Shown piece after piece: positions 1-64,000 of a DNA stretch of 64,000 nt. Position 1 is the stretch's first letter. Every line of letters starts with the position of its first letter. Below the pieces are notes generated by a model that made no database searches, was not told where the DNA came from, and saw only the letters and a list, made by a program, of their open reading frames with translations. The DNA is from Deltaproteobacteria bacterium (lineage in GTDB: Bacteria; Desulfobacterota; BSN033; UBA1163): contig VGRY01000009.1 in assembly GCA_016875195.1 (NCBI GenBank), positions 1 through 64,000 of the forward strand, given 5' to 3'. A program made the translations under genes and the position numbers.

Positions 1-198
1 CCCGACTCCTTCGTGGCCGAGAATCATGGGAAGTCGGGTCCGGGGATCCCTTCCTTCCCACATATGGACATCCGAGCCGCAGATGCCTGCGGCTTCAACT
101 TTGACGAGAACTTCGCCCCCCTTCAATGCCGGAATGGGAAAGGTCTTAATGACCAGAGGTTGATTGAAATTTTCAAGAACAACGGTTTTGGCTTCCAT
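1..198 (-). CDS. Zinc-dependent alcohol dehydrogenase (MDR family), N-terminal part, cut by window edge
   Basis: Reading the minus strand from 198 gives an open frame that runs off the left edge. About 66 residues are visible. They carry the start of the GroES-like domain of medium-chain dehydrogenases: VLVKVEAAGICGSDVH, where the Cys is the first catalytic-zinc ligand, followed by LGHEGVG, where His-Glu are the next zinc-site residues. The start is set by GAGGGG seven bases upstream of ATG. It lies 17 bases downstream of the cupin gene and probably belongs to the tct operon. The family oxidises alcohols or polyols with NAD(P); the substrate cannot be told because the Rossmann half is outside the window. 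Confidence 0.85.
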   Translation of the reverse strand, partial: MEAKTVVLENFNQPLVIKTFPIPALKGGEVLVKVEAAGICGSDVHMWEGRDPRTRLPMILGHEGVG

Positions 199-215
199 TC
201 ATTTACCCCTCAGCC

Positions 216-590
216 CTACGCTAATTTTCCAGCCATCTCTTCGGACCAGTGATTGGCCATCCCTGCCGGAGAAAAAATAAAAATCATGATCATTTCATCA
301 TCCCCTGTATTCTGGAGAAGGTGTTCTGCATTGGGTTCGATAAAGACCGCGCTGACGGCCTCAACGATTTTTTCTTTGGAACCAACCCTCATTTTGCCGA
401 CTCCCTTGAGAAGAATGTAAATCTCCTCATTGGAGTGTGCGTGGAGAGGGATTCTTCCGTTTGGCTGAATGACGACATAACCTGAGGTAAAACTTTTTAC
501 GGGCAATTGATTCGGGCCTGTCAACACCCGGGTCGTTCTTCCTGCGGGGAAGGTCATCCCTTCGACGTCATCCAGTTTTACAATTTTCAT
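216..590 (-). CDS. Single-domain cupin protein
   Basis: A 124-residue one-domain cupin. Cupin motif 1 is seen as GRIPLHAHSNEEIYILLKG, with two His and a Glu able to bind a metal. Motif 2 lies in the stretch around IEPNAEHLLQNTGDDE, with its His. The length is normal for small cupins. A GGAAAGG ribosome site precedes the ATG. It sits between the tctA permease and the alcohol dehydrogenase on the same strand, so it is probably a catabolic isomerase, dioxygenase or sugar/acid-binding helper for the imported compound. No specific reaction can be assigned. Confidence 0.85.
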   Translation of the reverse strand: MKIVKLDDVEGMTFPAGRTTRVLTGPNQLPVKSFTSGYVVIQPNGRIPLHAHSNEEIYILLKGVGKMRVGSKEKIVEAVSAVFIEPNAEHLLQNTGDDEMIMIFIFSPAGMANHWSEEMAGKLA

Positions 591-641
591 TCAGCCTTTC
601 CGTATTTTAATTTTAAAAATTTCCTCATTCTTCCAATCAGC

Positions 642-2186
642 CTAACGGTAAGAGAAGAGTCTTCGAGATCCTGACCAGACCTTATGAAATGCCTTCTGCA
701 GAGCATGCCTCAACGGATCGATGCTGAGGATGATCGATGAGAAGGTAATCAACCACAACACCAGGCAGATAGGACGGGTGAAGAATGGGGTCAGATCTCC
801 ATCGGTCAGAACCAGACCGCGGCGCAGATTTTTATCCATGAGATCGCCGAGGATGATCCCGAGCACCAGCGGAGCCATAGGATACTTCATCTGCCGGAGG
901 ATGTAACCGACAACACCAAACCCGATCATCACATAGATGTCGAAGAGCCTGCTGGTAATGGCATACGAGCCGATGGCACAGAGGACAAAGACCACTGGCA
1001 TGAGACGGGTTTTGGGGATCGCCAATACCTTGAGGAGCAGTTTGGAGAGTCCCACCCCATAGATTAAGATCGCGAGTGTGGCAAAGAAGACCATTGCCAC
1101 CACCTGGTAGACGAACTGGGGCGATTCGACCATGATCAGGGGGCCGGGCCGGAGGCCATGAATGAACATGGCGGCTAGCAGAACCGCAGCAGGGGCTGAG
1201 CCTGGGATGGCGAGGGTGAGCGCAGGGATGATGGCGCCAGGCACGACAGAATTATTACCTGTCTCAGCCGCCATCAGGCCTTCAATCGAACCCTTTCCAA
1301 ACTTCTCTTTCTCCTTACTCTTCCTTCGAGCCGCCGCATAGGAGACCCATGCTCCGATGTCCTCTCCGACGCCAGGGATGATGCCGATCAGAGTTCCGAT
1401 GAGGCCGCTACGAATGATTGTACGCCAGTAGCGAAGCACATCCAAAATTTTTGGAAAGACACTATCTCTGGGAGCATCTGCCATCTTCGCCGGAGGATTT
1501 TGCATCACAGTCAAAACTTCGGCAAAGCCGAATGCGCCTACCATGGCCGGGATGAGGGCAAACCCTCCCAAGAGTTCTGTTGTTCCGTAAGTGAAACGTT
1601 CGTAGGCGTGGATTCCTTCCTGGCCTACCATGGCCACCAAAAGACCTAAGAAACCCGCAATCCAGCCCTTGATCGGATCTTCCAGGGCGGTGAGGTGACC
1701 TGAGATGACAATTCCAAAGATGGCCAGCCAGAAGAACTCGTAGGACTGAAATTTTAATGCATAATTTCCCAGAATAGGTGCAATCGTAGCCAGAAAGAAC
1801 ATTCCGATAAAACTGCCGAGCACTGAGCCTGATGTAGCCACTCCCATGGCCCGGCCGGCCAGCCCTTGCATGGCCAGTGGAAAGCCATCCAATGTTGTGG
1901 CGGCATTGGCAGGCGTTCCTGGGATATTGATGAGAATCGCTGTCCGACTCCCCCCATAGATGGCGCCTACATAAACGCATATGAGAACCAGGATAGCAAG
2001 GTCTGCCGACAGTTTGTAAGTCAATGTGGTGATCAGGGCGATTCCCATGGTGGCCGTGAGACCGGGGAGTGCTCCGATGATGATGCCGAGAAGCGTTGAC
2101 CAGGCTATATGGAAGATCGCCAGGGGTGTAATGAATCCCGCAATGGCACTGAGAAATCTCGCTAAATTATCTATCAGTACGGTCAT
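642..2186 (-). CDS. tctA: Tripartite tricarboxylate transporter permease TctA
   Basis: Large membrane subunit of a TTT-type secondary importer, about 514 residues and roughly twelve membrane segments. Family motifs are clear: GALPGLTATMG near residue 40, PGTPANAATTLDGFPLA near 90, then PGVGEDIGAW and PGSAPAAVLLAA. A longer frame starts at 2312, but its first 42 residues are not TctA-like and would overlap tctB by 110 bases. I therefore take the Met at 2186, which is 16 bases after the tctB stop. It works with TctB and the periplasmic receptor TctC, driven by an ion gradient. Confidence 0.92.
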   Translation of the reverse strand: MTVLIDNLARFLSAIAGFITPLAIFHIAWSTLLGIIIGALPGLTATMGIALITTLTYKLSADLAILVLICVYVGAIYGGSRTAILINIPGTPANAATTLDGFPLAMQGLAGRAMGVATSGSVLGSFIGMFFLATIAPILGNYALKFQSYEFFWLAIFGIVISGHLTALEDPIKGWIAGFLGLLVAMVGQEGIHAYERFTYGTTELLGGFALIPAMVGAFGFAEVLTVMQNPPAKMADAPRDSVFPKILDVLRYWRTIIRSGLIGTLIGIIPGVGEDIGAWVSYAAARRKSKEKEKFGKGSIEGLMAAETGNNSVVPGAIIPALTLAIPGSAPAAVLLAAMFIHGLRPGPLIMVESPQFVYQVVAMVFFATLAILIYGVGLSKLLLKVLAIPKTRLMPVVFVLCAIGSYAITSRLFDIYVMIGFGVVGYILRQMKYPMAPLVLGIILGDLMDKNLRRGLVLTDGDLTPFFTRPICLVLWLITFSSIILSIDPLRHALQKAFHKVWSGSRRLFSYR

Positions 2187-2202
2187 ACTCTTATCCCAAA
2201 CA

Positions 2203-2709
2203 TCATGGAAGTGATACGAGGAAGAGACGTTCGAAGACCAATGTGATGGCTGCGGAGGAAAGGATTGCAATGAGGACAGCCGAGATGAGGCCTCTCCTCC
2301 TTTGAACACCATTCAAACCTCGTTCCCATTCAAAAAGAAGAATGAACACCAATATAAAAAGGCCTGTGGCTAACCAGTAGGGCAGGGTTCCTATGAGAAA
2401 GATGGAATAGCCCATGGTTAGTATGGCTGTTAAGAGGAGACGCTGATTGCCGGAATGGTTGAACAGGCGACGGAAACCCTCATGGTTAATCTTCAAACGA
2501 TGGCCTCCACGTCTGATGGATCGGATGACAAGGATTATCCCAAAGAGGAGAAGTACCATCCCGACAAAAGCCGTCACAACCCCCGGCACGCTTAAAGGAT
2601 GCACCTTGAGATGTTCGAGTCGCGGCATCCGCCAAGACTCAATGATGACATAGAGACTGAGAAGTATCAGAGCAATTCCTGTGAAAAAGTCCGCTCTTGC
2701 CATTGCCAT
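2203..2709 (-). CDS. tctB: Tripartite tricarboxylate transporter small subunit TctB
   Basis: A small membrane protein of about 168 residues with four hydrophobic segments, the size and profile of the TctB family. It begins MAMARADFFTGIALILLSLY and shows the usual pattern of one N-terminal helix, a short loop with the VHPLSVPG stretch, then three more helices. The ATG at 2709 follows a GAGG eight bases away; an upstream ATG at 2724 is possible. It lies between tctC and tctA in the normal order for these operons. TctB assists the TctA permease; its exact role is poorly known. Confidence 0.88.
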   Translation of the reverse strand: MAMARADFFTGIALILLSLYVIIESWRMPRLEHLKVHPLSVPGVVTAFVGMVLLLFGIILVIRSIRRGGHRLKINHEGFRRLFNHSGNQRLLLTAILTMGYSIFLIGTLPYWLATGLFILVFILLFEWERGLNGVQRRRGLISAVLIAILSSAAITLVFERLFLVSLP

Positions 2710-2786
2710 TACCTGACCTCGCATCCTTTAAAAAAAGAGAGAGGGCGGGTTCCTTTCGAAACCCGCCCCTGTTTAAATGCTCTTTT

Positions 2787-3794
2787 TTATTGCCGTGGCA
2801 TTCCAACTTCATCCGGCTTCACTTTAGCCTTTCCCCCATCATAGAGTCCCCAAGCTGCATTCACAATGGTTGGCCAAGCCTTTTTAAAAGCTTCCTCTCC
2901 ATAGTAAGGGGCTACGATCTGGCCCCGAAGCCTTGCAAACTCTTGCAAGGCTTTGGAGTTTGCAACCTTTTCACGCCAAACCTTATTCATGGTTTCCACC
3001 ACTTCCTTCGGGGCGCATTTGGGCACCCAGATGCCAAAATAGATGGGATCAGCGGCAACCTTGGGAAGCCACTTGGTGGCGGTTGGGACAGTACCGTAAC
3101 CCTCGATGGATAAGTCCTCGGGAGCGAGAGCTGCCAGAGGGCGAAGCTTTTTGCCGCGGATCATTTCGATCTGTTCGCTGAGAAGCTGGGTTGTTGCCAT
3201 TGTTTCACCTGAGACAGTGGCAATGACAGCAGGAGCTCCGCCATCGTAACTGACCAGTTTGTAGTCACCGCCATTGACACGCTTGACCGCCTCGATGGCC
3301 GAGTGACCGGCTGATGGGATGCCGGCGATGGCAACGGATATCTTTTTGGGATCCTTCTTCATGATATCGAGAAATTCAGCGAAGTCCTTGATGGGCGCCC
3401 CTGGAGTGACAGAGACCAGAGTGGCGTTGGCGCTGTTGAGATAGACGTTCCAATCCTGGACTTTTGTGGTCACCGTTCCGGTAATGATATAGGTGCCCAG
3501 GTCTTTCACCGCGCCTGATGCCCAGGTATACCCATCACAGGGTGAGTCGATCACACTCTTCGTTCCAATGGCTCCGCCCCCTCCGGGCTGGTTTACAACG
3601 ACAACCTTCTGACCCAGTGCATCTTCAAGATCACCGACGATGGACCGAACCGCCTGATCAGTAGATCCACCCGCTCCCCAGGGCACAATGATTCGAATGG
3701 GCTTATTCGGTTTCCATTCCTGAGCATGGGCAAAGCCCCAGAAAATGAAAACCCCTGTTAACACCAATGCAATGACCAAACTTTTCCGCCTCAT
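2787..3794 (-). CDS. tctC: Tripartite tricarboxylate transporter substrate-binding protein (TctC/Bug family)
   Basis: Periplasmic receptor of the TTT importer, 335 residues. The signal peptide runs to about FAHAQ. The mature part opens with the Bug-family signature KPIRIIVPWGAGGSTD, whose Gly-Gly-Ser-Thr-Asp residues bind the ligand carboxylate. A second binding loop is seen around QPGGGGAIGTK. The start at 3794 is chosen over 3815 because an AAAGGAGG lies eight bases upstream of it. It is the first gene of tctC-tctB-tctA-cupin-dehydrogenase. Bug proteins bind organic acids such as tricarboxylates; the ligand is not predictable here. Confidence 0.92.
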   Translation of the reverse strand: MRRKSLVIALVLTGVFIFWGFAHAQEWKPNKPIRIIVPWGAGGSTDQAVRSIVGDLEDALGQKVVVVNQPGGGGAIGTKSVIDSPCDGYTWASGAVKDLGTYIITGTVTTKVQDWNVYLNSANATLVSVTPGAPIKDFAEFLDIMKKDPKKISVAIAGIPSAGHSAIEAVKRVNGGDYKLVSYDGGAPAVIATVSGETMATTQLLSEQIEMIRGKKLRPLAALAPEDLSIEGYGTVPTATKWLPKVAADPIYFGIWVPKCAPKEVVETMNKVWREKVANSKALQEFARLRGQIVAPYYGEEAFKKAWPTIVNAAWGLYDGGKAKVKPDEVGMPRQ

Positions 3795-3834
3795 AAACTT
3801 ATTTCCTCCTTTCAATTTTTAAATTCTGACTAAA

Positions 3835-3862
3835 TTTATCATATTCGAATTGCTCATGTCAA
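3835..3862 (-). promoter_or_regulatory. Probable sigma-70 promoter of the tct operon
   Basis: On the minus strand TTGACA (3862-3857) is followed after 16 bases by GATAAA (3840-3835), about 40 bases upstream of the tctC start. The -35 box is perfect and the -10 box matches four of six. Confidence 0.5.
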
Positions 3863-3919
3863 AATCGTTCAAACAATAGTGACAATCGTATTAGTTTAGC
3901 CCTTTGAAACGGTTATCAG

Positions 3920-4048
3920 AATACCAGGATATCAGGAAGTGGACATCAGGATATTAGAACATCAGGCTGAAAAAGAAGCCCTCGCCTGGTCTCCTGATTT
4001 CCGGGTCCCCTGCCTCCTGATGTCCTGGTCACCTGATACTCGCCTGAA
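3920..4048. repeat. Intergenic repeat built of inverted 'ATCAGG' units
   Basis: The stretch contains several copies of CAGGATATCAGG-like words on the left and their complements (CCTGATGTCCTGG, CACCTGAT) on the right, so it can fold into a long imperfect hairpin. It fills the 295-base gap between tctC and the ABM gene. No coding potential was seen. It may act as a terminator-like barrier for the upstream minus-strand operon or be a REP-like element. Confidence 0.5.
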
Positions 4049-4109
4049 TCCTACGTTTGCAGAATTAAGTAGTTTGCCAACCTCAAAACGTTAAAGTGAT
4101 ACTGACAAT

Positions 4110-4403
4110 CTATTTCTGTCCAATCACCTCATAGACCTGGACACTGCTTTCGCTGTAAAGGGCTTTGATTTTTGGAGAGAGGGCCTTATGATCAGCAGAA
4201 TCCCTCCAGGCAGCCGCTGTCTCAAGGGATTGGAACCGGATCACCATCTGGTAGATGGCCTCCTTTTCATGTTCCTTGATTAGAGTCACGGAGACAAAGC
4301 CGGGCTGCCTTGACATAGCCGCACTATAATCTTCTTTAAAGAGTGTTTCAAAATCTTTTTCTTTTCCAGGAATAACATTGAAGGTCGCATGGCGCTCGAT
4401 CAT
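4110..4403 (-). CDS. ABM-domain (antibiotic biosynthesis monooxygenase-like) protein
   Basis: A 97-residue ferredoxin-like alpha/beta protein of the ABM family. It starts MIERHATFNVIPGKEKDFE and contains the typical PGFVSVTLIKE and QMVIRFQSLETAAAWRDS stretches, where the Trp of the last one is conserved. ABM proteins are small dimeric monooxygenases, isomerases or heme-degrading enzymes; many are unassigned. It is the last gene of the ribose-type ABC operon, 59 bases after the permease, so it may act on the imported compound. The function is inferred only at family level. Confidence 0.8.
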   Translation of the reverse strand: MIERHATFNVIPGKEKDFETLFKEDYSAAMSRQPGFVSVTLIKEHEKEAIYQMVIRFQSLETAAAWRDSADHKALSPKIKALYSESSVQVYEVIGQK

Positions 4404-4462
4404 TTTTACCCCCCATAATTATGTCAAACTTGTAGGGAACGGTTTAACCATTCCCCGCTTCA

Positions 4463-5437
4463 CTAAGATCGCCCTTTATACAGGGTGATCGAGATGATGA
4501 TGACAATGCCTTTCACCACATGTTGATAGAACCCTGAAACATTGAGAAGGTTGAGCAGGTTATTGATGGTGGAGATGATGAGGACACCGAGCACGGTTCC
4601 TCCAAGTCCTCCTATTCCTCCCGAGAGAGAGGTTCCTCCCATCACGACTGCAGCGATGGAATCGAGCTCAAACCCTTGTCCCACAAAAGGGTCTCCAACC
4701 GTCAGCCTTGCAGCGAGGCTGATGCCAGCCACGGCGGCCATGAACCCGCATAGCGTATAAACCCCCAGTTTTTGAGAAAGAGTCTTAATGCCCGAAAGAT
4801 AGGCGGCGTTTTCATTGGCACCGATTGCATAGGTATATCGTCCGAAGGTGGTCTTTCGAAGGATAAATAGGGAGATCAAAACAACAAGTAGGGCAAGGAG
4901 CGTTAGAATTGGGAAGGGACCAAACCTGCCTGCCCCTATGAATTGGATGACTGGACTGACACGACCCGTGGGATAACCTCCGGTGTAAATCAGGGCGACC
5001 CCCTGGACAATGGTCATCATACCGAGGGTCACTACAAACGGAGGGATTCTCCGCAGGGTCACTATAAGCCCGTTGATCAGGCCGATGAGGGACCCCATCA
5101 AGAGAGCAACCAGGATGCTCGGAAGGGTCCAGGCATCACCTCGCATCATCATGGTGCATAAGATGCAACTGGTTAGGCTGATGATGGATCCCACAGACAG
5201 GTCTATGCCTCCCGCCAAGATGGCGAAGGTCTGCCCCACACTCACAATGGCCAACGGACCAGCCTGCCGGGCCAGGTTGAAGAGGTTGGTTGGCTTCAGG
5301 AAGGTCGGGGAAAGGATGGCTGCCGCACAAAAGAGGCCCGCAAATCCGATGAAGATAGCGATACCCTGGCTGGTGAGATGAAACTTCGGAATCCTGCCTA
5401 TCTCTTTCTCACCGCTTTCCCCAAAGCTCAATCTCAT
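4463..5437 (-). CDS. Ribose/sugar-type ABC transporter permease (RbsC family)
   Basis: Inner-membrane permease of 324 residues with eight to ten hydrophobic segments. The RbsC-family core is seen: VGQTFAILAGGIDLSVGSI near residue 70 and AYLSGIKTLSQKLGVYTLCG near 215, then TVGDPFVGQGFELDSIAAVV and MGGTSLSGGIGGLGG. The start codon lies 29 bases inside the isochorismatase gene and has its own GGAGGTG site, so the overlap is real and suggests coupled translation. It should form a homodimer with the ATPase at 6058-7623. The substrate need not be a sugar. Confidence 0.9.
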   Translation of the reverse strand: MRLSFGESGEKEIGRIPKFHLTSQGIAIFIGFAGLFCAAAILSPTFLKPTNLFNLARQAGPLAIVSVGQTFAILAGGIDLSVGSIISLTSCILCTMMMRGDAWTLPSILVALLMGSLIGLINGLIVTLRRIPPFVVTLGMMTIVQGVALIYTGGYPTGRVSPVIQFIGAGRFGPFPILTLLALLVVLISLFILRKTTFGRYTYAIGANENAAYLSGIKTLSQKLGVYTLCGFMAAVAGISLAARLTVGDPFVGQGFELDSIAAVVMGGTSLSGGIGGLGGTVLGVLIISTINNLLNLLNVSGFYQHVVKGIVIIISITLYKGRS

Positions 5438-6068
5438 CTTTCACCTCCTTCGATTTAATGACCCGTGCATAAGCTCGCTGAATAATATCCAGGGTAGCCG
5501 ATTGAATGGCGGGCCAAAGGGTTGCCACTGCATCCTCCACAACGACCATCTTGTATTCCCGGTCGAAAGCGCCGATGATCGTGGCAAAGACGCAGATGTC
5601 CGTCATGATCCCCGTAACAATCAGCGATTTAATATTCTGTGCCCTCAGGGCTCCGTCAAGTGCGGTTTGATTAAAGGCGTTATACCAGTTCTTTTTCACA
5701 ACAAGCTCTCCAGGTTGAGGCTGAAGGTCGGGGATCGTATTCACATTCTCTTCCCCTTCCAGGCAGCAACTGGAGGGTATCCCAAAGCCTTTCGGCGCTC
5801 CCGGTGCTGCCCTCAGATGTTCAGGGTGAAGCTGGCCAAGCAGAATCGGAACTTTTTCAGAATAAATATACTCCGTAAAGATCACGGGTATCTTCTTCTT
5901 TCTGCAAAAGCTCGCAAGATCTTTGATGACAGGGACTAAATTCCAGGCAGGGGGTACTTCCATCGCTTCGCCTCGATCCATGAACCCCTTCTGCATATCG
6001 ATGATGAGGAGCGCTGTCCGATCAGGCTCAAGTTTAAGGACACGTTCGAAACATTCTTTACGATCCAT
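5409..6068 (-). CDS. Isochorismatase-family cysteine hydrolase
   Basis: A 219-residue member of the cysteine hydrolase family that includes isochorismatase, nicotinamidase, N-carbamoylsarcosine amidase and biuret hydrolase. The catalytic triad is visible: Asp in ALLIIDMQKGF, Lys in LVVKKNWYNAF and Cys in VTGIMTDICVFA. A cis-peptide-forming Gly-Ile-Met precedes the Cys loop. The start at 6068, behind GGAGG, replaces an upstream in-frame Met at 6104. It overlaps the ATPase gene by 11 bases and the permease gene by 29, placing it firmly inside the ABC operon. An imported amide or ureide is a reasonable guess for its substrate. Confidence 0.88.
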   Translation of the reverse strand: MDRKECFERVLKLEPDRTALLIIDMQKGFMDRGEAMEVPPAWNLVPVIKDLASFCRKKKIPVIFTEYIYSEKVPILLGQLHPEHLRAAPGAPKGFGIPSSCCLEGEENVNTIPDLQPQPGELVVKKNWYNAFNQTALDGALRAQNIKSLIVTGIMTDICVFATIIGAFDREYKMVVVEDAVATLWPAIQSATLDIIQRAYARVIKSKEVKDEIELWGKR

Positions 6069-7623
6069 GACTGCCTCCTTGGCCGGCAGAGCCGGTGGCT
6101 GCAAGCAGCATCACCTTTTCCGGATTGGCTTGTTCAACCGGCAGATCCGCAACAATCCGGCCCTCTGCCATGACGAGAATTCGATGACTCAATTGAAAGA
6201 TTTCCGGCAGTTCCGAGGAGATCATCAGGATCCCCATTCCTTCTTTTGCCAGATCTTTCATCAACCGGTGAATCTCTGATTTAGTGCCTACATCGACCCC
6301 TTTGGTCGGTTCATCCAGAATTAGAATTTTAGGTTTGAGCGCCAGCCACCTGGCCAACAAGACCTTTTGTTGATTTCCTCCGCTTAGGGCTATGACCTTC
6401 TGGCTTAGGCCGGGGGTAGCGATTTGCAACTGTCTGAGAAATCGAGAAGCCAATTGGCCTTCACTTTTTTCATCCAATCCTATCCATCGCTGAAACCGGT
6501 CCATCTGGGGAAGAGCGATGTTTTCAGTGATCGTCATGGAGAGGACGAGTCCTCGGGCATGGCGGTCTTCGGGGACATAACCTATTTGGGCGCTGATCGC
6601 ATCACGCGGATTATCAATTTTGACCGGTAACCCATCAATCATTATTTTTCCGTCGATTACCTCCCGAGCTCCGAACAGCAAATCAGCGAGTCTTGTCCGT
6701 CCGGCTCCCACCAGCCCTGTGATACCTAAGATCTCTCCCTGATGCAAAGTGAAGTTAGCTTCTTTTATTCCAGACCCGGAAAGGTTTTGAACCTCCAAAA
6801 GAGGATGCTCCCTCTTCTGAGATGAGGACCGGGTCCAATCAATTTGTCGGCCCACCATCCACTGAACGACCTGTTCCATCGTCAATTGGCTAACCGACCC
6901 TCCACCCACACGTTTCCCGTCTCTTAACACCACAATCCGGTCTGCGATTTGAAAAATCTCCTCCAGGCGGTGGGAAACAAAGACGATTCCAAGGCCCCGG
7001 GTTTTAAGATCCCGGATGACCTCGAAGATATGAATGACCTCATGCTCGGAAAGGGCAGAGGTCAATTCATCAATGACAATCAACCGGGCGTTCACCGAAA
7101 GTGCCTTTGCCAGTTCAACGATCTGTTGCTGGGCTGCTCCCAGCTCTGCGACTCGAAGTCCAGGAGAGATGGGAGACTGGATTGATCTTAAGAGTTTTTG
7201 AGCTTCTGATTTCATTTGCCTGTCATCAATCAGGCCCGTACGTGTTCGTGGTTCTCTGCCCAGGAAGATATTTTCAGCTACCGTGAGGCTCGGAATCAGG
7301 TTTGGAGTTTGATGGATGATGGCGATGCCCAACCGATGAGCATCGATAGGTCGTTTTGGCCTTATCCTTTTTCCATGGAGGAATATTTCTCCTTCATCTT
7401 GTGTAAAAAAACCCGTTGGGGCAGGATGAGGATTGAGGATTTCCAGCAAGGTCGTTTTCCCCGCCCCATTTTCCCCGACCAAACCAACCACCTCTCCGGC
7501 ATGGACCTCGAAATCGACCCGATCGAGGGCCATCACCCCCGGAAATCGTTTCGTAATCTTGGCCATCTGGAGGAGGGGAAGATTGCTCTCTCTCCCCTTT
7601 CCGACATCTATACTTTCGTCCAT
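6058..7623 (-). CDS. Sugar-type ABC transporter ATP-binding protein (RbsA/MglA family)
   Basis: A 521-residue ATPase with two fused nucleotide-binding domains, as in RbsA. Domain 1 has Walker A GENGAGKTT near residue 53 and Walker B LIVIDELTSAL. Domain 2 has the usual degenerate Walker A, GLVGAGRTRLADLLFG, with signature LSGGNQQKVLLARWL and Walker B ILILDEPTKGVDVGT. It is five bases after the binding-protein gene and overlaps the isochorismatase gene by 11 bases. It energises import through the RbsC-type permease. A degenerate second Walker A is normal for this family. Confidence 0.93.
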   Translation of the reverse strand: MDESIDVGKGRESNLPLLQMAKITKRFPGVMALDRVDFEVHAGEVVGLVGENGAGKTTLLEILNPHPAPTGFFTQDEGEIFLHGKRIRPKRPIDAHRLGIAIIHQTPNLIPSLTVAENIFLGREPRTRTGLIDDRQMKSEAQKLLRSIQSPISPGLRVAELGAAQQQIVELAKALSVNARLIVIDELTSALSEHEVIHIFEVIRDLKTRGLGIVFVSHRLEEIFQIADRIVVLRDGKRVGGGSVSQLTMEQVVQWMVGRQIDWTRSSSQKREHPLLEVQNLSGSGIKEANFTLHQGEILGITGLVGAGRTRLADLLFGAREVIDGKIMIDGLPVKIDNPRDAISAQIGYVPEDRHARGLVLSMTITENIALPQMDRFQRWIGLDEKSEGQLASRFLRQLQIATPGLSQKVIALSGGNQQKVLLARWLALKPKILILDEPTKGVDVGTKSEIHRLMKDLAKEGMGILMISSELPEIFQLSHRILVMAEGRIVADLPVEQANPEKVMLLAATGSAGQGGSHGS

Positions 7624-7628
7624 GAATC

Positions 7629-8603
7629 TTACCAGACCCAGGTATCATCGGGCCCGTCCATCTTGACCCATTGATCGATATTGTACGAATTCACAACCGG
7701 AGCATAGGTTGGGTTGAGCTTGGGGAGTTTTTCTCCGGCCAGTAGGCGAAGACCGACACGGAACCCCTCGACGCCAACCCGGGTGGGCTCCATGACCGTG
7801 GAATGCATGTTTCCTCTCTTAATCTCCTTTAGGACATGATTTTCACTGCCGATTGAAACGACGATGACCTTTCCTGCTTTTCCGGCATTCTTCAAAGCCT
7901 TTAACGCGCCTCTTGCCATCGTTCCCGAATGGGAGATCAGCCCGTTCAGATCAGGGTTGGCCTGGATGATGTTTTCCATAGCAGTGATCGCTTTGGCCTC
8001 CTGGTAATCGCCTGGCTGCAGAGCGACAAGCTTGATGTTCGGGTAGTTGGCCGCAGCACTCTTGATCCCTTGGGTCCGTCCCAGGCTTGACGAAGCTCCT
8101 GCAATGCCTTCGATCACAGCCACCTTGCCTTCCATCCCTAAAATCCGGGCCATTTCAACGAAGGCACTTGTTCCGAGGGCAACGTCATCATTCCAGACTA
8201 AAGCGGTATAGTTCTTATTGGAGGTCTCCCGCTGGACCACGACCAGAGGGACTTTCTTCTCGACCGCCTTATCCACTACAGGATTGACCCCGTGAAGCGT
8301 GGTTGGGCTGAGCATGAGAAGATCAACTCCCTTTGCTAAAAGGTCTTCAGAATCTGAAATCTGTTTCGCTGCCTTGTCCTCAGCGTTGGTGATCAGAAGA
8401 TTAACGCTGGGATATTTCTTTGCCTCTTCTTTCACCATGTCCACCATGGCGATTCTCCATGGATTTCCTAGTGAGGCATTGCTCCAACCGATCGTGAATT
8501 TCTTTCCCGCTGGTAGCTTGATATCCTGACCGTTGGCCCCGACGGCCCATAAAATAGTCGCTGTCAAACATAAAATAACCAATAAGATTTTTCTTGATCG
8601 CAT
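7629..8603 (-). CDS. Sugar-type ABC transporter substrate-binding protein (RbsB family)
   Basis: Periplasmic receptor of 324 residues. A signal peptide ends near VGANGQD. The mature part begins KKFTIGWSNASLGNPWRIAM, typical of the periplasmic-binding-protein type 1 fold, followed by DLLMLSPTTLHGVNPVV and VVVQRETSN. AAAGGAGG stands upstream of the ATG. It is the first gene of an operon in the order receptor, ATPase, hydrolase, permease, ABM protein. The ligand is unknown; RbsB-type receptors bind sugars, polyols, autoinducers and also some ureides and aromatic acids. Confidence 0.9.
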   Translation of the reverse strand: MRSRKILLVILCLTATILWAVGANGQDIKLPAGKKFTIGWSNASLGNPWRIAMVDMVKEEAKKYPSVNLLITNAEDKAAKQISDSEDLLAKGVDLLMLSPTTLHGVNPVVDKAVEKKVPLVVVQRETSNKNYTALVWNDDVALGTSAFVEMARILGMEGKVAVIEGIAGASSSLGRTQGIKSAAANYPNIKLVALQPGDYQEAKAITAMENIIQANPDLNGLISHSGTMARGALKALKNAGKAGKVIVVSIGSENHVLKEIKRGNMHSTVMEPTRVGVEGFRVGLRLLAGEKLPKLNPTYAPVVNSYNIDQWVKMDGPDDTWVW

Positions 8604-8705
8604 AATTTCCTCCTTTAGTTTTGGTTTAAAACAAATGACTCAATGGTTTGAACACTGGCATCTTTCCGGGTTCACCACCCCCTTTCGATGATATTCCTTA
8701 ATCTT

Positions 8706-9050
8706 TTAACGCCAATAGAAATAATATAACTGGGGCTTTCTTTCAATCATTTTATTAACCTCTCCAAGAGGGAATATTGCTCTTTCAACAAATTTACTGT
8801 ATACAACTGTAATGGCAAGGGATATTCCGACAACGGCTCCAAGAGAGAACCCCGCAAGAACTTCAAAGAGTGTAACTCCGATATGTACTGAAAGTATGTG
8901 TCCCCTTTTAACGAAAAAAATCAATACATCTGAAGGAGCGGGCAATAGATACAGGGGGATTGAAAACACGCTTACAAACATCTCCCAAAGGAGCATGATG
9001 AAAAGAAAAAATCCTGCTGGTAACAGATAAATTGATATCTCCTTTTTCAT
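8706..9050 (-). pseudogene. Truncated ABC transporter permease (SsuC/TauC type), N-terminal remnant
   Basis: The 114-residue frame begins like nitrate/taurine-type permeases: two membrane segments, then the LLPAPSDVLIFF and HIGVTLFEVLAGFSLGAVVG stretches and FVERAIFPLGEV. After residue 95 similarity stops and the protein ends, although the family is about 250 residues with the EAA loop in the missing part. It cannot form a transporter. The region is richer in A+T than the genes around it. A 23-residue frame just upstream, ending in an ATGA overlap, may be another scrap. I judge it a remnant of a lost operon. Confidence 0.7.
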
Positions 9051-9138
9051 AAGAGAAATTCAGCCCCTTTCTCTTTTAAGGCTTTAATGGTAAGGTCTTT
9101 CCATTCTAAGCATGACATACCGTTAAACTCCAACCTCT

Positions 9139-9942
9139 TCAACTCCTTTCCCGATAACCCAATCGCTGGGAGATCTTCAACGCTGTTTCCATCACCTCCT
9201 TTTTAAATATTTCCTGAACCAACTTTTTTGTAACCCGAAAAGCCGGTCCAGAGATACTGACAGCGGCCACTGCATTTCCCGCCTCGTTATAGATAGGCGC
9301 GCCTACACATCGAACACCCTTCTCATTCTCTTCGTCATCGATGGCATAGCCCTGATGCCTGACCACCTTCAGGTGTTCTTTCAACAGGGCTGGGTCCGTG
9401 ACGGTATTTTCCGTTCTTTTAGTTAATTTGATCTTTCCTAAAAAATGATTCAGTGCTTCATCAGAAAAGAGGGAGAGGAGAACCTTGCCCACGGCGCTGC
9501 TATGGGCTGGATTCCGGAGCCCGATTCGCGAAGCCATCCTCAGGCCGCTTGGATTGTGATCGCCTTCCACCTTATCGATGTAGACGATCTCATTTCGGTC
9601 AAGCACGACCATGTGGACGGTCTCTTTCGTCCTTTCAGCCAGCTCCTTTAAAAAAGGTTCGGCTTCCTTGCGGAGATCGAGCTGACCCAGAAGGAGGTTT
9701 CCGAGCTCCACCAATTTGAACCCGAGGAGATAGTTTCTCGTCTTCGAATCCTGCCGGACATATCCGAGGAAAGATAGAGAAGAGAGGAGGCGATGTGTCG
9801 TTCCCTTCGGAAGGCTCACTTTTGCGGAGAGGTCCCGGATGCTAATCCCATGAGGATTCTGCCCTAAAATATCGAGAATCAGAGAGACGCGCTCGATGGT
9901 CTGGACGAGATTGTTGGGTTTTGATTCCTGAGGAATTACCAT
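9139..9942 (-). CDS. IclR-family transcriptional regulator
   Basis: A 267-residue regulator. The N-terminal winged helix-turn-helix spans about residues 12-70 (IRDLSAKVSLPKGTTHRLLS), followed by the IclR effector domain with HMVVLDRNEIVYIDKVEG, PAHSSAVGKVLLS and YAIDDEENEKGVRCVGAPI. The frame extends to 9993, but a TTGACA-N17-TACTAT promoter at 10005-9977 would start the transcript below that codon, so Met at 9942 is preferred. It is divergent from the RraA operon and just upstream of the ABC remnant. It probably controls the RraA operon, its own gene, or both. Confidence 0.9.
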   Translation of the reverse strand: MVIPQESKPNNLVQTIERVSLILDILGQNPHGISIRDLSAKVSLPKGTTHRLLSSLSFLGYVRQDSKTRNYLLGFKLVELGNLLLGQLDLRKEAEPFLKELAERTKETVHMVVLDRNEIVYIDKVEGDHNPSGLRMASRIGLRNPAHSSAVGKVLLSLFSDEALNHFLGKIKLTKRTENTVTDPALLKEHLKVVRHQGYAIDDEENEKGVRCVGAPIYNEAGNAVAAVSISGPAFRVTKKLVQEIFKKEVMETALKISQRLGYRERS

Positions 9943-9958
9943 AACCGTTTCGTAATAT

Positions 9959-9971
9959 GGAACGATGTTCC
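9959..9971. promoter_or_regulatory. Palindromic operator, probable IclR self-regulation site
   Basis: GGAACGATGTTCC is a perfect inverted repeat of five-base arms around GAT, flanked on both sides by GTAATAT. It covers the predicted transcription start of the iclR-family gene and lies 17 bases before its start codon. Confidence 0.55.
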
Positions 9972-9976
9972 GTAAT

Positions 9977-10005
9977 ATAGTAGCGACATTCATTGTCTAT
10001 GTCAA
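9977..10005 (-). promoter_or_regulatory. Sigma-70 promoter of the IclR-family gene
   Basis: TTGACA (10005-10000), 17 bases, TACTAT (9982-9977) on the minus strand. Transcription would begin near 9970, inside the palindrome. Confidence 0.6.
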
Positions 10006-10117
10006 GTCCTTTTTGAAAATTTGTAGTCTCCCTTTACTTTGATTTATTTTGGTGATTTGTGTTAGATACTGACCCATGATACTTTAAAATTTCCCTCTAA
10101 TATTTAAAGAACAAAAA

Positions 10118-10222
10118 GTTGTCATGCCGAACTTGATTCGGCATCTCGCTTTAACTCAAACTCCAGATCCTGAAACAATACTGAAATGAATTCAGCACAA
10201 GGTTCAGGATGACAGGCCCGGG
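10118..10222. repeat. Dispersed palindromic repeat, copy 1 (GTCATGCCGAAC family)
   Basis: Starts with GTCATGCCGAACTTGATTCG, continues to GGCATCTCG, and ends with CCTGAAACA, then TTCAGGATGACAGG. The two halves are themselves inverted repeats. An inverted copy lies at 30140-30222. It fills the 350-base gap between the divergent IclR and RraA genes, with no other coding content seen. Confidence 0.65.
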
Positions 10223-10293
10223 AAATTTCAACTATTTTTGTGTTAGTGATTAGGAGAAAAAGTATTTAAAACTTGAACTCAGGAGGGGAGGCA

Positions 10294-10998
10294 ATGCCAC
10301 AATATCTCAACCAAGAAGAGCTGAAAACCATCAGCGGCTGGTCAACCTGTTCCATTGCTAATGCCATCGAGTTATTCAATATCCAGCCCCGAAACGAAGG
10401 GTTCATGTTACCAGAGATCAAATGTGCCTTTCCTGAGCTGGGAAACATGATCGGCTATGCGGTCACCGCAGTGATCAGCGCGGAATCTCCGGCAGGCCGC
10501 CGGATCGAGCCGCCAGTCTGGTGGGAAGAGATACTGAAGATACCGGAGCCCAGGATCGCTGTCATTCATGATCTGGACCGACCAGTGATCGGCTCCTTCT
10601 GGGGTGAGGTGAATGCAAGTATTCACAAGGCCCTTGGGTGTGTTGGGGCAGTGACCGATGGTTCGGTACGAGACCTGGAAGAGGTGAGGAAAGCCGGATT
10701 CCATTTCTTTTCGAGTTGCGTATCGGTTTCTCACGCCTATGTGCATCTGGTGGAAGTAGGCATTCCGATAAAAGTCGGTGGATTGACAGTGAAGCCCGGG
10801 GATCTGATCTTCGGAGATCAACATGGGGTCCTTTCTATCCCTCACGAGATTGCGAGGGATGTTTCCCAGGCCGCCCAGCTCGTCGAGGATTGGGAGCGGC
10901 CGGTCATCAATTACTGTAAATCTAAACCCTTCTCCATTGAAGGTCTCAAAGAACGGTATCTGTCTCCAAGGCCCACCTGGCCTCCCCGCAACAAGTGA
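10294..10998 (+). CDS. RraA-family aldolase/decarboxylase-like protein
   Basis: A 234-residue protein of the RraA / 4-hydroxy-4-methyl-2-oxoglutarate aldolase fold. The family core is present: GCVGAVTDGSVRDLEEVRKA, with the Arg-Asp pair that binds substrate and metal, and VKPGDLIFGDQHGVLSIP. The start at 10294 has GGAGG plus GGAGG directly upstream; a TTG start at 10273 would precede this site. Family members split oxaloacetate or 4-hydroxy-4-methyl-2-oxoglutarate; others are unassigned. It opens an operon with DUF2284, dehydrogenase and VOC genes. Confidence 0.87.
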   Translation: MPQYLNQEELKTISGWSTCSIANAIELFNIQPRNEGFMLPEIKCAFPELGNMIGYAVTAVISAESPAGRRIEPPVWWEEILKIPEPRIAVIHDLDRPVIGSFWGEVNASIHKALGCVGAVTDGSVRDLEEVRKAGFHFFSSCVSVSHAYVHLVEVGIPIKVGGLTVKPGDLIFGDQHGVLSIPHEIARDVSQAAQLVEDWERPVINYCKSKPFSIEGLKERYLSPRPTWPPRNK

Positions 10999-11026
10999 GT
11001 GAGTTGATGAAAGAAGGAGGATGATC

Positions 11027-11668
11027 ATGGCAAAACCAAGACGGAAAACAAAAACTAAAGAGTTTGACTTTCTCTTGGAAGAGGCAAAGAGGCTTGGAGC
11101 TGTAGAGGCCAAACTATTCAATCCGGATAAAATGGTGGTTGAAGATCGTGTGCTGCTCAAATGTCGGACGGGATGCGACTCATACGGCAAGAAGTTTGTT
11201 TGCCCTCCATTTGCTCCTACCCCTGATGAATTCAGAAAGATGCTGAAGGAATATAGAAAAATCCTGATTACTAAGTTTCCTGGTGAGGCTGAGGCTGTGG
11301 AGGATGTTGGCAGAAGCCTTCATAAGAATCAATATTCACCCGAAACCCCGCCGGACCTTAAAGAGAGGACGAAGGATTTCTGGAATGGATGGGGTAGCGA
11401 TAAGAAGCGCATCCTTGCGGCCATGCTCGACCTGGAGAAAGCGGCCTTTAATCGGGGTTACACATTGGCCATATCATTCACTGCTGGCGCATGTGCTCTC
11501 TGTGCAAAGTGCAATATCGAAGCCACCTGCACTCATCCCACCATGGCAAGATATCCTGAACATGCTCTGGGAGTGAATGTAAAGAAAACGCTTAAGAATA
11601 TCGGGATGTCGATCAAATTCCCATTTGAGAAGCATCCAGAAGGCATTGGAATACTTTTGATCGATTAA
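11027..11668 (+). CDS. DUF2284 cysteine-rich protein, probably metal-binding
   Basis: A 213-residue soluble protein of the DUF2284 family. It has an N-terminal Cys group, CRTGCDSYGKKFVCPPFAP, and a C-terminal one, CALCAKCNIEATCTHP, whose spacing suggests an iron-sulfur or zinc site. The start is chosen at 11027, behind GAAGGAGG. It follows the RraA-like gene by 28 bases. Family members are common in anaerobes and are sometimes linked to corrinoid or redox enzymes, but no reaction is established. The role here is unknown. Confidence 0.85.
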   Translation: MAKPRRKTKTKEFDFLLEEAKRLGAVEAKLFNPDKMVVEDRVLLKCRTGCDSYGKKFVCPPFAPTPDEFRKMLKEYRKILITKFPGEAEAVEDVGRSLHKNQYSPETPPDLKERTKDFWNGWGSDKKRILAAMLDLEKAAFNRGYTLAISFTAGACALCAKCNIEATCTHPTMARYPEHALGVNVKKTLKNIGMSIKFPFEKHPEGIGILLID

Positions 11669-11699
11669 CATTTAACTTTTGTATGGAAGGTTTTTTATT

Positions 11700-11806
11700 A
11701 ACCCCTCCACACCTCCCAATCTAACGCCCCCATCCATCTTCCCCCTCTTAAGATAAGAGGGGGAAGGGGGAGTTATAAGGGGAGGCTGGGTGGGGTTATT
11801 AAAGAG
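11700..11806. repeat. C-rich/G-rich inverted repeat, copy 1
   Basis: TTAACCCCTCCACACCTCCC on the left pairs loosely with a GGGGAGGCTGGGTGGGGTTA on the right, and an inner hairpin CTTCCCCCTCTTA/TAAGAGGGGGAAG is perfect. Related elements are at 27703-27822, 36325-36386 and 37655-37797. It occupies the gap between the DUF2284 and dehydrogenase genes. Confidence 0.6.
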
Positions 11807-11894
11807 GAGGAGTTATTAAGAGGATACAAGAAAGCGTTTAACGAAGAGGCGATTCACCAATACTCGGATGAGTTTCAAATAGAAAGGAGTTGCT

Positions 11895-12923
11895 ATGACA
11901 CGGAAGATTCTGGTCCCCTGGGCAATGCCCGAAAGAGGAAGAGAGGTTTTTAAAAAATCGAAGGTAGAGGTCCGCTACTTCCATGGCCCCAAAGGGGAGC
12001 CGCCGACCTTTGAGGAATTGATTGAGGCAGTCCGTCAGGCAGATGTCCTATTACCAAGGGGGACACAACCTGTTCCGAAAGAGGTGATCGAGTCCAATCC
12101 GAACCTGCTCGGGATTGCCAATTTCGGAGTGGGATATAACAATATCGATGTCGCCACTGCCACCCAGCTCGGCATCCCGGTGACAAACACTCCTGGAGTT
12201 CTGACAGAGACGACAGCTGACCTCGGCTGGGCATTGCTCATGGCCACAGCGAGAAAGGTTCCTCAGGCACACCATTATACCCTATCAGGTGAATGGAAGG
12301 AGACTGGAGGAAAAAGTTTTATGGGGCAGGACATAGGGCCCGGAGGCTCAAATCGACCGAAGATTTTGGGTATTATCGGTTTTGGCAGAATAGGTCAGGC
12401 TGTGATGAGGAGGAGTCGAGGGTTTAAAATGAAGGTGATTGCCTATGACCCGCTGATGAAGAAAGAGATTGAGAAAAAAAGGGGAGTGGAATACAGAGAA
12501 CTGCATGATCTTCTTAAGGAGAGCGATTTTGTGACTCTCCACTGCCCTTTAACAAAGGAAACCCATCACCTCATCGGTGAGAGGGAACTTGCTTTAATGA
12601 AGCCCACTGCGATTCTTATCAATACCTCGAGGGGGCCGGTCGTCGATGAGAAGGCATTAGTCTCAATTCTTAAGGAAGGGAGGATCGCTGGTGCAGGCCT
12701 CGATGTTTATGAGCATGAACCGGAACTTACGCCGGGACTCTCTGAACTGGAGAATGTGGTGTTGCTACCCCATATCGGGAGCGCAACCCAGGACACCCGC
12801 GAGCAGATGGCCGTTGTTGCCGCAAAGAACGCCGTCGCCATGTTGAAGGGAAAAAGACCCTACACTATTGTCAACCCTGAGGTTCTTGAATCTACGGTCT
12901 ATCTTCAAAAGCTTGAGTTTTAG
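11895..12923 (+). CDS. D-2-hydroxyacid dehydrogenase
   Basis: A 342-residue NAD(P)-dependent enzyme of the phosphoglycerate/glyoxylate/D-lactate dehydrogenase family. It interconverts a 2-hydroxyacid and a 2-oxoacid. The Rossmann motif is LGIIGFGRIGQAVMRR near residue 155. The catalytic Arg lies in INTSRGPVVDEKAL, Glu in GAGLDVYEHEPE and His in LLPHIGSATQDTREQM, so the triad is complete. GAAAGGAG precedes the ATG. It may reduce or oxidise the product of the RraA-like aldolase encoded upstream. Confidence 0.92.
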   Translation: MTRKILVPWAMPERGREVFKKSKVEVRYFHGPKGEPPTFEELIEAVRQADVLLPRGTQPVPKEVIESNPNLLGIANFGVGYNNIDVATATQLGIPVTNTPGVLTETTADLGWALLMATARKVPQAHHYTLSGEWKETGGKSFMGQDIGPGGSNRPKILGIIGFGRIGQAVMRRSRGFKMKVIAYDPLMKKEIEKKRGVEYRELHDLLKESDFVTLHCPLTKETHHLIGERELALMKPTAILINTSRGPVVDEKALVSILKEGRIAGAGLDVYEHEPELTPGLSELENVVLLPHIGSATQDTREQMAVVAAKNAVAMLKGKRPYTIVNPEVLESTVYLQKLEF

Positions 12924-12958
12924 GCATAGTTAAGATACCCAGTAAAGGAGGATCATCG

Positions 12959-13384
12959 ATGTCCTATTTCATTGAACATGTCAGTATTCGATGCCAGAAT
13001 CTTGAAGCTTCTACCAATTATTTTCAAAAAATGTTTGACGCAGAGGTCATGCTGAGGCGGGAGGCGGGCCCATCAAAGAGAATTATTTTCCTTCGCATTG
13101 GCGACAGCATACTTGAGCTCATGGAGATGGGGCCGGCGTCAGATCCTGCGGAGCCGATGAAGCACTTTGGTTTCCATCATATTGGGATCAAAACGGATGA
13201 TTTCGAATCCGCCTATAAGGATCTTAAGGCTAAAGGAGCCGATTTTCTCGGTGAGCCGTTCGATCCCACCCCTGGGATCCGGTTGGTTTTCCTGAGAGAG
13301 CCCAATGGAACGGTCATCGAGTTGGCATACAGAGATCCCAAGGTTTTTCAAGAAGCCATCCGCAAGGGACTCGTGAACTGGTAA
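12959..13384 (+). CDS. VOC-family (glyoxalase fold) protein
   Basis: A 141-residue protein with two beta-alpha-beta-beta-beta units. It begins with EHVSIRCQNLEASTNYF, has the metal-ligand His in FGFHHIGIKTDDFESAY and Glu in EPNGTVIELAYRDP, as in lactoylglutathione lyase and methylmalonyl-CoA epimerase. The best-placed ribosome site is AAAGGAGG. It is 35 bases after the dehydrogenase gene and likely the end of the operon. VOC proteins catalyse lyase, epimerase or dioxygenase reactions; the reaction here is open. Confidence 0.87.
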   Translation: MSYFIEHVSIRCQNLEASTNYFQKMFDAEVMLRREAGPSKRIIFLRIGDSILELMEMGPASDPAEPMKHFGFHHIGIKTDDFESAYKDLKAKGADFLGEPFDPTPGIRLVFLREPNGTVIELAYRDPKVFQEAIRKGLVNW

Positions 13385-13561
13385 GTAGGGATAAGATAGA
13401 TTTCTTGTAAAAGGATATATGCGGGAAGGATTTGCGCAATAAAGTCAGAAAAATGAGACTGAGCGAAGATAATAAGTGTTAATTTTCAACTAGGTCCCCG
13501 AAGGTTTTCTTTTCGTCCGTGAAGGTTTTCCGATGGCGGCATTTGTCAGATAAGAGGTCGT

Positions 13562-13777
13562 TTAGAGGATATTGACTTTTCTTCTTCTGTAGCCTAAGGG
13601 GATAAAATCGTCCTTTTCTTTCTCTTCTATCTTCTTTAAGCCGAGTTCTAATAGAACTATTCTTTTCTCTTCGTCTCTCTTGGCCGTTTTCCTGTATCTC
13701 TTCAGTCCGAGTTTCTCCCTCAGCAGAAGGAACTCCACGGGCGATGTCTCTTCATATTTCTTTACTCTTTGCTTCAT
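13562..13777 (-). CDS. Small charged hypothetical protein
   Basis: A 71-residue protein rich in Lys, Arg and Glu (for example KKIEEKEKDD), probably alpha-helical, with no family I recognise. Its ATG overlaps the stop of the nucleotidyltransferase-like gene as ATGA, which argues that it is a real, coupled gene. The pair resembles a two-gene toxin-antitoxin layout, but neither partner shows a diagnostic motif that proves this. Confidence 0.5.
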   Translation of the reverse strand: MKQRVKKYEETSPVEFLLLREKLGLKRYRKTAKRDEEKRIVLLELGLKKIEEKEKDDFIPLGYRRRKVNIL

Positions 13778-14340
13778 CTTTGAACCCTACTTTTAATCTC
13801 TCCAAGCTCCGATAAAATGTCATTCTCTAACTTAGCCGATTTCCTTTCAAGATAAGGCCAGTCGAGGTCCGTGTAATAACGGTTCACTAAAAGTTCCGCC
13901 ATTTCGCAATCGATCTCCGACTTCCAGTGTTTACAGGCATTCATACGGTCAATGATGAGATCTTCTATCCCAATGATGGTGCATTGGAGCCCCTCCCCAA
14001 CTTCAACGATCTCCACAGGGGCCTCTTCTTCAGTGAGTTTGGAAGCCGGCGCTTCAATGGCCATTTTCAACCCTTCATGAATCCAGTATCTACCCTTTTC
14101 TTGGAAACCGATGGTTTTAAGCACACTATCCAGCGTTCCCCTTTCGGCATAAGCTAAGTCTATATCTGTGGTGAAATAGACTTCCCTCGAATAATAGGAT
14201 AGAGCGCAGTCTCCGATGATGATTGGACCTCTTTTACCTTTCTCCTTAAGAAGCCTGGTGATAAGTCCAACCATGAGAAGCTGTCTTCTGAGAGGAGACT
14301 CCGTATTTCTAATCATTTCGAGTATCTTGAAGGTATCCAT
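13774..14340 (-). CDS. Nucleotidyltransferase-like protein (DUF6036/AbiEii-like fold)
   Basis: About 188 residues from Met at 14340; the open frame extends with a TTG to 14454. It contains GPIIIGDCALSYYSREVYFT followed by DIDLAYA, which resembles the Gly-x-x-Ala-Leu and Thr-Asp-Ile-Asp motif of minimal nucleotidyltransferases, where two Asp bind metal. IIGIEDLIIDRMNACKHWK fits the second half of such proteins. It is cotranscribed with the 71-residue charged protein. The assignment is by motif only; a role in an abortive-infection or toxin-antitoxin system is possible but unproven. Confidence 0.6.
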   Translation of the reverse strand: MDTFKILEMIRNTESPLRRQLLMVGLITRLLKEKGKRGPIIIGDCALSYYSREVYFTTDIDLAYAERGTLDSVLKTIGFQEKGRYWIHEGLKMAIEAPASKLTEEEAPVEIVEVGEGLQCTIIGIEDLIIDRMNACKHWKSEIDCEMAELLVNRYYTDLDWPYLERKSAKLENDILSELGEIKSRVQR

Positions 14341-14536
14341 GTTAGCCAAATCATAACAATTCCTTATCGTATTTACAATATCGCAATAACCATTGGTGAC
14401 AATGGGTATTTCCCATATGATAAACTCACCACATTCTAGAAATTTTATTGACAAAAACTAGTTGAATAGTTAGGATTTTTACAAATTACACCTTGCAGTT
14501 CAATATTTGCTATGCCTGCAAATATAGAAGGGGAAA

Positions 14537-15088
14537 ATGAAATCCAAAGATTACTTCATTGTCGGTAGCAAGCTTTTTGGAATATGGTGTTTGTTTCAAG
14601 GCATTGTTGGCGTAATCGCGGCTATCCCAACATTCATATATCCGCCCAAGTTGGGACCCGAGATGGGCAGAATATACATGGCTACTTCACTTGTTGGCCG
14701 AATTATTCCTGTTCTATTTATCGTCTCAGGCATTTATCTCCTGAGAGGTGGAAACCGTCTTTATGGGTTTGCTTATCCAGAGAAAGCGGAGCAAGCGACT
14801 GATTTGGAATGGAAATTCATTCTGTTCGTTAAGATGCTCGGGATTTATCTATTAGTCGTTTATATCCCTGATTTATTGCGAACTGCCTCAGAGTGCTTTG
14901 TATACTTGAATGCACCACCATATTTAGAGATGTTTCGGGAAAGGCAGTTTACATACCTCAATGCAGCTCCTAGCGTTGGAGGTGTTCTCCTCGGGATATA
15001 CCCATTGAGAAGTGGCAGGGTGTTTATTCGTATGGGATTGAAAGCGATTCAGACAAAGTCTAACAATACCGACCCAGACAAGACATAA
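14537..15088 (+). CDS. Four-helix hypothetical membrane protein
   Basis: A 183-residue protein with about four hydrophobic segments (near residues 12-35, 48-68, 93-112 and 143-160), separated by short charged loops. GAAGGGG lies just before the ATG. I do not recognise a family. It is transcribed away from the nucleotidyltransferase-like gene and precedes the BrnT module. Nothing in the sequence tells its role; membrane-located cargo of a small accessory island is the most that can be said. Confidence 0.6.
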   Translation: MKSKDYFIVGSKLFGIWCLFQGIVGVIAAIPTFIYPPKLGPEMGRIYMATSLVGRIIPVLFIVSGIYLLRGGNRLYGFAYPEKAEQATDLEWKFILFVKMLGIYLLVVYIPDLLRTASECFVYLNAPPYLEMFRERQFTYLNAAPSVGGVLLGIYPLRSGRVFIRMGLKAIQTKSNNTDPDKT

Positions 15089-15185
15089 CAAGCCGATTGA
15101 TGAGATCGTGAATATCTCTGTTTGATTTTAGGGTGAGTACCTGCTACATCATTTTTTTCGTTAGGCATGAATATTAGAATTAAGG

Positions 15186-15191
15186 TATAAT
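15186..15191 (+). promoter_or_regulatory. -10 box of the BrnT toxin gene
   Basis: A perfect TATAAT ends five bases before the ATG of the toxin, so the message would have almost no leader. The -35 region is weak. Two other toxin genes in this window show the same layout. Confidence 0.5.
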
Positions 15192-15196
15192 AAAAC

Positions 15197-15469
15197 ATGA
15201 AAATCGAATGGGACCCTAAGAAGGCAAAGTTAAACTTACGGAAACACAGCGTCTCGTTCGAGGAAGCCGCAACTGCCATGAATGACCCCATGGCCGCGAC
15301 AGGCGCTGATCCAGACCATTCGGTTACCGAAGATCGATTTGTCACTTTCGGAGTCTCAGACCGAGATCGGTTGCTGGTGGTGGCCCACACTGAGGAAGAT
15401 GAAACGATTCGAATCATAAGTGCTCGTTTAGCGAGCAAAGGAGAAAGGAAAATATATGAAGACGGTTAA
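15197..15469 (+). CDS. brnT: BrnT-family type II toxin
   Basis: A 90-residue RelE-fold ribonuclease toxin of the BrnT family. It starts MKIEWDPKKAKLNLRKHSVS, the family hallmark, followed by FEEAATAMNDP and the strand VTFGVSDRDRLLVVAHTEE and IRIISARLASKGERKIYE, which holds the conserved Arg and Glu-Arg-Tyr residues. It comes first, as in brnTA modules, and overlaps the antitoxin gene by 14 bases. The start lies only five bases after a consensus -10 box. The toxin would cleave mRNA unless bound by its partner. Confidence 0.88.
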   Translation: MKIEWDPKKAKLNLRKHSVSFEEAATAMNDPMAATGADPDHSVTEDRFVTFGVSDRDRLLVVAHTEEDETIRIISARLASKGERKIYEDG

Positions 15470-15722
15470 GCAGACTAATAGAGACGAATTACGAGCAGAA
15501 TATAAATTGTCAGATTTTCCCCGAGGTTTCGTGCGGGGGAAGTACGTGAGCCGCCTGCGTAAGTCATCGAATGTCGTTGTTCTTAGGCCTGAGGTGGTTG
15601 AAGCATTCCCCAATGAAGAAGCTGTGAACCAGGCACTCCTTTCGCTGATCGATGTGGCACAGAGAACCACACGCCTATCAAGACGCTCAACCGCACGGAC
15701 AAAAAAGCTGCGCGCCGGTTAA
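15456..15722 (+). CDS. BrnA-like antitoxin
   Basis: An 88-residue partner of BrnT, overlapping it by 14 bases and with its own AAAGGAG site inside the toxin gene. It has a basic N-terminal part (RGKYVSRLRKS) followed by VVVLRPEVVEAFPNEEAVNQ, the ribbon-helix-helix-like region that would contact DNA and the partner. Antitoxins of BrnT are diverse; this one is identified by position and this region. Repression of the shared promoter is expected for the complex. Confidence 0.75.
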   Translation: MKTVKQTNRDELRAEYKLSDFPRGFVRGKYVSRLRKSSNVVVLRPEVVEAFPNEEAVNQALLSLIDVAQRTTRLSRRSTARTKKLRAG

Positions 15723-15723
15723 C

Positions 15724-15850
15724 TCAGTGTTTCATGCCTGTGAAGGCTACGCCCTCGATGATCCGAGTTCGGGAGGCAAAAAAGACCCCGAGCACCGGCA
15801 GCAGGGTGATGACGCAGGCTGCCATGTAATCCACCGCTTCTCTCTCATTT
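15724..15850 (-). pseudogene. C-terminal remnant of a MalG-type ABC permease
   Basis: Between the antitoxin stop and the SDR stop, the minus strand encodes about 40 residues of a sugar-permease tail: MAACVITLLPVLGVFFASRT then RIIEGVAFTGMKH and stop. This matches the last helix and the conserved Gly-x-x-x-Gly-x-x-Lys end of MalG-type permeases. The rest of the gene is missing. It is different from the tail of the permease at 16.7-17.6 kb, so a second permease gene was lost here by deletion up to the SDR gene. Confidence 0.7.
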
Positions 15851-16591
15851 GAGACTGAAACCTCCGTCCACGAGCAGGAGTTGTCCGGTGATAAAATCGG
15901 CATCCTCCGATGCGAGGAATAGAATGGCTTTAGCAATGTCTTCGGGTTGAGCCATTCTTTTAAGATAGGATCCTTCGATCATCACTCTCTTTACTTCATC
16001 CGGAAGGGGTTTGGTCATCTCGGTTAGGGTATGGCCCGGAGCGACGGTATTGACGTTGATGTGTGGGGCTAACTCCTTTGCCATTGTCTTCGTCAAATTG
16101 ATGACGGCTGCTTTTGACGCGCTGTAGTCCATGATTCCTTCCCGACCGCAGTGGTCAATGCCACGGATCGAAGAGATGTTGACGATCTTCCCTGATTTCT
16201 GCTGAAGCATATATTTCGCAGCTGCCTGGCAGCAGAGAAAGACACCGATCAAGTTGACCTCGAGGGTCTTGATCCATTCTTCGGCAGTCTTCTCCAAAAA
16301 AGGCTTCGAGATCACCACTCCAGCATTGTTGACTAGGATGTCAATTTTCCCGAACTCCTTGACGAATGCTCCAGTAAAAGTCTCGACCTGGTCCTTCTTG
16401 GAAACATCGCCAGCAAAGGCTTTAAGTGCATAGCCTTTTGATCTGGCTGTTTCAAGGGCGTGTTGGGTATGGGCCTCATTGATTTCCAAAATTCCCACTC
16501 TTGCCCCTTCGGCCAGCATGAAGAGTGCAGTAGTGAGCCCGATCCCCCTTCCTCCACCCGTGATTAGAGCTGTTTTATCCTTGAATCGCAT
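15845..16591 (-). CDS. SDR-family NAD(P)-dependent dehydrogenase
   Basis: A 248-residue classical short-chain dehydrogenase. The cofactor motif is TGGGRGIG at residues 10-17, the structural motif NNAG, the catalytic Ser in IVNISSIRG and Tyr/Lys in YSASKAAVINLTK. The C-terminus ends GQLLLVDGGFSLK, typical of FabG-like and sugar/alcohol dehydrogenases. It is the last gene of the ABC operon on this strand. It probably oxidises the imported polyol or hydroxyacid, but the substrate is unknown. Confidence 0.92.
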   Translation of the reverse strand: MRFKDKTALITGGGRGIGLTTALFMLAEGARVGILEINEAHTQHALETARSKGYALKAFAGDVSKKDQVETFTGAFVKEFGKIDILVNNAGVVISKPFLEKTAEEWIKTLEVNLIGVFLCCQAAAKYMLQQKSGKIVNISSIRGIDHCGREGIMDYSASKAAVINLTKTMAKELAPHINVNTVAPGHTLTEMTKPLPDEVKRVMIEGSYLKRMAQPEDIAKAILFLASEDADFITGQLLLVDGGFSLK

Positions 16592-16776
16592 GTCTGTGTT
16601 TCTCCTTTCTTAACAATCAGTGCAAAATAGACATTGCATAATTAGCAATTAACAATGAACTGGTAAAGGACTATCTATAAAAATACATTGTTAATTTTTC
16701 AATGTTAACTTTGCAATTTACAATTAGCCTTTGACGGCACCGGCGCCCCAACCACGGATCAGGTACCGCTGTACCG

Positions 16777-17565
16777 TTACAAAAAAAGCAATGCCGGAAT
16801 CGTGATCATCATTCCGGCAGCCATGATCAGCCCCCAGTCAATCAGCGCTGAATGGAACAGATCCTGCACTCCCACCGGTAGCGTCTTTAGCTCGTCCGCA
16901 GTGATAAGAATTCGGGTAAAGATGTAATCATTCCAGGCCAGGATGAATGTGAAGATGGACGTGGCAATGATTCCTGGCAAAGCCAGAGGCAAGACGATAT
17001 AGATCACTGCACGGACGCGCCCAGCGCCATCCACCAAAGCAGCCTCTTCCAATTGTACTGGAATTGTTTTAAAGAAGGCCCGCATCAGCCAGAGCGTGAA
17101 GGGGAGGCAGAACGACGTGAAAGCCAGTACCAGAGCAAAGTGGGTATTCTCAATCCCCATCTTCTTTACCAGAATGAAAAAGGGGATGACGACCATGATG
17201 GGGGCGAACATATAAGTGCATAGAATGAGTCCGGCGATCTTTTCCCTTCCCCTGTATTGATAGCGGGTGAGGCTGTAAGCTCCGGCAGCGCTGACCACCA
17301 TGGTCAGCAGGACAGCCAGACCAGAGACCTTCACGCTGTTCCAGAAGTAAGCCAAGAAGTTGGTGGCGGTGAAGAGACGGTGGAAGTTTTCCCCAGTTGG
17401 GTGATGGGGGATGAATGTAGGAGGCTGAGCGAAGACCTCCACAGGGGGCTTAAACGAGGTTGAAACCATCCAGAAGAAGGGAAAGGCTGCCTGGATGACC
17501 AGCAGTGCTGCCCCAATGTAAAGAAGACCACGGTTCGAGAGACGTTGGAACCGCCAGCGATTCAT
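16777..17565 (-). CDS. Carbohydrate ABC transporter permease (MalG type), tail lost by frameshift
   Basis: A 262-residue inner-membrane permease with six helices and the EAA loop around QLEEAALVDGAGRVRAVIYI. The frame stops at TTG-TAA directly after a run of seven T (A7 at 16781-16787 on the plus strand). One more base there would continue the frame through a normal MalG tail (QRYLIRGWGAGAVKG) to a stop at 16724. So the gene is either truly shifted or the run was misread. Its start overlaps the MalF-type gene by four bases. The missing tail is only about 18 residues. Confidence 0.85.
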   Translation of the reverse strand: MNRWRFQRLSNRGLLYIGAALLVIQAAFPFFWMVSTSFKPPVEVFAQPPTFIPHHPTGENFHRLFTATNFLAYFWNSVKVSGLAVLLTMVVSAAGAYSLTRYQYRGREKIAGLILCTYMFAPIMVVIPFFILVKKMGIENTHFALVLAFTSFCLPFTLWLMRAFFKTIPVQLEEAALVDGAGRVRAVIYIVLPLALPGIIATSIFTFILAWNDYIFTRILITADELKTLPVGVQDLFHSALIDWGLIMAAGMMITIPALLFL

Positions 17566-18503
17566 CCGATGTCTGCCTCCTCCCGGAATAGTCTGAAGTA
17601 GAAGACCGTGCAGACGATGAGGATGGCAAACATGATCACAGCCAGGGCTGCCCCGAGCCCTGCCTGGTAGTATGTCAATGTTCGCATATAAGCATAGACC
17701 GGCAGCGTCCGGATGAAGCGTCCAGCCCCTGCTCCCTCACCCATCAGCCAGACCGTGTCGAATTTGGTGAACATCCAGATGGACCGGAGAAGGATCACAA
17801 CGAACAGGATGCCCCGAATCTGCGGCAGGGTAATGTGAATGAAGCGGCTGATGGCAGAAGCTCCATCCACCTTTGCCGCTTCATAGAGTTCAGGGGGAAT
17901 GGTCTGGAGCCGGGCCAGGATACTCAGGAGGACAAAAGGGAAGAATTGCCAGATGCTCATCACGATGACCGAAAGCATGATGTGGTCGGCCCCCAGCCAA
18001 CTGATCGGATCCCTGACGATCCCAAAAGCAAACAGCCAATAGTTGACGACCCCATAAGTGTCGTTGAGCAGCCACTTCCATAGAATCACTGCCACGATCG
18101 TTGGAATCATATAGGGAAAGAGGACGATTGCGCGGACCAAACCCCGTCCCACGAACGTTTCGTTTAGAATGAGTGCAGCAACTACCCCTAAGATCACCTG
18201 GAAGAGGATCGTCCATGCAGAGTAGACTACTCCAAGCCAGAGGCTCGACCAGAACTCTGCATCTGTCCATAGGTATAAATAGTTCTCCAGGCCGATAAAG
18301 CGTTCCTGTGGAAAGAAGGAGTGTTTCTCCAGAAGGCTAAGCCAGATGGAGTAGGCAACCGGGTAGAGGGTAAGGGCCAGGATGAGAAAAAGGGCGGGAG
18401 AAATGGTCAGGTATCCCATCCATTGCTCACGCTGCCTTGATTTACCTGGAGGTTGTATTGAGATGTCAGCCTGATAATTTTTCATAATGATCAGGCCGGG
18501 CAC
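17562..18503 (-). CDS. Sugar-type ABC transporter permease (MalF type)
   Basis: Inner-membrane permease with six to seven helices and the EAA loop at ELYEAAKVDGASAISRFIHI, near residue 215. It pairs with the MalG-type permease, whose start it overlaps by four bases. The frame opens with a GTG at 18503; a later ATG at 18485 is equally possible, because a long hairpin spans 18492-18545 and would enclose the first start. The binding protein is encoded upstream. No ATPase gene is present in the operon, so a shared MsmX-like ATPase encoded elsewhere is likely. Confidence 0.9.
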   Translation of the reverse strand: MPGLIIMKNYQADISIQPPGKSRQREQWMGYLTISPALFLILALTLYPVAYSIWLSLLEKHSFFPQERFIGLENYLYLWTDAEFWSSLWLGVVYSAWTILFQVILGVVAALILNETFVGRGLVRAIVLFPYMIPTIVAVILWKWLLNDTYGVVNYWLFAFGIVRDPISWLGADHIMLSVIVMSIWQFFPFVLLSILARLQTIPPELYEAAKVDGASAISRFIHITLPQIRGILFVVILLRSIWMFTKFDTVWLMGEGAGAGRFIRTLPVYAYMRTLTYYQAGLGAALAVIMFAILIVCTVFYFRLFREEADIG

Positions 18504-18545
18504 ACACTCGCTTTGTAAATCCGATTCGAATATGTACCCGGCCTG
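18492..18545 (-). promoter_or_regulatory. Intercistronic hairpin between binding-protein and permease genes
   Basis: CAGGCCGGG (18492-18500) pairs with CCCGGCCTG (18537-18545). Such hairpins often protect the binding-protein message and lower permease expression. There is no T-run after it. Confidence 0.5.
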
Positions 18546-18566
18546 TAGCCTATCAAAACTTCTTCA

Positions 18567-19907
18567 TTACCACCGCTTATGACCAAGCTTTGTTATCAGC
18601 TCTTCGGCTCGTGCCTGCGCTTTGGCAGCTGCCTGTGCGGATGGCATTCCCCGAACAGCATCGGTCACCATGTCCGGAACAATACCAGACCCAAGAATCT
18701 CGAGACCGAAGGGGAGCTTCAGATCATCCCACTCTACGATCAACGTTGGTTTGGCCTGACCCGTGTCAAAGTAGCGGTACTGCATGTCTTGCCATTCTTT
18801 CCATCTTCGGACCATATCATTAGCCTGGTAGGCCGGGTTGTTTCTTACAGATTTGAGAGTCGGCAGGAGGTGAATCGGCACGGTGTGGAGGTACTTGATA
18901 TAATTCTCCTCCTTGAAGAAAAACTTAAGGAACGTCGCTGCCTCTTCAGGGTACTTTGCATTTTTAAAGATCATCCAGGGTTCGGCATCGATCTGTGCGG
19001 CTGTATCCTTACCGGATGGGCCATGGGGTTTTAGCAGTACTCCAAAGTGATCGGTGTTAGCCATCTCCTTGGGAGTGTATCTTTCAATGTAGCCTGCGCC
19101 CCGACCATAACCCTGATAGAGGATGGCGGCCTTGCCAGTTGCGAGGTTGGCGAAGGTGTCCAGATACCCATGTCCCAACCATCCGGGTGGCAGGACGGTG
19201 GCAGTCAGTTTTTTGTAGAAGTTGAGGACTTCGATGACCTCTTTCGAGGTAAAGGTGGGTCGGCCTGTCTTAAGGTCGAAGAGTCGTCCGCCATTGGCCT
19301 TGGTCAATTCTCCGACTGCAATATTGATGAAAAGGCCCACGCCGGGGAGGGACAGGCCATAACGGGTAACCCTGCCGTCCTTGTCCTTCTCCATTAACGC
19401 CTCGGCCACTTTAATGAAGTCATCCCATGTCTCAGGCGGTTTCAACCCCTTTGCTTTAAAGATGTCCTTCCGGTAGATCAGAAGCGAGGTAGCTGCCGAA
19501 TGGGGGATTCCATAATACTTCCCATCGTGGAAGCATTGCCTTCGCACAGCTTCCCAGATGTTGTCCCGGCCGATAGAAGCCGCGATATCCTCTTGATCCC
19601 GTAAGAGGCCTTTTGCATAAAAAGATGCGCAGGTCACAGCCTGACCATGGGAGGCATCAGGCGGAGAACCTGCTGCGAGAGCGGCTGTCAGCTTTGCCTC
19701 CAGATCACCCCAGGCCAGAGCTTCCTGTTTTACGGTGATGTCCGGATGTAGTTTTTCAAAATCGTCGATGATCTGCTGGAATGCTTTCACGGACTGGGGC
19801 TCTGTCTCCGTATGCCAGATCCGGACCACCTTCTTCTCAGCACTCCATGCAAACGATGTTAATCCCAGGACCAATACCAAACATAGAATAAAAAATCGCG
19901 GTCTCAT
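18567..19907 (-). CDS. Extracellular solute-binding protein family 1 (sugar ABC importer)
   Basis: A 446-residue periplasmic receptor with a signal peptide ending near FAWSAEK. The mature part begins VVRIWHTETEPQSVKAFQQI, has the family region LTAALAAGSPPDASHGQAV and, later, WMIFKNAKYPEEAATFLKFF, typical of MalE-like receptors. It is the first gene of the binding protein-MalF-MalG-SDR set, and 59 bases downstream of the flavin oxidoreductase gene. The ligand is probably a sugar, polyol or glycoside. The sequence does not tell which. Confidence 0.9.
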   Translation of the reverse strand: MRPRFFILCLVLVLGLTSFAWSAEKKVVRIWHTETEPQSVKAFQQIIDDFEKLHPDITVKQEALAWGDLEAKLTAALAAGSPPDASHGQAVTCASFYAKGLLRDQEDIAASIGRDNIWEAVRRQCFHDGKYYGIPHSAATSLLIYRKDIFKAKGLKPPETWDDFIKVAEALMEKDKDGRVTRYGLSLPGVGLFINIAVGELTKANGGRLFDLKTGRPTFTSKEVIEVLNFYKKLTATVLPPGWLGHGYLDTFANLATGKAAILYQGYGRGAGYIERYTPKEMANTDHFGVLLKPHGPSGKDTAAQIDAEPWMIFKNAKYPEEAATFLKFFFKEENYIKYLHTVPIHLLPTLKSVRNNPAYQANDMVRRWKEWQDMQYRYFDTGQAKPTLIVEWDDLKLPFGLEILGSGIVPDMVTDAVRGMPSAQAAAKAQARAEELITKLGHKRW

Positions 19908-19966
19908 AATTCCTCCTCCTCTTTAAAAAGAATAGATAGAAAATAGAATGTCTCGTTGAACCTCCG

Positions 19967-21889
19967 CTAAATTTTTAAGGCAACCTCTTCTGCCTCAAGC
20001 ACTGCTTCCATCACCTCCCTCGGTTTTGAGGCGTCACCCACGATGTAAACCTCCTGAACTTTCGATTTAATGGATTCGACCAGCTCATTATTGGATATGG
20101 ATCCCAGAGAGATCACCATGGAATCGAATCCTTCAAGCTTGCGGATGCCCTGCGGGTCCTCTACCCACAATCCATCCTTTTCAAAACGGGTCGCTTTGGT
20201 GTTGGTTAGGATCTGAACCTCCTTTTCCCTCAATCTTTTATTCAAAAAATACTGAAGATGAGCGACCAGATCGAGGGCAATCCCTTCTTGCATCTCAACC
20301 AATGTCACTTCTTTCCCGTCTTCGGAAAGACGATCCGCCACCTCCGATCCAATGCCTCCGCCGCCGACGACGAGGACTTTTTTCCCGAGGGCAATGGAAC
20401 CAGAAAGGGCATCCTCTACGGAGACCGTCTTTGATTCACGGATTCCATCTATCGGCGGGATTGAGGATCTGGCCCCCGTGGCCACGATGAGGACATCCGG
20501 TCTGCCTCTTTTCAATGAAGTCAGGGTAAACGATTTGCCCAGCATCATTTTGACCGGCAGCCGGTTTAGTTGGCGCTCCAGGTAGTCAATAAAATCTTTG
20601 AGAATCTGCTTGTGGGGTGGAATGGCAGCAAGGAGAAACCGACCTCCTAATGTCTCATTCTTTTCGTAGAGAGTCACCTGGTGACCCCGCTGTGAAGCGA
20701 TCTCGGCCGCCTTCATCCCTGCCGGACCTCCCCCGATGATCCAGATCTTTTTGGGGCGATCGGTCTTTTGAAGTTTAAAAATCCCTTCATGACCGGCCTC
20801 CGGGTTGACAGCACATTGGAGGGCACCCTTTCGAATGCTTAAGATACAGCGGTTGCATGAAATACAAGGGGTAATCTCATCGGTCCTGCCATGAAGGGCT
20901 TTGGCCGGGAGGTTCGGATCAGCGATCAATGCCCTTCCCATGGAGATGAGGTCAGCCTTTCCTTCTTCCAATATTTTATCGGCCAATGCAGGGGTTCGGA
21001 TTCTACCCACGGCGATAACAGGAATGGAAACCACAGATTTGACTCCCTGGGCGAGGGGAGCGAATATACCTTCCTCCGCATAATAGGGAGGATGATTTAA
21101 GTATCCGGATGCTGCTACGCAGGCTGAGATATGGAGGACATTCGCCCCATTTTTTTCCAGCGCCATGGCAATTTCTTTGGTGTCCTCCAGTTTCAGTCCG
21201 CCGTCTACATATTCATCCGCACTGAGACGGCAGGAGATTAAAAAATCAGGGCCCAACTGATTTCTTACGGCCCTCAATACTTCGAGGGGAGCCCGCATCC
21301 TCCGCTCAGGATCGCCTCCATATTCGTCCGTCCTATGGTTGGAGAAGGGAGACAGGAATTGATTGAGGAGGTATCCATGGGCCATATGGATTTCTACGCC
21401 GTCAGCGCCTGTCTCTTTCACTCTGCGTGCCGCCTCCCCAAAGGCAGCGACAATTTCTTGAATCTCTTCCGATGCGAGTTCATTAGGCATCTCCTTACGG
21501 ACAGGGCAGGGGATGGCCGAGGGAGCAACAATGGGAAAGCCTGTGAACGAGGCAGAGGTTTGACGGCCCGCATGATTGATCTGGATGACGATCTTTCCCC
21601 CTGCCTGATGAATCGCCTCCACTAATCTTTTAAAAGAAGCGATCTGTTGATCCCTGTCGATGAGTGCCATGTTGGGAAAGGCCCGCCCCTGTTTCAGAAC
21701 GCCGGTATGCTCAGAAGTGACATATCCCACTCCGCCTCTTACCCGCTCGACATAGTAGGCGATGTGCCGTTCATTGATAGAACCATCCTCATCTGCAAAA
21801 TGGGTGGCCATGGGTGGCATGACGATCCGATTCTTTAAATTTAAGTTACTCATTTGAAAGGGACTGAAAAGGTTTTTAAATTCGGTCAT
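19967..21889 (-). CDS. NADH:flavin oxidoreductase, 2,4-dienoyl-CoA reductase/enoate reductase type
   Basis: A 640-residue multidomain enzyme. Residues 1-340 form an old-yellow-enzyme TIM barrel (FSPFQMSNLNLKNRIVMPPM, HMAHGYLLNQFLSPFSNHR). A [4Fe-4S] group follows as CISCNRC, with later Cys in GALQCAVNP. Then come two dinucleotide folds, IWIIGGGPAGMKAAE for FAD and VLVVGGGGIGSEVADRL for NAD(P)H. Such enzymes reduce activated C=C bonds with electrons passed from FAD through the cluster to FMN. GGAG stands eight bases before the ATG at 21889; the ten upstream residues are not family-like. It is divergent from the GntR gene. Confidence 0.9.
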   Translation of the reverse strand: MTEFKNLFSPFQMSNLNLKNRIVMPPMATHFADEDGSINERHIAYYVERVRGGVGYVTSEHTGVLKQGRAFPNMALIDRDQQIASFKRLVEAIHQAGGKIVIQINHAGRQTSASFTGFPIVAPSAIPCPVRKEMPNELASEEIQEIVAAFGEAARRVKETGADGVEIHMAHGYLLNQFLSPFSNHRTDEYGGDPERRMRAPLEVLRAVRNQLGPDFLISCRLSADEYVDGGLKLEDTKEIAMALEKNGANVLHISACVAASGYLNHPPYYAEEGIFAPLAQGVKSVVSIPVIAVGRIRTPALADKILEEGKADLISMGRALIADPNLPAKALHGRTDEITPCISCNRCILSIRKGALQCAVNPEAGHEGIFKLQKTDRPKKIWIIGGGPAGMKAAEIASQRGHQVTLYEKNETLGGRFLLAAIPPHKQILKDFIDYLERQLNRLPVKMMLGKSFTLTSLKRGRPDVLIVATGARSSIPPIDGIRESKTVSVEDALSGSIALGKKVLVVGGGGIGSEVADRLSEDGKEVTLVEMQEGIALDLVAHLQYFLNKRLREKEVQILTNTKATRFEKDGLWVEDPQGIRKLEGFDSMVISLGSISNNELVESIKSKVQEVYIVGDASKPREVMEAVLEAEEVALKI

Positions 21890-21912
21890 GAGAGGGTCTC
21901 CAAAAAAAAGGG

Positions 21913-21941
21913 TTGACAAGATATTTGTAAAAGTGTATACA
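21913..21941 (+). promoter_or_regulatory. Sigma-70 promoter of the GntR-family gene
   Basis: TTGACA (21913-21918), 17 bases, TATACA (21936-21941). Transcription would start about 50 bases before the gene. Confidence 0.5.
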
Positions 21942-21950
21942 AAATTGTAT
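21937..21950. promoter_or_regulatory. Palindromic operator in the GntR/flavin oxidoreductase divergent region
   Basis: ATACAA-AA-TTGTAT is a perfect inverted repeat overlapping the -10 box of the GntR gene. It resembles FadR/FCD-type operators, which are short A+T-rich palindromes with GTAT/ATAC halves. It would suit control of both divergent transcripts. Confidence 0.5.
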
Positions 21951-21996
21951 TAAAACTTAGTGCGCCTTAAATATTAGATAAATAACTAATCATCAG

Positions 21997-22677
21997 ATGT
22001 CAAGCATTAATTCCCTGAGAATTGTTAAAGAACTCGAGAGCGATATCCTGTCGGGCCACATCAAACCCAGAGAGCGCTTGATTGAGATGGATCTGATCTC
22101 CCGGTTTGGGGTGAGCCGGACAGTGATCCGCGAGGTCCTGAAAAGTCTCGAGTCGAAAGGGATTGTAAAAGCCACCCCCTACCGCGGCGTGATGGTGGCG
22201 GATCTGACCATGGAGGAGATCGATGAGATCTATTTCCTACGGATCGAACTTGAAAAAATCGCTGCCCGCCTTGTGCTCAAACATATCACAGGAAAAGAGG
22301 TCAATCATTTAAAGATCTTGTTGAAGGAGGTGGAGAGACATCTTCGGAAGCAAACCCCGCAGATGATTGAAGCCGATTCCGAATTCCACCGGATGATCTT
22401 TAAGGCCTGCCACAATAGGTACCTTTATGAGGTGATCGATTACCTTCGCACCAGAGCCCATATCGTGCGATATAACGCCTGGTCAATCCCCCATCGAATC
22501 GAGCAGTCGATCCTGGAGCATCGCCAGATGATGAAATCGATTGAAAATAGGGATCTATCCCAGTTGGAAAGACTCGTTGTCAAACATCTAACTTTTTCTA
22601 AGCATAGTTATATGTCCCAATTGAAAGGGGGTGGTTTGAGGGAGAAAGCGACACTCAGTTTTCCAAAAACAATTTGA
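21997..22677 (+). CDS. GntR-family regulator, FadR/FCD subfamily
   Basis: A 226-residue regulator. The winged helix spans about residues 5-70 (LIEMDLISRFGVSRTVIREV then LKSLESKGIV). The all-helical FCD effector domain follows; its metal ligands are visible as Asp and His in EADSEFHRMIFKACHN, His in LEHRQMMKSIENRD and His in VVKHLTFSKH. FCD proteins sense organic acids such as lactate, gluconate or fatty acyl-CoA. It has no clear ribosome site. It precedes the TRAP operon and faces the flavin oxidoreductase operon, so it may control both. Confidence 0.9.
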   Translation: MSSINSLRIVKELESDILSGHIKPRERLIEMDLISRFGVSRTVIREVLKSLESKGIVKATPYRGVMVADLTMEEIDEIYFLRIELEKIAARLVLKHITGKEVNHLKILLKEVERHLRKQTPQMIEADSEFHRMIFKACHNRYLYEVIDYLRTRAHIVRYNAWSIPHRIEQSILEHRQMMKSIENRDLSQLERLVVKHLTFSKHSYMSQLKGGGLREKATLSFPKTI

Positions 22678-22739
22678 TGGAAGATTGAGGCAGAAGAACC
22701 TAACGAGCTTCGCACATCGACTCAAAGGAGGGTTTCGTT

Positions 22740-23750
22740 ATGAAGAAGAGGAATAGAAGCGCTATTTTTATTGGTTCAATCATCACCTTAATCGTTCTGG
22801 TCTTTTCGATGAATCTTCATGCTGCCGAATACAAGATTCGGGTAGCAAACCCCGTAGCCTCGGATCACTCCTGGGGTAGGGCAGCCGTTGTTTTTAAAGA
22901 GGAACTGGAAAAGGCATCTGGCGGGAAGATTGCCGTAGACGTTCATCATGCAGGCGCCCTGGGAAAGGTTCGAGAGGCGATGGAGATGGTCAGGATGGGG
23001 ACCCTGGAAGCCTCTCTCGGTGGAGTGGCCCATATTCAACGGAACGTTTCCGAGCTCGGGATTACGGTATTGCCTTTTCTCTGGAAGGACCTGGCCAGGC
23101 TCTTCCAGGTTCTTGATGGTCCCCTCGGAAAGGAACTCGATAAGCGATTGCTGTCGGCTAACTTTTATAACCTTGGGTATTTTGATAATGGATTCCGCCA
23201 TGTCAGCAACAGCCGGAAGCCGATCATGGCAGTGGAGGACATGAAGGGGCTCAAGATCAGAACCCTTCCCACTCCCGTTCATATTGCTTACTTTAAGGCC
23301 ATCGGCGCAGCTCCCACCCCTCTTGACTGGACAGAACTGTTTGAAGCCTTGAGAACAGGAGTGGTCGATTCCCAGGAAAACCCGCCCTCCATGACTTACA
23401 CGGCTAAGTTTTATGAGGTTCAGAAGTTCTACTCCCTGACGGCTCATGTCAATGAGGTGGGCGCCTTTGTGATGAGCAAGACCTTTTATGAGAAGTTGCC
23501 CAAAGACCTCCAGTCTGCGGTGAATGCAGCCGCACGAAAGGCTACGGTTTGGCAGAGAGTTGAGAATGATAAGGACAACCAGAAGTATCTGAAGGAACTC
23601 GAAAAGGCGGGAATGAAAGTCAATGCGATCCCTGAGGCTGAGCTCAATAAGTTCAGGAAGATCGCCCTTGATGTCTATCCGGATGCAGTCAAAGAGTTTG
23701 GCAAAGACGGAAAAGAACTGACCGACCGTTTTGTTGCTGCCAATAAATAA
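22740..23750 (+). CDS. dctP: TRAP transporter substrate-binding protein DctP
   Basis: A 336-residue periplasmic receptor. The signal peptide ends near MNLHAAEYK. The family hallmarks are KIRVANPVASDHSWGRAAVV, the carboxylate-binding Arg in MKGLKIRTLPTPVHIAYFKA and the GVVDSQENPPSMTYTAKFYE region near residue 215. TRAP receptors bind organic acids. It is followed by a hairpin and a 280-base repeat before dctQ, an arrangement that would allow more receptor than permease to be made. Confidence 0.93.
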   Translation: MKKRNRSAIFIGSIITLIVLVFSMNLHAAEYKIRVANPVASDHSWGRAAVVFKEELEKASGGKIAVDVHHAGALGKVREAMEMVRMGTLEASLGGVAHIQRNVSELGITVLPFLWKDLARLFQVLDGPLGKELDKRLLSANFYNLGYFDNGFRHVSNSRKPIMAVEDMKGLKIRTLPTPVHIAYFKAIGAAPTPLDWTELFEALRTGVVDSQENPPSMTYTAKFYEVQKFYSLTAHVNEVGAFVMSKTFYEKLPKDLQSAVNAAARKATVWQRVENDKDNQKYLKELEKAGMKVNAIPEAELNKFRKIALDVYPDAVKEFGKDGKELTDRFVAANK

Positions 23751-23766
23751 GTGATTCGCACGACTT

Positions 23767-23797
23767 GGGTAGGTTCCCCGGAGAAGGGAGCCTACCC
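23767..23797 (+). terminator. Hairpin after dctP, partial terminator
   Basis: GGGTAGGTTCCC pairs with GGGAGCCTACCC across CGGAGAA, with a T-rich tail (TTTCTCATTT). It sits 16 bases after the dctP stop and inside the transporter operon, so it is more likely an attenuator or stabiliser than a full stop. Confidence 0.55.
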
Positions 23798-23809
23798 TTT
23801 CTCATTTCG

Positions 23810-24015
23810 AGGTTGTGTCATAATTCGTTCATGGTTCGAGAGCCTCACCACGAACGAGTTGTGGGATGTTAAAAATCAATCACTTAGCCGTTCGTCTCAG
23901 TCGCAAGTCGAGGCGACCTGAGACCTTCGACTCACCGTTCGCCCTGGGGCTCTCGAAGGGGGAACGGCTTGCTCAGGACAGGCTTGTCGAAGGGGAAATG
24001 GCTAAGTACGACACA
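23810..24015. repeat. Nested palindromic repeat (CGTTCGTGGTGAGGCTCTCGAA family)
   Basis: Several complementary words occur: CGTTCATGG and CACGAACG, CACTTAGCCGTTCG and, at the far end, AATGGCTAAGT, plus CTCTCGAAGGGG and CTTGTCGAAGGGG. The element separates dctP and dctQ. No gene is present in it. Words of this type recur in intergenic regions of many environmental proteobacterial genomes. Confidence 0.6.
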
Positions 24016-24034
24016 GCCCATTTAGGGAGGAAGG

Positions 24035-24541
24035 ATGTTCTATCGCATCCTGAACAAATCTATTCGAGTTTTGACCATTCTTTTCCTGTCTGTCATAACG
24101 GTCATCGTACCGGTTGAGGTCTTTCTCCGGTACCTTTTCGGTAAATCTCTTTATATTACCGAAGAATTTTCACGGTACCTCATGGTCTGGGTCGTTTTCC
24201 TGGCTTCCAGCTTGGCGTTGCGAGAGGATTCACACATCAGCATTGGGATTTTGGTCAATCGGTTTTATGGACGAACGCGGGCGTGGATCAATCTCATTGC
24301 GCAGGCGCTTCTCGTCACCTTCCTTGTTTTTCTGATTATCGAGGGTATCATCGCCCTTCATTTCCAGATGGATCAGATCATTCCTTCGTTAGGATTACCG
24401 ATTTTCTGGTTTTACCTTGCCATTCCGGTGGGAAGTTTTTTCATGATTTTAAACCTCTTACCAAAGGTATGGGAAAGTCTTAAGGGGATTTTGGGTAGGC
24501 ATTCCTACTCAGCCCCCGGAGAGGAGAAAAGTCCTCTGTGA
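24035..24541 (+). CDS. dctQ: TRAP transporter small permease DctQ
   Basis: A 168-residue protein with four membrane helices. It has the family region VEVFLRYLFGKSLYITEEFS and RYLMVWVVFLASSLALREDS, followed by HISIGILVNRF. GGGAGG precedes the ATG. It overlaps dctM by four bases (GTGA). DctQ and DctM form the membrane part of the sodium-driven importer. The C-terminus carries a short acidic tail without known function. Confidence 0.92.
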   Translation: MFYRILNKSIRVLTILFLSVITVIVPVEVFLRYLFGKSLYITEEFSRYLMVWVVFLASSLALREDSHISIGILVNRFYGRTRAWINLIAQALLVTFLVFLIIEGIIALHFQMDQIIPSLGLPIFWFYLAIPVGSFFMILNLLPKVWESLKGILGRHSYSAPGEEKSPL

Positions 24542-25827
24542 TCTATTTATTTATTGCCTTCTTTGTGACCCTCCTTCTCGGAGTCCCGGTGGCCTTCTGC
24601 TTGGGCATTGGCGCCCTTGCTTTCCTTCTCATCACCGGGCGAGAATCGTTGTTGATCATTCCCACGCTGATGTTTTCAGGAATCGACTCCTTTCCTCTGA
24701 TGGCCATCCCTTTTTTCATCATGGCAGGAGACCTTGCGGAGCGAAGCGGCATTCTCCCTAATCTCGTGAACCTGGCCAAAGCCCTGGTTGGACATCTCCG
24801 GGCGGGCTTGGCCCATGTGAGCATTGTCACCGAGATGTTTTTGTCCGGCGTGACAGGAACCGCCGTTGGGGACGCTGCCGCCATTGGATCAATTTTTATA
24901 CCGAGCATGGTCAGGGAAGGATATGATCGGAAATTTTCTGCTGTTTTGACCGCCTCCGCGTCAATCATGGGCCCGCTGATTCCGCCGAGTGTCGGTATGC
25001 TCATCTATTCCTTCGTGCAAGGGGGGACGGTTTCCGTGGCTGCCCTTTTCTTAGCCGGGGTCGTTCCAGGAGTGCTGGTCGGTGTGGGGTTGATGGCTCT
25101 TTCCTATGTCCTGGCTAAGCGAAGAAACTATCCGATGAGTCATGAGAAGTTCAATCTCATGAATGTATTCAGGAGCCTCAAGGGGGCTCTGCTCGGTTTG
25201 ACGGTCATCATTATCATTCTCGGAGGGATTCTTACCGGAGTTTTTACACCCACCGAGGCAGGGGCAGCTGCGGTTGCCTATGTTTTGATCGTCGGAACGA
25301 TCTTTACCCGAAAGTTGAAATTTTCTAACATCATCCCATCGATCCTGAACACAGCCATCACCAGCTCGGTGATCTTCATTCTCATGGCCACAGCGAAAGT
25401 CTGCGCATGGCTCTTAACGAGCGCTCAGATTCCTCAGGTATGTGGAGAGTTTCTGAAATCGGTATCCACCAATCCCACCTTTTTTATCACATTGGTCATC
25501 CTCTTCTTGGTTTTTTTAGGTTTTTTCATCGAAGCCATCGCGATCATGATCATGTTCGTTCCGGTCTTGGCTCCGATCGCGGCCTCTTATGGGGTTGAGC
25601 CTCATCATTTTGGGCTGATTTTTGTGATGGCGATTCAAATCGCGCTCATCACGCCACCGGTTGCCCTCGCCCTTTTTGTGACGACTAAACTGGCGGGGAT
25701 AGGAATCGATGATGTATGGATCGAGATCATTCCCTTCTTAACTTTTTTGACGGCCCTTACTCTTTTAGTAGCGTATTGGCCGGGGATGACGATGTGGCTT
25801 CCGAGGCTATTTGGGTTTGTGAGGTAA
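24538..25827 (+). CDS. dctM: TRAP transporter large permease DctM
   Basis: A 429-residue protein with about twelve membrane segments and a GTG start overlapping dctQ. The DctM hallmarks are visible: FPLMAIPFFIMAGDLAERSG, SGVTGTAVGDAAAIGSIFIP, SASIMGPLIPPSVGMLIYSF and GVFTPTEAGAAAVAYVLIVG, and late ITPPVALALFVTTKLAGI. It transports the substrate released from DctP. A hairpin stands between it and the next gene, which is probably still cotranscribed. Confidence 0.93.
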   Translation: MIYLFIAFFVTLLLGVPVAFCLGIGALAFLLITGRESLLIIPTLMFSGIDSFPLMAIPFFIMAGDLAERSGILPNLVNLAKALVGHLRAGLAHVSIVTEMFLSGVTGTAVGDAAAIGSIFIPSMVREGYDRKFSAVLTASASIMGPLIPPSVGMLIYSFVQGGTVSVAALFLAGVVPGVLVGVGLMALSYVLAKRRNYPMSHEKFNLMNVFRSLKGALLGLTVIIIILGGILTGVFTPTEAGAAAVAYVLIVGTIFTRKLKFSNIIPSILNTAITSSVIFILMATAKVCAWLLTSAQIPQVCGEFLKSVSTNPTFFITLVILFLVFLGFFIEAIAIMIMFVPVLAPIAASYGVEPHHFGLIFVMAIQIALITPPVALALFVTTKLAGIGIDDVWIEIIPFLTFLTALTLLVAYWPGMTMWLPRLFGFVR

Positions 25828-25828
25828 G

Positions 25829-25861
25829 CCCTGTTAGAAAGTTTACGACTTTCTGACGGGG
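25829..25861 (+). promoter_or_regulatory. Intercistronic hairpin after dctM
   Basis: CCCTGTTAGAAAGT pairs with ACTTTCTGACGGGG across TTACG, a 14-pair stem with two wobble pairs. No T-run follows, so read-through into the isomerase gene is expected. Confidence 0.5.
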
Positions 25862-25902
25862 TAAAGAGAACAGTTCAGTTCATTTAAAAGGAGGTTGGTA
25901 AA

Positions 25903-26685
25903 ATGATTCAGAGAGATCCAGAAGCTTATGGTGTACCCTACGGATATCGCGCCAGAGTGGGCCTGATTGTCGTGGGACCGAATCTCAACCCGACGCCCGA
26001 GATTTGCCGGATGCTGCCTCCCTATGTTCAGGTGAGGGAGACCCGCATTCACATGGATCCGGTTGTAAACGTGCAGGAGTGTTCAAAGCTGAGCGCCCTG
26101 CTTCCCGGACCGGCCGGTCTCTTAACAGAAGGGATGTCCTCTCCACTCCTGGGGAACAACAGCGCCATCGCCTTTGCCTGTACAGCGGGAAGCCTCGTCG
26201 GAGGGCCTGGCTGGGACAAGAAAGAGATTGAATCGATGCAGTCCAATAGCAAGGGGATTTCCTGCACGACAACCGCTACGGCTGCGGAAGAGGCGATGAA
26301 ATTCATGGGATTCAAGAAGATTGTCATTGCTGGTCCTTACATTAATCAGATCAGTCAAAAGTTTAGGGAGTTTTATGAAGCATCGGGGTTTAAAGTACTG
26401 AACGTGACAGGGCTGGAGATCGAAGATCTCTATGAGATTGGCGCCACAAAGCCTTCACAGGCCTATCAGGTCGCTATGCAAGCGGTTGTCCCTGAAGCCG
26501 ATGGTATCTTCATCACCTGTACTAATTTCCGATGCAGCGATGTGATTGAAGAGATCGAGCGGGACAGCGGGAAACCCGTGGTTGCATCCAATCAGGCAAC
26601 AGCGTGGCACCTGATGAAGCTTCTTAAGATCAATGACCCTATTGAAGGATACGGACAGTTGCTACGAAAGGTTCCAAGAGTTTAA
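25903..26685 (+). CDS. Asp/Glu racemase superfamily enzyme (maleate isomerase/arylmalonate decarboxylase-like)
   Basis: A 260-residue two-domain enzyme. Two active-site Cys are found at the expected places: Cys93 in AIAFACTAGSLVGG and Cys206 in GIFITCTNFRCSDVIEEIE. The conserved GISCTTTATAAEEAMKFMG and IVIAGPYINQISQKFREFY regions fit maleate cis-trans isomerase and its relatives. Two Cys argue for isomerase or racemase activity; arylmalonate decarboxylase needs only one. The gene follows the TRAP importer and precedes a 2-hydroxyacid dehydrogenase, so its substrate is likely the imported di- or hydroxy-acid. Confidence 0.87.
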   Translation: MIQRDPEAYGVPYGYRARVGLIVVGPNLNPTPEICRMLPPYVQVRETRIHMDPVVNVQECSKLSALLPGPAGLLTEGMSSPLLGNNSAIAFACTAGSLVGGPGWDKKEIESMQSNSKGISCTTTATAAEEAMKFMGFKKIVIAGPYINQISQKFREFYEASGFKVLNVTGLEIEDLYEIGATKPSQAYQVAMQAVVPEADGIFITCTNFRCSDVIEEIERDSGKPVVASNQATAWHLMKLLKINDPIEGYGQLLRKVPRV

Positions 26686-26713
26686 AAAAATTTTGCGATT
26701 CCGGAGAATAGAG

Positions 26714-27673
26714 ATGAAGCCCTTTAAGATCATGCTATATGAGGAGATGCACGAGGTTGGAAAGTCCCTTCTGAGGGAGAAGGGAGAGATCATTTTTGCC
26801 AGGTCGTGTGAAGAGGGTTCCCTGATCGATGAGGTAAAAGAGGTCGACGCAATCATCATCCGGGCCAATGGAAAAACGACCCGGAAAATAATGGATTCCG
26901 CTCCGAAGCTCAAGGTTATCGGCCGGCATGGGGTCGGTGTGGAAAATATCGATCTTGAGGCCGCTACGGAAAAGGGGATATGGGTGGTCAATACGCCAGA
27001 TGCCAATGACATCTCTGTGGCCGAGCATTTTTTCGGGTTGGCTATTATGCTTTCTAAGATGCTGAGAAAAGGCGAAAGGGCGTTTCGCGAGGAAGGAAGA
27101 TGGGAAGCCCGCTATCAGTATATCGGGAATGAACTCCACGGAAAGACGCTCGGCATCCTTGGATTTGGCAAGATTGGAAAGGCCATAGGCAGGATCGGAT
27201 ATAAAGGGTTTGACATGAAGATCCTCTACTATGATGCATTTCGATTTGAGGAGGTGGAGAAAGAGATCGGGGCTGTCAAGATGAGTTTGGAAGAGGTGAT
27301 GTCCCAATCGGATTATATCTCTATCAACCTTCCGATGTTGCCGGAAACGAAGTGGATTGTTGGAGAAAAAGCGCTCAGCCTGATGAAACCCACGGCTTAT
27401 ATCCTCAATCTCGCAAGGGGCCCGGTCTGGAATGAGAAGGCTCTCTGTAAAGTTCTAAAAGAGGGAAGGATCGCTGGAGCAGGAGCGGATGTCTTTGAGG
27501 TAGAACCCTCCTCGAAAGATCATCCTCTGTTGCAGTTTGAAAATTTCATCGGGACACCGCATATGGCTGCTCATACGGATGAGGCTCTGAAGAGAATGAG
27601 TCTGGTAGCGGAAGATGTGATACGGGTGTTAGAGGGAAAGAAGCCTGTGTATCCGGTCAACCAGATCAGATGA
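26714..27673 (+). CDS. D-2-hydroxyacid dehydrogenase (phosphoglycerate dehydrogenase-like)
   Basis: A 319-residue NAD-dependent dehydrogenase. The Rossmann motif is LGILGFGKIGKAIGRIGYKG; the triad is Arg in LNLARGPVWNEKAL, Glu in GAGADVFEVEPSS and His in IGTPHMAAHTDEALKRM. A GGAG eight bases upstream selects ATG at 26714; an earlier in-frame start would overlap the previous gene. It would link 2-hydroxyacids to 2-oxoacids, the substrates of the ferredoxin oxidoreductase encoded next. A second enzyme of this type is at 11.9 kb. Confidence 0.92.
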   Translation: MKPFKIMLYEEMHEVGKSLLREKGEIIFARSCEEGSLIDEVKEVDAIIIRANGKTTRKIMDSAPKLKVIGRHGVGVENIDLEAATEKGIWVVNTPDANDISVAEHFFGLAIMLSKMLRKGERAFREEGRWEARYQYIGNELHGKTLGILGFGKIGKAIGRIGYKGFDMKILYYDAFRFEEVEKEIGAVKMSLEEVMSQSDYISINLPMLPETKWIVGEKALSLMKPTAYILNLARGPVWNEKALCKVLKEGRIAGAGADVFEVEPSSKDHPLLQFENFIGTPHMAAHTDEALKRMSLVAEDVIRVLEGKKPVYPVNQIR

Positions 27674-27702
27674 TTAAGGTTCTCATAATCGGATTAATAC
27701 AG

Positions 27703-27822
27703 GCATTAGAAAATCTCCCCTTGCCCCTCTTTGCCAAAGAGGGGTAGTTCTTTTCTCTCCTTTGGAAAAGTCGGTACGACTCGAAACCGAGGGGAGTTAG
27801 AGGGGATTTGGTCAAAATGTTT
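27703..27822. repeat. C-rich/G-rich inverted repeat, copy 2
   Basis: AAAATCTCCCCTTGCCCCTC at the left end pairs with GAGTTAGAGGGGATTTGG at the right end; an inner CCCCTCTTTGCCAAAGAGGGG is a perfect hairpin. The words CGACTCGAAACCGAGGGG recur inverted in the copy at 37655-37797. It lies between the dehydrogenase and the ferredoxin-subunit gene. Confidence 0.65.
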
Positions 27823-27863
27823 AACTCAGTTGGGGTATTACAAAAAGTGAAAGGAGAAAGACA

Positions 27864-28100
27864 TTGGCTGTTTTGAGAATATTTGATCACTTATGCAAAG
27901 GTGTGGAGGAGTGCGAGATCTGTATCTATGTCTGCAAGGAAGATGTCTTTAAACCTTCAGAGACATTGAATCAGAAAGGTTACAGGCCCCCTGTTGTTGC
28001 AAATGAGGATCAGTGTACTCAGTGTGGGAACTGCATGGTCTTCTGCCCTGACCTGGCGATCGTGGTTTCAGAAAAAAAACGAAAGAAAGGGGCAAAGTGA
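27864..28100 (+). CDS. korD: 2-oxoacid:ferredoxin oxidoreductase, ferredoxin-like delta subunit
   Basis: A 78-residue protein with two [4Fe-4S] groups that carries electrons for the oxidoreductase. The second group is standard, CTQCGNCMVFCP. The first is altered: Cys11, Cys17, Cys20 and Cys24 give C-x5-C-x2-C-x3-C instead of C-x2-C-x2-C-x3-C-P. The start is TTG, eight bases after AAAGGAG. It overlaps the alpha-subunit gene by four bases. The delta-alpha-beta-gamma order is typical of KOR/VOR enzymes. The symbol is by operon type; the oxoacid is not determined. Confidence 0.88.
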   Translation: MAVLRIFDHLCKGVEECEICIYVCKEDVFKPSETLNQKGYRPPVVANEDQCTQCGNCMVFCPDLAIVVSEKKRKKGAK

Positions 28101-29254
28101 TGAGCAATAAACGAGTTCGCACGGGTAGATATTTTATGATGGGAAATGTAGCCTGTGCGGAGGGAGCGCTGGCTGCGGGATGTGAATTCGTGGCGGGTTA
28201 TCCGATCACACCTGCCACAGAGATTGCAAACCATCTGGCCGAAAAACTTCCCCAGGTGGGAGGGGCCTTTTTCCAGATGGAAGACGAGATCAGTTCAATT
28301 GCTGCAGTCGTCGGAGCTTCCTGGGTTGGAAAGAAAGCCATGACCGTGACTTCAGGTCCTGGAATCAGCCTGATGCTGGAGAATATCGGGTTTGCGATCG
28401 GGGTAGAAACACCCTGTGTGATCGTCAATGTCCAGAGGGGAGCCCCTACAACCGGCATGCCCACCATCGGGATTCAGGGAGACATGGTGCAGGCGAAACA
28501 CGGATCTCACGGGGATTATGAAATCATTGCCCTGTGTCCTTCATCGCCGCAGGAGATGTTCGAACACACGGTGATCGCCTTTAATTATGCGGAGAAATAT
28601 CGAACGCCTGTCTTCCTTCTCTCCGATGCCTTTGTGGGGCATATGCGGGAAGAGGTGGTCATTCCAGAAGCGGACAAGATCAAAACAATTTACCGAAAAA
28701 TTCCCGAAGCAGGGGCAGATCCTCTGAAATTGAAGGGATTCCTGGATGAGAATGTGGCGCCGATGCCCATTTTCGGGAAAGGGTTTAAGGCTCATGTGAC
28801 CAGTTCCTGTCATGACGAATATGGGAAACGGAATCTGATCGATATCTCCGCTCTGGATAAATTTGTTCGGAAGTTGAGCGATAAGATCCTCAAGCACAAA
28901 GAGGAGATCACCCTGGTGGAGCGTGATTATGAAGGCGCCGAGGTTGTCCTGGTGTCTTATGGAGGAGTGTCCCGTGCCGCAGCAGAGGCTGTATTGCAGG
29001 CAAGAAAAAAGGGAATTGCAGCGGGGACGCTTCGATTGATCACGGTCTGGCCCTTTCCAGGAGAAGAGATTGAGAAGATGGCGAGGAAAGCCAAGCATGT
29101 CATTGTTTTGGAAAACAACCTGGGTCAGATCTATCCCTACATCAAAGCCGAAGCAGCCCATTTTTCGGAAGTTTCCTTTCTCCCTCCCAAACTGGTGGGC
29201 GAGATTCAGGATCCGGAAGATATTTTGAAAAAGATTGAGGAGGTTTCAAAATGA
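28097..29254 (+). CDS. korA: 2-oxoacid:ferredoxin oxidoreductase alpha subunit
   Basis: A 385-residue subunit with the pyrimidine-binding domain and the C-terminal transketolase-like domain. Visible motifs are EFVAGYPITPATEIANHLAE, FFQMEDEISSIAAVVGASW and TVTSGPGISLMLENIGFA, all typical of KorA/VorB. The enzyme oxidatively decarboxylates 2-oxoacids to acyl-CoA with reduction of ferredoxin. The gamma domain is not fused, consistent with a separate gamma gene at 30.3 kb. It overlaps delta and beta genes by four bases on each side. Confidence 0.93.
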   Translation: MMSNKRVRTGRYFMMGNVACAEGALAAGCEFVAGYPITPATEIANHLAEKLPQVGGAFFQMEDEISSIAAVVGASWVGKKAMTVTSGPGISLMLENIGFAIGVETPCVIVNVQRGAPTTGMPTIGIQGDMVQAKHGSHGDYEIIALCPSSPQEMFEHTVIAFNYAEKYRTPVFLLSDAFVGHMREEVVIPEADKIKTIYRKIPEAGADPLKLKGFLDENVAPMPIFGKGFKAHVTSSCHDEYGKRNLIDISALDKFVRKLSDKILKHKEEITLVERDYEGAEVVLVSYGGVSRAAAEAVLQARKKGIAAGTLRLITVWPFPGEEIEKMARKAKHVIVLENNLGQIYPYIKAEAAHFSEVSFLPPKLVGEIQDPEDILKKIEEVSK

Positions 29255-30111
29255 GTGAACTTGTCCACCCCTATCACCGTTTTATTCGCCCTACCGTAAC
29301 CCATTCCTCATTCTGTCCTGGCTGTGGAGACGGAACAATCGCCCAGTCCATTTTACGAGCGATTGACGGTCTAAGCATGGACATGGATGATTTTGTTTTT
29401 GTTTCAGGGATCGGGTGTGCTGCATGGATCCCCAGCCCCCTATTCAATGCCGATGTGCTTCATACCACTCATGGCAGGCCGATCGCCTTTGCTTTTGGAA
29501 TCAAGATGGGATTGCCCGAGAAGAAGGTGATGGTGGTGAGCGGGGACGGAGATCTCGTAGCCATTGGCGGAAATCACCTGATTCAGAATGCCCGACGGAA
29601 TATTGAAATGGTGGTGATCTGTTCCAATAACGGGATCTATGGCATGACCGGGGGACAGGCGGCTCCGACCACACCCATGGGGGTGAAGACGACCACGACC
29701 CCCTATGGCACGTTTGAGAATGTTTTCGAGGATATTTCGGGGCTGGTGATTGCGGCGGGAGCTTCGTTTGTCGCTCGCTGGACCACTGGACATCCCAGGC
29801 AGCTTACGGCCTCCATCAAAAAGGCAATTCAGAAAAAGGGGTTTGCTTTCATCGAAGTGATCTCTCAATGTCCGGTTCAGTTCGGGAGGAAGATGGGAGT
29901 AGGAAATGCGGTCCAGATGCTTGAGGATTACAAAAATAGATCGATCTCCATCCAGGAGGCTAAGAAGCTTCCCAAGGAAGAACTACAAGGTCGAATCGTT
30001 GTTGGAGAATTGGTTGACCTGGATAAGCCTGAAATGGTGGAAGAGGTTGCCAGAATGAGGAAGAAGGCTATGGGAGGGGCCGAGGCAGCGGTTGATACAG
30101 GAAGGAGTTAA
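29251..30111 (+). CDS. korB: 2-oxoacid:ferredoxin oxidoreductase beta subunit (thiamine diphosphate-binding)
   Basis: A 286-residue subunit that binds thiamine diphosphate. The N-terminal cluster-near motif is SSFCPGCGDGTIAQSILRA; the TPP/Mg motif is MVVSGDGDLVAIGGNHLIQN, then CSNNGIYGMTGGQAAPTTP. The last is also where KorB and VorA proteins bind substrate. It overlaps korA by four bases. A 188-base repeat separates it from the gamma gene. Confidence 0.93.
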   Translation: MSELVHPYHRFIRPTVTHSSFCPGCGDGTIAQSILRAIDGLSMDMDDFVFVSGIGCAAWIPSPLFNADVLHTTHGRPIAFAFGIKMGLPEKKVMVVSGDGDLVAIGGNHLIQNARRNIEMVVICSNNGIYGMTGGQAAPTTPMGVKTTTTPYGTFENVFEDISGLVIAAGASFVARWTTGHPRQLTASIKKAIQKKGFAFIEVISQCPVQFGRKMGVGNAVQMLEDYKNRSISIQEAKKLPKEELQGRIVVGELVDLDKPEMVEEVARMRKKAMGGAEAAVDTGRS

Positions 30112-30139
30112 TTTTAGCTAAAAATATTTGAAATTTCCA

Positions 30140-30222
30140 AGACCTGTCATCCTGAACTCGTTTCAGGATCTCTTTCCTTTGAACAAAACGAGATGCCGAA
30201 CCAAGCTCGGCATGACAAATTT
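30140..30222. repeat. Dispersed palindromic repeat, copy 2 (inverted to 10118-10222)
   Basis: CCTGTCATCCTGAACTCG then TTTCAGGATCTC, and GAGATGCCGAACCAAGCTCG then GGCATGACA. These are the same word pairs as in copy 1 read on the other strand, with a shorter centre. It interrupts the kor operon between beta and gamma genes. Confidence 0.65.
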
Positions 30223-30299
30223 AAAATTATTCGAGGTCTCCTTAGGGGGTAAACAAAGGGTTCGTGGACAGAAGCGAAATAAAGTTCGGGAGGAATTGA

Positions 30300-30839
30300 A
30301 TGGGGCGAACAGAGATATTGATTGGAGGAGTAGGGGGGCAGGGTGTCGTATTGTCCGGGATTTTATTGGGGACAGCTGCTTCTCTCTATGATGGTAAACA
30401 GGCGGTTCAGACACAGTCCTATAGTTCGGAATTAAGAGGAGGATCAGCCAGGGCAGAGGTGATCATCTCAGAGGATCGTGTGACCGATCCGGAAGTGAGA
30501 AAAGCCGATATCCTCATCCTGATGGCAGAAGATGCGGTCGCAAGGTATCTGCCCAAGATCAAACCCGGAGGACTTCTGGTCATCGATTCCGATCTGGTCA
30601 AAGGAGTGAAACCCGGGGAGTATGAGATCCTCTCTGTCCCAGCGACAAATATCGCAGATAAAGAGATGAATAATATTGTTGTGGCCAATCTTGTCATCCT
30701 GGGTGCAATCCTGAAGAAAACGGGCCTTCTCTCTATTGAATCCATGGAGAAGGCCATTGAGGTGAGCGTGCCCAAAAAAGCAATAGCACTCAACCTCAAG
30801 GCGTTTAGAAGGGGACTGGATTTAGTGAATAACGTATAG
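30300..30839 (+). CDS. korC: 2-oxoacid:ferredoxin oxidoreductase gamma subunit
   Basis: A 179-residue CoA-binding gamma subunit. It starts MGRTEILIGGVGGQGVVLSG and has the conserved TQSYSSELRGGSARAEVIIS stretch and the GAILKKTGLLSIESMEKAIE region near the C-terminus. It completes the delta-alpha-beta-gamma set after a 188-base gap holding a repeat. The ribosome site is weak (GGGAGGAATTGA before ATG is the best candidate). Confidence 0.92.
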   Translation: MGRTEILIGGVGGQGVVLSGILLGTAASLYDGKQAVQTQSYSSELRGGSARAEVIISEDRVTDPEVRKADILILMAEDAVARYLPKIKPGGLLVIDSDLVKGVKPGEYEILSVPATNIADKEMNNIVVANLVILGAILKKTGLLSIESMEKAIEVSVPKKAIALNLKAFRRGLDLVNNV

Positions 30840-30849
30840 CTGATGGCTG

Positions 30850-31003
30850 ATAAAAAAGTGTAATTTCGAAGCACGAAATCCGAAATTCGAAACAATCTCA
30901 AATGACCAAATTTCAAATGTTCCAAATAAAAAAAACGTTTAGAATTTTGAAAATTCGAATTTATTTCCTGGATTTAGATATTCGGATTTCGGATTTGGTT
31001 TCT
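30850..31003. repeat. A+T-rich dispersed repeat, copy 1 (GAAGCACGAAATCCGAAATTCG family)
   Basis: TTCGAAGCACGAAATCCG, AAATTCGAAACAATCTC and AAATGACCAAATTTC on the left, with AATTCGAATTTATTTCC and GATATTCGGATTTCGGATTT on the right, so the ends are inverted repeats. An inverted copy lies at 55830-55985. It separates the gamma gene from the dehydratase gene. Confidence 0.65.
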
Positions 31004-31021
31004 TGAGAAGGGGGGATAACG

Positions 31022-32458
31022 ATGGCTGTAAAAACGTTTGAACAATATGTGGCAAGTTTGAAGAGGCTGAAGCCCACCGTCTATATGTTCGGGGAGAAAG
31101 TGAAGAATCCGGTGGATCATCCTCGAATTCGTGCAGGGATCAATGCGACTGGGGCGACCTATGAACTGGCGCAGCATGAGAAGTACAAACCTCTCGTGAC
31201 GACCGTGTCTCCTCTGACAGGAGAGCCCATCAACCGGTTTACCCTGCCTCCGCAATCGATCGAAGATCTTGTAGCGAGAGTGAAGGTCAACCGGGCTCTG
31301 GGAGGTTATGTAGGGACATGTCATCAGCGATGCACGGGCCTCGATTGTCTGTGCACCCTGTCGATTGTGACCTATGACATCGATAAAAAATATGGGACTC
31401 AATATAACAATCGATTCAACGAGTTCCTGAAGTATGTACAAAAAAACGATCTGGCTACAAATGCCAGTGTCACCGACGTTAAGGGAGACCGTAATTTCGG
31501 CCCCCATGAACAACCGGATAAAGATATGTACCTCCGGGTGGTCGATCAAAACAAAGAAGGGATCATCGTCAAGGGAGCCAAAGGCCATCAAACCGGGTCC
31601 GTCAGTTGCCATGAGATCATTGTCCTTCCAACGCGTGCAATGGGAAAAGGGGATGAAGATTATGCCTTAGCGTTTGCGATCCCTTCGGATACAGATCATC
31701 TCATTCATGTGGTGGGACGAAATTCGATGGATACCCGCGAGATCGAAGGGGTCGATTGCGGAAATATCCGATACAGCAAGTATTGCCCGACGCTCATCTT
31801 TGATGAGGTGTTGGTGCCATGGGAAAGGGTCTTCATGTTCAGGGAGGTGGAGTTTGCAGGGGAGATGGTGAACCGCTTTTCTGCCTTTCACCGCCAGTCC
31901 CACGGCGGTTGTAAATCAGGAAAGATCGATGCCATGACAGGCGCTGCCCTGCTGATGATGGAGTATAACGGAACATTAAAGGTGAGTCACCACAAGGAGA
32001 AGGTGATCGACATGATCCATAAGGCGGAGACCCTCTATGGCTGTAGCCTGGCTGCCTCCTATGAGGGAAAGAAGGAGCCTTCTGGAACCTACTTCATCGA
32101 TCCGGTACTGGCCAATGCCTCCAAGATTCATGAAGGAAAGGAAATGGCTGAAGCCACCCGGCTCATGATCGACATTGCAGGGGGATTTGTAGCCGACCTG
32201 CCTTCGGACAGGGACTTTGAAAATCCTGAGATCGGTGAACTTTTAAAGAAATATTTAAAGGGAGCCACCGGCGTGCCGGTTGAAAAAAGGATCAAAATGC
32301 TCCGGCTCGTTGAGAAGATGGCTATGGAGAGCGCGGATACGATTTCGGACATTCATGGAGGAGGCTCCCCGGCGGCTCACCGGCTCACGATTTTCAGAGA
32401 ATCGGACATCACTCATAAAAAGAAATGTGCCATGCGGTTGGCAGGGATTGAGGAATAG
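31022..32458 (+). CDS. 4-hydroxybutyryl-CoA dehydratase/4-hydroxyphenylacetate 3-hydroxylase family protein
   Basis: A 478-residue flavoprotein of the HpaB superfamily. It keeps all four [4Fe-4S] ligands of 4-hydroxybutyryl-CoA dehydratase (AbfD): Cys100 and Cys104 in GTCHQRCTGLDC, and His290 and Cys297 in FHRQSHGGCKSG. In the clostridial enzyme the ligands are Cys99, Cys103, His292 and Cys299. Monooxygenase members of the family lack this cluster. So a radical dehydration of a hydroxyacyl-CoA is likely. The exact substrate is open. It follows the kor genes and precedes an aldehyde oxidoreductase gene. Confidence 0.9.
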   Translation: MAVKTFEQYVASLKRLKPTVYMFGEKVKNPVDHPRIRAGINATGATYELAQHEKYKPLVTTVSPLTGEPINRFTLPPQSIEDLVARVKVNRALGGYVGTCHQRCTGLDCLCTLSIVTYDIDKKYGTQYNNRFNEFLKYVQKNDLATNASVTDVKGDRNFGPHEQPDKDMYLRVVDQNKEGIIVKGAKGHQTGSVSCHEIIVLPTRAMGKGDEDYALAFAIPSDTDHLIHVVGRNSMDTREIEGVDCGNIRYSKYCPTLIFDEVLVPWERVFMFREVEFAGEMVNRFSAFHRQSHGGCKSGKIDAMTGAALLMMEYNGTLKVSHHKEKVIDMIHKAETLYGCSLAASYEGKKEPSGTYFIDPVLANASKIHEGKEMAEATRLMIDIAGGFVADLPSDRDFENPEIGELLKKYLKGATGVPVEKRIKMLRLVEKMAMESADTISDIHGGGSPAAHRLTIFRESDITHKKKCAMRLAGIEE

Positions 32459-32517
32459 ATAGGAGAAAATCCTGTCAAATGTTTTGCTAGAAGGGGAGCC
32501 GGATTCAGGAAGCTCTC

Positions 32518-32658
32518 TTGGATTCAAGGACTAAAGAACTGGATTCGACGATTCAAATAAGTATCAACGGAAAGTTTATTTCAAAGGATGAAATCCGCCA
32601 ACAAAAAATAGAGGATGGGGACCACATCACTTTTTTTAAACTCTTAGCCGGGGGATAA
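32518..32658 (+). pseudogene. ThiS/MoaD-like sulfur carrier, C-terminal half with Gly-Gly end
   Basis: A frame from a TTG at 32518 to TAA at 32658 gives 46 residues. It contains ISINGKFISKDEIRQQ and KIEDGDHITFFKLLAGG, the C-terminal half of the ubiquitin-like ThiS/MoaD fold, including the terminal Gly-Gly that is activated for sulfur transfer. The first half of the fold is missing; upstream bases in another frame give VKCFARR, which looks like a MoaD start. A frameshift or internal loss is likely. Its place directly before the aldehyde oxidoreductase fits a molybdo/tungstopterin role. Confidence 0.55.
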
Positions 32659-32741
32659 AAAAGCTTGAAGTGCTTCAATGGCACTTGAGAGCGGATAGGG
32701 ATACAAGAATTGAATAGTATAGTGAGAGGAGGAGAATAGAT

Positions 32742-34574
32742 ATGTATGGATGGCGGGGGAGAATTCTAAGAGTTGACTTGACGAGCGGTGAGTGTAAGGA
32801 AGAGAATTTAGAACCGCAAGTGGCCAAAGATTACATCGGAGGCCGTGGTCTCGGAGTTTATTACTTGAATAAAGAGGTGAATCCTAAATGTGATCCTTTA
32901 TCTCCAGAGAACATGTTGGTCATGGCTGCTGGACCGTTAACCGGGACTTCTGCCCCGACCGCAGCTCGTTATATGGTTATGACCAAAGGTCCGCTGACCG
33001 GAGCAATTACTTGCTCGAACTCAGGTGGCCATTTTCCCAGGGAATTGAAACGAGCCGGTTTCGACGTCCTGATATTCACCGGGCGAGCATCTCATCCAGT
33101 TTATCTTTGGATCAATAAAGGTAAGTTTGAACTCAGGCCAGCAGGCCATCTCTGGGGTAAAACTGTGCCTGAAACCACAGAAGCTCTCCTCAATGAGACC
33201 GACCCAAGAGCCCGCGTCGCCTGCATCGGTCCAGCTGGAGAAAAGCTGGTTCTGTTTGCCGCGATCATGAACGATAAATACCGTGCAGCCGGTCGCTCAG
33301 GCGTGGGAGCAGTGATGGGATCAAAAAATCTGAAGGCGGTGGTGGTCGCGGGTGAAGGATCGGTTCCGATGGCTGACGAGGAACGGTTCAACGAGATACA
33401 AAAGCGGGTCTTAACGAAGTTCCGGGATGCAGTCAAAGCTGGTCCCTCTCCGCTCAGCTTACACGGCACCATCGGGGTGATGACGCCTCTCACCCAAGAG
33501 TTTGGGATTCTCCCCACCAAGAATTTTCAGCGGGGAACCTTCGACGGTTGGGAAGCCGTTTCAGGTCAAACGCTCACTCAAAAATACCTGAAAAAGACCG
33601 TTGCCTGCTGGGCCTGTCCAATTGCCTGCGGCCGATTTACTAAAGTCGAAGAACCTGGATTCGAAGGAGAAGGGGAAGGACCAGAGTTTGAAACCGGCTT
33701 TGTCTTTGGCTCGCTTTGTATGGTTGACAACCTCGCGGCTGTCACCAAGGCAAATTATATATGCAACGATTTGGGCTTAGATACGATAACGATGGGAGTG
33801 ACCATTGCCTGCGCCATGGAGCTTTTTGATCGGGGTTATTTAACAGAACGACATGCAGGTGGGCCAATCCATTGGGGGGATGGTCGTAAAGTTGTCGAAT
33901 TGGTAAAGCTGACCGGCCATCGAGAAGGTTTTGGAAATGAATTGGCTGAAGGCAGTTACAGGCTGGCAGAACGCTGCGGCCATCCTGAACTGGCCATGGT
34001 GTCTAAACGTCTCGAACTGCCCGGCTATGATCCCAGGGGGCTTCAGGGTGCAGGCCTCAATTACGCCACTTCGCCCATCGGGGCCTCCCATTGTCGGGCG
34101 CATATGGCTTACTGCGAAATGGTAGGGCTACCGAAGCTCATCGATCCACATGAATGGAAAGGCAAAGCCCGGATCGTTAAGTTTTGGCAAGATGTATTTG
34201 CAATCATCGACTCGGCCGGATTCTGTATGTTTTTTACGATCCGCAACCTTCTGCGGCCTGAATTAGAGATCTTTCCGGATGGTATCTTGGAATATTTAAA
34301 TGCCGTGACCGGCGCTAATTATACGATGGATGAACTAGTTACAGCCGGTGAGAGGATCTTGAATGCTGAAAGAATGTTCCTGGTCAAAGCTGGGTTTTCC
34401 CGCAAGGATGATACCTTGCCTCACCGGTTGACCCATGAGCCTTTTTCGGAAGGGCCGGTTAAGGGAAGAGTCGTGCATCTCGAAGAGATGCTGGAGGAAT
34501 ATTATAGGGAGCGCGGATGGAGTCAGGAGGGCATTCCCACAGAGGTCAAGCTCCAGGAATTGGGTTTAAACTAA
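32742..34574 (+). CDS. Aldehyde:ferredoxin oxidoreductase family protein (tungstopterin)
   Basis: A 610-residue enzyme of the AOR family, which interconverts aldehydes and carboxylic acids with ferredoxin. The N-terminal tungstopterin domain starts MYGWRGRILRVDLTSGECKE, with RAAGRSGVGAVMGSKNLKAV near residue 190. The [4Fe-4S] ligands are Cys289, Cys292, Cys296 (CWACPIAC) and Cys495 (SAGFC), almost the same positions as in the Pyrococcus enzyme. GGAGGAG precedes the ATG. Other members act on benzoyl-CoA or glyceraldehyde phosphate, so the substrate is not certain. It likely exchanges electrons with the KOR system. Confidence 0.92.
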   Translation: MYGWRGRILRVDLTSGECKEENLEPQVAKDYIGGRGLGVYYLNKEVNPKCDPLSPENMLVMAAGPLTGTSAPTAARYMVMTKGPLTGAITCSNSGGHFPRELKRAGFDVLIFTGRASHPVYLWINKGKFELRPAGHLWGKTVPETTEALLNETDPRARVACIGPAGEKLVLFAAIMNDKYRAAGRSGVGAVMGSKNLKAVVVAGEGSVPMADEERFNEIQKRVLTKFRDAVKAGPSPLSLHGTIGVMTPLTQEFGILPTKNFQRGTFDGWEAVSGQTLTQKYLKKTVACWACPIACGRFTKVEEPGFEGEGEGPEFETGFVFGSLCMVDNLAAVTKANYICNDLGLDTITMGVTIACAMELFDRGYLTERHAGGPIHWGDGRKVVELVKLTGHREGFGNELAEGSYRLAERCGHPELAMVSKRLELPGYDPRGLQGAGLNYATSPIGASHCRAHMAYCEMVGLPKLIDPHEWKGKARIVKFWQDVFAIIDSAGFCMFFTIRNLLRPELEIFPDGILEYLNAVTGANYTMDELVTAGERILNAERMFLVKAGFSRKDDTLPHRLTHEPFSEGPVKGRVVHLEEMLEEYYRERGWSQEGIPTEVKLQELGLN

Positions 34575-34708
34575 TCTTGCCAGAGCTCGCTTATATCGAT
34601 ATTCGAGTATCCATTCTCATCACAGATGCTGAGGGATAAAGTTGCTCAGATCATGGGAGTGAGTGGAGAAGATTAGATCATACTTCTTTCTATTTATAGG
34701 GGCGTGTC

Positions 34709-35791
34709 ATGGGAAAAAATACTGTTCGGCGAGTTCTCTTTTCCGATCTTAAGGATTTCTGTAAACAGGCCTATCTGAAAGTTGGGGTTCCAGAAGACGA
34801 AGCAGAAATTGTGGCTGACTTTATAGCAAGGTCTGACCTTCGAGGAGTCGAGACTCATGGTGTGATGAGACTTCCCATCTATATTCAGAGGCTTCAGAAG
34901 GGTTATGTCCGGCCTGTTTGCAAAATGACTACTGTTAAAGAGAAAGGGGCTACGGCTTTTATCGAAGCCCATGGTTCCATGGGCCATGTAGTCTCCTATA
35001 AAGCAATGAAAATGGCCATCCAGAAGGCGATGGAGTTTGGAACGGGCTGGGTCTCTGTGAAGGATAGCGGTCATTTCGGGACAGCAGGTCTTTTTCCAAT
35101 GATGGCCCTTGAGAGGGATTATATTGGTTATGTAGTGACCAACTCAGCTCCGATGGTAGCTCCTTACGGCGGAAAGGAACGGATCTTAGGGAATAATCCC
35201 TTGTCGTTTGCCTTTCCAACCGATCGATATCCGGCCATTGTTCTGGATATGTCGATCAGTGTCGTCTCATCGGGGAAGTTAATCTTGTGCCGCAAGAAAG
35301 GCGAAAAGATACCCCTGGGCTGGGCGTACGATAAGAATGGCCTTCCAACAGAAGACCCTTATGAAGGTTATGAAGGGGGCGGTTCGTTAGCGGCCATCGG
35401 AGAATATAAAGGATACGGAATGATTCTGGCCCATGAAATGCTGACATCTGTTTTAACCGGCGGCAAATGGACTCAATATATTAAGAGTTTATATGAGGAG
35501 GACCCTTCAGGCATCCAGGGAACGTGCCATTCCTTCATGGCGATTGATCCGGACTGTTTTATTGGAAGAGAGAAGTTCAAGAAAGAGATGGATCGATACA
35601 TCAAAACGATTAAAGAGAGCGAGAAGGCAAAAAACGCAACAGAAATTTTGATGCCAGGAGAACCGGAATATCGGACCGAGACCCAGCGCCTCAAAGAAGG
35701 CATCCCATTACCCCCTTCCACGATAAAAGAATTGGTCACTCTGGGTGAGTCATTTGGAATTTCACTTTCGATGAGTGATGGTCAGAGATAA
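34709..35791 (+). CDS. LDH2-family malate/lactate/ureidoglycolate-type dehydrogenase
   Basis: A 360-residue NAD(P)-dependent dehydrogenase of the LDH2 fold, not related to classic lactate dehydrogenase. Family regions are LRGVETHGVMRLPIYIQRL near residue 50, with the catalytic His, SVKDSGHFGTAGLFPMMA near 120 and NNPLSFAFPTDRYPAIVLDM. KGYGMILAHEMLTSVLTGGK follows near 235. Members oxidise malate, sulfolactate, 2,3-diketogulonate or ureidoglycolate. At the end of the organic-acid block it fits a further 2-hydroxyacid oxidation. Confidence 0.9.
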   Translation: MGKNTVRRVLFSDLKDFCKQAYLKVGVPEDEAEIVADFIARSDLRGVETHGVMRLPIYIQRLQKGYVRPVCKMTTVKEKGATAFIEAHGSMGHVVSYKAMKMAIQKAMEFGTGWVSVKDSGHFGTAGLFPMMALERDYIGYVVTNSAPMVAPYGGKERILGNNPLSFAFPTDRYPAIVLDMSISVVSSGKLILCRKKGEKIPLGWAYDKNGLPTEDPYEGYEGGGSLAAIGEYKGYGMILAHEMLTSVLTGGKWTQYIKSLYEEDPSGIQGTCHSFMAIDPDCFIGREKFKKEMDRYIKTIKESEKAKNATEILMPGEPEYRTETQRLKEGIPLPPSTIKELVTLGESFGISLSMSDGQR

Positions 35792-35826
35792 ACAATCAAC
35801 TGGCAATCTATCGTCGGCTCAAGCGA

Positions 35827-36258
35827 TTAGAAAATATATAGATAGACCTGATATAGAATCACGAGGGCACTGATTGAGGTTATCCCGTATAAAACGGGCA
35901 TGACCAATCGGAATTTACTGTGGATGCATAATAGAGGCAGAGGGATAGAAACCAAAATAAATTTCCAGATCCAAAATCTATCCCCATAAACATGGATGGC
36001 GGAGCGAACCACAGGGTTAATCTCCCATCCGCCATCATCCAGAATCATCATGGTGAACAATGCATCCAGTACCGTTAATCCGATACCCAAAGTAAGTAGG
36101 ATCAGTAATTTTGGATGATAACGGTCTACATAGCCACCCCTTTCCCGCTCCTCTTTTCTTTGGAATGCTTTTCTCCGTCCCCAAAGAGTATACCTGGTGA
36201 TCGCAGGAGTGGGTTGTTTTCTTCTATCTTTTACTGTTCGTAAGTCGAATCCTTCCAA
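35827..36258 (-). CDS. DUF5658-type small membrane protein
   Basis: A 143-residue protein with a charged N-terminal part (RRKQPTPAITRYTLWGRRKA) and three to four helices. The LTVLDALFTMMILDDGGWEI and NPVVRSAIHVYGDRFWIWK regions match the DUF5658 pattern. The frame opens with a TTG behind GGGGAG. It lies alone on the minus strand, convergent with the LDH2-type gene. No function is known for the family. Confidence 0.75.
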   Translation of the reverse strand: MEGFDLRTVKDRRKQPTPAITRYTLWGRRKAFQRKEERERGGYVDRYHPKLLILLTLGIGLTVLDALFTMMILDDGGWEINPVVRSAIHVYGDRFWIWKFILVSIPLPLLCIHSKFRLVMPVLYGITSISALVILYQVYLYIF

Positions 36259-36324
36259 AGAGAGACTCCCCAGATTGGCTCAAAGAATCAATTCATAAAA
36301 AAAACATGCTTTGCGGAAAATCTT

Positions 36325-36386
36325 CTGTAACCCCCCTTCCTCCCCCCTTAATTTAAGGGGGGAATAGAGGGGGGTTATAAAAGAGG
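36325..36386. repeat. C-rich/G-rich inverted repeat, copy 3
   Basis: TAACCCCCCTTCCTCCCCCC, TTAATTTAA, GGGGGGAATAGAGGGGGGTTA: a near-perfect hairpin of about 62 bases. On either strand it could act as a terminator. The remaining bases of the 36.26-36.48 kb gap show nothing else. Confidence 0.65.
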
Positions 36387-36480
36387 TCTTTCCTCCTTAA
36401 GGCAAAGGGAAAAAGGAGGGGTTCATCTCTAATATCTATACAATGATGGACTAATTACTAATTTAGGAAACAATACCTGT

Positions 36481-36666
36481 TTAGTCAATCGTTAGTTGAA
36501 CAAAGAATAGATTACTGTGGGCTTCTTTTTCGCCTACAATGATTTTCCCAAGGTTCAAGATAGATTCGTCAGTAATTCTCCCTAACGTTTCCCTCCTTTC
36601 TGGGATAATCCCGATCGAATGGAATCGATTTGTTTCATCCTTCCTATAGTATTCATAAACTACCAT
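36481..36666 (-). CDS. Small hypothetical protein
   Basis: A 61-residue soluble protein (MVVYEYYRKDETNRFHSIGI at the start, then PERRETLGRITDESILNLGK). I do not know a family. The ATG at 36666 is behind GGTGGGAG, which favours it over an in-frame GTG at 36675. It overlaps the next upstream small frame by 14 bases, as in an operon. The composition looks like a real folded protein rather than a shadow frame. Confidence 0.55.
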   Translation of the reverse strand: MVVYEYYRKDETNRFHSIGIIPERRETLGRITDESILNLGKIIVGEKEAHSNLFFVQLTID

Positions 36667-36838
36667 GACTCCCACCTATCTGCTCTCTTCCGAAGATAAG
36701 GATAATCTTCTCAATCCTGTTGACCACCTTGAAGGCCCGTTCCTTCCCAATTCTTTTTCTGAGCCAATAATAAAAACAAAGGTTCTTATTAATCAAGAAA
36801 TTCCTCATGGGATCGATATAATACAAGTTTGGTGCCAA
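36653..36838 (-). CDS. Small basic hypothetical protein
   Basis: A 61-residue frame from a TTG; an ATG at 36808 would give 51 residues. It is rich in aromatic and basic residues (KNLCFYYWLRKRIGKERAFK). No family or ribosome site was recognised. Support comes only from its overlap with the following small gene and the absence of any competing frame. It could be spurious. Confidence 0.35.
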   Translation of the reverse strand: MAPNLYYIDPMRNFLINKNLCFYYWLRKRIGKERAFKVVNRIEKIILIFGREQIGGSHGSL

Positions 36839-37027
36839 GTATGATTTTAGCTCTAATTTACCCGGTTTAATGTCAATTTATCCAAAGTCAGTATCGAATT
36901 TTTATAAGAGGGAAATCTTTTTCTCTTTTTTCCCGATTCTTTTCCATATACCTTTTCCCAAACAATGAGATTTCTTTTGGAACATTGCTCTTAGGAAGAC
37001 TAAAGAATGGCGAAATCGGTCGGTAAA

Positions 37028-37603
37028 CTAAATCGATCGGCGACTGATGACCTGTAGAGGGTCCACCCATTTCAGCGGGTTTGATGTGGCCATTGACTCC
37101 CAATCCAGGTGATCGTAGGAGATCTTGTTGATTACCCACCCGACTGAAATGTGTAGATGAGGAGGGATGTTTCTTTGTGACTTCTTTGGCCGGGCCAAGC
37201 TGGCGAGGATATCTCCAGCCTTAACGATCCTACCGACGTCTAAACTGCTGGGCGGGTCTGTGTGACCATAGATGGTACAAAACTTTAGAGATTGGCTTTC
37301 GGGAAGATGATGTTCCACCATCACCGAATTACCGATGAAATCGTCCATCACTCTGACAACGACTCCATCATACAAGACCGGGATCCTCGTTTTTTCATCG
37401 AGCTGAAGGATTCTTTTTTCTCGATCCCTGTAAAGATATAGATCCAACCCCTCATGAGGCCTTTCGCGCTTTCCCTGATTACCCCACCATTTGTCCATCG
37501 TATTGAACAACATTCCTGGATAGAAGACCCACTCCCGGAAGCCGGTTTCATCCAGAGCGTTCTCTCGGACAAGAAATTGTGTGAATTGTGATTTTTGTAT
37601 CAA
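37028..37603 (-). CDS. M23-like (lysostaphin fold) peptidase domain protein
   Basis: A 191-residue protein resembling the LytM/M23 metallopeptidase fold. The zinc motif His-x3-Asp is seen in RPHEGLDLYLY near residue 50 and His-x-His in PPHLHISVGW near 155. Between them are IPVLYDGVVVRVMDDFIGNS and VGRIVKAGDILASLARP, the usual beta-sheet repeats. No signal peptide or membrane anchor is visible, which is odd for an envelope hydrolase. Function as a cell-wall endopeptidase is by fold only. Confidence 0.75.
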   Translation of the reverse strand: MIQKSQFTQFLVRENALDETGFREWVFYPGMLFNTMDKWWGNQGKRERPHEGLDLYLYRDREKRILQLDEKTRIPVLYDGVVVRVMDDFIGNSVMVEHHLPESQSLKFCTIYGHTDPPSSLDVGRIVKAGDILASLARPKKSQRNIPPHLHISVGWVINKISYDHLDWESMATSNPLKWVDPLQVISRRSI

Positions 37604-37654
37604 TTTAGCTTTTTGAAAGAAAAAATTTATGAGTCAATGGACCAAAAGAATCAT

Positions 37655-37797
37655 CATAAAATCCCCTCGGTTTCGAGTCGCAACGACCTTAGTCCCCCTT
37701 TGCCCCGTTTTCTGCGGGGGAAAAGATTACCAAAGGGTGAACCCCTTTTACCTCCCTTTGGCAAAGGGAGGTTGGGAGGGATTTTATAAAGTTTTTT
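37655..37797. repeat. C-rich/G-rich inverted repeat, copy 4
   Basis: AAAATCCCCTCGGTTTCGAG at the left end and GGAGGGATTTTATAAA at the right end are inverted; inner hairpins include CCTCCCTTTGGCAAAGGGAGG. It shares an 18-base word inverted with copy 2. It fills the 268-base gap between the M23-like and methyltransferase genes. Confidence 0.65.
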
Positions 37798-37870
37798 GAA
37801 CCCGCTAAAGTGTTACCGATTTTTTTAAGGAGGGTGTTTCAGAAAAATCCAAGCCTTGGATCTCTGCCTC

Positions 37871-38719
37871 TCATTGTTTAACTCTTTGGGCCTTCCATGG
37901 TTTCGTTCCAGCCCATGGACCTCCCTGGATTTCCACAGTTCCATCTATGGTATCGCCGGTCACACGGCCATTGAATTTCATGGAAACATTTTGTCCTTCA
38001 AAATTATACCTTGCGCTAAAACTCAACTGGTCGCCTTTCAGCCGCTGGTCTCTGATACGAATTTCCTGGCCATGAACCGTCACTTTTCCACGAATCTCCT
38101 GGAATTCTTGATTTAAAATCAACTGATCTTGTAGTTCACCCCGAAAGGAAACACTTCGGAAATACCATGTTCCTCCTACAGTTGCTGGGAGGACCCAGTA
38201 GTAAAAAAAACGACCGCCTACTTGCACCATCTCATCGGGTTCCCAGTCGGCCATATCAAAGGTATAGGAAACAATCCGGGATCCGGGCTTGAGTTCTTGG
38301 AAAAGCTTTGGCCGGAGTTGCTGGTTTAACTCGTTAAGGAGATAAAGGGTGACCACGGTCGCTTCTCGAATGTCCACATTGAAAAGGTCTCCCTCAATAA
38401 ACGTTGTACGGTCAGTAACGTTTGCTTTTCTTGCATTTTCTTTGCTCTCTTTGATGCGTACCGGGTCAATGTCCACCCCGACGCCGCGGGCCCCAAACTT
38501 TTTTGCCGCCAATATCACAAAACGTCCGTCCCCGCACCCAAGGTCATACACCACATCGTTTTGATTCACCCCTGCCTTTTGAAGCATGGTAATCACCGTA
38601 GCTTCCGGAGTCGGCTCAAAATGCACGTCAGGCACGCGGGTCTGTGAATAGCCGGTTATGGAAAAACATAACACCATCGAGAAGATTAGGATGGGCGCTG
38701 TTCTTTGAATCTTCCTCAT
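37871..38719 (-). CDS. Secreted or anchored SAM-dependent methyltransferase
   Basis: A 282-residue class I methyltransferase preceded by a signal sequence (MRKIQRTAPILIFSMVLCFS to TGYSQ). The SAM site is VVYDLGCGDGRFVILAAKKF, motif II VGVDIDPVRIKE, and then FIEGDLFNVDIREATVVTLY. The start at 38719 has AAAGGAG nine bases upstream. The C-terminal 100 residues form a beta-rich domain of unknown kind. A periplasmic location for a SAM enzyme is unusual but this family pattern (signal plus methyltransferase) is seen in environmental bacteria. The substrate is unknown. Confidence 0.85.
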   Translation of the reverse strand: MRKIQRTAPILIFSMVLCFSITGYSQTRVPDVHFEPTPEATVITMLQKAGVNQNDVVYDLGCGDGRFVILAAKKFGARGVGVDIDPVRIKESKENARKANVTDRTTFIEGDLFNVDIREATVVTLYLLNELNQQLRPKLFQELKPGSRIVSYTFDMADWEPDEMVQVGGRFFYYWVLPATVGGTWYFRSVSFRGELQDQLILNQEFQEIRGKVTVHGQEIRIRDQRLKGDQLSFSARYNFEGQNVSMKFNGRVTGDTIDGTVEIQGGPWAGTKPWKAQRVKQ

Positions 38720-38781
38720 CACTTTCTCCTTTGTAAGGTGGTGTTGATTTATGAGATTAATCAACACTTCCAATTTCGGAA

Positions 38782-39135
38782 CTAACCGGCCGCTTGCTTT
38801 CTGACGATCCGAGTTGAGCGAATCGTTCGACCTCCAACTTTTTGACCTTTCATTTCTTTGAATAGCCGTAACTCCAGGCGGCAGCCGAGGGCGTGAGCGT
38901 ACTTTTGCAATGTGGCTAAAGAGGGAGAATGCTTTCCTCTGCCAGATTCCAGCCGAGCAATGGCTGATTGCGTGGTGCCGATGCGTTCGGCAATTTCTGC
39001 CTGGGTAACGCCTGCAGCGGCACGAGCCTTGAGAAACTCATCGAGAAAAACGAACTCCTCGCCGAGCCGGTCGTATTCAGCTCTTACGTCAGCCCTTGCA
39101 AGGGCGCGAGCCTTAAGTTCTTTGTGTGTAAGCAT
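38782..39135 (-). CDS. XRE-type antitoxin (HigA-like)
   Basis: A 117-residue protein with a helix-turn-helix at about residues 45-95: AGVTQAEIAERIGTTQSAIA and RLESGRGKHSPSLATLQKYA. The N-terminal helix and length fit HigA-type antitoxins of HigB/Gp49 toxins. It overlaps the toxin gene upstream by 23 bases. It should bind the toxin and repress the promoter at 39461-39489. Confidence 0.87.
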   Translation of the reverse strand: MLTHKELKARALARADVRAEYDRLGEEFVFLDEFLKARAAAGVTQAEIAERIGTTQSAIARLESGRGKHSPSLATLQKYAHALGCRLELRLFKEMKGQKVGGRTIRSTRIVRKQAAG

Positions 39136-39454
39136 GTTTAACCTCCTTCAACCTCCGGCGTGCTATTTCAAGCTCTTTGGAGGGAGTCTTGTCCGTCTTC
39201 TTTATGAATAGGTGCAGTATCACTATCTTCTTGCCAACCATCGTGCAATAAAATACTCTTGCAATTCCTTCGGGGGCCTTTATCCGTAACTCAAATAATC
39301 CCTCACCCATGGCCCGGGTATGCGGCATACCCAGATCCGGTCCATATACCTCCATGCGGTCAGAATATCGAAGGTACCGGCCAAGAAAACCTGCCAGCAT
39401 TGCAAGAATTTCTTCCTGAAGAGATTGGCTATAGTAAGTGATTGTCCAACCCAT
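39113..39454 (-). CDS. HigB/Gp49-like type II toxin
   Basis: A 113-residue RelE-superfamily toxin of the phage Gp49-like group. Recognisable stretches are LGMPHTRAMGEGLFELRIKA and RVFYCTMVGKKIVILHLFIK then KTDKTPSKELEIARRR. It comes first in the operon and overlaps the antitoxin gene by 23 bases. Its ATG is six bases after a perfect TATAAT, so the message is leaderless or nearly so. Such toxins cut mRNA on the ribosome. Confidence 0.87.
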   Translation of the reverse strand: MGWTITYYSQSLQEEILAMLAGFLGRYLRYSDRMEVYGPDLGMPHTRAMGEGLFELRIKAPEGIARVFYCTMVGKKIVILHLFIKKTDKTPSKELEIARRRLKEVKHAYTQRT

Positions 39455-39460
39455 GGATGG

Positions 39461-39489
39461 ATTATAGCGTATTTGCTATATTCGGTCAA
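39461..39489 (-). promoter_or_regulatory. Promoter and operator of the higBA-like module
   Basis: TTGACC (39489-39484), 17 bases, TATAAT (39466-39461) on the minus strand. Inside the spacer TATAGC-GTATTT-GCTATA (39463-39480) is a perfect inverted repeat, the likely antitoxin site. Transcription should begin at or next to the toxin ATG at 39454. Confidence 0.65.
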
Positions 39490-39531
39490 GTAGTATTTGC
39501 AGAAAGAAGAGTCACGAAAAGAGATTCTGGT

Positions 39532-39777
39532 TTTTATGACGGAGTGTTATGCATTTACGGCGTGAGGAGAAATTGGTCCAAGAGGATTTGGCGTGAGGTG
39601 AGTTGATGGAAGACGGACTCGTCATTGATGCTGTCGCTTCCACCTACGCTACAAAAGAAGCATGCTCCAGAAATCGAAGATTTCCGGTTGCAGAAATGGT
39701 GCATGCCGGTTCAATATATGAGAATCAAATCGAAACATTTTGAGGAGTGAAGGAAGCAGAGGGTAGATAGCAGATAT
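39532..39777. repeat. 245-bp dispersed repeat, copy A (direct repeat of 45936-46180)
   Basis: From TTTTATGACGGAGT to TAGATAGCAGATAT this segment matches the other copy at roughly nine of ten positions, without large gaps, in the same orientation. It contains no convincing gene on either strand. It lies just downstream of the giant protein gene, and the second copy lies upstream of that gene. Confidence 0.8.
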
Positions 39778-39957
39778 TGAGCCTTCCGAAAAAAGAGTTC
39801 GGAGTCGTACACTCGGTCTTTTGGTAACAGCTACAAATCGTCGCTCTGAAGTGGGCGGAAGGATCAACAATTACCGAAAGAAAGAAAAAGGCAGAGCCAG
39901 TGCTAACCCTGGCTCTATCTCTGGTAACCCAAACCCTACCCACCCGGCATGTGCGCG

Positions 39958-42900
39958 TTATGGAATTTTAGCTTTTCCAGCGCAGCTTTGGATCGCTCCC
40001 TTCTGTTTACCCGCGATAACATCATCTTTCTGGAGGTCATTGGTCAATGCTGAAACACAACTCACAAACTGACCGTGGTTTCTAGCACCATGGACGCACT
40101 GGTTGATCATATCAGAAATGGTGCAACCATTTCCAACTGAAGCGTTTTCAACCCCTGAATCACACCCGTCAACCACAACGGTATTGCTCAGATCGGACAT
40201 TGGGCACCCGTCAGTCTCGCCACTAAATAGATCGAACACCCCGTCACCGTCGCTGTCCGTAGGGGCCAGCAAAGCACAAACTGAGAAGTGCTCCAACTCT
40301 GCGGTGCAGGTGGCAATGAACGTTTCCGAGTTCGGTGGGTCCTCGGCAACAGCGCAGTTCGCCGGTGGATCGATTGGGACGAAGCTGTCCTTCACTCCGT
40401 CACCGTCTGTATCCGTAAAAACATAGAGATTAAGCTTATTGCGCTGATTGGCGTTTAGTTGCGAGACGTCTGCAACAACGGTGAGCGTGATCGCATTCGC
40501 AAACTCCAATCCGTCCGGTTCCATGATGTAGACAGCGAGCGCATCACCTAGCCCAGGGTTCGGCCCAACCATAAGATCCACTCCTGGATCCTCCGGAATG
40601 GTCTGGGTGACAGAGATGGTTGTGTCCTCGGTAAGGTCACGCGCTTCGATCTCCATGGTCAACGCCTGATCTGGCGTCTGCAGGATGCCGCCCTCCTCTG
40701 CTTTAATCTCCTTGGAGGTGGACCCGCCTTGGTTGCACTGATCAGACGGATCGGCCGGACACACGTCGCACAGGTCTCCAAATGTGTCATTATCCACATT
40801 TGCTTGGGCCGGATTTGAGACTTCCGGACAGTTGTCTATGTCACCACAGATATCGTCACCGTCTATATCATTATCCGCATCATATGGACATCCATCACAG
40901 GCGTCACCCCACCCGTCCCCATCTGCATCTGCCTGACCGGGGTTCGCAACCGCCGGGCAGTTGTCCACGTTGCCACAGACTCCGTCACCGTCTGCATCAT
41001 TGGCGGGATCATTAGGGCATATGTCAAAGCAATCGGCAATCGTATCGTTATCGAGATCAAAACCCTCGTCAACGGAGCCGTCACAGTCGTTGTCTATGGT
41101 GTCGCAGACCTCTGTGGCACCTGGGTTGATGGATGCATCAGTGTCCCCGCAGTCACCGCTCGTTGCGGTCAGCTCAGATGCTATTTTATAGCCAGTTGGC
41201 CTGGCACACTGGGTCAAGGTGCTGCCGTCAGAATAGCCGTCAGCATCAGAATCTTTATACCAGGACTGGTTCGGGCGCTCGTTTGGATTGTCGTCATTAC
41301 AATCATTTTCAGTTGCTGACCCGGTGCATCCACTTATATTAAGCCCGGTTCTTCCATAGCCATCACCATCGGCATCTGTGCAAAGGTCACAAACATCACC
41401 TATTCCATCGTTGTCAGAATCTGTTTGGCCAGGGTTGAAAACATCAGGGCAGTTGTCATGAACATCGTTGATTCCATCGCCGTCTGCGTCAGCAATCTTA
41501 CAGACTGCATCCCCTCCGGTATAATCAGCCGCCTGACCATAGGGATTGTCTCCGTAGCAGTCCACATTTCCGTTTGACTTAAGGATGCAGGTGTGCCCAA
41601 ATCCTGCAGCAACTCCTACTGCATCCCCTAAGGTATAATCAACTGCCTGACCGAAATCATTCGATCCGTAGCAGTCCACATTTCCATTCGACTTAAGGAT
41701 GCAGGTGTGGTAATCTCCCGCAGCGACCCCTATTGCATCCCCTAAGGTATAGTCATTCGCCTGACCATAGGGATTGTATCCGTAGCAGTCCACATTTCCG
41801 TTTAACTTAAGAACACAGGTGTGGAATCCTCCCGCAGCGACCCCTACTGCATCGCCTTTGGTGTAATCATTGGCCTGACCATCATCATTTAATCCGTAGC
41901 AGTCCACACTTCCCTTTGCCCTGAGGACACAAGTGTGGAATCCTCCCGCAGCGACCCCTACTGCATCGCCTCCGGTATAATCTTCCGCCTGACCATAATA
42001 ATTGTATCCGTAGCAGTCCACATTTCCGTTTAACTTGAGGACACAGGTGTGGTATCCTCCTGCAGCGACCCTTACTGCATCGCCCGCGGTATAATCAGCA
42101 GACTGACCGACAAAATTCCCAATTTCATCTTTATCATATCCGTAGCAGTCCACATTTCGGTCTGACTTGAGGACACAGGTGTGTAAAAATCCTGCCGAGA
42201 CCGCTACGGCATCCCCTCCGGTATAATCAGCTGCCTGACCATAATAATTGTATCCGTAGCAGTCCACATTTCCGTTTGCTTTGAGGACGCAGGTGTGGAA
42301 GGATCCAGCAGACAATCCACCACACCTTCCTGAAAATGCATCCTTCCTACCACACACCGCATCCCCTAAGCTGTAATCATTTGCCTGGCCGTAGCTATTG
42401 AATCCGTAGCAGTCCACATTTCCATTTGACTTGAGGACACAGGTGACAGAGTTTCCCGTAGCAACCCCTTCTGCATCCCCTCCGGTATAATCATTGGCCT
42501 GACCATAATAATTGTATCCGTAGCAATCCACATTTCCGTTTAGCTTAAGGACACAGGTGTGAACTTCTCCCGCAGTGACCCCTACTGCATCCCCTCCGGT
42601 ATAATCTTCCGCCTGACCGTAAGCGTTGTTTCCGTAGCAATCCACATTTCCGTTTGACTTAAGGATACAGGTGTGACCTATTGCGCCAAAAAAAGCTCCG
42701 CCTGCAGCTACCGCTACTGCATCTCCTCCGTTATAATCATTGGCCTGACCATAATCATTCCTTCCGTAGCAGTCCACATTTCCGTTTAACTTGAGGACAC
42801 AGGTGTGATCATATCCAACGGATAATCCTACCGCATCCCCGCCGTTATAATCATTGGCCTGACCATAATCATTCCTTCCGTAGCAGTCCACATTTCCGTT

Positions 42901-44379
42901 TGATCGAAGGATACAGGTGTAGTATCCTCCTGCCGCTACCCCTACCGCATCCCCTGCGTTATAATCATTGGCCTCACCATAGTCGTTCTTTCCATAGCAG
43001 ACCACATTTCCGTCTGACTTGAGGACACAGGTGTGGTAATGCCCTGCAGACAATCCAGCACAGTTCTTAACTCCGATTTCGCAGGCATCGCCCCTTCCAT
43101 CATTGTCTCTGTCGCTCTGATCACTATTGGGGTGGTACTGGCAGTTGTCATAGACATCAGGCACCCCATCATTATCGTCATCAGGATCGCAAACATCTCC
43201 CATACCGTCAGCGTCATTGTCAGCCTGATCAGGGTTTGACATAGCGGGGCAGTTGTCACAAACATCACCTATACCGTCAGCATCATTGTCTGCCTGATCA
43301 GAATTGGAAATATCGGGACAGCTGTCATAAACATCGTTGATTCCGTCACCGTCTGAATCGGTGAACCCATTACTACACACTGCATCTCCTCCGGTATAAT
43401 CATTGGCCTGACCATATTGATTGTCTCCGTAACAGTCCACATTTCCGTTTAACTTAAGGACACATGTGTGAAATCCTCCCGCAGCGAGCCCTACTGCATC
43501 CCCTCCGGTATAATCTTCCGCCTGACCATAATAATTGTATCCGTAGCAGTCCACATTTCCGTTTGACCTGAGGACACAGGTGTGATCATATCCTGCAGCT
43601 ATCCCCACTGCATCCCCTACGGTATAATCGTTAGCCCGACCGTAGTCGTTGTTTCCGTAGCAGTCCACATTTCCGTCTGACTTGAGGACACAGGTGTGCA
43701 TATATCCTGCAGAAACTCCTATAGCATCCCCTCCATTATAATCATTGGCCTTACCCCAGCTTACGTCTCCGTAGCAGTCCACATTTCCGTTTGACTTGAG
43801 GACACAGGTGTGACCATCTCCTGCAGCCACCCCTACTGCATCCCCTCCGGTATAATCGTTTGCCTCACCATTGTAATTGTCTCCGTAGCAGTCCACATTT
43901 CCGTTCGACTTGAGGACACAGGTGTGATATGCCCCCGCAGCTACGGCTACTGCATCCCTACCGGTATAATCATTGGCTTGACCGTAGTCGTTGTTTCCGT
44001 AGCAGTCCACATTTCCGTTCGACTTAAGGACGCAGGTGTGCCAATATCCCGCAGATACCCCTACACCATCTCCTCCGGTATAATCATTGGCCTCACCATA
44101 GTCGTTCTTTCCGTAACAGTCCACATTTCCGTTTGACTTAAGGACACAGGTGTGGAGCCATCCTGCAGACAGCCCAGCACAGGTGCCTGAAAAAGCTTCC
44201 CCTTGGTTGCTTAAGCCCCCAATTAAACCAAACATGATCACTCCATAAACCCAAACTCCTGCCAGCTTCTTTAGGAAGGGTCTCAGATTTATCCTCTTTT
44301 CTGCATGTCTTTTCGATAATACAGCACTGAGTGAGGATTCCATCAGAGCCAACGAATTTATTAGGACGAGTTTCTTCAT
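39958..44379 (-). CDS. Giant secreted protein with three RCC1-like propellers and thrombospondin type 3 repeats
   Basis: About 1473 residues. A long signal region (hydrophobic core [16 protein letters not shown]) is followed by 20 repeats of about 38 residues, each like [15 protein letters not shown], then GNVDCYG and [11 protein letters not shown]. They fall in three blocks of 7, 6 and 7. Each block opens with C(A/G)GLSAG and closes with AVC. Between blocks 1 and 2, and after block 3, lie calcium-binding TSP3 repeats ([15 protein letters not shown]). A MopE-like [15 protein letters not shown] motif and a beta-rich C-terminal region follow. The start at 44379 has AAAGGGGGG upstream; the frame is open to 44517. 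No sorting signal was recognised. It is probably a surface or released adhesin. Confidence 0.88.
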
Positions 44380-44519
44380 AGCGACCCCCCTTTGGTGAAC
44401 AATAGCGCAATCAGGATAGCGTGAAACACGATGTTGAAAATGAAAGGCCTTCAAAGGAATTCTACAATCACTCTGGGCGCCCTCATTAACCGCCCAATCC
44501 ATGAGCTTCCTTCTCAATG

Positions 44520-44554
44520 AAAAAAACCGCTACCCATGTCTTATCGGATAGCGG
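44520..44554 (-). terminator. Hairpin with T-run in the leader of the giant gene (attenuator-like)
   Basis: On the minus strand CCGCTATCC, loop GATAAGACAT, GGGTAGCGG, then seven T. The stem has eight canonical pairs and one wobble pair. It sits 140 bases before the start codon and downstream of a good promoter. Confidence 0.65.
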
Positions 44555-44578
44555 CCCGACTACCCCGTTTTTTAACCT

Positions 44579-44602
44579 CCAGAAATATTCGAATATTTCT
44601 GG
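44579..44602. promoter_or_regulatory. Perfect 24-bp palindrome near the start of the giant gene's transcript
   Basis: CCAGAAATATTC followed by its exact complement GAATATTTCTGG. It lies just below the predicted transcription start, so it is an operator or a 5' hairpin. Confidence 0.65.
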
Positions 44603-44616
44603 ACCCATTAAATTTC

Positions 44617-44645
44617 ATGATGCTGATATTTTTTTAAAATGTCAA
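44617..44645 (-). promoter_or_regulatory. Candidate promoter of the giant gene
   Basis: TTGACA (44645-44640), 17 bases, CATCAT (44622-44617) on the minus strand. The message would begin near 44610 and have a leader of about 230 bases containing the palindrome and the hairpin. Confidence 0.45.
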
Positions 44646-44821
44646 GAACCTTTTTATCGAGGATAAAATTACGTAAATAGCGGTAAAATCTGATAAAATG
44701 TAGCTTATTCCCCAATGGCTTTTCTTAGAGAAGCGCAGCTTAGACATTTATCTCCATCATTACCATCTGAAACATTGCATGTTGAGGGAGTATATGCGAA
44801 TTAATCTTTATGGAAATCAAC

Positions 44822-44872
44822 GGTCAAAATTTAGGGCGTCGGCCTCCAGAAGTTGAACATATCTTGCCAGAA
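44822..44872. repeat. Short partial copy of the 480-bp dispersed repeat
   Basis: GGTCAAAATTTAGGGCG and then CAGAAGTTGAACATATCTTG correspond to 45704-45750 (shared 21-base core AGAAGTTGAACATATCTTGCCA, quoted in part). The rest of 44646-45042 shows no gene. Confidence 0.55.
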
Positions 44873-45042
44873 TCCTTGCCGGCTATCGAGTTGAGAAAGG
44901 GGAAGGTATGATCTTCAAACAGTGGGTTTTAGAGTTTAGAAAAACGCCAAGAAGACAGCAGCTATAAGACAGTTCTGAAGGATAAGTTAACGCGAGAGCC
45001 CTACCCAAACCAGAGTTAAACGAATGGTTAGGTCGGGTAGTA

Positions 45043-45348
45043 TTACCTATGCAATGCTTCGGCGTGCAATTTTATTCCAAGTGCCGCCATCACCTTGAGG
45101 ATCGTGTCGAAACCGGGAATACGTTCACCCGAGAGGGTCTTGTAAAGACTTTCGCGGGACAGACCGGCATCACGCGCGACCTGCGCCATCCCCTTAGCGC
45201 GGGCGATATCACCCAGTGCCTTAGCAATGAATGCGGCATCGCCGTTGGCCTCCTCAAGACAGGCTTCCAGATATGCGGCCATGTCTTCTGGAGTCCGGAG
45301 ATGCTCGGCGACATCGTAGCGTGTTGTTTTGGTCTTGCTCATGCTCAT
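45043..45348 (-). CDS. Putative addiction-module antitoxin (HTH, HigA2-like)
   Basis: A 101-residue protein of the addiction-module antidote family. It begins TTRYDVAEHLRTPEDMAAYL, has EEANGDAAFIAKALGDIARA and the helix-turn-helix AQVARDAGLSRESLYKTLSG, ending IKLHAEALHR. The frame is intact. TAGGAGG, made partly from the stop of the toxin gene, is its ribosome site. Its toxin partner upstream carries a nonsense codon, so the antitoxin appears orphaned. Confidence 0.88.
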   Translation of the reverse strand: MSMSKTKTTRYDVAEHLRTPEDMAAYLEACLEEANGDAAFIAKALGDIARAKGMAQVARDAGLSRESLYKTLSGERIPGFDTILKVMAALGIKLHAEALHR

Positions 45349-45357
45349 GGCTCCCTC

Positions 45358-45648
45358 CTAAAGGTTACGGGCGAGGCGCAACGCCCTTTTTATGTCGCTG
45401 GCCTGCGTGCTCTTGTCACCACCGGCAAGCAAAATGATTACTGTGTGCCCGCGCATCGTGAAGTAAATCCGGTAACCTGGACCATAATCGATTCATAATT
45501 TCGAGACGCCTTCACCAACTGCTTTTACATCTCCTGGATTCCCAGCGGCCAATCGCTCAACGCGAGCCAGAACGCGCGCCCGGGCACGAATGTCGCGCAG
45601 GCCATCAAGCCATCGGGCGTACGTATCGGTTTTGCGAATTTCAATCAC
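45358..45648 (-). pseudogene. RelE-like addiction-module toxin, inactivated by one stop codon
   Basis: From a GTG at 45648 the frame encodes VIEIRKTDTYARWLDGLRDI then RARARVLARVERLAAGNPGD, typical of this toxin family. Codon 52 is TGA (45495-45493). The same frame goes on as IDYGPGYRIYFTMRG, HTVIILLAGGDKSTQASDIK and RALRLARNL to TAG at 45358, a normal toxin C-terminus. Family members have Arg at the stop position (LRI-YGPGYR), so a single CGA to TGA change explains it. No frameshift is present. The essential C-terminal half would not be made. Confidence 0.85.
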
Positions 45649-45654
45649 AAAGGT

Positions 45655-45683
45655 ATTGTAGCCTAATGGCTACGCTTAATCAA
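45655..45683 (-). promoter_or_regulatory. Promoter and operator of the broken toxin module
   Basis: TTGATT (45683-45678), 17 bases, TACAAT (45660-45655). The spacer holds GTAGCC-TAAT-GGCTAC (45658-45673), a perfect inverted repeat. The -10 box ends six bases before the GTG start, the same distance as in the higBA-like module. Confidence 0.6.
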
Positions 45684-45699
45684 TGCTTTTTATCGGGAG

Positions 45700-46180
45700 A
45701 TGTCAAGGGTCCAAATTTTAAGGCGCATAGAAGTTGAACATATCTTGCCAAATAATGGAGCCTTTCGGGCCTTCAAAACCGAGAATATCTTGCCACTATA
45801 CGCCCCATCCAATTAATTACGATCTGAGAAACAAGTTTACCCCTGAACTCATTCAGTTGTTTACCGTTTGAAGTATTGCATGGAGGTGTAACTTGCCAGA
45901 ACGAGGAAGGACGAGCTGCGAAATGGGGTTAGGGCTTTTATGACGGAGTCTTAAGCGTTTACAGCGTGAGGAGAAATTGGTCTAAGTGGATTTGGCGTGA
46001 GGTGAGTTGATGGAAGACGGACTCGTCATTGATGCTGTCGTTTCCACCTGCGCTACAAAAGAAGCATGCTCCAGAAATCGAAGATTTCCAGTTGCAGAAA
46101 TGGTGCATGCCGGTTCAATATAGGAGAATCAAATTGGAACATTTTAAGGAGTCTGGAAACAGAGGATAGATAGCAGATAT
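45700..46180. repeat. Fullest copy of a dispersed repeat, about 480 bp
   Basis: The left part (45767-45952) matches 54348-54534; the right part (45936-46180) matches 39532-39777; the extreme left matches 44822-44872. All are in the same orientation. The word ATATCTTGCCA occurs twice in it. No coding frame is convincing. The 350 bases from 46181 to 46530 show no gene; they hold a palindrome TGACAC-AAAG-GTGTCA at 46437-46453. Confidence 0.75.
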
Positions 46181-46530
46181 CCACAATCCCCGGCCGCCCC
46201 TCTTGTTAAATCAGACTATCCCTAATTATCGGTACCAAAATTGAACTATCAGGGGAGTCAGTAAGTCTGTTGATGAGTATATGCTCTTGCATTGGCAAAG
46301 TCAGCCTAGGCACATCGGTTGGAATATTATCTCTGTAAAAAAACTTCTGGCACGAGTTGGAAGCTTGTTTTGTTCAAGTAAGTGTGGAGATGAACTTCGG
46401 AAGTACCGTGCGGGTATCGGGTCCGGAGAGCTTCCCTTGACACAAAGGTGTCAGGACTGAAACGGATCACAAACGCGAAAATAGTCACTTTTCATTGCTG
46501 AAATCTTAGCCTGTGCGCCGTGGTCAAGAT

Positions 46531-47523
46531 TCATTTTTGCTTCAGGGTGGGATAGGCCATAAGGGCAGTAGCCATGACATTCTCAATAGAGAACGGCGAC
46601 GTAAGCGCCGTGACTGCAGCATCGACTTCGAGAGGAGTGCGGAAGCCCGTGATCGCAGCGCTAATGTGGGGATTGGCAAAGGTAAACTGTATAGCCGCCG
46701 AATGGAGCGATAGTCCCGGCGGAAGGAGGGGAGTCAGGTGGGTCGCCCGGCTGCTGTCCCGCTCATAAAGAGTCAGGGGGAAAAAAGAGGTTTTTAGAGT
46801 GTGGGCACTAGGGGGATTCCCCAGAAGCGCCCCACCAGCGAAGATCCTGATTGCAAAGACACCCATCTTCTGCTCTGTACAATCGGCAATGATGTTCCCG
46901 TAATTCGTTTCGGAAAAACCCTCGGGCATGATTTGACCGGCGCTTGGATTTAAAAGATTATAAGGCACTTGTATCGTCGCAAATGCCCCTGAGCTAACCA
47001 CCTCGCGAAGGGCTATCGGGTGGCCCATCCCCGTAAGGCCTATGTGCTGCACAATTCCGTCGGCCTGGAGATCGCGGAACGCCTCTAAAACACCGTCCTT
47101 CCCTAGAACGTCCCCTGTCGTAATCGAGGTTGGCTCATCATCGCGTGACACCGTAATGGAATTATGGAGTTGAAGAAGGGCGATTTGCTCTGTTCCTAAG
47201 CGTTTTAGGCTGGCCACAACTGAAGCGCGAGTGTGCTTCCGGATATCACTGAGGTGCTCGTTCAGATATCGAACTTTAGTGGCAATGTGAATTCCCGCAG
47301 GGCGGCCGAGCCGTTCCAGGGCCGCCCCTAGACTCGCCTCCGATTTCCCATTGCCATACCCTGGCGCGGTATCGAACCAGTTGATCCCTACGTCGATGGC
47401 GTGTCTGATCATGAGGCACTGGTCATCCGGATCTAGTTCTTCCATCCAGCCTGATACTGGTCCGCAACCAAAAGCAATCCGTGAAACGTGAATTCCCGTT
47501 TGGCCCAATATACAATACTGCAT
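46531..47523 (-). CDS. Aldo/keto reductase
   Basis: A 330-residue TIM-barrel oxidoreductase. It begins CILGQTGIHVSRIAFGCGPV and has NWFDTAPGYGNGKSEASLGA with catalytic Asp and Tyr, and IATKVRYLNEH with the Lys. The NADPH-binding end is seen as ISAAITGFRTPLEVDAAVTA. The sequence resembles L-galactose/L-fucose-type reductases of this family. It stands alone, between the dispersed repeat and a 715-base gap. It may have come with the repeat-flanked region or be a stable neighbour. Confidence 0.9.
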   Translation of the reverse strand: MQYCILGQTGIHVSRIAFGCGPVSGWMEELDPDDQCLMIRHAIDVGINWFDTAPGYGNGKSEASLGAALERLGRPAGIHIATKVRYLNEHLSDIRKHTRASVVASLKRLGTEQIALLQLHNSITVSRDDEPTSITTGDVLGKDGVLEAFRDLQADGIVQHIGLTGMGHPIALREVVSSGAFATIQVPYNLLNPSAGQIMPEGFSETNYGNIIADCTEQKMGVFAIRIFAGGALLGNPPSAHTLKTSFFPLTLYERDSSRATHLTPLLPPGLSLHSAAIQFTFANPHISAAITGFRTPLEVDAAVTALTSPFSIENVMATALMAYPTLKQK

Positions 47524-48238
47524 CTGCCTCCCCCTTTCGCTCTTTCCATCTCTCTCACGCCACCGCCTTGCGCTCAGTAGAGGTCCTCTCGTTTTCGGCC
47601 ACTTCTATCCTCACTTCAGATTTTTTCGATTAATAAATTGAAACCCGGAATACTCTTTAAGTCAAGGCGAGATTCTCAATGATTTAATGGTAGACCATTT
47701 CGGTATCCAGGAAAGAAGCTGACCATTCCATCTAATAAGCCGGAGGAATCAAAACGATACGTCTGCAATCGTTCGCCCGCGCAAAGCCCCGGCTTTAAAG
47801 GCGAGGTAGACGAACTTAAGAGTGAAATTAAATAACCAAAGTTGATAAAGAATTTCGAACCCTAATCCACGGATTTCTTGCCAGGAGATAGACCTACTAA
47901 TTCGTAAATATGCCCTATTCTCCACTGCATGAAGCCAGGATTAACCCATTGGTCACAATTACACTGGAAAGGAGGGTTTCTATGGGCGTAATCTTTCGTA
48001 AGTTCCACCAAAATGTCAGGGAGCGCCCAGAGGCCTGATCTCAGAGCCAAAGTGAAGGGGAGGCATGGGCACGGCATTGTTGACGATACGGCTGAGATGT
48101 GATAGGTAATAAACCCAAGGACACGGATAACACGAAATTGCCCCTCGGGGTTGGAACTCAGCCCCGCAAGAACATTGGGTAATATCAAAACATACAAAAC
48201 ATAACACCGCCCTTGCGAGGGAAGGAAAGGAGCCTGTC
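47524..48238. other. Gene-free stretch of 715 bases
   Basis: Frames on both strands are short and lack family features or ribosome sites. The longest (minus 47862-48197) starts with a hydrophobic run but resembles nothing known. The last 40 bases carry the GGAAAGGAG site of the DapA-family gene. It may be decayed coding sequence. Confidence 0.5.
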
Positions 48239-49180
48239 ATGAAGAGAAAAGACCCAAAGAGACCATGGAAAAACATCTTTCCAGCCATTGCGGTTCCCTT
48301 CAATAAGGACTACTCGATCAACGAAGGGGAGTTGAGACAGTATGTGCGATGGCTCGCCAACATCGATGGCATCGATGGTCTCGTCTGCAATGGTCATACG
48401 GGGGAAATCACGTCGCTCAATCGAAAGGAAAAGGTGAGGGTCACCGAAATTGTTGCGGATGAGGTGGGAGATAAAGTCCTCGTCATCTCGGGTATCGCTG
48501 GCGACGAAGGAACGCTGGATGCCATCGATCGGGCCAAAGAGATGCAGGCCGTCGGGGCCGATGGCATTCTCCTGATGCCTCCCCACATCTGGCTCCGCTT
48601 CGGGATGAAACCGGAATCTCCCGTGAAATATTTCCAGGAGGTGGGAGCGGCCATCGATATGGGCATCATCATCCACCAGTACCCTTATGATTGTAAGGCT
48701 TTCTATCCTGCGAACATGGTTCTCGAGATGGCGAAGATCTCCAACGTAAAAGCTCTAAAATGTGGCATCCGTCACATGGGGATTTATGAGAGGGACGTTC
48801 GAATATTCCGTGAGAAGGCGCCGAAGCTGTCAATCCTGAGCTGCATGGATGAGTATCTCGTGACGAGCTTCTACATTGGAGTCGACGGGGCCCTGGTCGG
48901 TTTTGGCGGTCTTATTCCCGAATTGATCACCCAGGCCTGGAATGCAGTTCAGGCCAATGACTTTGTCAAGATCAGAAAATTGCAGTCCAAGATCTTTCCT
49001 GTCACTCAAGCGGTTTACCAGATCGGACAGCCCTCCGGGGAAGCCCACGCAAGGCTCAAAGAGGCCCTGCGGCAAAGAGGGATTTTTAGCTCAGCATTGA
49101 TGCGCCCCCCGGTCATGCCCATCAGTGACCAGGAGAAGAAAAATGTGGCAGTGGCATTGAAGGCAGCAGGCCTGAAATGA
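48239..49180 (+). CDS. Dihydrodipicolinate synthase (DapA)-family aldolase
   Basis: A 313-residue (beta/alpha)8 class I aldolase. It begins KNIFPAIAVPFNKDYSINEG, with DGLVCNGHTGEITSLNRKEK and VLVISGIAGDEGTLDAIDRA, typical of the family. The Schiff-base Lys is probably in VKALKCGIRHMG and Tyr in IIIHQYPYD. The Cys after the Lys and the HQYPYD loop differ from true DapA, so a catabolic aldolase or hydro-lyase is more likely than lysine synthesis. It starts an operon with a fused TRAP permease and a TAXI receptor. Confidence 0.88.
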   Translation: MKRKDPKRPWKNIFPAIAVPFNKDYSINEGELRQYVRWLANIDGIDGLVCNGHTGEITSLNRKEKVRVTEIVADEVGDKVLVISGIAGDEGTLDAIDRAKEMQAVGADGILLMPPHIWLRFGMKPESPVKYFQEVGAAIDMGIIIHQYPYDCKAFYPANMVLEMAKISNVKALKCGIRHMGIYERDVRIFREKAPKLSILSCMDEYLVTSFYIGVDGALVGFGGLIPELITQAWNAVQANDFVKIRKLQSKIFPVTQAVYQIGQPSGEAHARLKEALRQRGIFSSALMRPPVMPISDQEKKNVAVALKAAGLK

Positions 49181-49322
49181 AGCAGCGACATAGGGCCCCG
49201 AGCTCCTCGAAGCATCAGTCTATGTCTTTTGTCCTTACCGTCCTCTGTTGATCCGTTACCCGATGGACAGAGAAAGGTCGCCGACAAGGGACACGTTTCG
49301 TTAAGTCAAGGGAAGGCATTCC

Positions 49323-51200
49323 ATGAGTGTGTTCAATCAATGGTTTCGAGGGACCACCCTGCTGGCGGTAGGCTGGCTTCTCTTCCAGTTTTACATCATC
49401 TTTTATCCTCAAGTTCCGCTCATTCAGAAACCGGTCCATGTGGCCTTTGCCCTCGCCTTCTGTTTTTTAGTATTCCCTCTTTCCAAGGGAGCCCTGGGAA
49501 AGAAACTGAGATGGCTTGACTGGATTGGCATCGTTGTTTCCTGTCTCATCGGAATTTACTTCGTTGCCGATCAGACACGGATACTTTACCGGATGACCTT
49601 CATCGAAGATGTGCTGCTTCGAGATTATGTGGGATGCATCCTGCTCACCCTGATGTTGCTCGAGGGGACGAGGAGGACAACCGGGATGGGCCTTGTTTAC
49701 GTGCTCATCTTCTTCCTTGCTTATAGCTTCCTTGGACCCTGGTTCCCAGGGTGGCTCAAATTCAAGGGAATCAACTTGAGCCAATTAACAGAAGTCCTCT
49801 TTCTGAGCGACAATGGAATCTTCGGGATTCCCACAGGCGTCTCCGTGGATTACCTCTTTTACTTCGTTCTCTTTGGTTCTCTTTTCGGTGCATCAGGGGG
49901 AGGACAGCTCTTCACAGACCTCGGACTGAAGGTGACCTCGAAGACCAAAGGTGGGCCTGCCAAGGCCTCGGTAATTTCAAGCGGCCTCTTTGGGATGATT
50001 TCGGGCAGCGCCGTGGCCAATGTCACTGTAGATGGCATCTTCACAATCCCCTTGATGAAAAAAGCCGGTTACTCTTCTGCCGAGGCAGGGGCCATTGAAG
50101 CGATCTCCTCAACGGGTGGGCAATTGATGCCACCGGTCATGGGTGCAGGGGCTTTTATCATGGCCGAGATGCTAGGGATGCCTTATTTCGACGTGGCCAA
50201 ATCTGCTGCTCTTCCTGCGGTGGCTTTCTATCTTTCTTTATTTTTGATTATTGATTTCAAGGCCAGGAAAACGGGTATCGGATCGCTCAGCGACGAACAG
50301 GCCCAAATTCAGATCCGCGTTCTGCCCCGCCTGTATCTCCTTTTTCCGGTGATCCTTCTCGTCTACTTCATCGCTAATGATTATTCTGTCACTTGGGCCA
50401 TCGTCTGGACGATCGTGGCGCTGATTGTCGTGAGTTACTTTCAAAAGGAAACCCGTTTGACTCCCGCCCGCTTCATGCAAGGATGCCTGGATGGAGTCAA
50501 ACAAGTGACGCAGGTGGCCGTTCCGATCGGAGGTATTGGAATCATCATCGGGGTCACGGTTCAGTCCGGCCTCGCCATGAAATTCTCGAGCATGTTAATG
50601 GATATTACAGGGGGGAATATTCTCCTGACCTACTTCATGGTTATTGTCGGATGTATCATCCTCGGCATGGGGCTTCCGACAGTGGCAGCCTATATGATCG
50701 GGGCGATTCTCTTTGTTCCTCCTTTGATTGATTTTGGGCTCACCCCTTTGGCTGCTCACCTCTTTGTTTTCTATTACTCTGTCCTCTCCATGATCACACC
50801 CCCTGTAGCATTGGCCGCTTATGCTGCAGCCGGACTGGCCAACGAGAGCGTCAGCAAGGTTGGATGGACCGCCTTCCGTTTGAGCCTGGTCATTTTTCTT
50901 ATCCCTTTTGTCTTCATATACGATCCAGGGATGCTCTTCCAAGGACCACTAAGTGGAATCCTGATCGCCTCTTTGACGACTGTGTTCGGAATCACGACCT
51001 GGGCTGCCTTCGTGGTGGGCTACTTCCTGGGATCCCTTAATCCGATTGAGAGGGGACTTTTTCTGATCGTTTCTCTGGGCCTAATCGCCCCCACTGTCGC
51101 AGGCACGTGGATACCGAGTCTTATCCTGTTCATCCTTCTCGTCGCTTGGCGCTTCTTCCGAAGTCGCCTCCACAGGTCCTTCCCCAGGCGGGCTCCTTAG
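49323..51200 (+). CDS. TRAP transporter permease, DctQ-DctM fusion (TAXI type)
   Basis: A 625-residue membrane protein, as usual for TAXI systems where small and large permeases are one chain. The N-terminal five helices replace DctQ. The DctM part begins near residue 170 with the FLSDNGIFGIPTGVSVDYLF region, then SGSAVANVTVDGIFTIPLMK, EAISSTGGQLMPPVMGAGAF, GCIILGMGLPTVAAYMIGAI and MITPPVALAAYAAAGLANES. It works with the TAXI receptor downstream. Confidence 0.93.
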   Translation: MSVFNQWFRGTTLLAVGWLLFQFYIIFYPQVPLIQKPVHVAFALAFCFLVFPLSKGALGKKLRWLDWIGIVVSCLIGIYFVADQTRILYRMTFIEDVLLRDYVGCILLTLMLLEGTRRTTGMGLVYVLIFFLAYSFLGPWFPGWLKFKGINLSQLTEVLFLSDNGIFGIPTGVSVDYLFYFVLFGSLFGASGGGQLFTDLGLKVTSKTKGGPAKASVISSGLFGMISGSAVANVTVDGIFTIPLMKKAGYSSAEAGAIEAISSTGGQLMPPVMGAGAFIMAEMLGMPYFDVAKSAALPAVAFYLSLFLIIDFKARKTGIGSLSDEQAQIQIRVLPRLYLLFPVILLVYFIANDYSVTWAIVWTIVALIVVSYFQKETRLTPARFMQGCLDGVKQVTQVAVPIGGIGIIIGVTVQSGLAMKFSSMLMDITGGNILLTYFMVIVGCIILGMGLPTVAAYMIGAILFVPPLIDFGLTPLAAHLFVFYYSVLSMITPPVALAAYAAAGLANESVSKVGWTAFRLSLVIFLIPFVFIYDPGMLFQGPLSGILIASLTTVFGITTWAAFVVGYFLGSLNPIERGLFLIVSLGLIAPTVAGTWIPSLILFILLVAWRFFRSRLHRSFPRRAP

Positions 51201-51318
51201 TCCCTTATCATTATAAGGATTGACTTTGTTGTTACCTTTTTATATTATACATACATACCATCAGGGAAGAAATCATGCTTATTGGCAGGATCCCTCAATG
51301 ACTAAAAAGGAGGAGATT

Positions 51319-52350
51319 ATGGGACACACAAAAAAGATTTTTATCGGAATGTCTGTATTTTTGGCTTTTCTGTTTGCTCTCACTCTCATAGGGTCTCCGG
51401 CAAATGGTGCAGAGCTGAAGGAACCAGTGAAATTCACCTTTGCCTCTATGCCCCTGGGCAGCAGCTGGTACGTCTACGCGGCCACACTGGCCCAAATGCT
51501 GAAGAAAGAGATTCCGGAGGGGTCGAACATTGACGTTCTTCCACAGAGCGGAGGCATCGGGAATCCCCTCCTGGTCGGCCAAGGGAAAGCAGACGTGGGG
51601 CTTTCGAATGTGGTCACCGCCAAATGGGCTTACGAAGGATGGGACATGTACAAGGGGAAGCAGGTGAAGAACATTCGCGCTCTGGCAGGCGGCCTGAACT
51701 GGGTCTTTGCCGTGGTCATTTTCAAGGAGGATTTTATCAAGAAGACAGGGTTGGATTCGATCGAGAAGATCGTGGCCAAGAAATATCCGGTGCGTTACAT
51801 TTCTAAAACCCCGGGATCTCTTGCCATCCCTGTAGCCGAGATCATTTTTTCCGCCCACGGCGTCAAGGTGGACGATATCAAGACCTGGGGCGGTTCGGTG
51901 ACTTTTGCCTCTCCGGAGGCCATCACGGCGACCCTACGTGACTGGCGGGCTGATATCAGCATCGATGTGGTCCCGCCGGGACAGCCCGCGGTATCAGAGC
52001 TTGCCCTGACAGCAAATGTCCGCTTCCTCCACCTGTCGGACAAGGAGAGGGCCAAGTTGAACGAGATGGGACTGGCCAACGACACCATGGCCCCCAATTC
52101 GTTCAAGAGCCAGGACTATGAGATTCGGACGGTGAACCCCGGGACTGTCATCATCGCGAACGAAAATGTTTCGAATGACCTCGCCTATGTCATCACAAAA
52201 AAGATCTGCGAAGGGAAAGAGGAGCTTGTCAAAGCCCACGCTTCCATCAAGCCCTTCGATCCGCCAACAGCCTGGAAGCCAGAGAAGACGGGTGTCCCCC
52301 TTCATCCCGGCGCAATCAAATATTATAAAGAGAAGGGTTGGATGAAATAA
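51319..52350 (+). CDS. TAXI-family TRAP transporter substrate-binding protein
   Basis: A 343-residue periplasmic receptor. The signal peptide ends near SPANGAELK. The mature part has FTFASMPLGSSWYVYAATLA, IDVLPQSGGIGNPLLVGQGK and ADVGLSNVVTAKWAYEGWDM, the hallmarks of the TAXI family. AAAAAGGAGGAG eight bases before ATG at 51319 decides the start against an earlier in-frame codon at 51220. TAXI receptors bind glutamate and other organic acids; the ligand is unknown. Confidence 0.92.
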   Translation: MGHTKKIFIGMSVFLAFLFALTLIGSPANGAELKEPVKFTFASMPLGSSWYVYAATLAQMLKKEIPEGSNIDVLPQSGGIGNPLLVGQGKADVGLSNVVTAKWAYEGWDMYKGKQVKNIRALAGGLNWVFAVVIFKEDFIKKTGLDSIEKIVAKKYPVRYISKTPGSLAIPVAEIIFSAHGVKVDDIKTWGGSVTFASPEAITATLRDWRADISIDVVPPGQPAVSELALTANVRFLHLSDKERAKLNEMGLANDTMAPNSFKSQDYEIRTVNPGTVIIANENVSNDLAYVITKKICEGKEELVKAHASIKPFDPPTAWKPEKTGVPLHPGAIKYYKEKGWMK

Positions 52351-52599
52351 ATCCAGCAGTGTGTGGTCTTTCTCACATCGAAAGGGCGAGTGGCCCTTAC
52401 AAAGAGGGTCCTCGCCCCTTACCTTTTTTGTGACCTCTGCCGTGATGAGATTCGAGATCCCTTCGCCCCGGTTTTGTGACGATAGACCTGGCACCCGCAA
52501 GCGACAAAATCGTTAATTCACTACGGATACGTAGGGTACCTGTCTGAGGGTAGGCAGAGAAACGATCCACATCATCTCTTAACGGACGGGGAGAGAGCA

Positions 52600-53099
52600 A
52601 TGGCAAAAGACCTGGGGAGCTATCTATATTGATGAGAGAAGAGATGCTCGGGGAACTTTTGGTGGTTCGGGAGGCGGTCGGGATTCACCATGAAACAACC
52701 GCCCGGGTAGAGGGAGAGGAGCGGGAAACCAGGAACCCCTTTTTTTTGAAAAGGTCCCTTCACCGAATTTACCGGATATGCAGCTGGCCTTCGAAAGAGA
52801 CCGGTCCTGATGGTGAAAACCCTCTGTATGCGAAAAGACGCGATCTATCGCGATTTGATTGCTGGAGCTAATGAATACCTATTACCCGTCTCCGGTCGAG
52901 AGAAGCTAACTTTATGGATCTGGCCCGCTCTATCTCGCCTAAGGTCCCATTTGGTTTTTCTTCCTCTCACGGGATCGGGGAGATTTCATTGCCATATCTC
53001 TCTGGAAAACAGAGAGAGGGGCAGGTGAATCAGATCGGGGTTGCCCTCCTCGGGGCGGACTCCATGTTAAAACGTGTGATCGTCGTTAACACCATTTAA
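52600..53099 (+). pseudogene. Decayed UbiD-family decarboxylase
   Basis: Several frames together give both ends of a UbiD protein. N-terminal: MAKDLGSYL (52600), then after a shift GELLVVREAVGIHHETTARV and RNPFFL. C-terminal: MRKDAIYRDLIAGANEYLLP, LPLTGSGRFHCHISLEN, then after a shift REGQVNQIGVALLGADSMLK and RVIVV. UbiD enzymes are about 450-500 residues; only about 500 bases remain, so the middle is deleted and at least two frameshifts are present. It follows the TAXI operon on the same strand. UbiD uses prenylated FMN to decarboxylate aromatic or unsaturated acids. Confidence 0.72.
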
Positions 53100-53221
53100 T
53101 GCACAGTTTCGAAAGAAGTGTAGATCGATTTTCCATTAAGCCTATATCCAATAGGTAGCGTCTTAATCCCCGAAATAAGATCTCTGTCCCGCGGATAATA
53201 AACTGCTACAGGCAACGTGCT

Positions 53222-54118
53222 TCATCGTTTCGTATCCGACTTTCCCATTCGGCGGAGTTCCCGGATCACAGCAGAAGTATCAAGATCACCTTCACCGACC
53301 GCAATGCACTGCTCCAGGATCTTCTTGTGCAACTGGGCCAGCGGTAATTCCTGCCCCAACCGGTCCGCGTACTCAAGTATAATTCGGAGATCCTTGTGGT
53401 GCTGCGTAATCCGAGATTGTGGGGTGAAGTCCCCGCACAGCATCTTTTTGCCTTTCACATCCATGGCAGCCGAGTAAGCAGGGGTTGTCCTGGCCATGGC
53501 CATGAATGTTTCAAGATCAAGTCCAAGGCGCTCTGCGAAAACGAGGCCCTCGGCCAATGCGAGCCGGTTGAGCCCGAGAATCAGGTTACTGGCGAGCTTA
53601 GCCCGGGAGCCAGCGCCCGGCCTGCCCAGGTAGTAATGTTTTTCGGAGAGAATCTGGAATAGGTCGAGGCAAAATTCATAGGCAGTTCGCTCGCCGCCAA
53701 CCAGGATAACGCCCTGACGTCTTCGGATCTGCTCGCTGGAGCCGGAGATGGGTGCATCGAGAAGGTGGACCCCCCGTTCGGACAATTGGCAGGCCAGGGC
53801 CTCGGTCCGCTCCGGCTCCCCAGTGGTGGTGTCGATGATGACACGCAGGCCCGAGCCAGCTTCAAGTAAACCGCCGGGGCCGAGGACGACTTCCTCCACG
53901 GCGTCGGAGTCTGTAAGAGAGAGAACCACCCGGTTCGCTGCACAGGCGATCTCGCCGAGAGATTCAGCGGCCCGTCCACCGAGGCGTTCGAGTTCCCGGC
54001 GCTTCAGCTCACGGCGGGCAAAGCCGATCACGACGAAGCCGTTTGCCAGCAAATTCTCGGCGAGTGCGGTCCCGACCAAGCCGATGCCGACCAAGCCAAC
54101 CGTCTTTCCCGGATCCAT
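53222..54118 (-). CDS. 3-hydroxyisobutyrate dehydrogenase-family protein
   Basis: A 298-residue NAD(P)-dependent beta-hydroxyacid dehydrogenase. The cofactor motif is VGLVGIGLVGTALAENLLAN, the substrate motif DAPISGSSEQIRRRQG and the catalytic Lys in PGAGSRAKLASNLILGLN. The C-terminal helix domain is complete. Members oxidise 3-hydroxyisobutyrate, tartronate semialdehyde or related acids. The gene is richer in G+C than its neighbours, which hints at a different origin. It faces the decayed UbiD gene and belongs to no visible operon. Confidence 0.9.
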   Translation of the reverse strand: MDPGKTVGLVGIGLVGTALAENLLANGFVVIGFARRELKRRELERLGGRAAESLGEIACAANRVVLSLTDSDAVEEVVLGPGGLLEAGSGLRVIIDTTTGEPERTEALACQLSERGVHLLDAPISGSSEQIRRRQGVILVGGERTAYEFCLDLFQILSEKHYYLGRPGAGSRAKLASNLILGLNRLALAEGLVFAERLGLDLETFMAMARTTPAYSAAMDVKGKKMLCGDFTPQSRITQHHKDLRIILEYADRLGQELPLAQLHKKILEQCIAVGEGDLDTSAVIRELRRMGKSDTKR

Positions 54119-54347
54119 AATACAGTTTCTTCCTGTCCTCCACGCGATACAATTTTCTGCATATTATCATAACCCGTTGATGCTCGCAAGCACGTCCTAA
54201 ATGGAGTGGCCTTCAAAGGGAAAATATTCTTAAAAATTAACCCCTCTTGCTGATTTTAGTTTGCTTTTACGTCGAACTGTAAATTGAAAAAGGAATTACA
54301 AGGAAGAAAGTCAGTATGGAACCACCCCAATATAATGATGATCTTTT

Positions 54348-54534
54348 GGGTCTTCAAAAGCGAGGATTTTTTGCCACTATACGCCCTATCCAATGAATTA
54401 CGATCTGAGAAACAAGTTTACCCCTGGGCTCGTTCAGTTGTTTACCGTTTGAAGTATTGCATGGTGGTGTAATTTGCCAGAACGAGGAAGGACGAGCTGC
54501 GAAATGAGGTTTGGGATTTTATGGTAGAGCGTTA
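54348..54534. repeat. Partial copy C of the dispersed repeat
   Basis: From GGGTCTTCAAAAGCGAGGA to GGGATTTTATGGTAGAGCGTTA it matches 45767-45952 in the same orientation, with the core TTACGATCTGAGAAACAAGT and GTTTACCGTTTGAAGTATTG identical. It lies upstream of the DUF2442/DUF4160 pair. Confidence 0.75.
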
Positions 54535-54576
54535 CTCTCGAACAATAAATCTAAAGCTCATCGCCGGGAAGCGGAA

Positions 54577-54906
54577 TTAACGGACGGCTATCCGCCGCCC
54601 CGTTGAATGAATTGATGGATGATTATTTACCTCTCCTGATTTCAAAGGATATTTTTGAGGATTTTCGAGGTTATCAATTTCGAGATCAACATCCAATTCT
54701 GGCCAATATAAATGATACCCGTGAAGCAACTGAACGTTTTGTATGGAATTCAATGTTTGACCTTTAAAATAAGGATAATCTTTGTAACTTAAAAAGTATT
54801 CCTTTTCTTTTACAAAAATCCATATCCCAAAGGGGGTTATATTTTCAACGCTTACTGAAATGTTTTTGCCATGCCTTAATGATTTCATCTCTGTGCTCCT
54901 CGACAA
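54577..54906 (-). CDS. DUF2442 domain protein
   Basis: A 109-residue protein. The domain spans about residues 18-80: ENITPFGIWIFVKEKEYFLS, KDYPYFKGQTLNSIQNVQLL and LYWPELDVDLEIDNLENP. DUF2442 proteins often stand next to DUF4160 genes and the pair is suspected to be a toxin-antitoxin-like module, without proof. The gene overlaps the DUF4160 gene by 62 bases; a later ATG at 54888 (MKSLRHG) would shorten the overlap to 44. Confidence 0.8.
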   Translation of the reverse strand: MSRSTEMKSLRHGKNISVSVENITPFGIWIFVKEKEYFLSYKDYPYFKGQTLNSIQNVQLLHGYHLYWPELDVDLEIDNLENPQKYPLKSGEVNNHPSIHSTGRRIAVR

Positions 54907-55045
54907 TATTTTGAATTCCTTTTAACCTTCTTGGATTCAAACCGTGAGATACGGCAAATGATGTTATGGGTTCAAGCCAGAATTTAGCTTCTCCGTCTTC
55001 CGCCCTCTCCCACCAGGGGAGAGGGTGAAGTTTTTTCTCCGGCAA
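54845..55045 (-). CDS. DUF4160 protein with its N-terminus replaced by a repeat
   Basis: A 66-residue frame. From residue 17 on it is a normal DUF4160 C-terminal part: GEAKFWLEPITSFAVSHGLN and IQNIVEEHRDEIIKAWQKHF. The first 16 residues (MPEKKLHPLPWWERAE) are encoded by a hairpin repeat, CCCTCTCCCC-TGGT-GGGAGAGGG at 55000-55023, and replace the usual strand with His residues. So the gene is cut at its 5' end by a repeat and is probably not fully functional. Confidence 0.6.
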   Translation of the reverse strand: MPEKKLHPLPWWERAEDGEAKFWLEPITSFAVSHGLNPRRLKGIQNIVEEHRDEIIKAWQKHFSKR

Positions 55046-55049
55046 TCTA

Positions 55050-55820
55050 TTACGGTCGTTTCATGTCATCGAGGGTTGATTTTGAACCACTGTACATAAA
55101 GCTGATATCTGTGGAGCAGGCCAAGACGGTCATTCCTTTTGCACGCCACTGCCTGATAGCCTCTGTATTTCCGATGTGAATACCCGAGGCTTTGCCTCTC
55201 TTCTTGGTGGCCTCAACCACCTTATCGATGGCTTGTGTCAATATCTCGGATCCCATCTGGTCCGGGATACCGAGAGAGATAGAGAGGTCATTCGGACCGA
55301 TCAAACCGACATCGATCCCCTCTATGCCGAGAATCGAATCGATATTATTAATCGCTTCCTTTGTTTCAATCTGCGCCACAATCAGAGTGTTTTCATTGGT
55401 TTCTTTCATAAAGTCGAGGGTTTTCACAAGTCTGTAATCAGTGTGTCCCATCTGGCCACCAAATCCCCGTTGTCCCAACGGAGTATATTTACTGTATCGG
55501 ACGATCCTTTCTGCCTGCTCTTTGGTGGAGGTCATGGGAACCATGATTCCTTCAGCACCGGCATCGAGGACCCTTGAGATGAAAAAGGTTTCCAAGTGTG
55601 GAACCCGGATGACCGGAGCAATCCCAACAGACTTGGCTCCACGAATCAGATCAGCTACGGTTTCCATGGAATAGTTTCCATGCTCCATATCAATGAAGGC
55701 GAAATCATACCCCGCTGCCGCAAAGATAGCCGGCGCTCCCGGGTCACGAGCCTGCCGTATCATCGTTCCATACACACACTCTCCTGACAGCACTCTCTTT
55801 CTTAAACCTGCCCACATCAT
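55050..55820 (-). CDS. HpcH/HpaI-family class II aldolase
   Basis: A 256-residue metal-dependent pyruvate aldolase relative. Motifs: YGTMIRQARDPGAPAIFAAA, FAFIDMEHGNYSMETVADLI, GAEGIMVPMTSTKEQAERIV, GQRGFGG and QIETKEAINNIDSILGIEGI, with the metal-binding Glu in IETKEA and Asp in VGLIGPNDLSISLG. GGGAGG precedes two adjacent ATG codons (55820 and 55817). It ends the minus-strand catabolic cluster after DapA-type and URO-D-type genes. The family splits or forms 4-hydroxy-2-oxoacids such as 2-keto-3-deoxy sugars acids. Confidence 0.9.
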   Translation of the reverse strand: MMWAGLRKRVLSGECVYGTMIRQARDPGAPAIFAAAGYDFAFIDMEHGNYSMETVADLIRGAKSVGIAPVIRVPHLETFFISRVLDAGAEGIMVPMTSTKEQAERIVRYSKYTPLGQRGFGGQMGHTDYRLVKTLDFMKETNENTLIVAQIETKEAINNIDSILGIEGIDVGLIGPNDLSISLGIPDQMGSEILTQAIDKVVEATKKRGKASGIHIGNTEAIRQWRAKGMTVLACSTDISFMYSGSKSTLDDMKRP

Positions 55821-55829
55821 ATAAACCTC

Positions 55830-55985
55830 CCAAAAAGCAAAAAGAAAAATTCGAAATTCGAATATCGAAATCCGAAACAATATCAAAATTCAAATGTCCA
55901 AATTTCCAAAAACAGGTATAATTTGTTTGGTATTTTGGTCATTCGAAATTGTTTCGAATTTCGGATTTCGTGCTTCGGATTTGAC
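55830..55985. repeat. A+T-rich dispersed repeat, copy 2 (inverted to 30850-31003)
   Basis: AAATTCGAATATCGAAATCC at the left and ATTTCGGATTTCGTGCTTCG at the right. Read on the minus strand it gives GAAGCACGAAATCCGAAATT, as in copy 1. It lies between the HpcH and DapA-family genes. Confidence 0.65.
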
Positions 55986-55989
55986 TCCT

Positions 55990-56874
55990 TCAAAGGAGTC
56001 CCATCTTCTTCAATATCTCTCTCAATTCATCTTTGGCTTTGGGAGAGATTCCGCCCACCGGAGGCATGCCGACCCCTGCCTCGATGCCCATCAGGTTGAG
56101 CGCCTCTTTAATGACGACAGGAAAGGTTCCCAGATCAAAGGCCAGCCTGAGGGGAGCGAGGCGATATTGTGCGGCGAGGGCTCTTTTGTGATCTCCCGCC
56201 ATAAACGCCTCATAAATTTCTACGATAACTTTGGGCGCCACATTGGCTGTTGCTGCAATAGCCCCTTTCCCTCCATAGCAGAGCGTGCCATAGATCAGGG
56301 TGTCCCGTCCTGCGAGGACAGAGAATCTATCTCCAGTTCTCCGGATATACTCAGCTGTGAGTGTGAGGTCTCCGGAAGAATCCTTAATGCCGACGATATT
56401 ATCCACCTGAGAGGCACGGACAGCGAAGTCGGCTGAGATATTAACCCCTGTCCTTCCAACATTATTATAGAGAAGGACCGGCAGCCGCGTGGCTTTTGCA
56501 ACGGCCGTGAAGAATTCCATCAACTCCGAATCGTTGGGCTTGATGAAATAGGGCGTGACCACAGAGACAGCGCTGACTCCGGCGGCTTCTGCCATCTGTG
56601 TCAATGCAATGGCTTCGCGGGTCGTGATGGCGCCTGTTCCGGCATAAACCGGAACACGGCCCCTGGTTTCCTCGACCACGATCTCAATGATCCTTTTCTT
56701 CTCCTCAAAGGTGAGCGCATAGAACTCTCCCTGGCTTCCTACAGGAAAGAGGCCATGAACTCCTCCTTCAATGAGATAGTTGGTCAATTTCCGAAGGGCT
56801 GACTCATTGATCTTTCCCTCTTTGGTGATGGGTGTCACCATGGCCGGAATAATTCCTTTAGGTTGGAAATTCAT
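55990..56874 (-). CDS. Dihydrodipicolinate synthase (DapA)-family aldolase
   Basis: A 294-residue class I aldolase with full family features: GIIPAMVTPITKEGKINESA, GVHGLFPVGSQGEFYALTFE, the Tyr in PVLLYNNVGRTGVNISADF and the Schiff-base Lys in NIVGIKDSSGDLTLT. It is closer to canonical DapA than the gene at 48.2 kb, but its context (HpcH aldolase, ABC importer) favours a catabolic 2-keto-3-deoxy-acid aldolase. GAGG precedes the ATG. Confidence 0.9.
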   Translation of the reverse strand: MNFQPKGIIPAMVTPITKEGKINESALRKLTNYLIEGGVHGLFPVGSQGEFYALTFEEKKRIIEIVVEETRGRVPVYAGTGAITTREAIALTQMAEAAGVSAVSVVTPYFIKPNDSELMEFFTAVAKATRLPVLLYNNVGRTGVNISADFAVRASQVDNIVGIKDSSGDLTLTAEYIRRTGDRFSVLAGRDTLIYGTLCYGGKGAIAATANVAPKVIVEIYEAFMAGDHKRALAAQYRLAPLRLAFDLGTFPVVIKEALNLMGIEAGVGMPPVGGISPKAKDELREILKKMGLL

Positions 56875-56906
56875 ATAAACCTCCTCATGGATGATTATGA
56901 TTCGTA

Positions 56907-57133
56907 CCTAAATTGAGCGACTCATCCTATCTCACAAGTGAGACAGAGATGCCTAAAACCCTTTTAGAATGCGATACGTCGGACATTTGGGTAATGAACC
57001 TTGGACGTTCACCAAACTGATGATGATGAAGCCGACCACATGGTTGATTCAACCAATCAAAGGTGATCGCTCTAAAAGGCTTTTCGGCCCCCCCGCCTCC
57101 CTTGTGAGGGATGAAAAAATCGCTCAATTTAGG
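56907..57133. mobile_element. Small non-coding element with terminal inverted repeats (MITE-like)
   Basis: The ends CCTAAATTGAGCGA (56907-56920) and TCGCTCAATTTAGG (57120-57133) are perfect 14-base inverted repeats; next to them CATCCTATCTCACAAG and CTTGTGAGGGATG pair too, as do CCTTTTAGA and TCTAAAAGG further in. The 227-base element has no gene. Its right end overlaps the last codons and the stop of the URO-D-family gene. Confidence 0.65.
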
Positions 57134-58158
57134 TCGTACTTTGCAAAATCTTCTAATGCCTTGGCCAAAGCCATCATGTTCTCCGGCTTGACATAATCAG
57201 GCACGGAGTTACCGCTGGAAACGATATATCCATAACCCGATCCGAGATCCCTTATCAAGTTTCGAACTTCCGCATACGTCTCTTCAGGCGTTCCCATTCC
57301 CAACGTGTTCAGGTTCACATTTCCGAGAATGCAGACCCGTTTGCCAAATTTCTGCTTAAAGGCCCGGATGTCCATGCAATTTGGATCGATCGGGTGGATG
57401 CCACTGATCCCCAGAGAGAGTAAATCTTCTATGATGGGATTGATCTCTCCGTCTGTATGAATCATCCATGGAACGGTGATGTCCTGACTCGCTTGCTTAT
57501 AATAAGGAACAACCCATTGACGAAAAGAGGCTGGAGAAATAAAAGGTCCGCTGTTAAAAGCAAAATCGTCCGTCGTAAAAACTGCGTCCACTCCCATATC
57601 ACAAACCCTTCGAATGACCTTTACAGACCAGTCCACATATGCCCGCATGACCGCATCGATCAATTCGGGATTAAGATACAGGGACTCCATGAAAGTCTGA
57701 AATCCAATGGAGATGAGAGCCGAAAGAAATCCCAACCGCGTTGAAAAGATAACGGCAAACTCATCCTTCTTCTCAAAGAATGGCTTGATGGGTTCATAGA
57801 GAGAGTCATCTTCAGGATCGGGTAACGAAAATCTCTTTTGGAAATCATCCATGGTCTTGATCAGACCATCTCCCACAAAGAGCTGCCCTTGTGCCCCCTT
57901 TTCAGCCTTAGAAAAAGTAGGAGGGGTGAGTCTAAAAGAGATGTTGTCCCGATGAAGAAGTCGGGACAGTTTTTTCTCTTCCTCTGGATGCCTTAAATTC
58001 AAACCTAGCTGGGGAATCGGCACAGGGGGAAGGGTCTGCCCGAGAAGTTTCTCTCCAATTTTCAATCCGATGGTCGTCTCCACATAGGGGACACGATCAA
58101 CGGCCTCTCGCCTGAGAGCGGCAAGTACTCTTTCTTTTGGAAGCATTGTTTCAGTCAT
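57124..58158 (-). CDS. Uroporphyrinogen decarboxylase-family protein
   Basis: A 344-residue TIM-barrel protein of the URO-D superfamily, which also holds the corrinoid methyltransferases MtaA/CmuA type. It begins LPKERVLAALRREAVDRVPY, has VPWMIHTDGEINPIIEDLLS and GKRVCILGNVNLNTLG, and YIVSSGNSVPDYVKPENMM. Uroporphyrinogen synthesis is unlikely in this context. Such catabolic-cluster members are thought to act in demethylation or are unassigned. The stop codon lies in the end of the repeat element at 56907-57133, so the last residues (CTA AAT then TGA) come from the repeat. Confidence 0.85.
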   Translation of the reverse strand: MTETMLPKERVLAALRREAVDRVPYVETTIGLKIGEKLLGQTLPPVPIPQLGLNLRHPEEEKKLSRLLHRDNISFRLTPPTFSKAEKGAQGQLFVGDGLIKTMDDFQKRFSLPDPEDDSLYEPIKPFFEKKDEFAVIFSTRLGFLSALISIGFQTFMESLYLNPELIDAVMRAYVDWSVKVIRRVCDMGVDAVFTTDDFAFNSGPFISPASFRQWVVPYYKQASQDITVPWMIHTDGEINPIIEDLLSLGISGIHPIDPNCMDIRAFKQKFGKRVCILGNVNLNTLGMGTPEETYAEVRNLIRDLGSGYGYIVSSGNSVPDYVKPENMMALAKALEDFAKYDLN

Positions 58159-59385
58159 TTAGAACACCAGGATATTTACGAAGTCAGACCGGACCTCTTT
58201 AATATATTTTTCTTCCTTGCCCCCTTCAAAGAAGAGTGTGAAATTCATCTGCCCTGAATCTGTTATTCCGAGCAGGGGGAGCTTCCCGAGATGGCGGTTT
58301 CCTAATTTCATCTCTTGCTTGCCCGCCATCCATGGATCCTTGGGCAAAAGAAAAACCGGTGAAGGCGCAGGATCAATGTTATTAGAAATAAGTTTCAACC
58401 CTTTCCTCTTATCGCCAGATTCAAAGAGAAGAAACCAGCTCCCTTTTTCAGAAAGAGGTTCTATGGAAATGAGATTTGAGATGGAATAGGGTGAAAGGGA
58501 TTCTACCCTTTTTTGATCGAGATGGGGTTCCCTTATGGCATAAAGCGCTTTTCCAGAAGCGGAAAGGTTTCCATCGTTTTCAACGATATAGAAGTTCGTC
58601 TGCATCGAGGCCCCAATCTCTCCAACTTTTCCCAAAATCTCCTGGACGATCGCAAAAGGTCCACGGTCACCTAATTTGGTAAACAGGATATCCCCACAAA
58701 ATCCTTCCGGGCAACTATATTCTGAGACCTTTCCCTGCCTTGGGCTATAGAATCGAATCGTCCACTTTATGGTTTCACAGCACCCTGTTCTCTCTGGAGA
58801 GACAAACAGGTCGGACCTGGAAGCTGAAACATGGGTTGGAAGGCTGTCATAAGTTGCAACTCTGTTTCCCTGCTCGGTGTAGACTTCCGTGAGATACAGG
58901 TTTTCCTTATCCTGATGCAGATAATAGGGATAAACCACGAGAACCCATTTTCCGTCTGGAGTTGAAAGAAGATACGGTGGAACCGGGCTTGCCCCCTGAG
59001 GAAAAGAAGGCGTATTCAGCAGAATGGTTCTGCCTGTTTTTTTAAAAATAAGACGGCCATTCTTAATTTCGGCAAGAGAACGGTTATCCTTGTTGATGGG
59101 TTTGAGAAAAGGGTAGGGTGGATGGGAACCTTTTTGATCAAGATAGCTCTTATAGGATTGTGTTTTTATGGGCTGAACCTTCTTTTCTCTCTGGTTTCTC
59201 TGGGATATTGGTTGAAGGGACTGAGTCTCCTTTAAATTCGAACTGGTCCAGAGGAAATCCTTTTCTACTAACTCGAATGCCTCAGCCCTAAGATGCTGAG
59301 GAAATAGCATGGTGAAGAAAAAGAAGAGAAGGAAAAAGGCCATTTGGCTAATTCTCAAAAAATTCTTCTGTTTTTTTCTTCTCAT
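58159..59385 (-). CDS. Exported hypothetical protein
   Basis: About 408 residues from Met at 59385; the frame is open to 59427. It has a basic start (MRRKKQKNFLRISQ), a strong hydrophobic core and LRAEA as a likely cleavage site. The rest is beta-rich with pieces such as YLLSTPDGKWVLVVYPYYL, which recall propeller-like repeats. A Cys cluster is present (RTGCCETIKW, YSCPEGFCGDILF). I know no family. It overlaps the aldo/keto reductase gene and directly abuts the URO-D-type gene, so it belongs to the cluster. A role in sensing or binding outside the cytoplasm is possible. Confidence 0.65.
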   Translation of the reverse strand: MRRKKQKNFLRISQMAFFLLFFFFTMLFPQHLRAEAFELVEKDFLWTSSNLKETQSLQPISQRNQREKKVQPIKTQSYKSYLDQKGSHPPYPFLKPINKDNRSLAEIKNGRLIFKKTGRTILLNTPSFPQGASPVPPYLLSTPDGKWVLVVYPYYLHQDKENLYLTEVYTEQGNRVATYDSLPTHVSASRSDLFVSPERTGCCETIKWTIRFYSPRQGKVSEYSCPEGFCGDILFTKLGDRGPFAIVQEILGKVGEIGASMQTNFYIVENDGNLSASGKALYAIREPHLDQKRVESLSPYSISNLISIEPLSEKGSWFLLFESGDKRKGLKLISNNIDPAPSPVFLLPKDPWMAGKQEMKLGNRHLGKLPLLGITDSGQMNFTLFFEGGKEEKYIKEVRSDFVNILVF

Positions 59386-60304
59386 AGGCTTTGTAAATGG
59401 AAGAGGTTTTAATCTTTTCAATGACATCTTTTTCTTCGTCAGTCAATTTCAGGTCCTTTAAAACTTCGAGATTCTTCTTTAGGTGAGATGGGTTATTCGT
59501 TCCCACAACCACAGTGGTTACCTCCTCAAAGGAGAGGTTCCATTTTAAAGCGATATTGGCCAACCGAGTCCGGTCCGTGAGGCCAACTTCTTCACCCATC
59601 TTGAAGAGTTCCCCCTTCATGAAAGCCTCTCTGGAAATGATGGCAAGCCCTCGCTCTTTTGCCCTTGAAAGAACCGTCCATTTACCTCCATCGTCAGCAA
59701 AATTGAAGTTGATATAGACGGTATGAAAACATCCTGCTTCAATCTGCTTAAGGTAAGTATATTCTCCTGAAAAGGTGTCGGCAGAGGCAAAACGGATTAA
59801 CCCCTCTTTTTTCAACCTGCCGATATTATCTTTGATCTTATCGAGGTATTCAGGGTCATGGTCCAAAGCTGATTTCATAAAGGCAATATTTAAAAATTCG
59901 AGGCAATCTCTTTGAAGTAGTTTCAATCCCCTCTGAACCTCAGCCTTAAGCAATGCATAATTGGCCATTTTCGCATTATAGGGGTCATAGGTATAGACCA
60001 TTCCCTCCGGGCGGGTCTGGATATAAATTTCATAAGGAGGAGGAAATTCCTTCAGATTTCGGCCCAGGGCCTCCTTCTCCGAATCCTGAGTCACATCAAA
60101 AAAATTGATTCCATTCTGGTAGGCAAGGCTTAAAACTTCTGTTCTCCTTCCTCGTCCAAAACCTTCAAAGATGTACCCCGGTCTAACTGCCAATTCGAAA
60201 TTCTCATTAAACCCCCTCGATTTTCCATCCGGCAGATATTCATGACCGCCCATGGAGAGGATTGAGATCTTCACTCCTGTATGTCCAATTTCTTTATAGA
60301 TCAT
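59348..60304 (-). CDS. Aldo/keto reductase-family protein
   Basis: A 318-residue TIM-barrel oxidoreductase. It begins MIYKEIGHTGVKISILSMGG and ends its barrel with VTTVVVGTNNPSHLKKNLEV. The catalytic Asp is in NGINFFDVTQDSEKEALG, but the Tyr that normally follows four to five residues later is absent (Gln-Asp-Ser instead), so activity may differ. It lies 15 bases downstream of the MalG-type permease gene. The substrate is probably the sugar-like compound imported by this ABC system. Confidence 0.85.
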   Translation of the reverse strand: MIYKEIGHTGVKISILSMGGHEYLPDGKSRGFNENFELAVRPGYIFEGFGRGRRTEVLSLAYQNGINFFDVTQDSEKEALGRNLKEFPPPYEIYIQTRPEGMVYTYDPYNAKMANYALLKAEVQRGLKLLQRDCLEFLNIAFMKSALDHDPEYLDKIKDNIGRLKKEGLIRFASADTFSGEYTYLKQIEAGCFHTVYINFNFADDGGKWTVLSRAKERGLAIISREAFMKGELFKMGEEVGLTDRTRLANIALKWNLSFEEVTTVVVGTNNPSHLKKNLEVLKDLKLTDEEKDVIEKIKTSSIYKAYEKKKTEEFFEN

Positions 60305-60319
60305 ATCTTCTCTCTGAAA

Positions 60320-61153
60320 TCATCCTTTGACAGCGCTCTCCGTAAACCCTTTGATTAAGAAGTTTTGGAGCAAGAGATATAGCACAGCAGGAACCATGGT
60401 CGCAATCATCGTGGCTGCCATGATCGTTGACCATTCTGTCCGAAATTCACCGACAAGTTGTGTGATCCCGAGCGTTAGGGTCTGTTTGGCCTTGGCATTG
60501 ATTAAACAGAGGGCCCAGAGGAGATCGCCCCATGATAAAAGAAAGGCAAAGATGATGGTTGCCACCAAGCCCGGGAGAATTCCGGGAAGAACCACCATCA
60601 GAAAGGTCCTTGTTCTCGACGCTCCATCTACCATAGCCGCCTGGTCAATCTCCACGGGGACAGTGTCCATATATCCCTTGAGCATCCAGATGCTGAAAGG
60701 CAGGGTGATTGTGATCTGGGAAAGGATCAAACCAAGAAGGGTATTATAAAGTCCGACAAGGCTGAGCATTTTAAAATAGGGTCCTACGAGCAGGACGCCT
60801 GGAATCATCTGGGATGCCAGGAAGAGGGTCATGGTCAGGGTCTTTCCTTTGAACCGGAATCTGGAGAAACCATAAGCGGCAAAGGCCCCTACCAGAGACG
60901 AAAAAGTTGCTGTGGTCATAGAGACGATGAGGCTGTTGATGAAGTAATAGACGAACTTTTCCTGGAACCAGATCTTTGAATAGGCTCCCAGAGTCCAAAC
61001 TTGTGGGAAAAGCGTGGCAGGGTAACTTGACACCTCCCCTTCGGTTTTAAACGAAGAGCTGAGCATCCAGTAGAAGGGTAGGAGATTGAACAGCCCCATG
61101 ACGACCAGAGCCAGGTAAATAAAGATCCAGAATGTCTTTTGCCTCTTTAACAT
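60320..61153 (-). CDS. Carbohydrate ABC transporter permease (MalG type)
   Basis: A 277-residue permease with six helices. The EAA loop is VEIDQAAMVDGASRTRTFLM near residue 190, and it ends in the typical tail QNFLIKGFTESAVKG. It starts two bases after the MalF-type gene stop. This copy is intact, unlike the MalG gene at 16.8-17.6 kb. No ATPase gene is visible in the cluster up to the window edge. Confidence 0.92.
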   Translation of the reverse strand: MLKRQKTFWIFIYLALVVMGLFNLLPFYWMLSSSFKTEGEVSSYPATLFPQVWTLGAYSKIWFQEKFVYYFINSLIVSMTTATFSSLVGAFAAYGFSRFRFKGKTLTMTLFLASQMIPGVLLVGPYFKMLSLVGLYNTLLGLILSQITITLPFSIWMLKGYMDTVPVEIDQAAMVDGASRTRTFLMVVLPGILPGLVATIIFAFLLSWGDLLWALCLINAKAKQTLTLGITQLVGEFRTEWSTIMAATMIATMVPAVLYLLLQNFLIKGFTESAVKG

Positions 61154-61155
61154 AA

Positions 61156-62019
61156 TCAGATTTCCCGCCTCATGGTCATCCGAAGATAAGGGATGCTGAT
61201 GATCAGCATGAACACAGCCAGAACGACGGCGATGGAGGCTGCATAGGGTGTATTAAAAAATTGGAAATAGTGCTTGTAGGTTAAGAGGGAAAGGACCTGG
61301 CTTGAATAGCCTGGGCCTCCTCCTGTCATGCTGTAAACCATTCCAAAGAGGCGGCACTCCCAGATCGTATCCAGGATGACAGCAATGACCACCATATACT
61401 TCAGGTTGGGGAGTGTGATGTAAAAGAAATTCTGGATCGTGGATGCTCCGTCGATTGCCCCTGCTTCATATTGTTGACGTGGAATGGCCTGGAGGCCGGC
61501 CAGGAGAATGAGCATGACAAAGGGATAACCTCTCCAGACCTCGGCAAAAATGAAACATAGAAAGGAGAGCAGAGGGGTCCCAAGAAAATCGATCGGCTCT
61601 GTTAGAAACTTGCCCCGGATCAGAACCGCATTGACAAAGCCTGGCAACGTATCGAAGATAAATTTCCAGATGAGTCCGCCGATGACATCGGGCATGGTCC
61701 AGGGAAGGATGGCAATGACCCGGAAGAGGTGTCTCCGTTTGATCTCCTGGTTGAGCAGAAGGGCTACTCCCATGCCAATCAACAGATGAAAAGAGACGGT
61801 CACCGAAACAAAGATCATGGTATTGAGAAGTGTTCCGAGGAATTCCTTGTCCTTCATTAGATTGACATAACTCGAAACCGTAAAGGAGGGTTTGCTCACC
61901 CACATGAGATTAAAACTCTGGAGAATAGCTGCCAGAGCAGGAAATCCGAGGATGCCTACCAGAAGCAGGAAAGCCGGAAGGATAAAGATATAACCTTTGT
62001 ATCGGTCGTGAATCTTCAT
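61156..62019 (-). CDS. Sugar-type ABC transporter permease (MalF type)
   Basis: A 287-residue permease with six helices. It begins KIHDRYKGYIFILPAFLLLV and has the EAA loop QQYEAGAIDGASTIQNFFYI near residue 195. It is separated from the binding-protein gene by a 48-base gap with a strong hairpin. Together with the MalG-type protein it forms the membrane channel of the importer. Confidence 0.92.
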   Translation of the reverse strand: MKIHDRYKGYIFILPAFLLLVGILGFPALAAILQSFNLMWVSKPSFTVSSYVNLMKDKEFLGTLLNTMIFVSVTVSFHLLIGMGVALLLNQEIKRRHLFRVIAILPWTMPDVIGGLIWKFIFDTLPGFVNAVLIRGKFLTEPIDFLGTPLLSFLCFIFAEVWRGYPFVMLILLAGLQAIPRQQYEAGAIDGASTIQNFFYITLPNLKYMVVIAVILDTIWECRLFGMVYSMTGGGPGYSSQVLSLLTYKHYFQFFNTPYAASIAVVLAVFMLIISIPYLRMTMRREI

Positions 62020-62030
62020 CTGTTTTAAAT

Positions 62031-62061
62031 TTCCCCCTCTCCCGTTAATGGAGAGGGGGAA
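62031..62061 (-). promoter_or_regulatory. Strong intercistronic hairpin between binding-protein and permease genes
   Basis: TTCCCCCTCTCC (62031-62042) and GGAGAGGGGGAA (62050-62061) form a perfect 12-pair stem with a seven-base loop. It would protect the binding-protein message and reduce read-through to the permeases. It may derive from the common C-rich/G-rich repeat. Confidence 0.6.
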
Positions 62062-62067
62062 GTCTAA

Positions 62068-63372
62068 TTACTTGCGGGCCAGGATGGCATTGATCTGTTC
62101 GTGCGCATCTTTTAAAGCCTGATCAGGTGTCTTCTGTTTGGCAATGGCTGCCTGCAGATTCACGCGGAATGCCTCGAGGCACTCCGGCCATTGCGGGATC
62201 AGAGGCAGGAAATCAGCATATTCGATCTCCTTTTTAACAACCGATGCATATTTGCTTTGCAGGATGGGGCCATAAGTATCATTTACACTTTTTCTGCATG
62301 AAAGCATGTTGTTGTCAACGAACCACTTCTCCATCTGCTTCTTATCGGTAAGGAACTTGATTAACTTCCAGGCCGCTTCAGGATGTTTGGTATTGGGATT
62401 CATGAAGATCGATTTTTGATAAAGGGTAGAATGGATCTTTGATTTCGTTCCTTCTTTTTGTGGGATGGGGAACATCTCAAGGACTTCCCATCCACGGAGA
62501 TCAGGATTAAAGCCACTGACCTCAGTGATCGACCACATCGTTCCAATCTTCATGGCAGTCCTTTTGAAGGCGAGGTGCCTGCGTGCCTCATTGCAATCAA
62601 CCTGCGCCACACCGGGGGGCATGACTTTGTCCTTCAGAATCAGGTCAACCACATAGTTAAAAGCCTCTTTTGCTTCAGGGGTATTCAATGCCGATTGTTT
62701 CCAATCTGGAGTTAAGAAGTCACCTCCGAAGCCTCTTAAGACGACCGAGAACCTGAGATCAAAGCATGCTTTGGCAAGGACAAAAGCAACCCCCCATTGA
62801 TCCACCGGTCCTCCGGGCTTCGTGGCTTTGGTCAGCTTTTTGCAAACGTCCCTGAACTCCTTCCAGTTTTTGGGAGTGCTCTTGATTCCTGCTTCTTTAA
62901 AAAGCTGGGAATTGTAGACCATGACCATGGCAACCGTATTCTTAGGAACGCCGAAAACTTTGTTGTCCTCTGTGACAGGCATCAGGGTCCTCGGGTAGAA
63001 GTCGGATAGCCACTGCTGGCCTCCTTCCTTCTCAATAAAAGGCGTTAAGTCTTTCACCCAGCCCTCTTTGATGTACTGCTTCACAGGGTTGACATCGAGG
63101 GCGAAAACATCCGGCCCTGAACCTGCCCGAATCGCTGTGGTAAACTTAACATCTCTCTGGGCAAGCGCGACTGGCTCTGGCTCGACTTTAATTCCCGGGT
63201 TCAATCTTTCAAATTCGGCAATGGCTTCTCTGAGAGAGCGTCCCCAGATATCCTGGGCAAGTTGCCAGTCTGAATAGGAGATCTTCACCTCCTGAGCCCT
63301 TCCCACGGTTCCCATCAGACTGAGACACAAAACCATGAGGATCAAACATACCCAATAAATTCTCTTAACCAT
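62068..63372 (-). CDS. Extracellular solute-binding protein family 1 (sugar ABC importer)
   Basis: A 434-residue periplasmic receptor. The signal peptide ends near GTVGRAQEV. The mature part has AIAEFERLNPGIKVEPEPVA and FTTAIRAGSGPDVFALDVNP, and later NTKHPEAAWKLIKFLTDKKQ, as in MalE-like receptors. GGAGG precedes the ATG at 63372; the longer frame to 63423 lacks a site. It heads the operon binding protein-MalF-MalG-AKR-exported protein-URO-D-DapA-HpcH. Confidence 0.92.
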   Translation of the reverse strand: MVKRIYWVCLILMVLCLSLMGTVGRAQEVKISYSDWQLAQDIWGRSLREAIAEFERLNPGIKVEPEPVALAQRDVKFTTAIRAGSGPDVFALDVNPVKQYIKEGWVKDLTPFIEKEGGQQWLSDFYPRTLMPVTEDNKVFGVPKNTVAMVMVYNSQLFKEAGIKSTPKNWKEFRDVCKKLTKATKPGGPVDQWGVAFVLAKACFDLRFSVVLRGFGGDFLTPDWKQSALNTPEAKEAFNYVVDLILKDKVMPPGVAQVDCNEARRHLAFKRTAMKIGTMWSITEVSGFNPDLRGWEVLEMFPIPQKEGTKSKIHSTLYQKSIFMNPNTKHPEAAWKLIKFLTDKKQMEKWFVDNNMLSCRKSVNDTYGPILQSKYASVVKKEIEYADFLPLIPQWPECLEAFRVNLQAAIAKQKTPDQALKDAHEQINAILARK

Positions 63373-63472
63373 TTTAAGTCCTCCTTTCATTTTATTAAGC
63401 AAATTTGTTCCCCTCCATCTCATCTCAAATAGAGGGTTCCTTTCCCAAATACATCTTCGATATGAGGAAACC

Positions 63473-64000
63473 TCACCTCCTTTCAGCTGTAATCCCTGCG
63501 GTGGAATTTCTGATGATCAGACGTGAAGGGATCACCACCTTTTTGGAATTCCTCCTCTTATGGTTGATTTTTTGAAGTAGCATCTCTCCTGCTGTTTTTC
63601 CCAAGAGATAGGGTGACTGCTCGATGGTCGTCAGAGAAGGATTGATCAGAGAATACCATTCCATATCATCAAAGCTGATGAGAGAAAGATCCTCCGGGAT
63701 CCGGACTCCCAGTTCTGTTAACGCATTAAGAGCTCCAATGGTCATCTGATTGTTGACCACAAAGAGGGCGGTGAAAAGATGCTTCTCCTGGAATAATTTT
63801 TTTGTGAGAGAATATCCGCTCTCTTTTTTAAAATCGCCCAATTTAATCCAATGCTCTTCGATGGGAATCTGATGGTCTGCCAGCGCCTTTTTATAGCCCT
63901 CCAGTCTCTCAGCGCCTGAACTCAGGCCGAGCGGCCCGGAGATGATTCCTACCCTCCGGTGTCCCAATTGAATAAAATGTTCGATGGCTTGATAAGCGCC
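63473..64000 (-). CDS. LacI-family transcriptional regulator, C-terminal part, cut by window edge
   Basis: The frame enters from the right edge and covers 175 residues plus stop. It is the effector-binding domain of a LacI/GalR regulator: HFIQLGHRRVGIISGP, FVVNNQMTIGALNALTELGV and RIPEDLSLISFDDMEWYSLI, then PSLTTIEQSPYLLGKTAGEM. The DNA-binding domain lies outside the window. It is 100 bases upstream of the binding-protein gene on the same strand and likely controls the cluster. Confidence 0.9.
   Translation of the reverse strand, partial: GAYQAIEHFIQLGHRRVGIISGPLGLSSGAERLEGYKKALADHQIPIEEHWIKLGDFKKESGYSLTKKLFQEKHLFTALFVVNNQMTIGALNALTELGVRIPEDLSLISFDDMEWYSLINPSLTTIEQSPYLLGKTAGEMLLQKINHKRRNSKKVVIPSRLIIRNSTAGITAERR

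Follow-up and report, generated by a model that had tools for sequence, protein, structure and literature searches.

Our analysis suggests that the giant gene found in the 64-kb stretch of DNA studied here (the window) encodes an ion-induced, exported binding scaffold made of several RCC1 rings and built from a horizontally spread type of blade, a reading to which we give a probability of about one half. The gene (44379-39958, minus strand), identified by an ORF scan and translation, encodes a protein of 1473 aa with 81 Cys. At an E-value of 0.01 its only Pfam matches were to RCC1_2, WD40_RLD and TSP_3. RCC1_2 matched in 20 stretches (529 bits against a cut-off of 22, E 5.6e-164) and TSP_3 in five (96.7 bits against a cut-off of 25, E 5.7e-28), and these two matches are not due to chance. 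The protein thus carries RCC1-type repeats above the Pfam cut-off, as expected for the RCC1/BLIP-II superfamily, together with thrombospondin type 3 repeats recognized above the cut-off of their own profile. The features of the locus are collected in Table 1.

Table 1. Features of the giant gene and of its upstream region, in window positions
Feature	Positions	Strand	Remarks
Sigma-70-like promoter, TTGACA-17-CATCAT	44617..44645	minus	10/12 consensus match only; its end lies 11 positions ahead of the aptamer
nhaA-I (RF03057) aptamer, terminator-bearing form like Na+-II	44546..44606	minus	Rfam match
Intrinsic terminator, 13 pairs	44524..44557	minus	5' arm common with the 3' arm of the aptamer
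Ribosome-binding site AAAGGGGGG	44385..44393	minus	By sequence reading; good RBS for ATG 44379
Hydrophobic stretch, aa 39-58	44206..44265	minus	Likely core of a signal peptide, preceded by a long, basic N-region, by sequence reading
Block (ring) 1, 7 Cys-paired blades	43375..44184	minus	aa 66-335; opening C67, closing C335
TSP3 calcium-type linker, aa 341-434	43078..43359	minus	TSP_3; COMP and thrombospondin-2 matches
Block 2, 6 Cys-paired blades	42352..43065	minus	aa 439-676; opening C440, closing C676; 6-aa insert in blade 11
Block (ring) 3, 7 Cys-paired blades	41500..42327	minus	aa 685-960; opening C686, closing C960; 6-aa insert in blade 15
Second TSP3-rich, Asp/Cys-rich region, aa 961-1215	40735..41499	minus	TSP_3, structure-profile matches and sequence
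Region aa 1222-1370, beta-rich by eye	40270..40716	minus	No Pfam match (aa 1223-1473: 0 families)
Cys-rich C-terminal piece, aa 1400-1473	39961..40182	minus	No Pfam match

The start of the protein at ATG 44379 is not certain; the open frame extends upstream to a TTG at 44517 and includes a further in-frame ATG. The hydrophobic stretch near the N-terminus and the Cys content make export likely. Blocks 2 and 3 are separated by only 8 residues (GRKDAFSG), so the only blocks that TSP3 connects are 1 and 2; further TSP3 follows block 3. The original prediction of a rod of propellers with TSP3 linkers was therefore half right, as it holds between blocks 1 and 2 and fails between blocks 2 and 3, which are almost directly joined. 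The C-terminal piece gave one match (36%), in another genome (G054). A shared C-terminal sorting tag was considered and dropped, the last 82 aa matching the own genome only (1/40 genomes).

The 20 repeats follow each other at 38 residues within the blocks, or at 44 in two cases, where 6-residue inserts are carried by blades 11 and 15, and each of the 20 blades has a Cys pair with nine residues between (C-x9-C). The blocks open with CAGLSAG, CAGLSAG and CGGLSAG, respectively, and all three close with AVC. Translation scan and Pfam thus bear out what had been read from the letters, namely 20 repeats of about 38 residues grouped as 7+6+7, each with two Cys nine residues apart (20/20), and an extra opening Cys and an AVC closing for each block (3/3). 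The HTC motif given at that time is present in most blades, with YTC in blade 9 and VTC in blade 13. The proposal that these are RCC1 blades with a disulfide-type Cys pair is supported by Pfam, by the alignment of the Cys with those of ACR4 and by the precedent of CR4, and we infer that the disulfides would form within the blades. The riboswitch, the four variable positions and the cross-domain relatives discussed below did not figure in the original prediction.

Cys-paired blades were also found in four other proteins of the phylum (L080, L082, L089 and L171), in 7/7 blades each. L171 and L078 have block-opening and block-closing Cys resembling those of the window; in L171 at least, these may belong elsewhere, since Cys-rich DUF4215 repeats follow in that protein. 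An ancestral duplication of rings 1 and 3 was sought by position-by-position comparison. The mean identity was alike at all seven shifts (0.76-0.79), so no such duplication can be read from them.

When the window blades are placed in register, the variation falls on four of the 38 columns. Columns 9 and 10 (in AGxxHTC) and 26 and 28 (in CYGxNx) have entropies of 2.3-3.1 bits, against at most 1.58 for the other 34. Aromatic residues or His (F, W, Y or H) occupy column 9 in 8/20 blades and column 10 in 10/20. The same four columns are the highest of the 38 in the Parcubacteria relative L064, and in the Aenigmatarchaeota relative L066 they all rank in the top six, column 9 being tied with column 22. 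In L170, whose blades have no Cys, the variable columns show 1.55 bits against 0.31 elsewhere. The pattern is weak in the five blades of L065, and L067 and L169, with one to three usable blades, are uninformative on it.

Compared between window blades, the frame has a pN/pS of 0.33 and the four variable columns one of 0.80; on these ratios the frame is strongly constrained and the four positions little constrained. Such a distribution is what would be expected of a binding surface, and drift in free loops would show the same; with a ratio below 1 in the variable columns, relaxed loops would fit too. One could see in this protein a passive spacer, coat or matrix component, with loop positions varying by drift. 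Its richness in Cys, Asp and TSP3, the purifying selection on the blade frame and the fact that COMP and thrombospondin-2 are the best solved-structure matches would all agree with such a structural role. We find it rather unlikely, however, given that the variation is confined to four aromatic-rich positions and that the same positions vary in distant lineages.

Block 2 was modeled with AF2 from 15 aligned segments, taken from the window and related loci, and gave 18 strands arranged as six blades of three strands each (pLDDT 86, pTM 0.85). The closest Foldseek neighbours of this model were BLIP-II (TM 0.77 to 1jtd), UVR8 and ACR4. The propeller fold of the RCC1/BLIP-II superfamily is thus found for block 2, in a predicted model, while blocks 1 and 3 yielded no good model. 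A prediction covering all three blocks had been proposed as the check on the propeller arrangement; it succeeded in part, with six propeller blades for block 2, and failed for the whole, as the model of aa 62-964, from a 10-row alignment, had a pLDDT of 36 and was discarded as unusable. The pLDDT is low at both extremities of the block 2 model, the site of any ring closure, and the closing DAVC piece forms no strand. Foldseek scores could not serve to recognize a closed ring, as the fit to seven-blade rings (TM 0.7-0.8, rmsd 2.6-3.4) does not separate an open six-blade ring from a closed one. The positions of the Cys in the blocks fit closure of each ring by a disulfide.

The six blades of block 2, between two blocks of seven, may not be native. 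One of the near-identical 114-bp units of a true 7+7+7 layout could have been lost by collapse in a short-read assembly or by a recent deletion, and we place this only slightly below even odds. Block 2 opens and closes with Cys as rings 1 and 3 do, its first blade has 85% DNA identity to blade 1, and inside it blades 9 and 10 are linked by an exact repeat of 60 nt. The longest exact repeats of the gene are this one and one of 63 nt (blades 6/16), all remaining below 70 nt, and exact repeats of less than 70 nt are resolved by assemblers that use long k-mers. AF2, moreover, gives block 2 as six well-packed blades. In the raw HMM hits of 28 relative proteins, a multiple of seven is the commonest number of blades (16/28, among them L087, whose count includes a far outlier), but six hits are also seen in two relatives (L078 and L085), the rest, some of them cut or partial, having other numbers. 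Blade numbers also differ among close propellers, such as the 6 and 9 of otherwise identical VCBS paralogs described in PMC9218822. A perfect unit lost by collapse could not be recognized afterwards, so 7+6+7 and 7+7+7 appear about equally likely as the native layout. An attempt to identify which blade block 2 had lost gave no answer, the scores being 0.76-0.80 for every choice.

The region upstream of the gene holds the only Rfam family found in the 64-kb window, an nhaA-I aptamer on the strand of the giant gene, which scores 50.2 bits against a gathering score of 37 (E 5.9e-7 over the window). Its terminator strand, taken alone, folds as a terminator with an MFE of -32 kcal/mol (z -4.1), and 0/500 shuffles reached the stem. 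Deltaproteobacterial nhaA-I variants that bear a terminator and precede genes of unknown function are described by White 2022 (PMC9646797) under the name Na+-II, with a Na+ response reported for the case tested. Two marks of that class, an aptamer above the gathering score and a terminator sharing its 3' arm, are present at the window locus. Judged from this riboswitch type, the host may be a relative of the former Deltaproteobacteria. Among 51 aptamers (that of the window and one from each of 50 fetched regions), a terminator overlaps the 3' arm in 50 and has a stem score of at least 8 in 45, under a permissive rule that 50/500 window shuffles pass at any stem and 13/500 at a score of at least 8. 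At G(U/C)CGGG the window aptamer has U, as do 40/51; if this is position 54 of the D. propionicus construct of White 2022, where C is the mark of Na+-II, the base would point to Li+ or mixed specificity. Promoter-like sites of the quality of the one in Table 1 numbered 3 in the 901 bases scanned, against 1.5 expected.

A match to nhaA-I was found in 38/345 genomes of the phylum, and a riboswitch of this type in 8/10 genomes of the genus of the window, its own included; the own draft holds two such aptamers, counting that of the window. By eye, the genes behind the phylum RNAs are varied and encode an MscS-like channel, Kef- and NhaD-like transporters, a pentapeptide protein and lipoproteins, and in the genus and family of the window a Liv-type binding protein operon is seen behind nhaA-I RNAs. 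No NhaA match was obtained in the own genome draft (control positive in 4/14); with a completeness of 87%, the draft may simply lack this gene.

It could be argued that the riboswitch does not control the giant gene, being a relic or being bypassed by another promoter between 44524 and 44379. The terminator is 145 nt from the ATG, a 90-aa out-of-frame ORF (44410-44138, minus strand) starts in this gap and overlaps the giant gene, and the association of the two elements was found once. Indeed, no nhaA-I match at the gathering score was seen near 26 other RCC1 loci, some of which lacked upstream DNA, and no RCC1 blade in the 50 other riboswitch regions, six of them under 2 kb (the control was found), which makes the pairing a single case in the sample. 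Our literature search found no paper naming both RCC1 and "Na+ riboswitch". Nevertheless, riboswitch and gene lie on the same strand, the gap contains neither a complete ORF of at least 80 aa nor a promoter-like site on the minus strand, and the aptamer has retained a 50-bit match with a 13-pair terminator. We consider a lack of control very unlikely.

The spread of the blade was explored by scanning 84,980 species genomes with ring patterns, a set from which near relatives of the window may have been left out. Six loci were returned, five of them matching at 61-77% over the best segment: Gribaldobacteria (77%), Parcubacteria (71%), Patescibacteria AH-259-L05 (66%), Methanophagales (64%, a short segment) and Aenigmatarchaeota (61%). 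The sixth, from Promineifilum, matched at 45%. Blade by blade, with 19 of the 20 window blades compared, identity to the window is 70% for Gribaldobacteria, 65% for Parcubacteria, 62% for Patescibacteria and 56% for Aenigmatarchaeota, then 39% for Promineifilum and 32% for Methanophagales (in poor register), while the Cys-type blades of two genomes of the same phylum reach 37% and 31%. At E 1e-40, 5/297 genomes of the phylum have a match, the own one included, and the best of the others scores 175 bits where the window ring scores 537. Viral contigs were rejected as a source of relatives, as none of their 68 pattern matches was one.

As the blades of Patescibacteria and DPANN are closer to those of the window than are blades of its own phylum, horizontal spread is favoured, and this type of blade was probably acquired from a pool to which Patescibacteria and DPANN archaea belong. 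The likeness across domains could also come from binning or from convergence of amplified repeats. Most of the six relatives are metagenome drafts by their record titles, the scan looks for window-like peptides and may lack records close to the genome of the window, and propellers homologous only at the level of the blade have been reported (PMC9218822). This explanation seems rather unlikely to us, because the relatives come from several unrelated groups and differ in their domain partners, the 557-kb contig of L064 has a bacterial 16S gene in the part that was fetched, and the window gene itself stands behind a riboswitch of the type found throughout most of its genus.

The ring of L064 stands between DUF2341 and Peptidase_S74, the latter a chaperone domain of the tail-fibre type. 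A seven-blade RCC1 domain is also described in PilX2, a minor pilin of a Saccharibacterium (PMC12206443). L064 and PilX2 are adhesin-like precedents for RCC1 rings.

In the mechanism that we propose for the ion-induced scaffold, transcription would begin just ahead of the riboswitch of nhaA-I/Na+-II type. Without ligand, the 3' arm of the aptamer would pair into the terminator and RNA synthesis would stop; with ligand, most likely Na+, the aptamer would keep its 3' arm and the long gene would be read. Each blade of the exported product would consist of an invariant frame, held by a Cys pair of its own, on which four variable loop residues are displayed. The 20 blades would offer about 80 variable positions, which probably share one face of the rings, in the manner of BLIP-II-like protein binders. 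The TSP3 segments and the Cys-rich tail may act as stiff spacers, and the scaffold of three propeller blocks would bind something outside the cell, whether another cell, a glycan or a protein. A bolder version, in which a sodium-sensing riboswitch turns on a giant disulfide-braced multi-propeller binder whose blade, with its fixed frame and four hypervariable loop residues, is a natural combinatorial binding cassette exchanged among Patescibacteria, DPANN archaea and a larger bacterium, tying contact with other cells to the cell's salt state, strikes us as quite unlikely.

If the scaffold reading is true, the gene under the control of an ion-sensing RNA would here encode a giant exported binding protein and not a transporter, and one of the genes of unknown function that PMC9646797 describes behind terminator-type nhaA-I RNAs would gain a testable function. 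With its fixed frame and four variable residues, the blade would parallel in nature the designed repeat binders, each unit having a disulfide of its own, and the presence of such blades in Patescibacteria and DPANN would make it directly testable whether small episymbiont lineages and larger cells exchange binding parts.

Several known systems resemble parts of this locus. BLIP-II and the bacterial RCC1 propellers (PF13540) are secreted seven-blade rings of short repeats and gave the best PDB profile match (E 6.7e-14), but the aligned BLIP-II sequence lacks the blade Cys, and BLIP-II has one ring and no TSP3. COMP and thrombospondin-2 share with the giant protein only the type of linker, aa 341-434 matching COMP at E 2.9e-42. 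The rings of L064, L065 and L066 (Patescibacteria and Aenigmatarchaeota) have the blade frame of the window, and in L064 and L066 the variable positions agree; unlike the window protein, they have one seven-blade ring after DUF2341 (in L064 also before Peptidase_S74) and no ring-closing Cys pair. The riboswitch is like Na+-II in that the 3' arm of an nhaA-I aptamer enters an intrinsic terminator before a gene of unknown function (PMC9646797). It differs in its target, a giant RCC1 protein; the word RCC1 is absent from that paper's main text. Plant CR4 is described as carrying seven repeats, each about 39 aa long, whose C(X10)CWG pairs are believed to make disulfides within the blades (PMC4617170). 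The ectodomain of CRINKLY4 (CR4/ACR4) is close to the window rings, ACR4 being among the top folds and profile matches, with Cys aligned on Cys in the profile alignment. The giant protein has a Cys pair in 20/20 blades, one residue shorter (C(X9)CYG), in three blocks and of bacterial origin, and lacks the kinase and TNFR-like parts in Pfam at E 0.01. Cys-paired seven-blade RCC1 rings are thus already known from plant CRINKLY4, and the parts of this locus worth following are the riboswitch in front of the gene and the blade shared across domains.

A second nhaA-I RNA, an aptamer of the Na+/Li+ riboswitch class, was found in the window's own genome (G000), upstream of an operon for a branched-chain amino-acid type binding protein, and the same pairing was found again in the genus and family of the window. 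At locus L105 of the compared genome G013 (contig C90), a terminator-bearing nhaA-I precedes a gene for a 678-aa Cys-rich protein, predicted to be of exported type, with a HYR domain. In G089, another compared genome, a fluoride riboswitch match and an nhaA-I aptamer stand on opposite strands, ~140 bases apart.

Small gene pairs or single genes resembling toxin-antitoxin or HTH addiction genes by eye flank the giant RCC1/TSP3 gene on both sides. Elsewhere, a 25,073-aa open frame with TSP3 matches occupies most of an 86-kb contig in the relative G013, and two adjacent Promineifilum genes encode 34 and 21 Cys-paired RCC1 blades.

Coordinates of the features discussed
Feature	Location	Remark
nhaA-I, L109	G000:C56:21488-21551	second copy in this genome
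Putative toxin-antitoxin or HTH addiction genes	window 38782-39454 and 45043-45348	read by eye
Fluoride riboswitch match	G089, L013 1702-1746	
25,073-aa open frame	G013, C72 (86-kb contig), noted at about 81123-81434	
RCC1 gene pair	Promineifilum L067 1730-9284	

Across the nhaA-I RNAs of the window's phylum (loci L090-L109 and L130-L159), those bearing a terminator frequently occur in tandem, and their targets include a Liv-type ABC operon. Under a permissive criterion, a terminator stem overlapping the aptamer 3' arm was present in 50 of the 51 aptamers, and in 45 when a stem score of at least 8 was required. The terminator-bearing form is the usual one in this phylum, whereas PMC9646797 describes such RNAs as rare.
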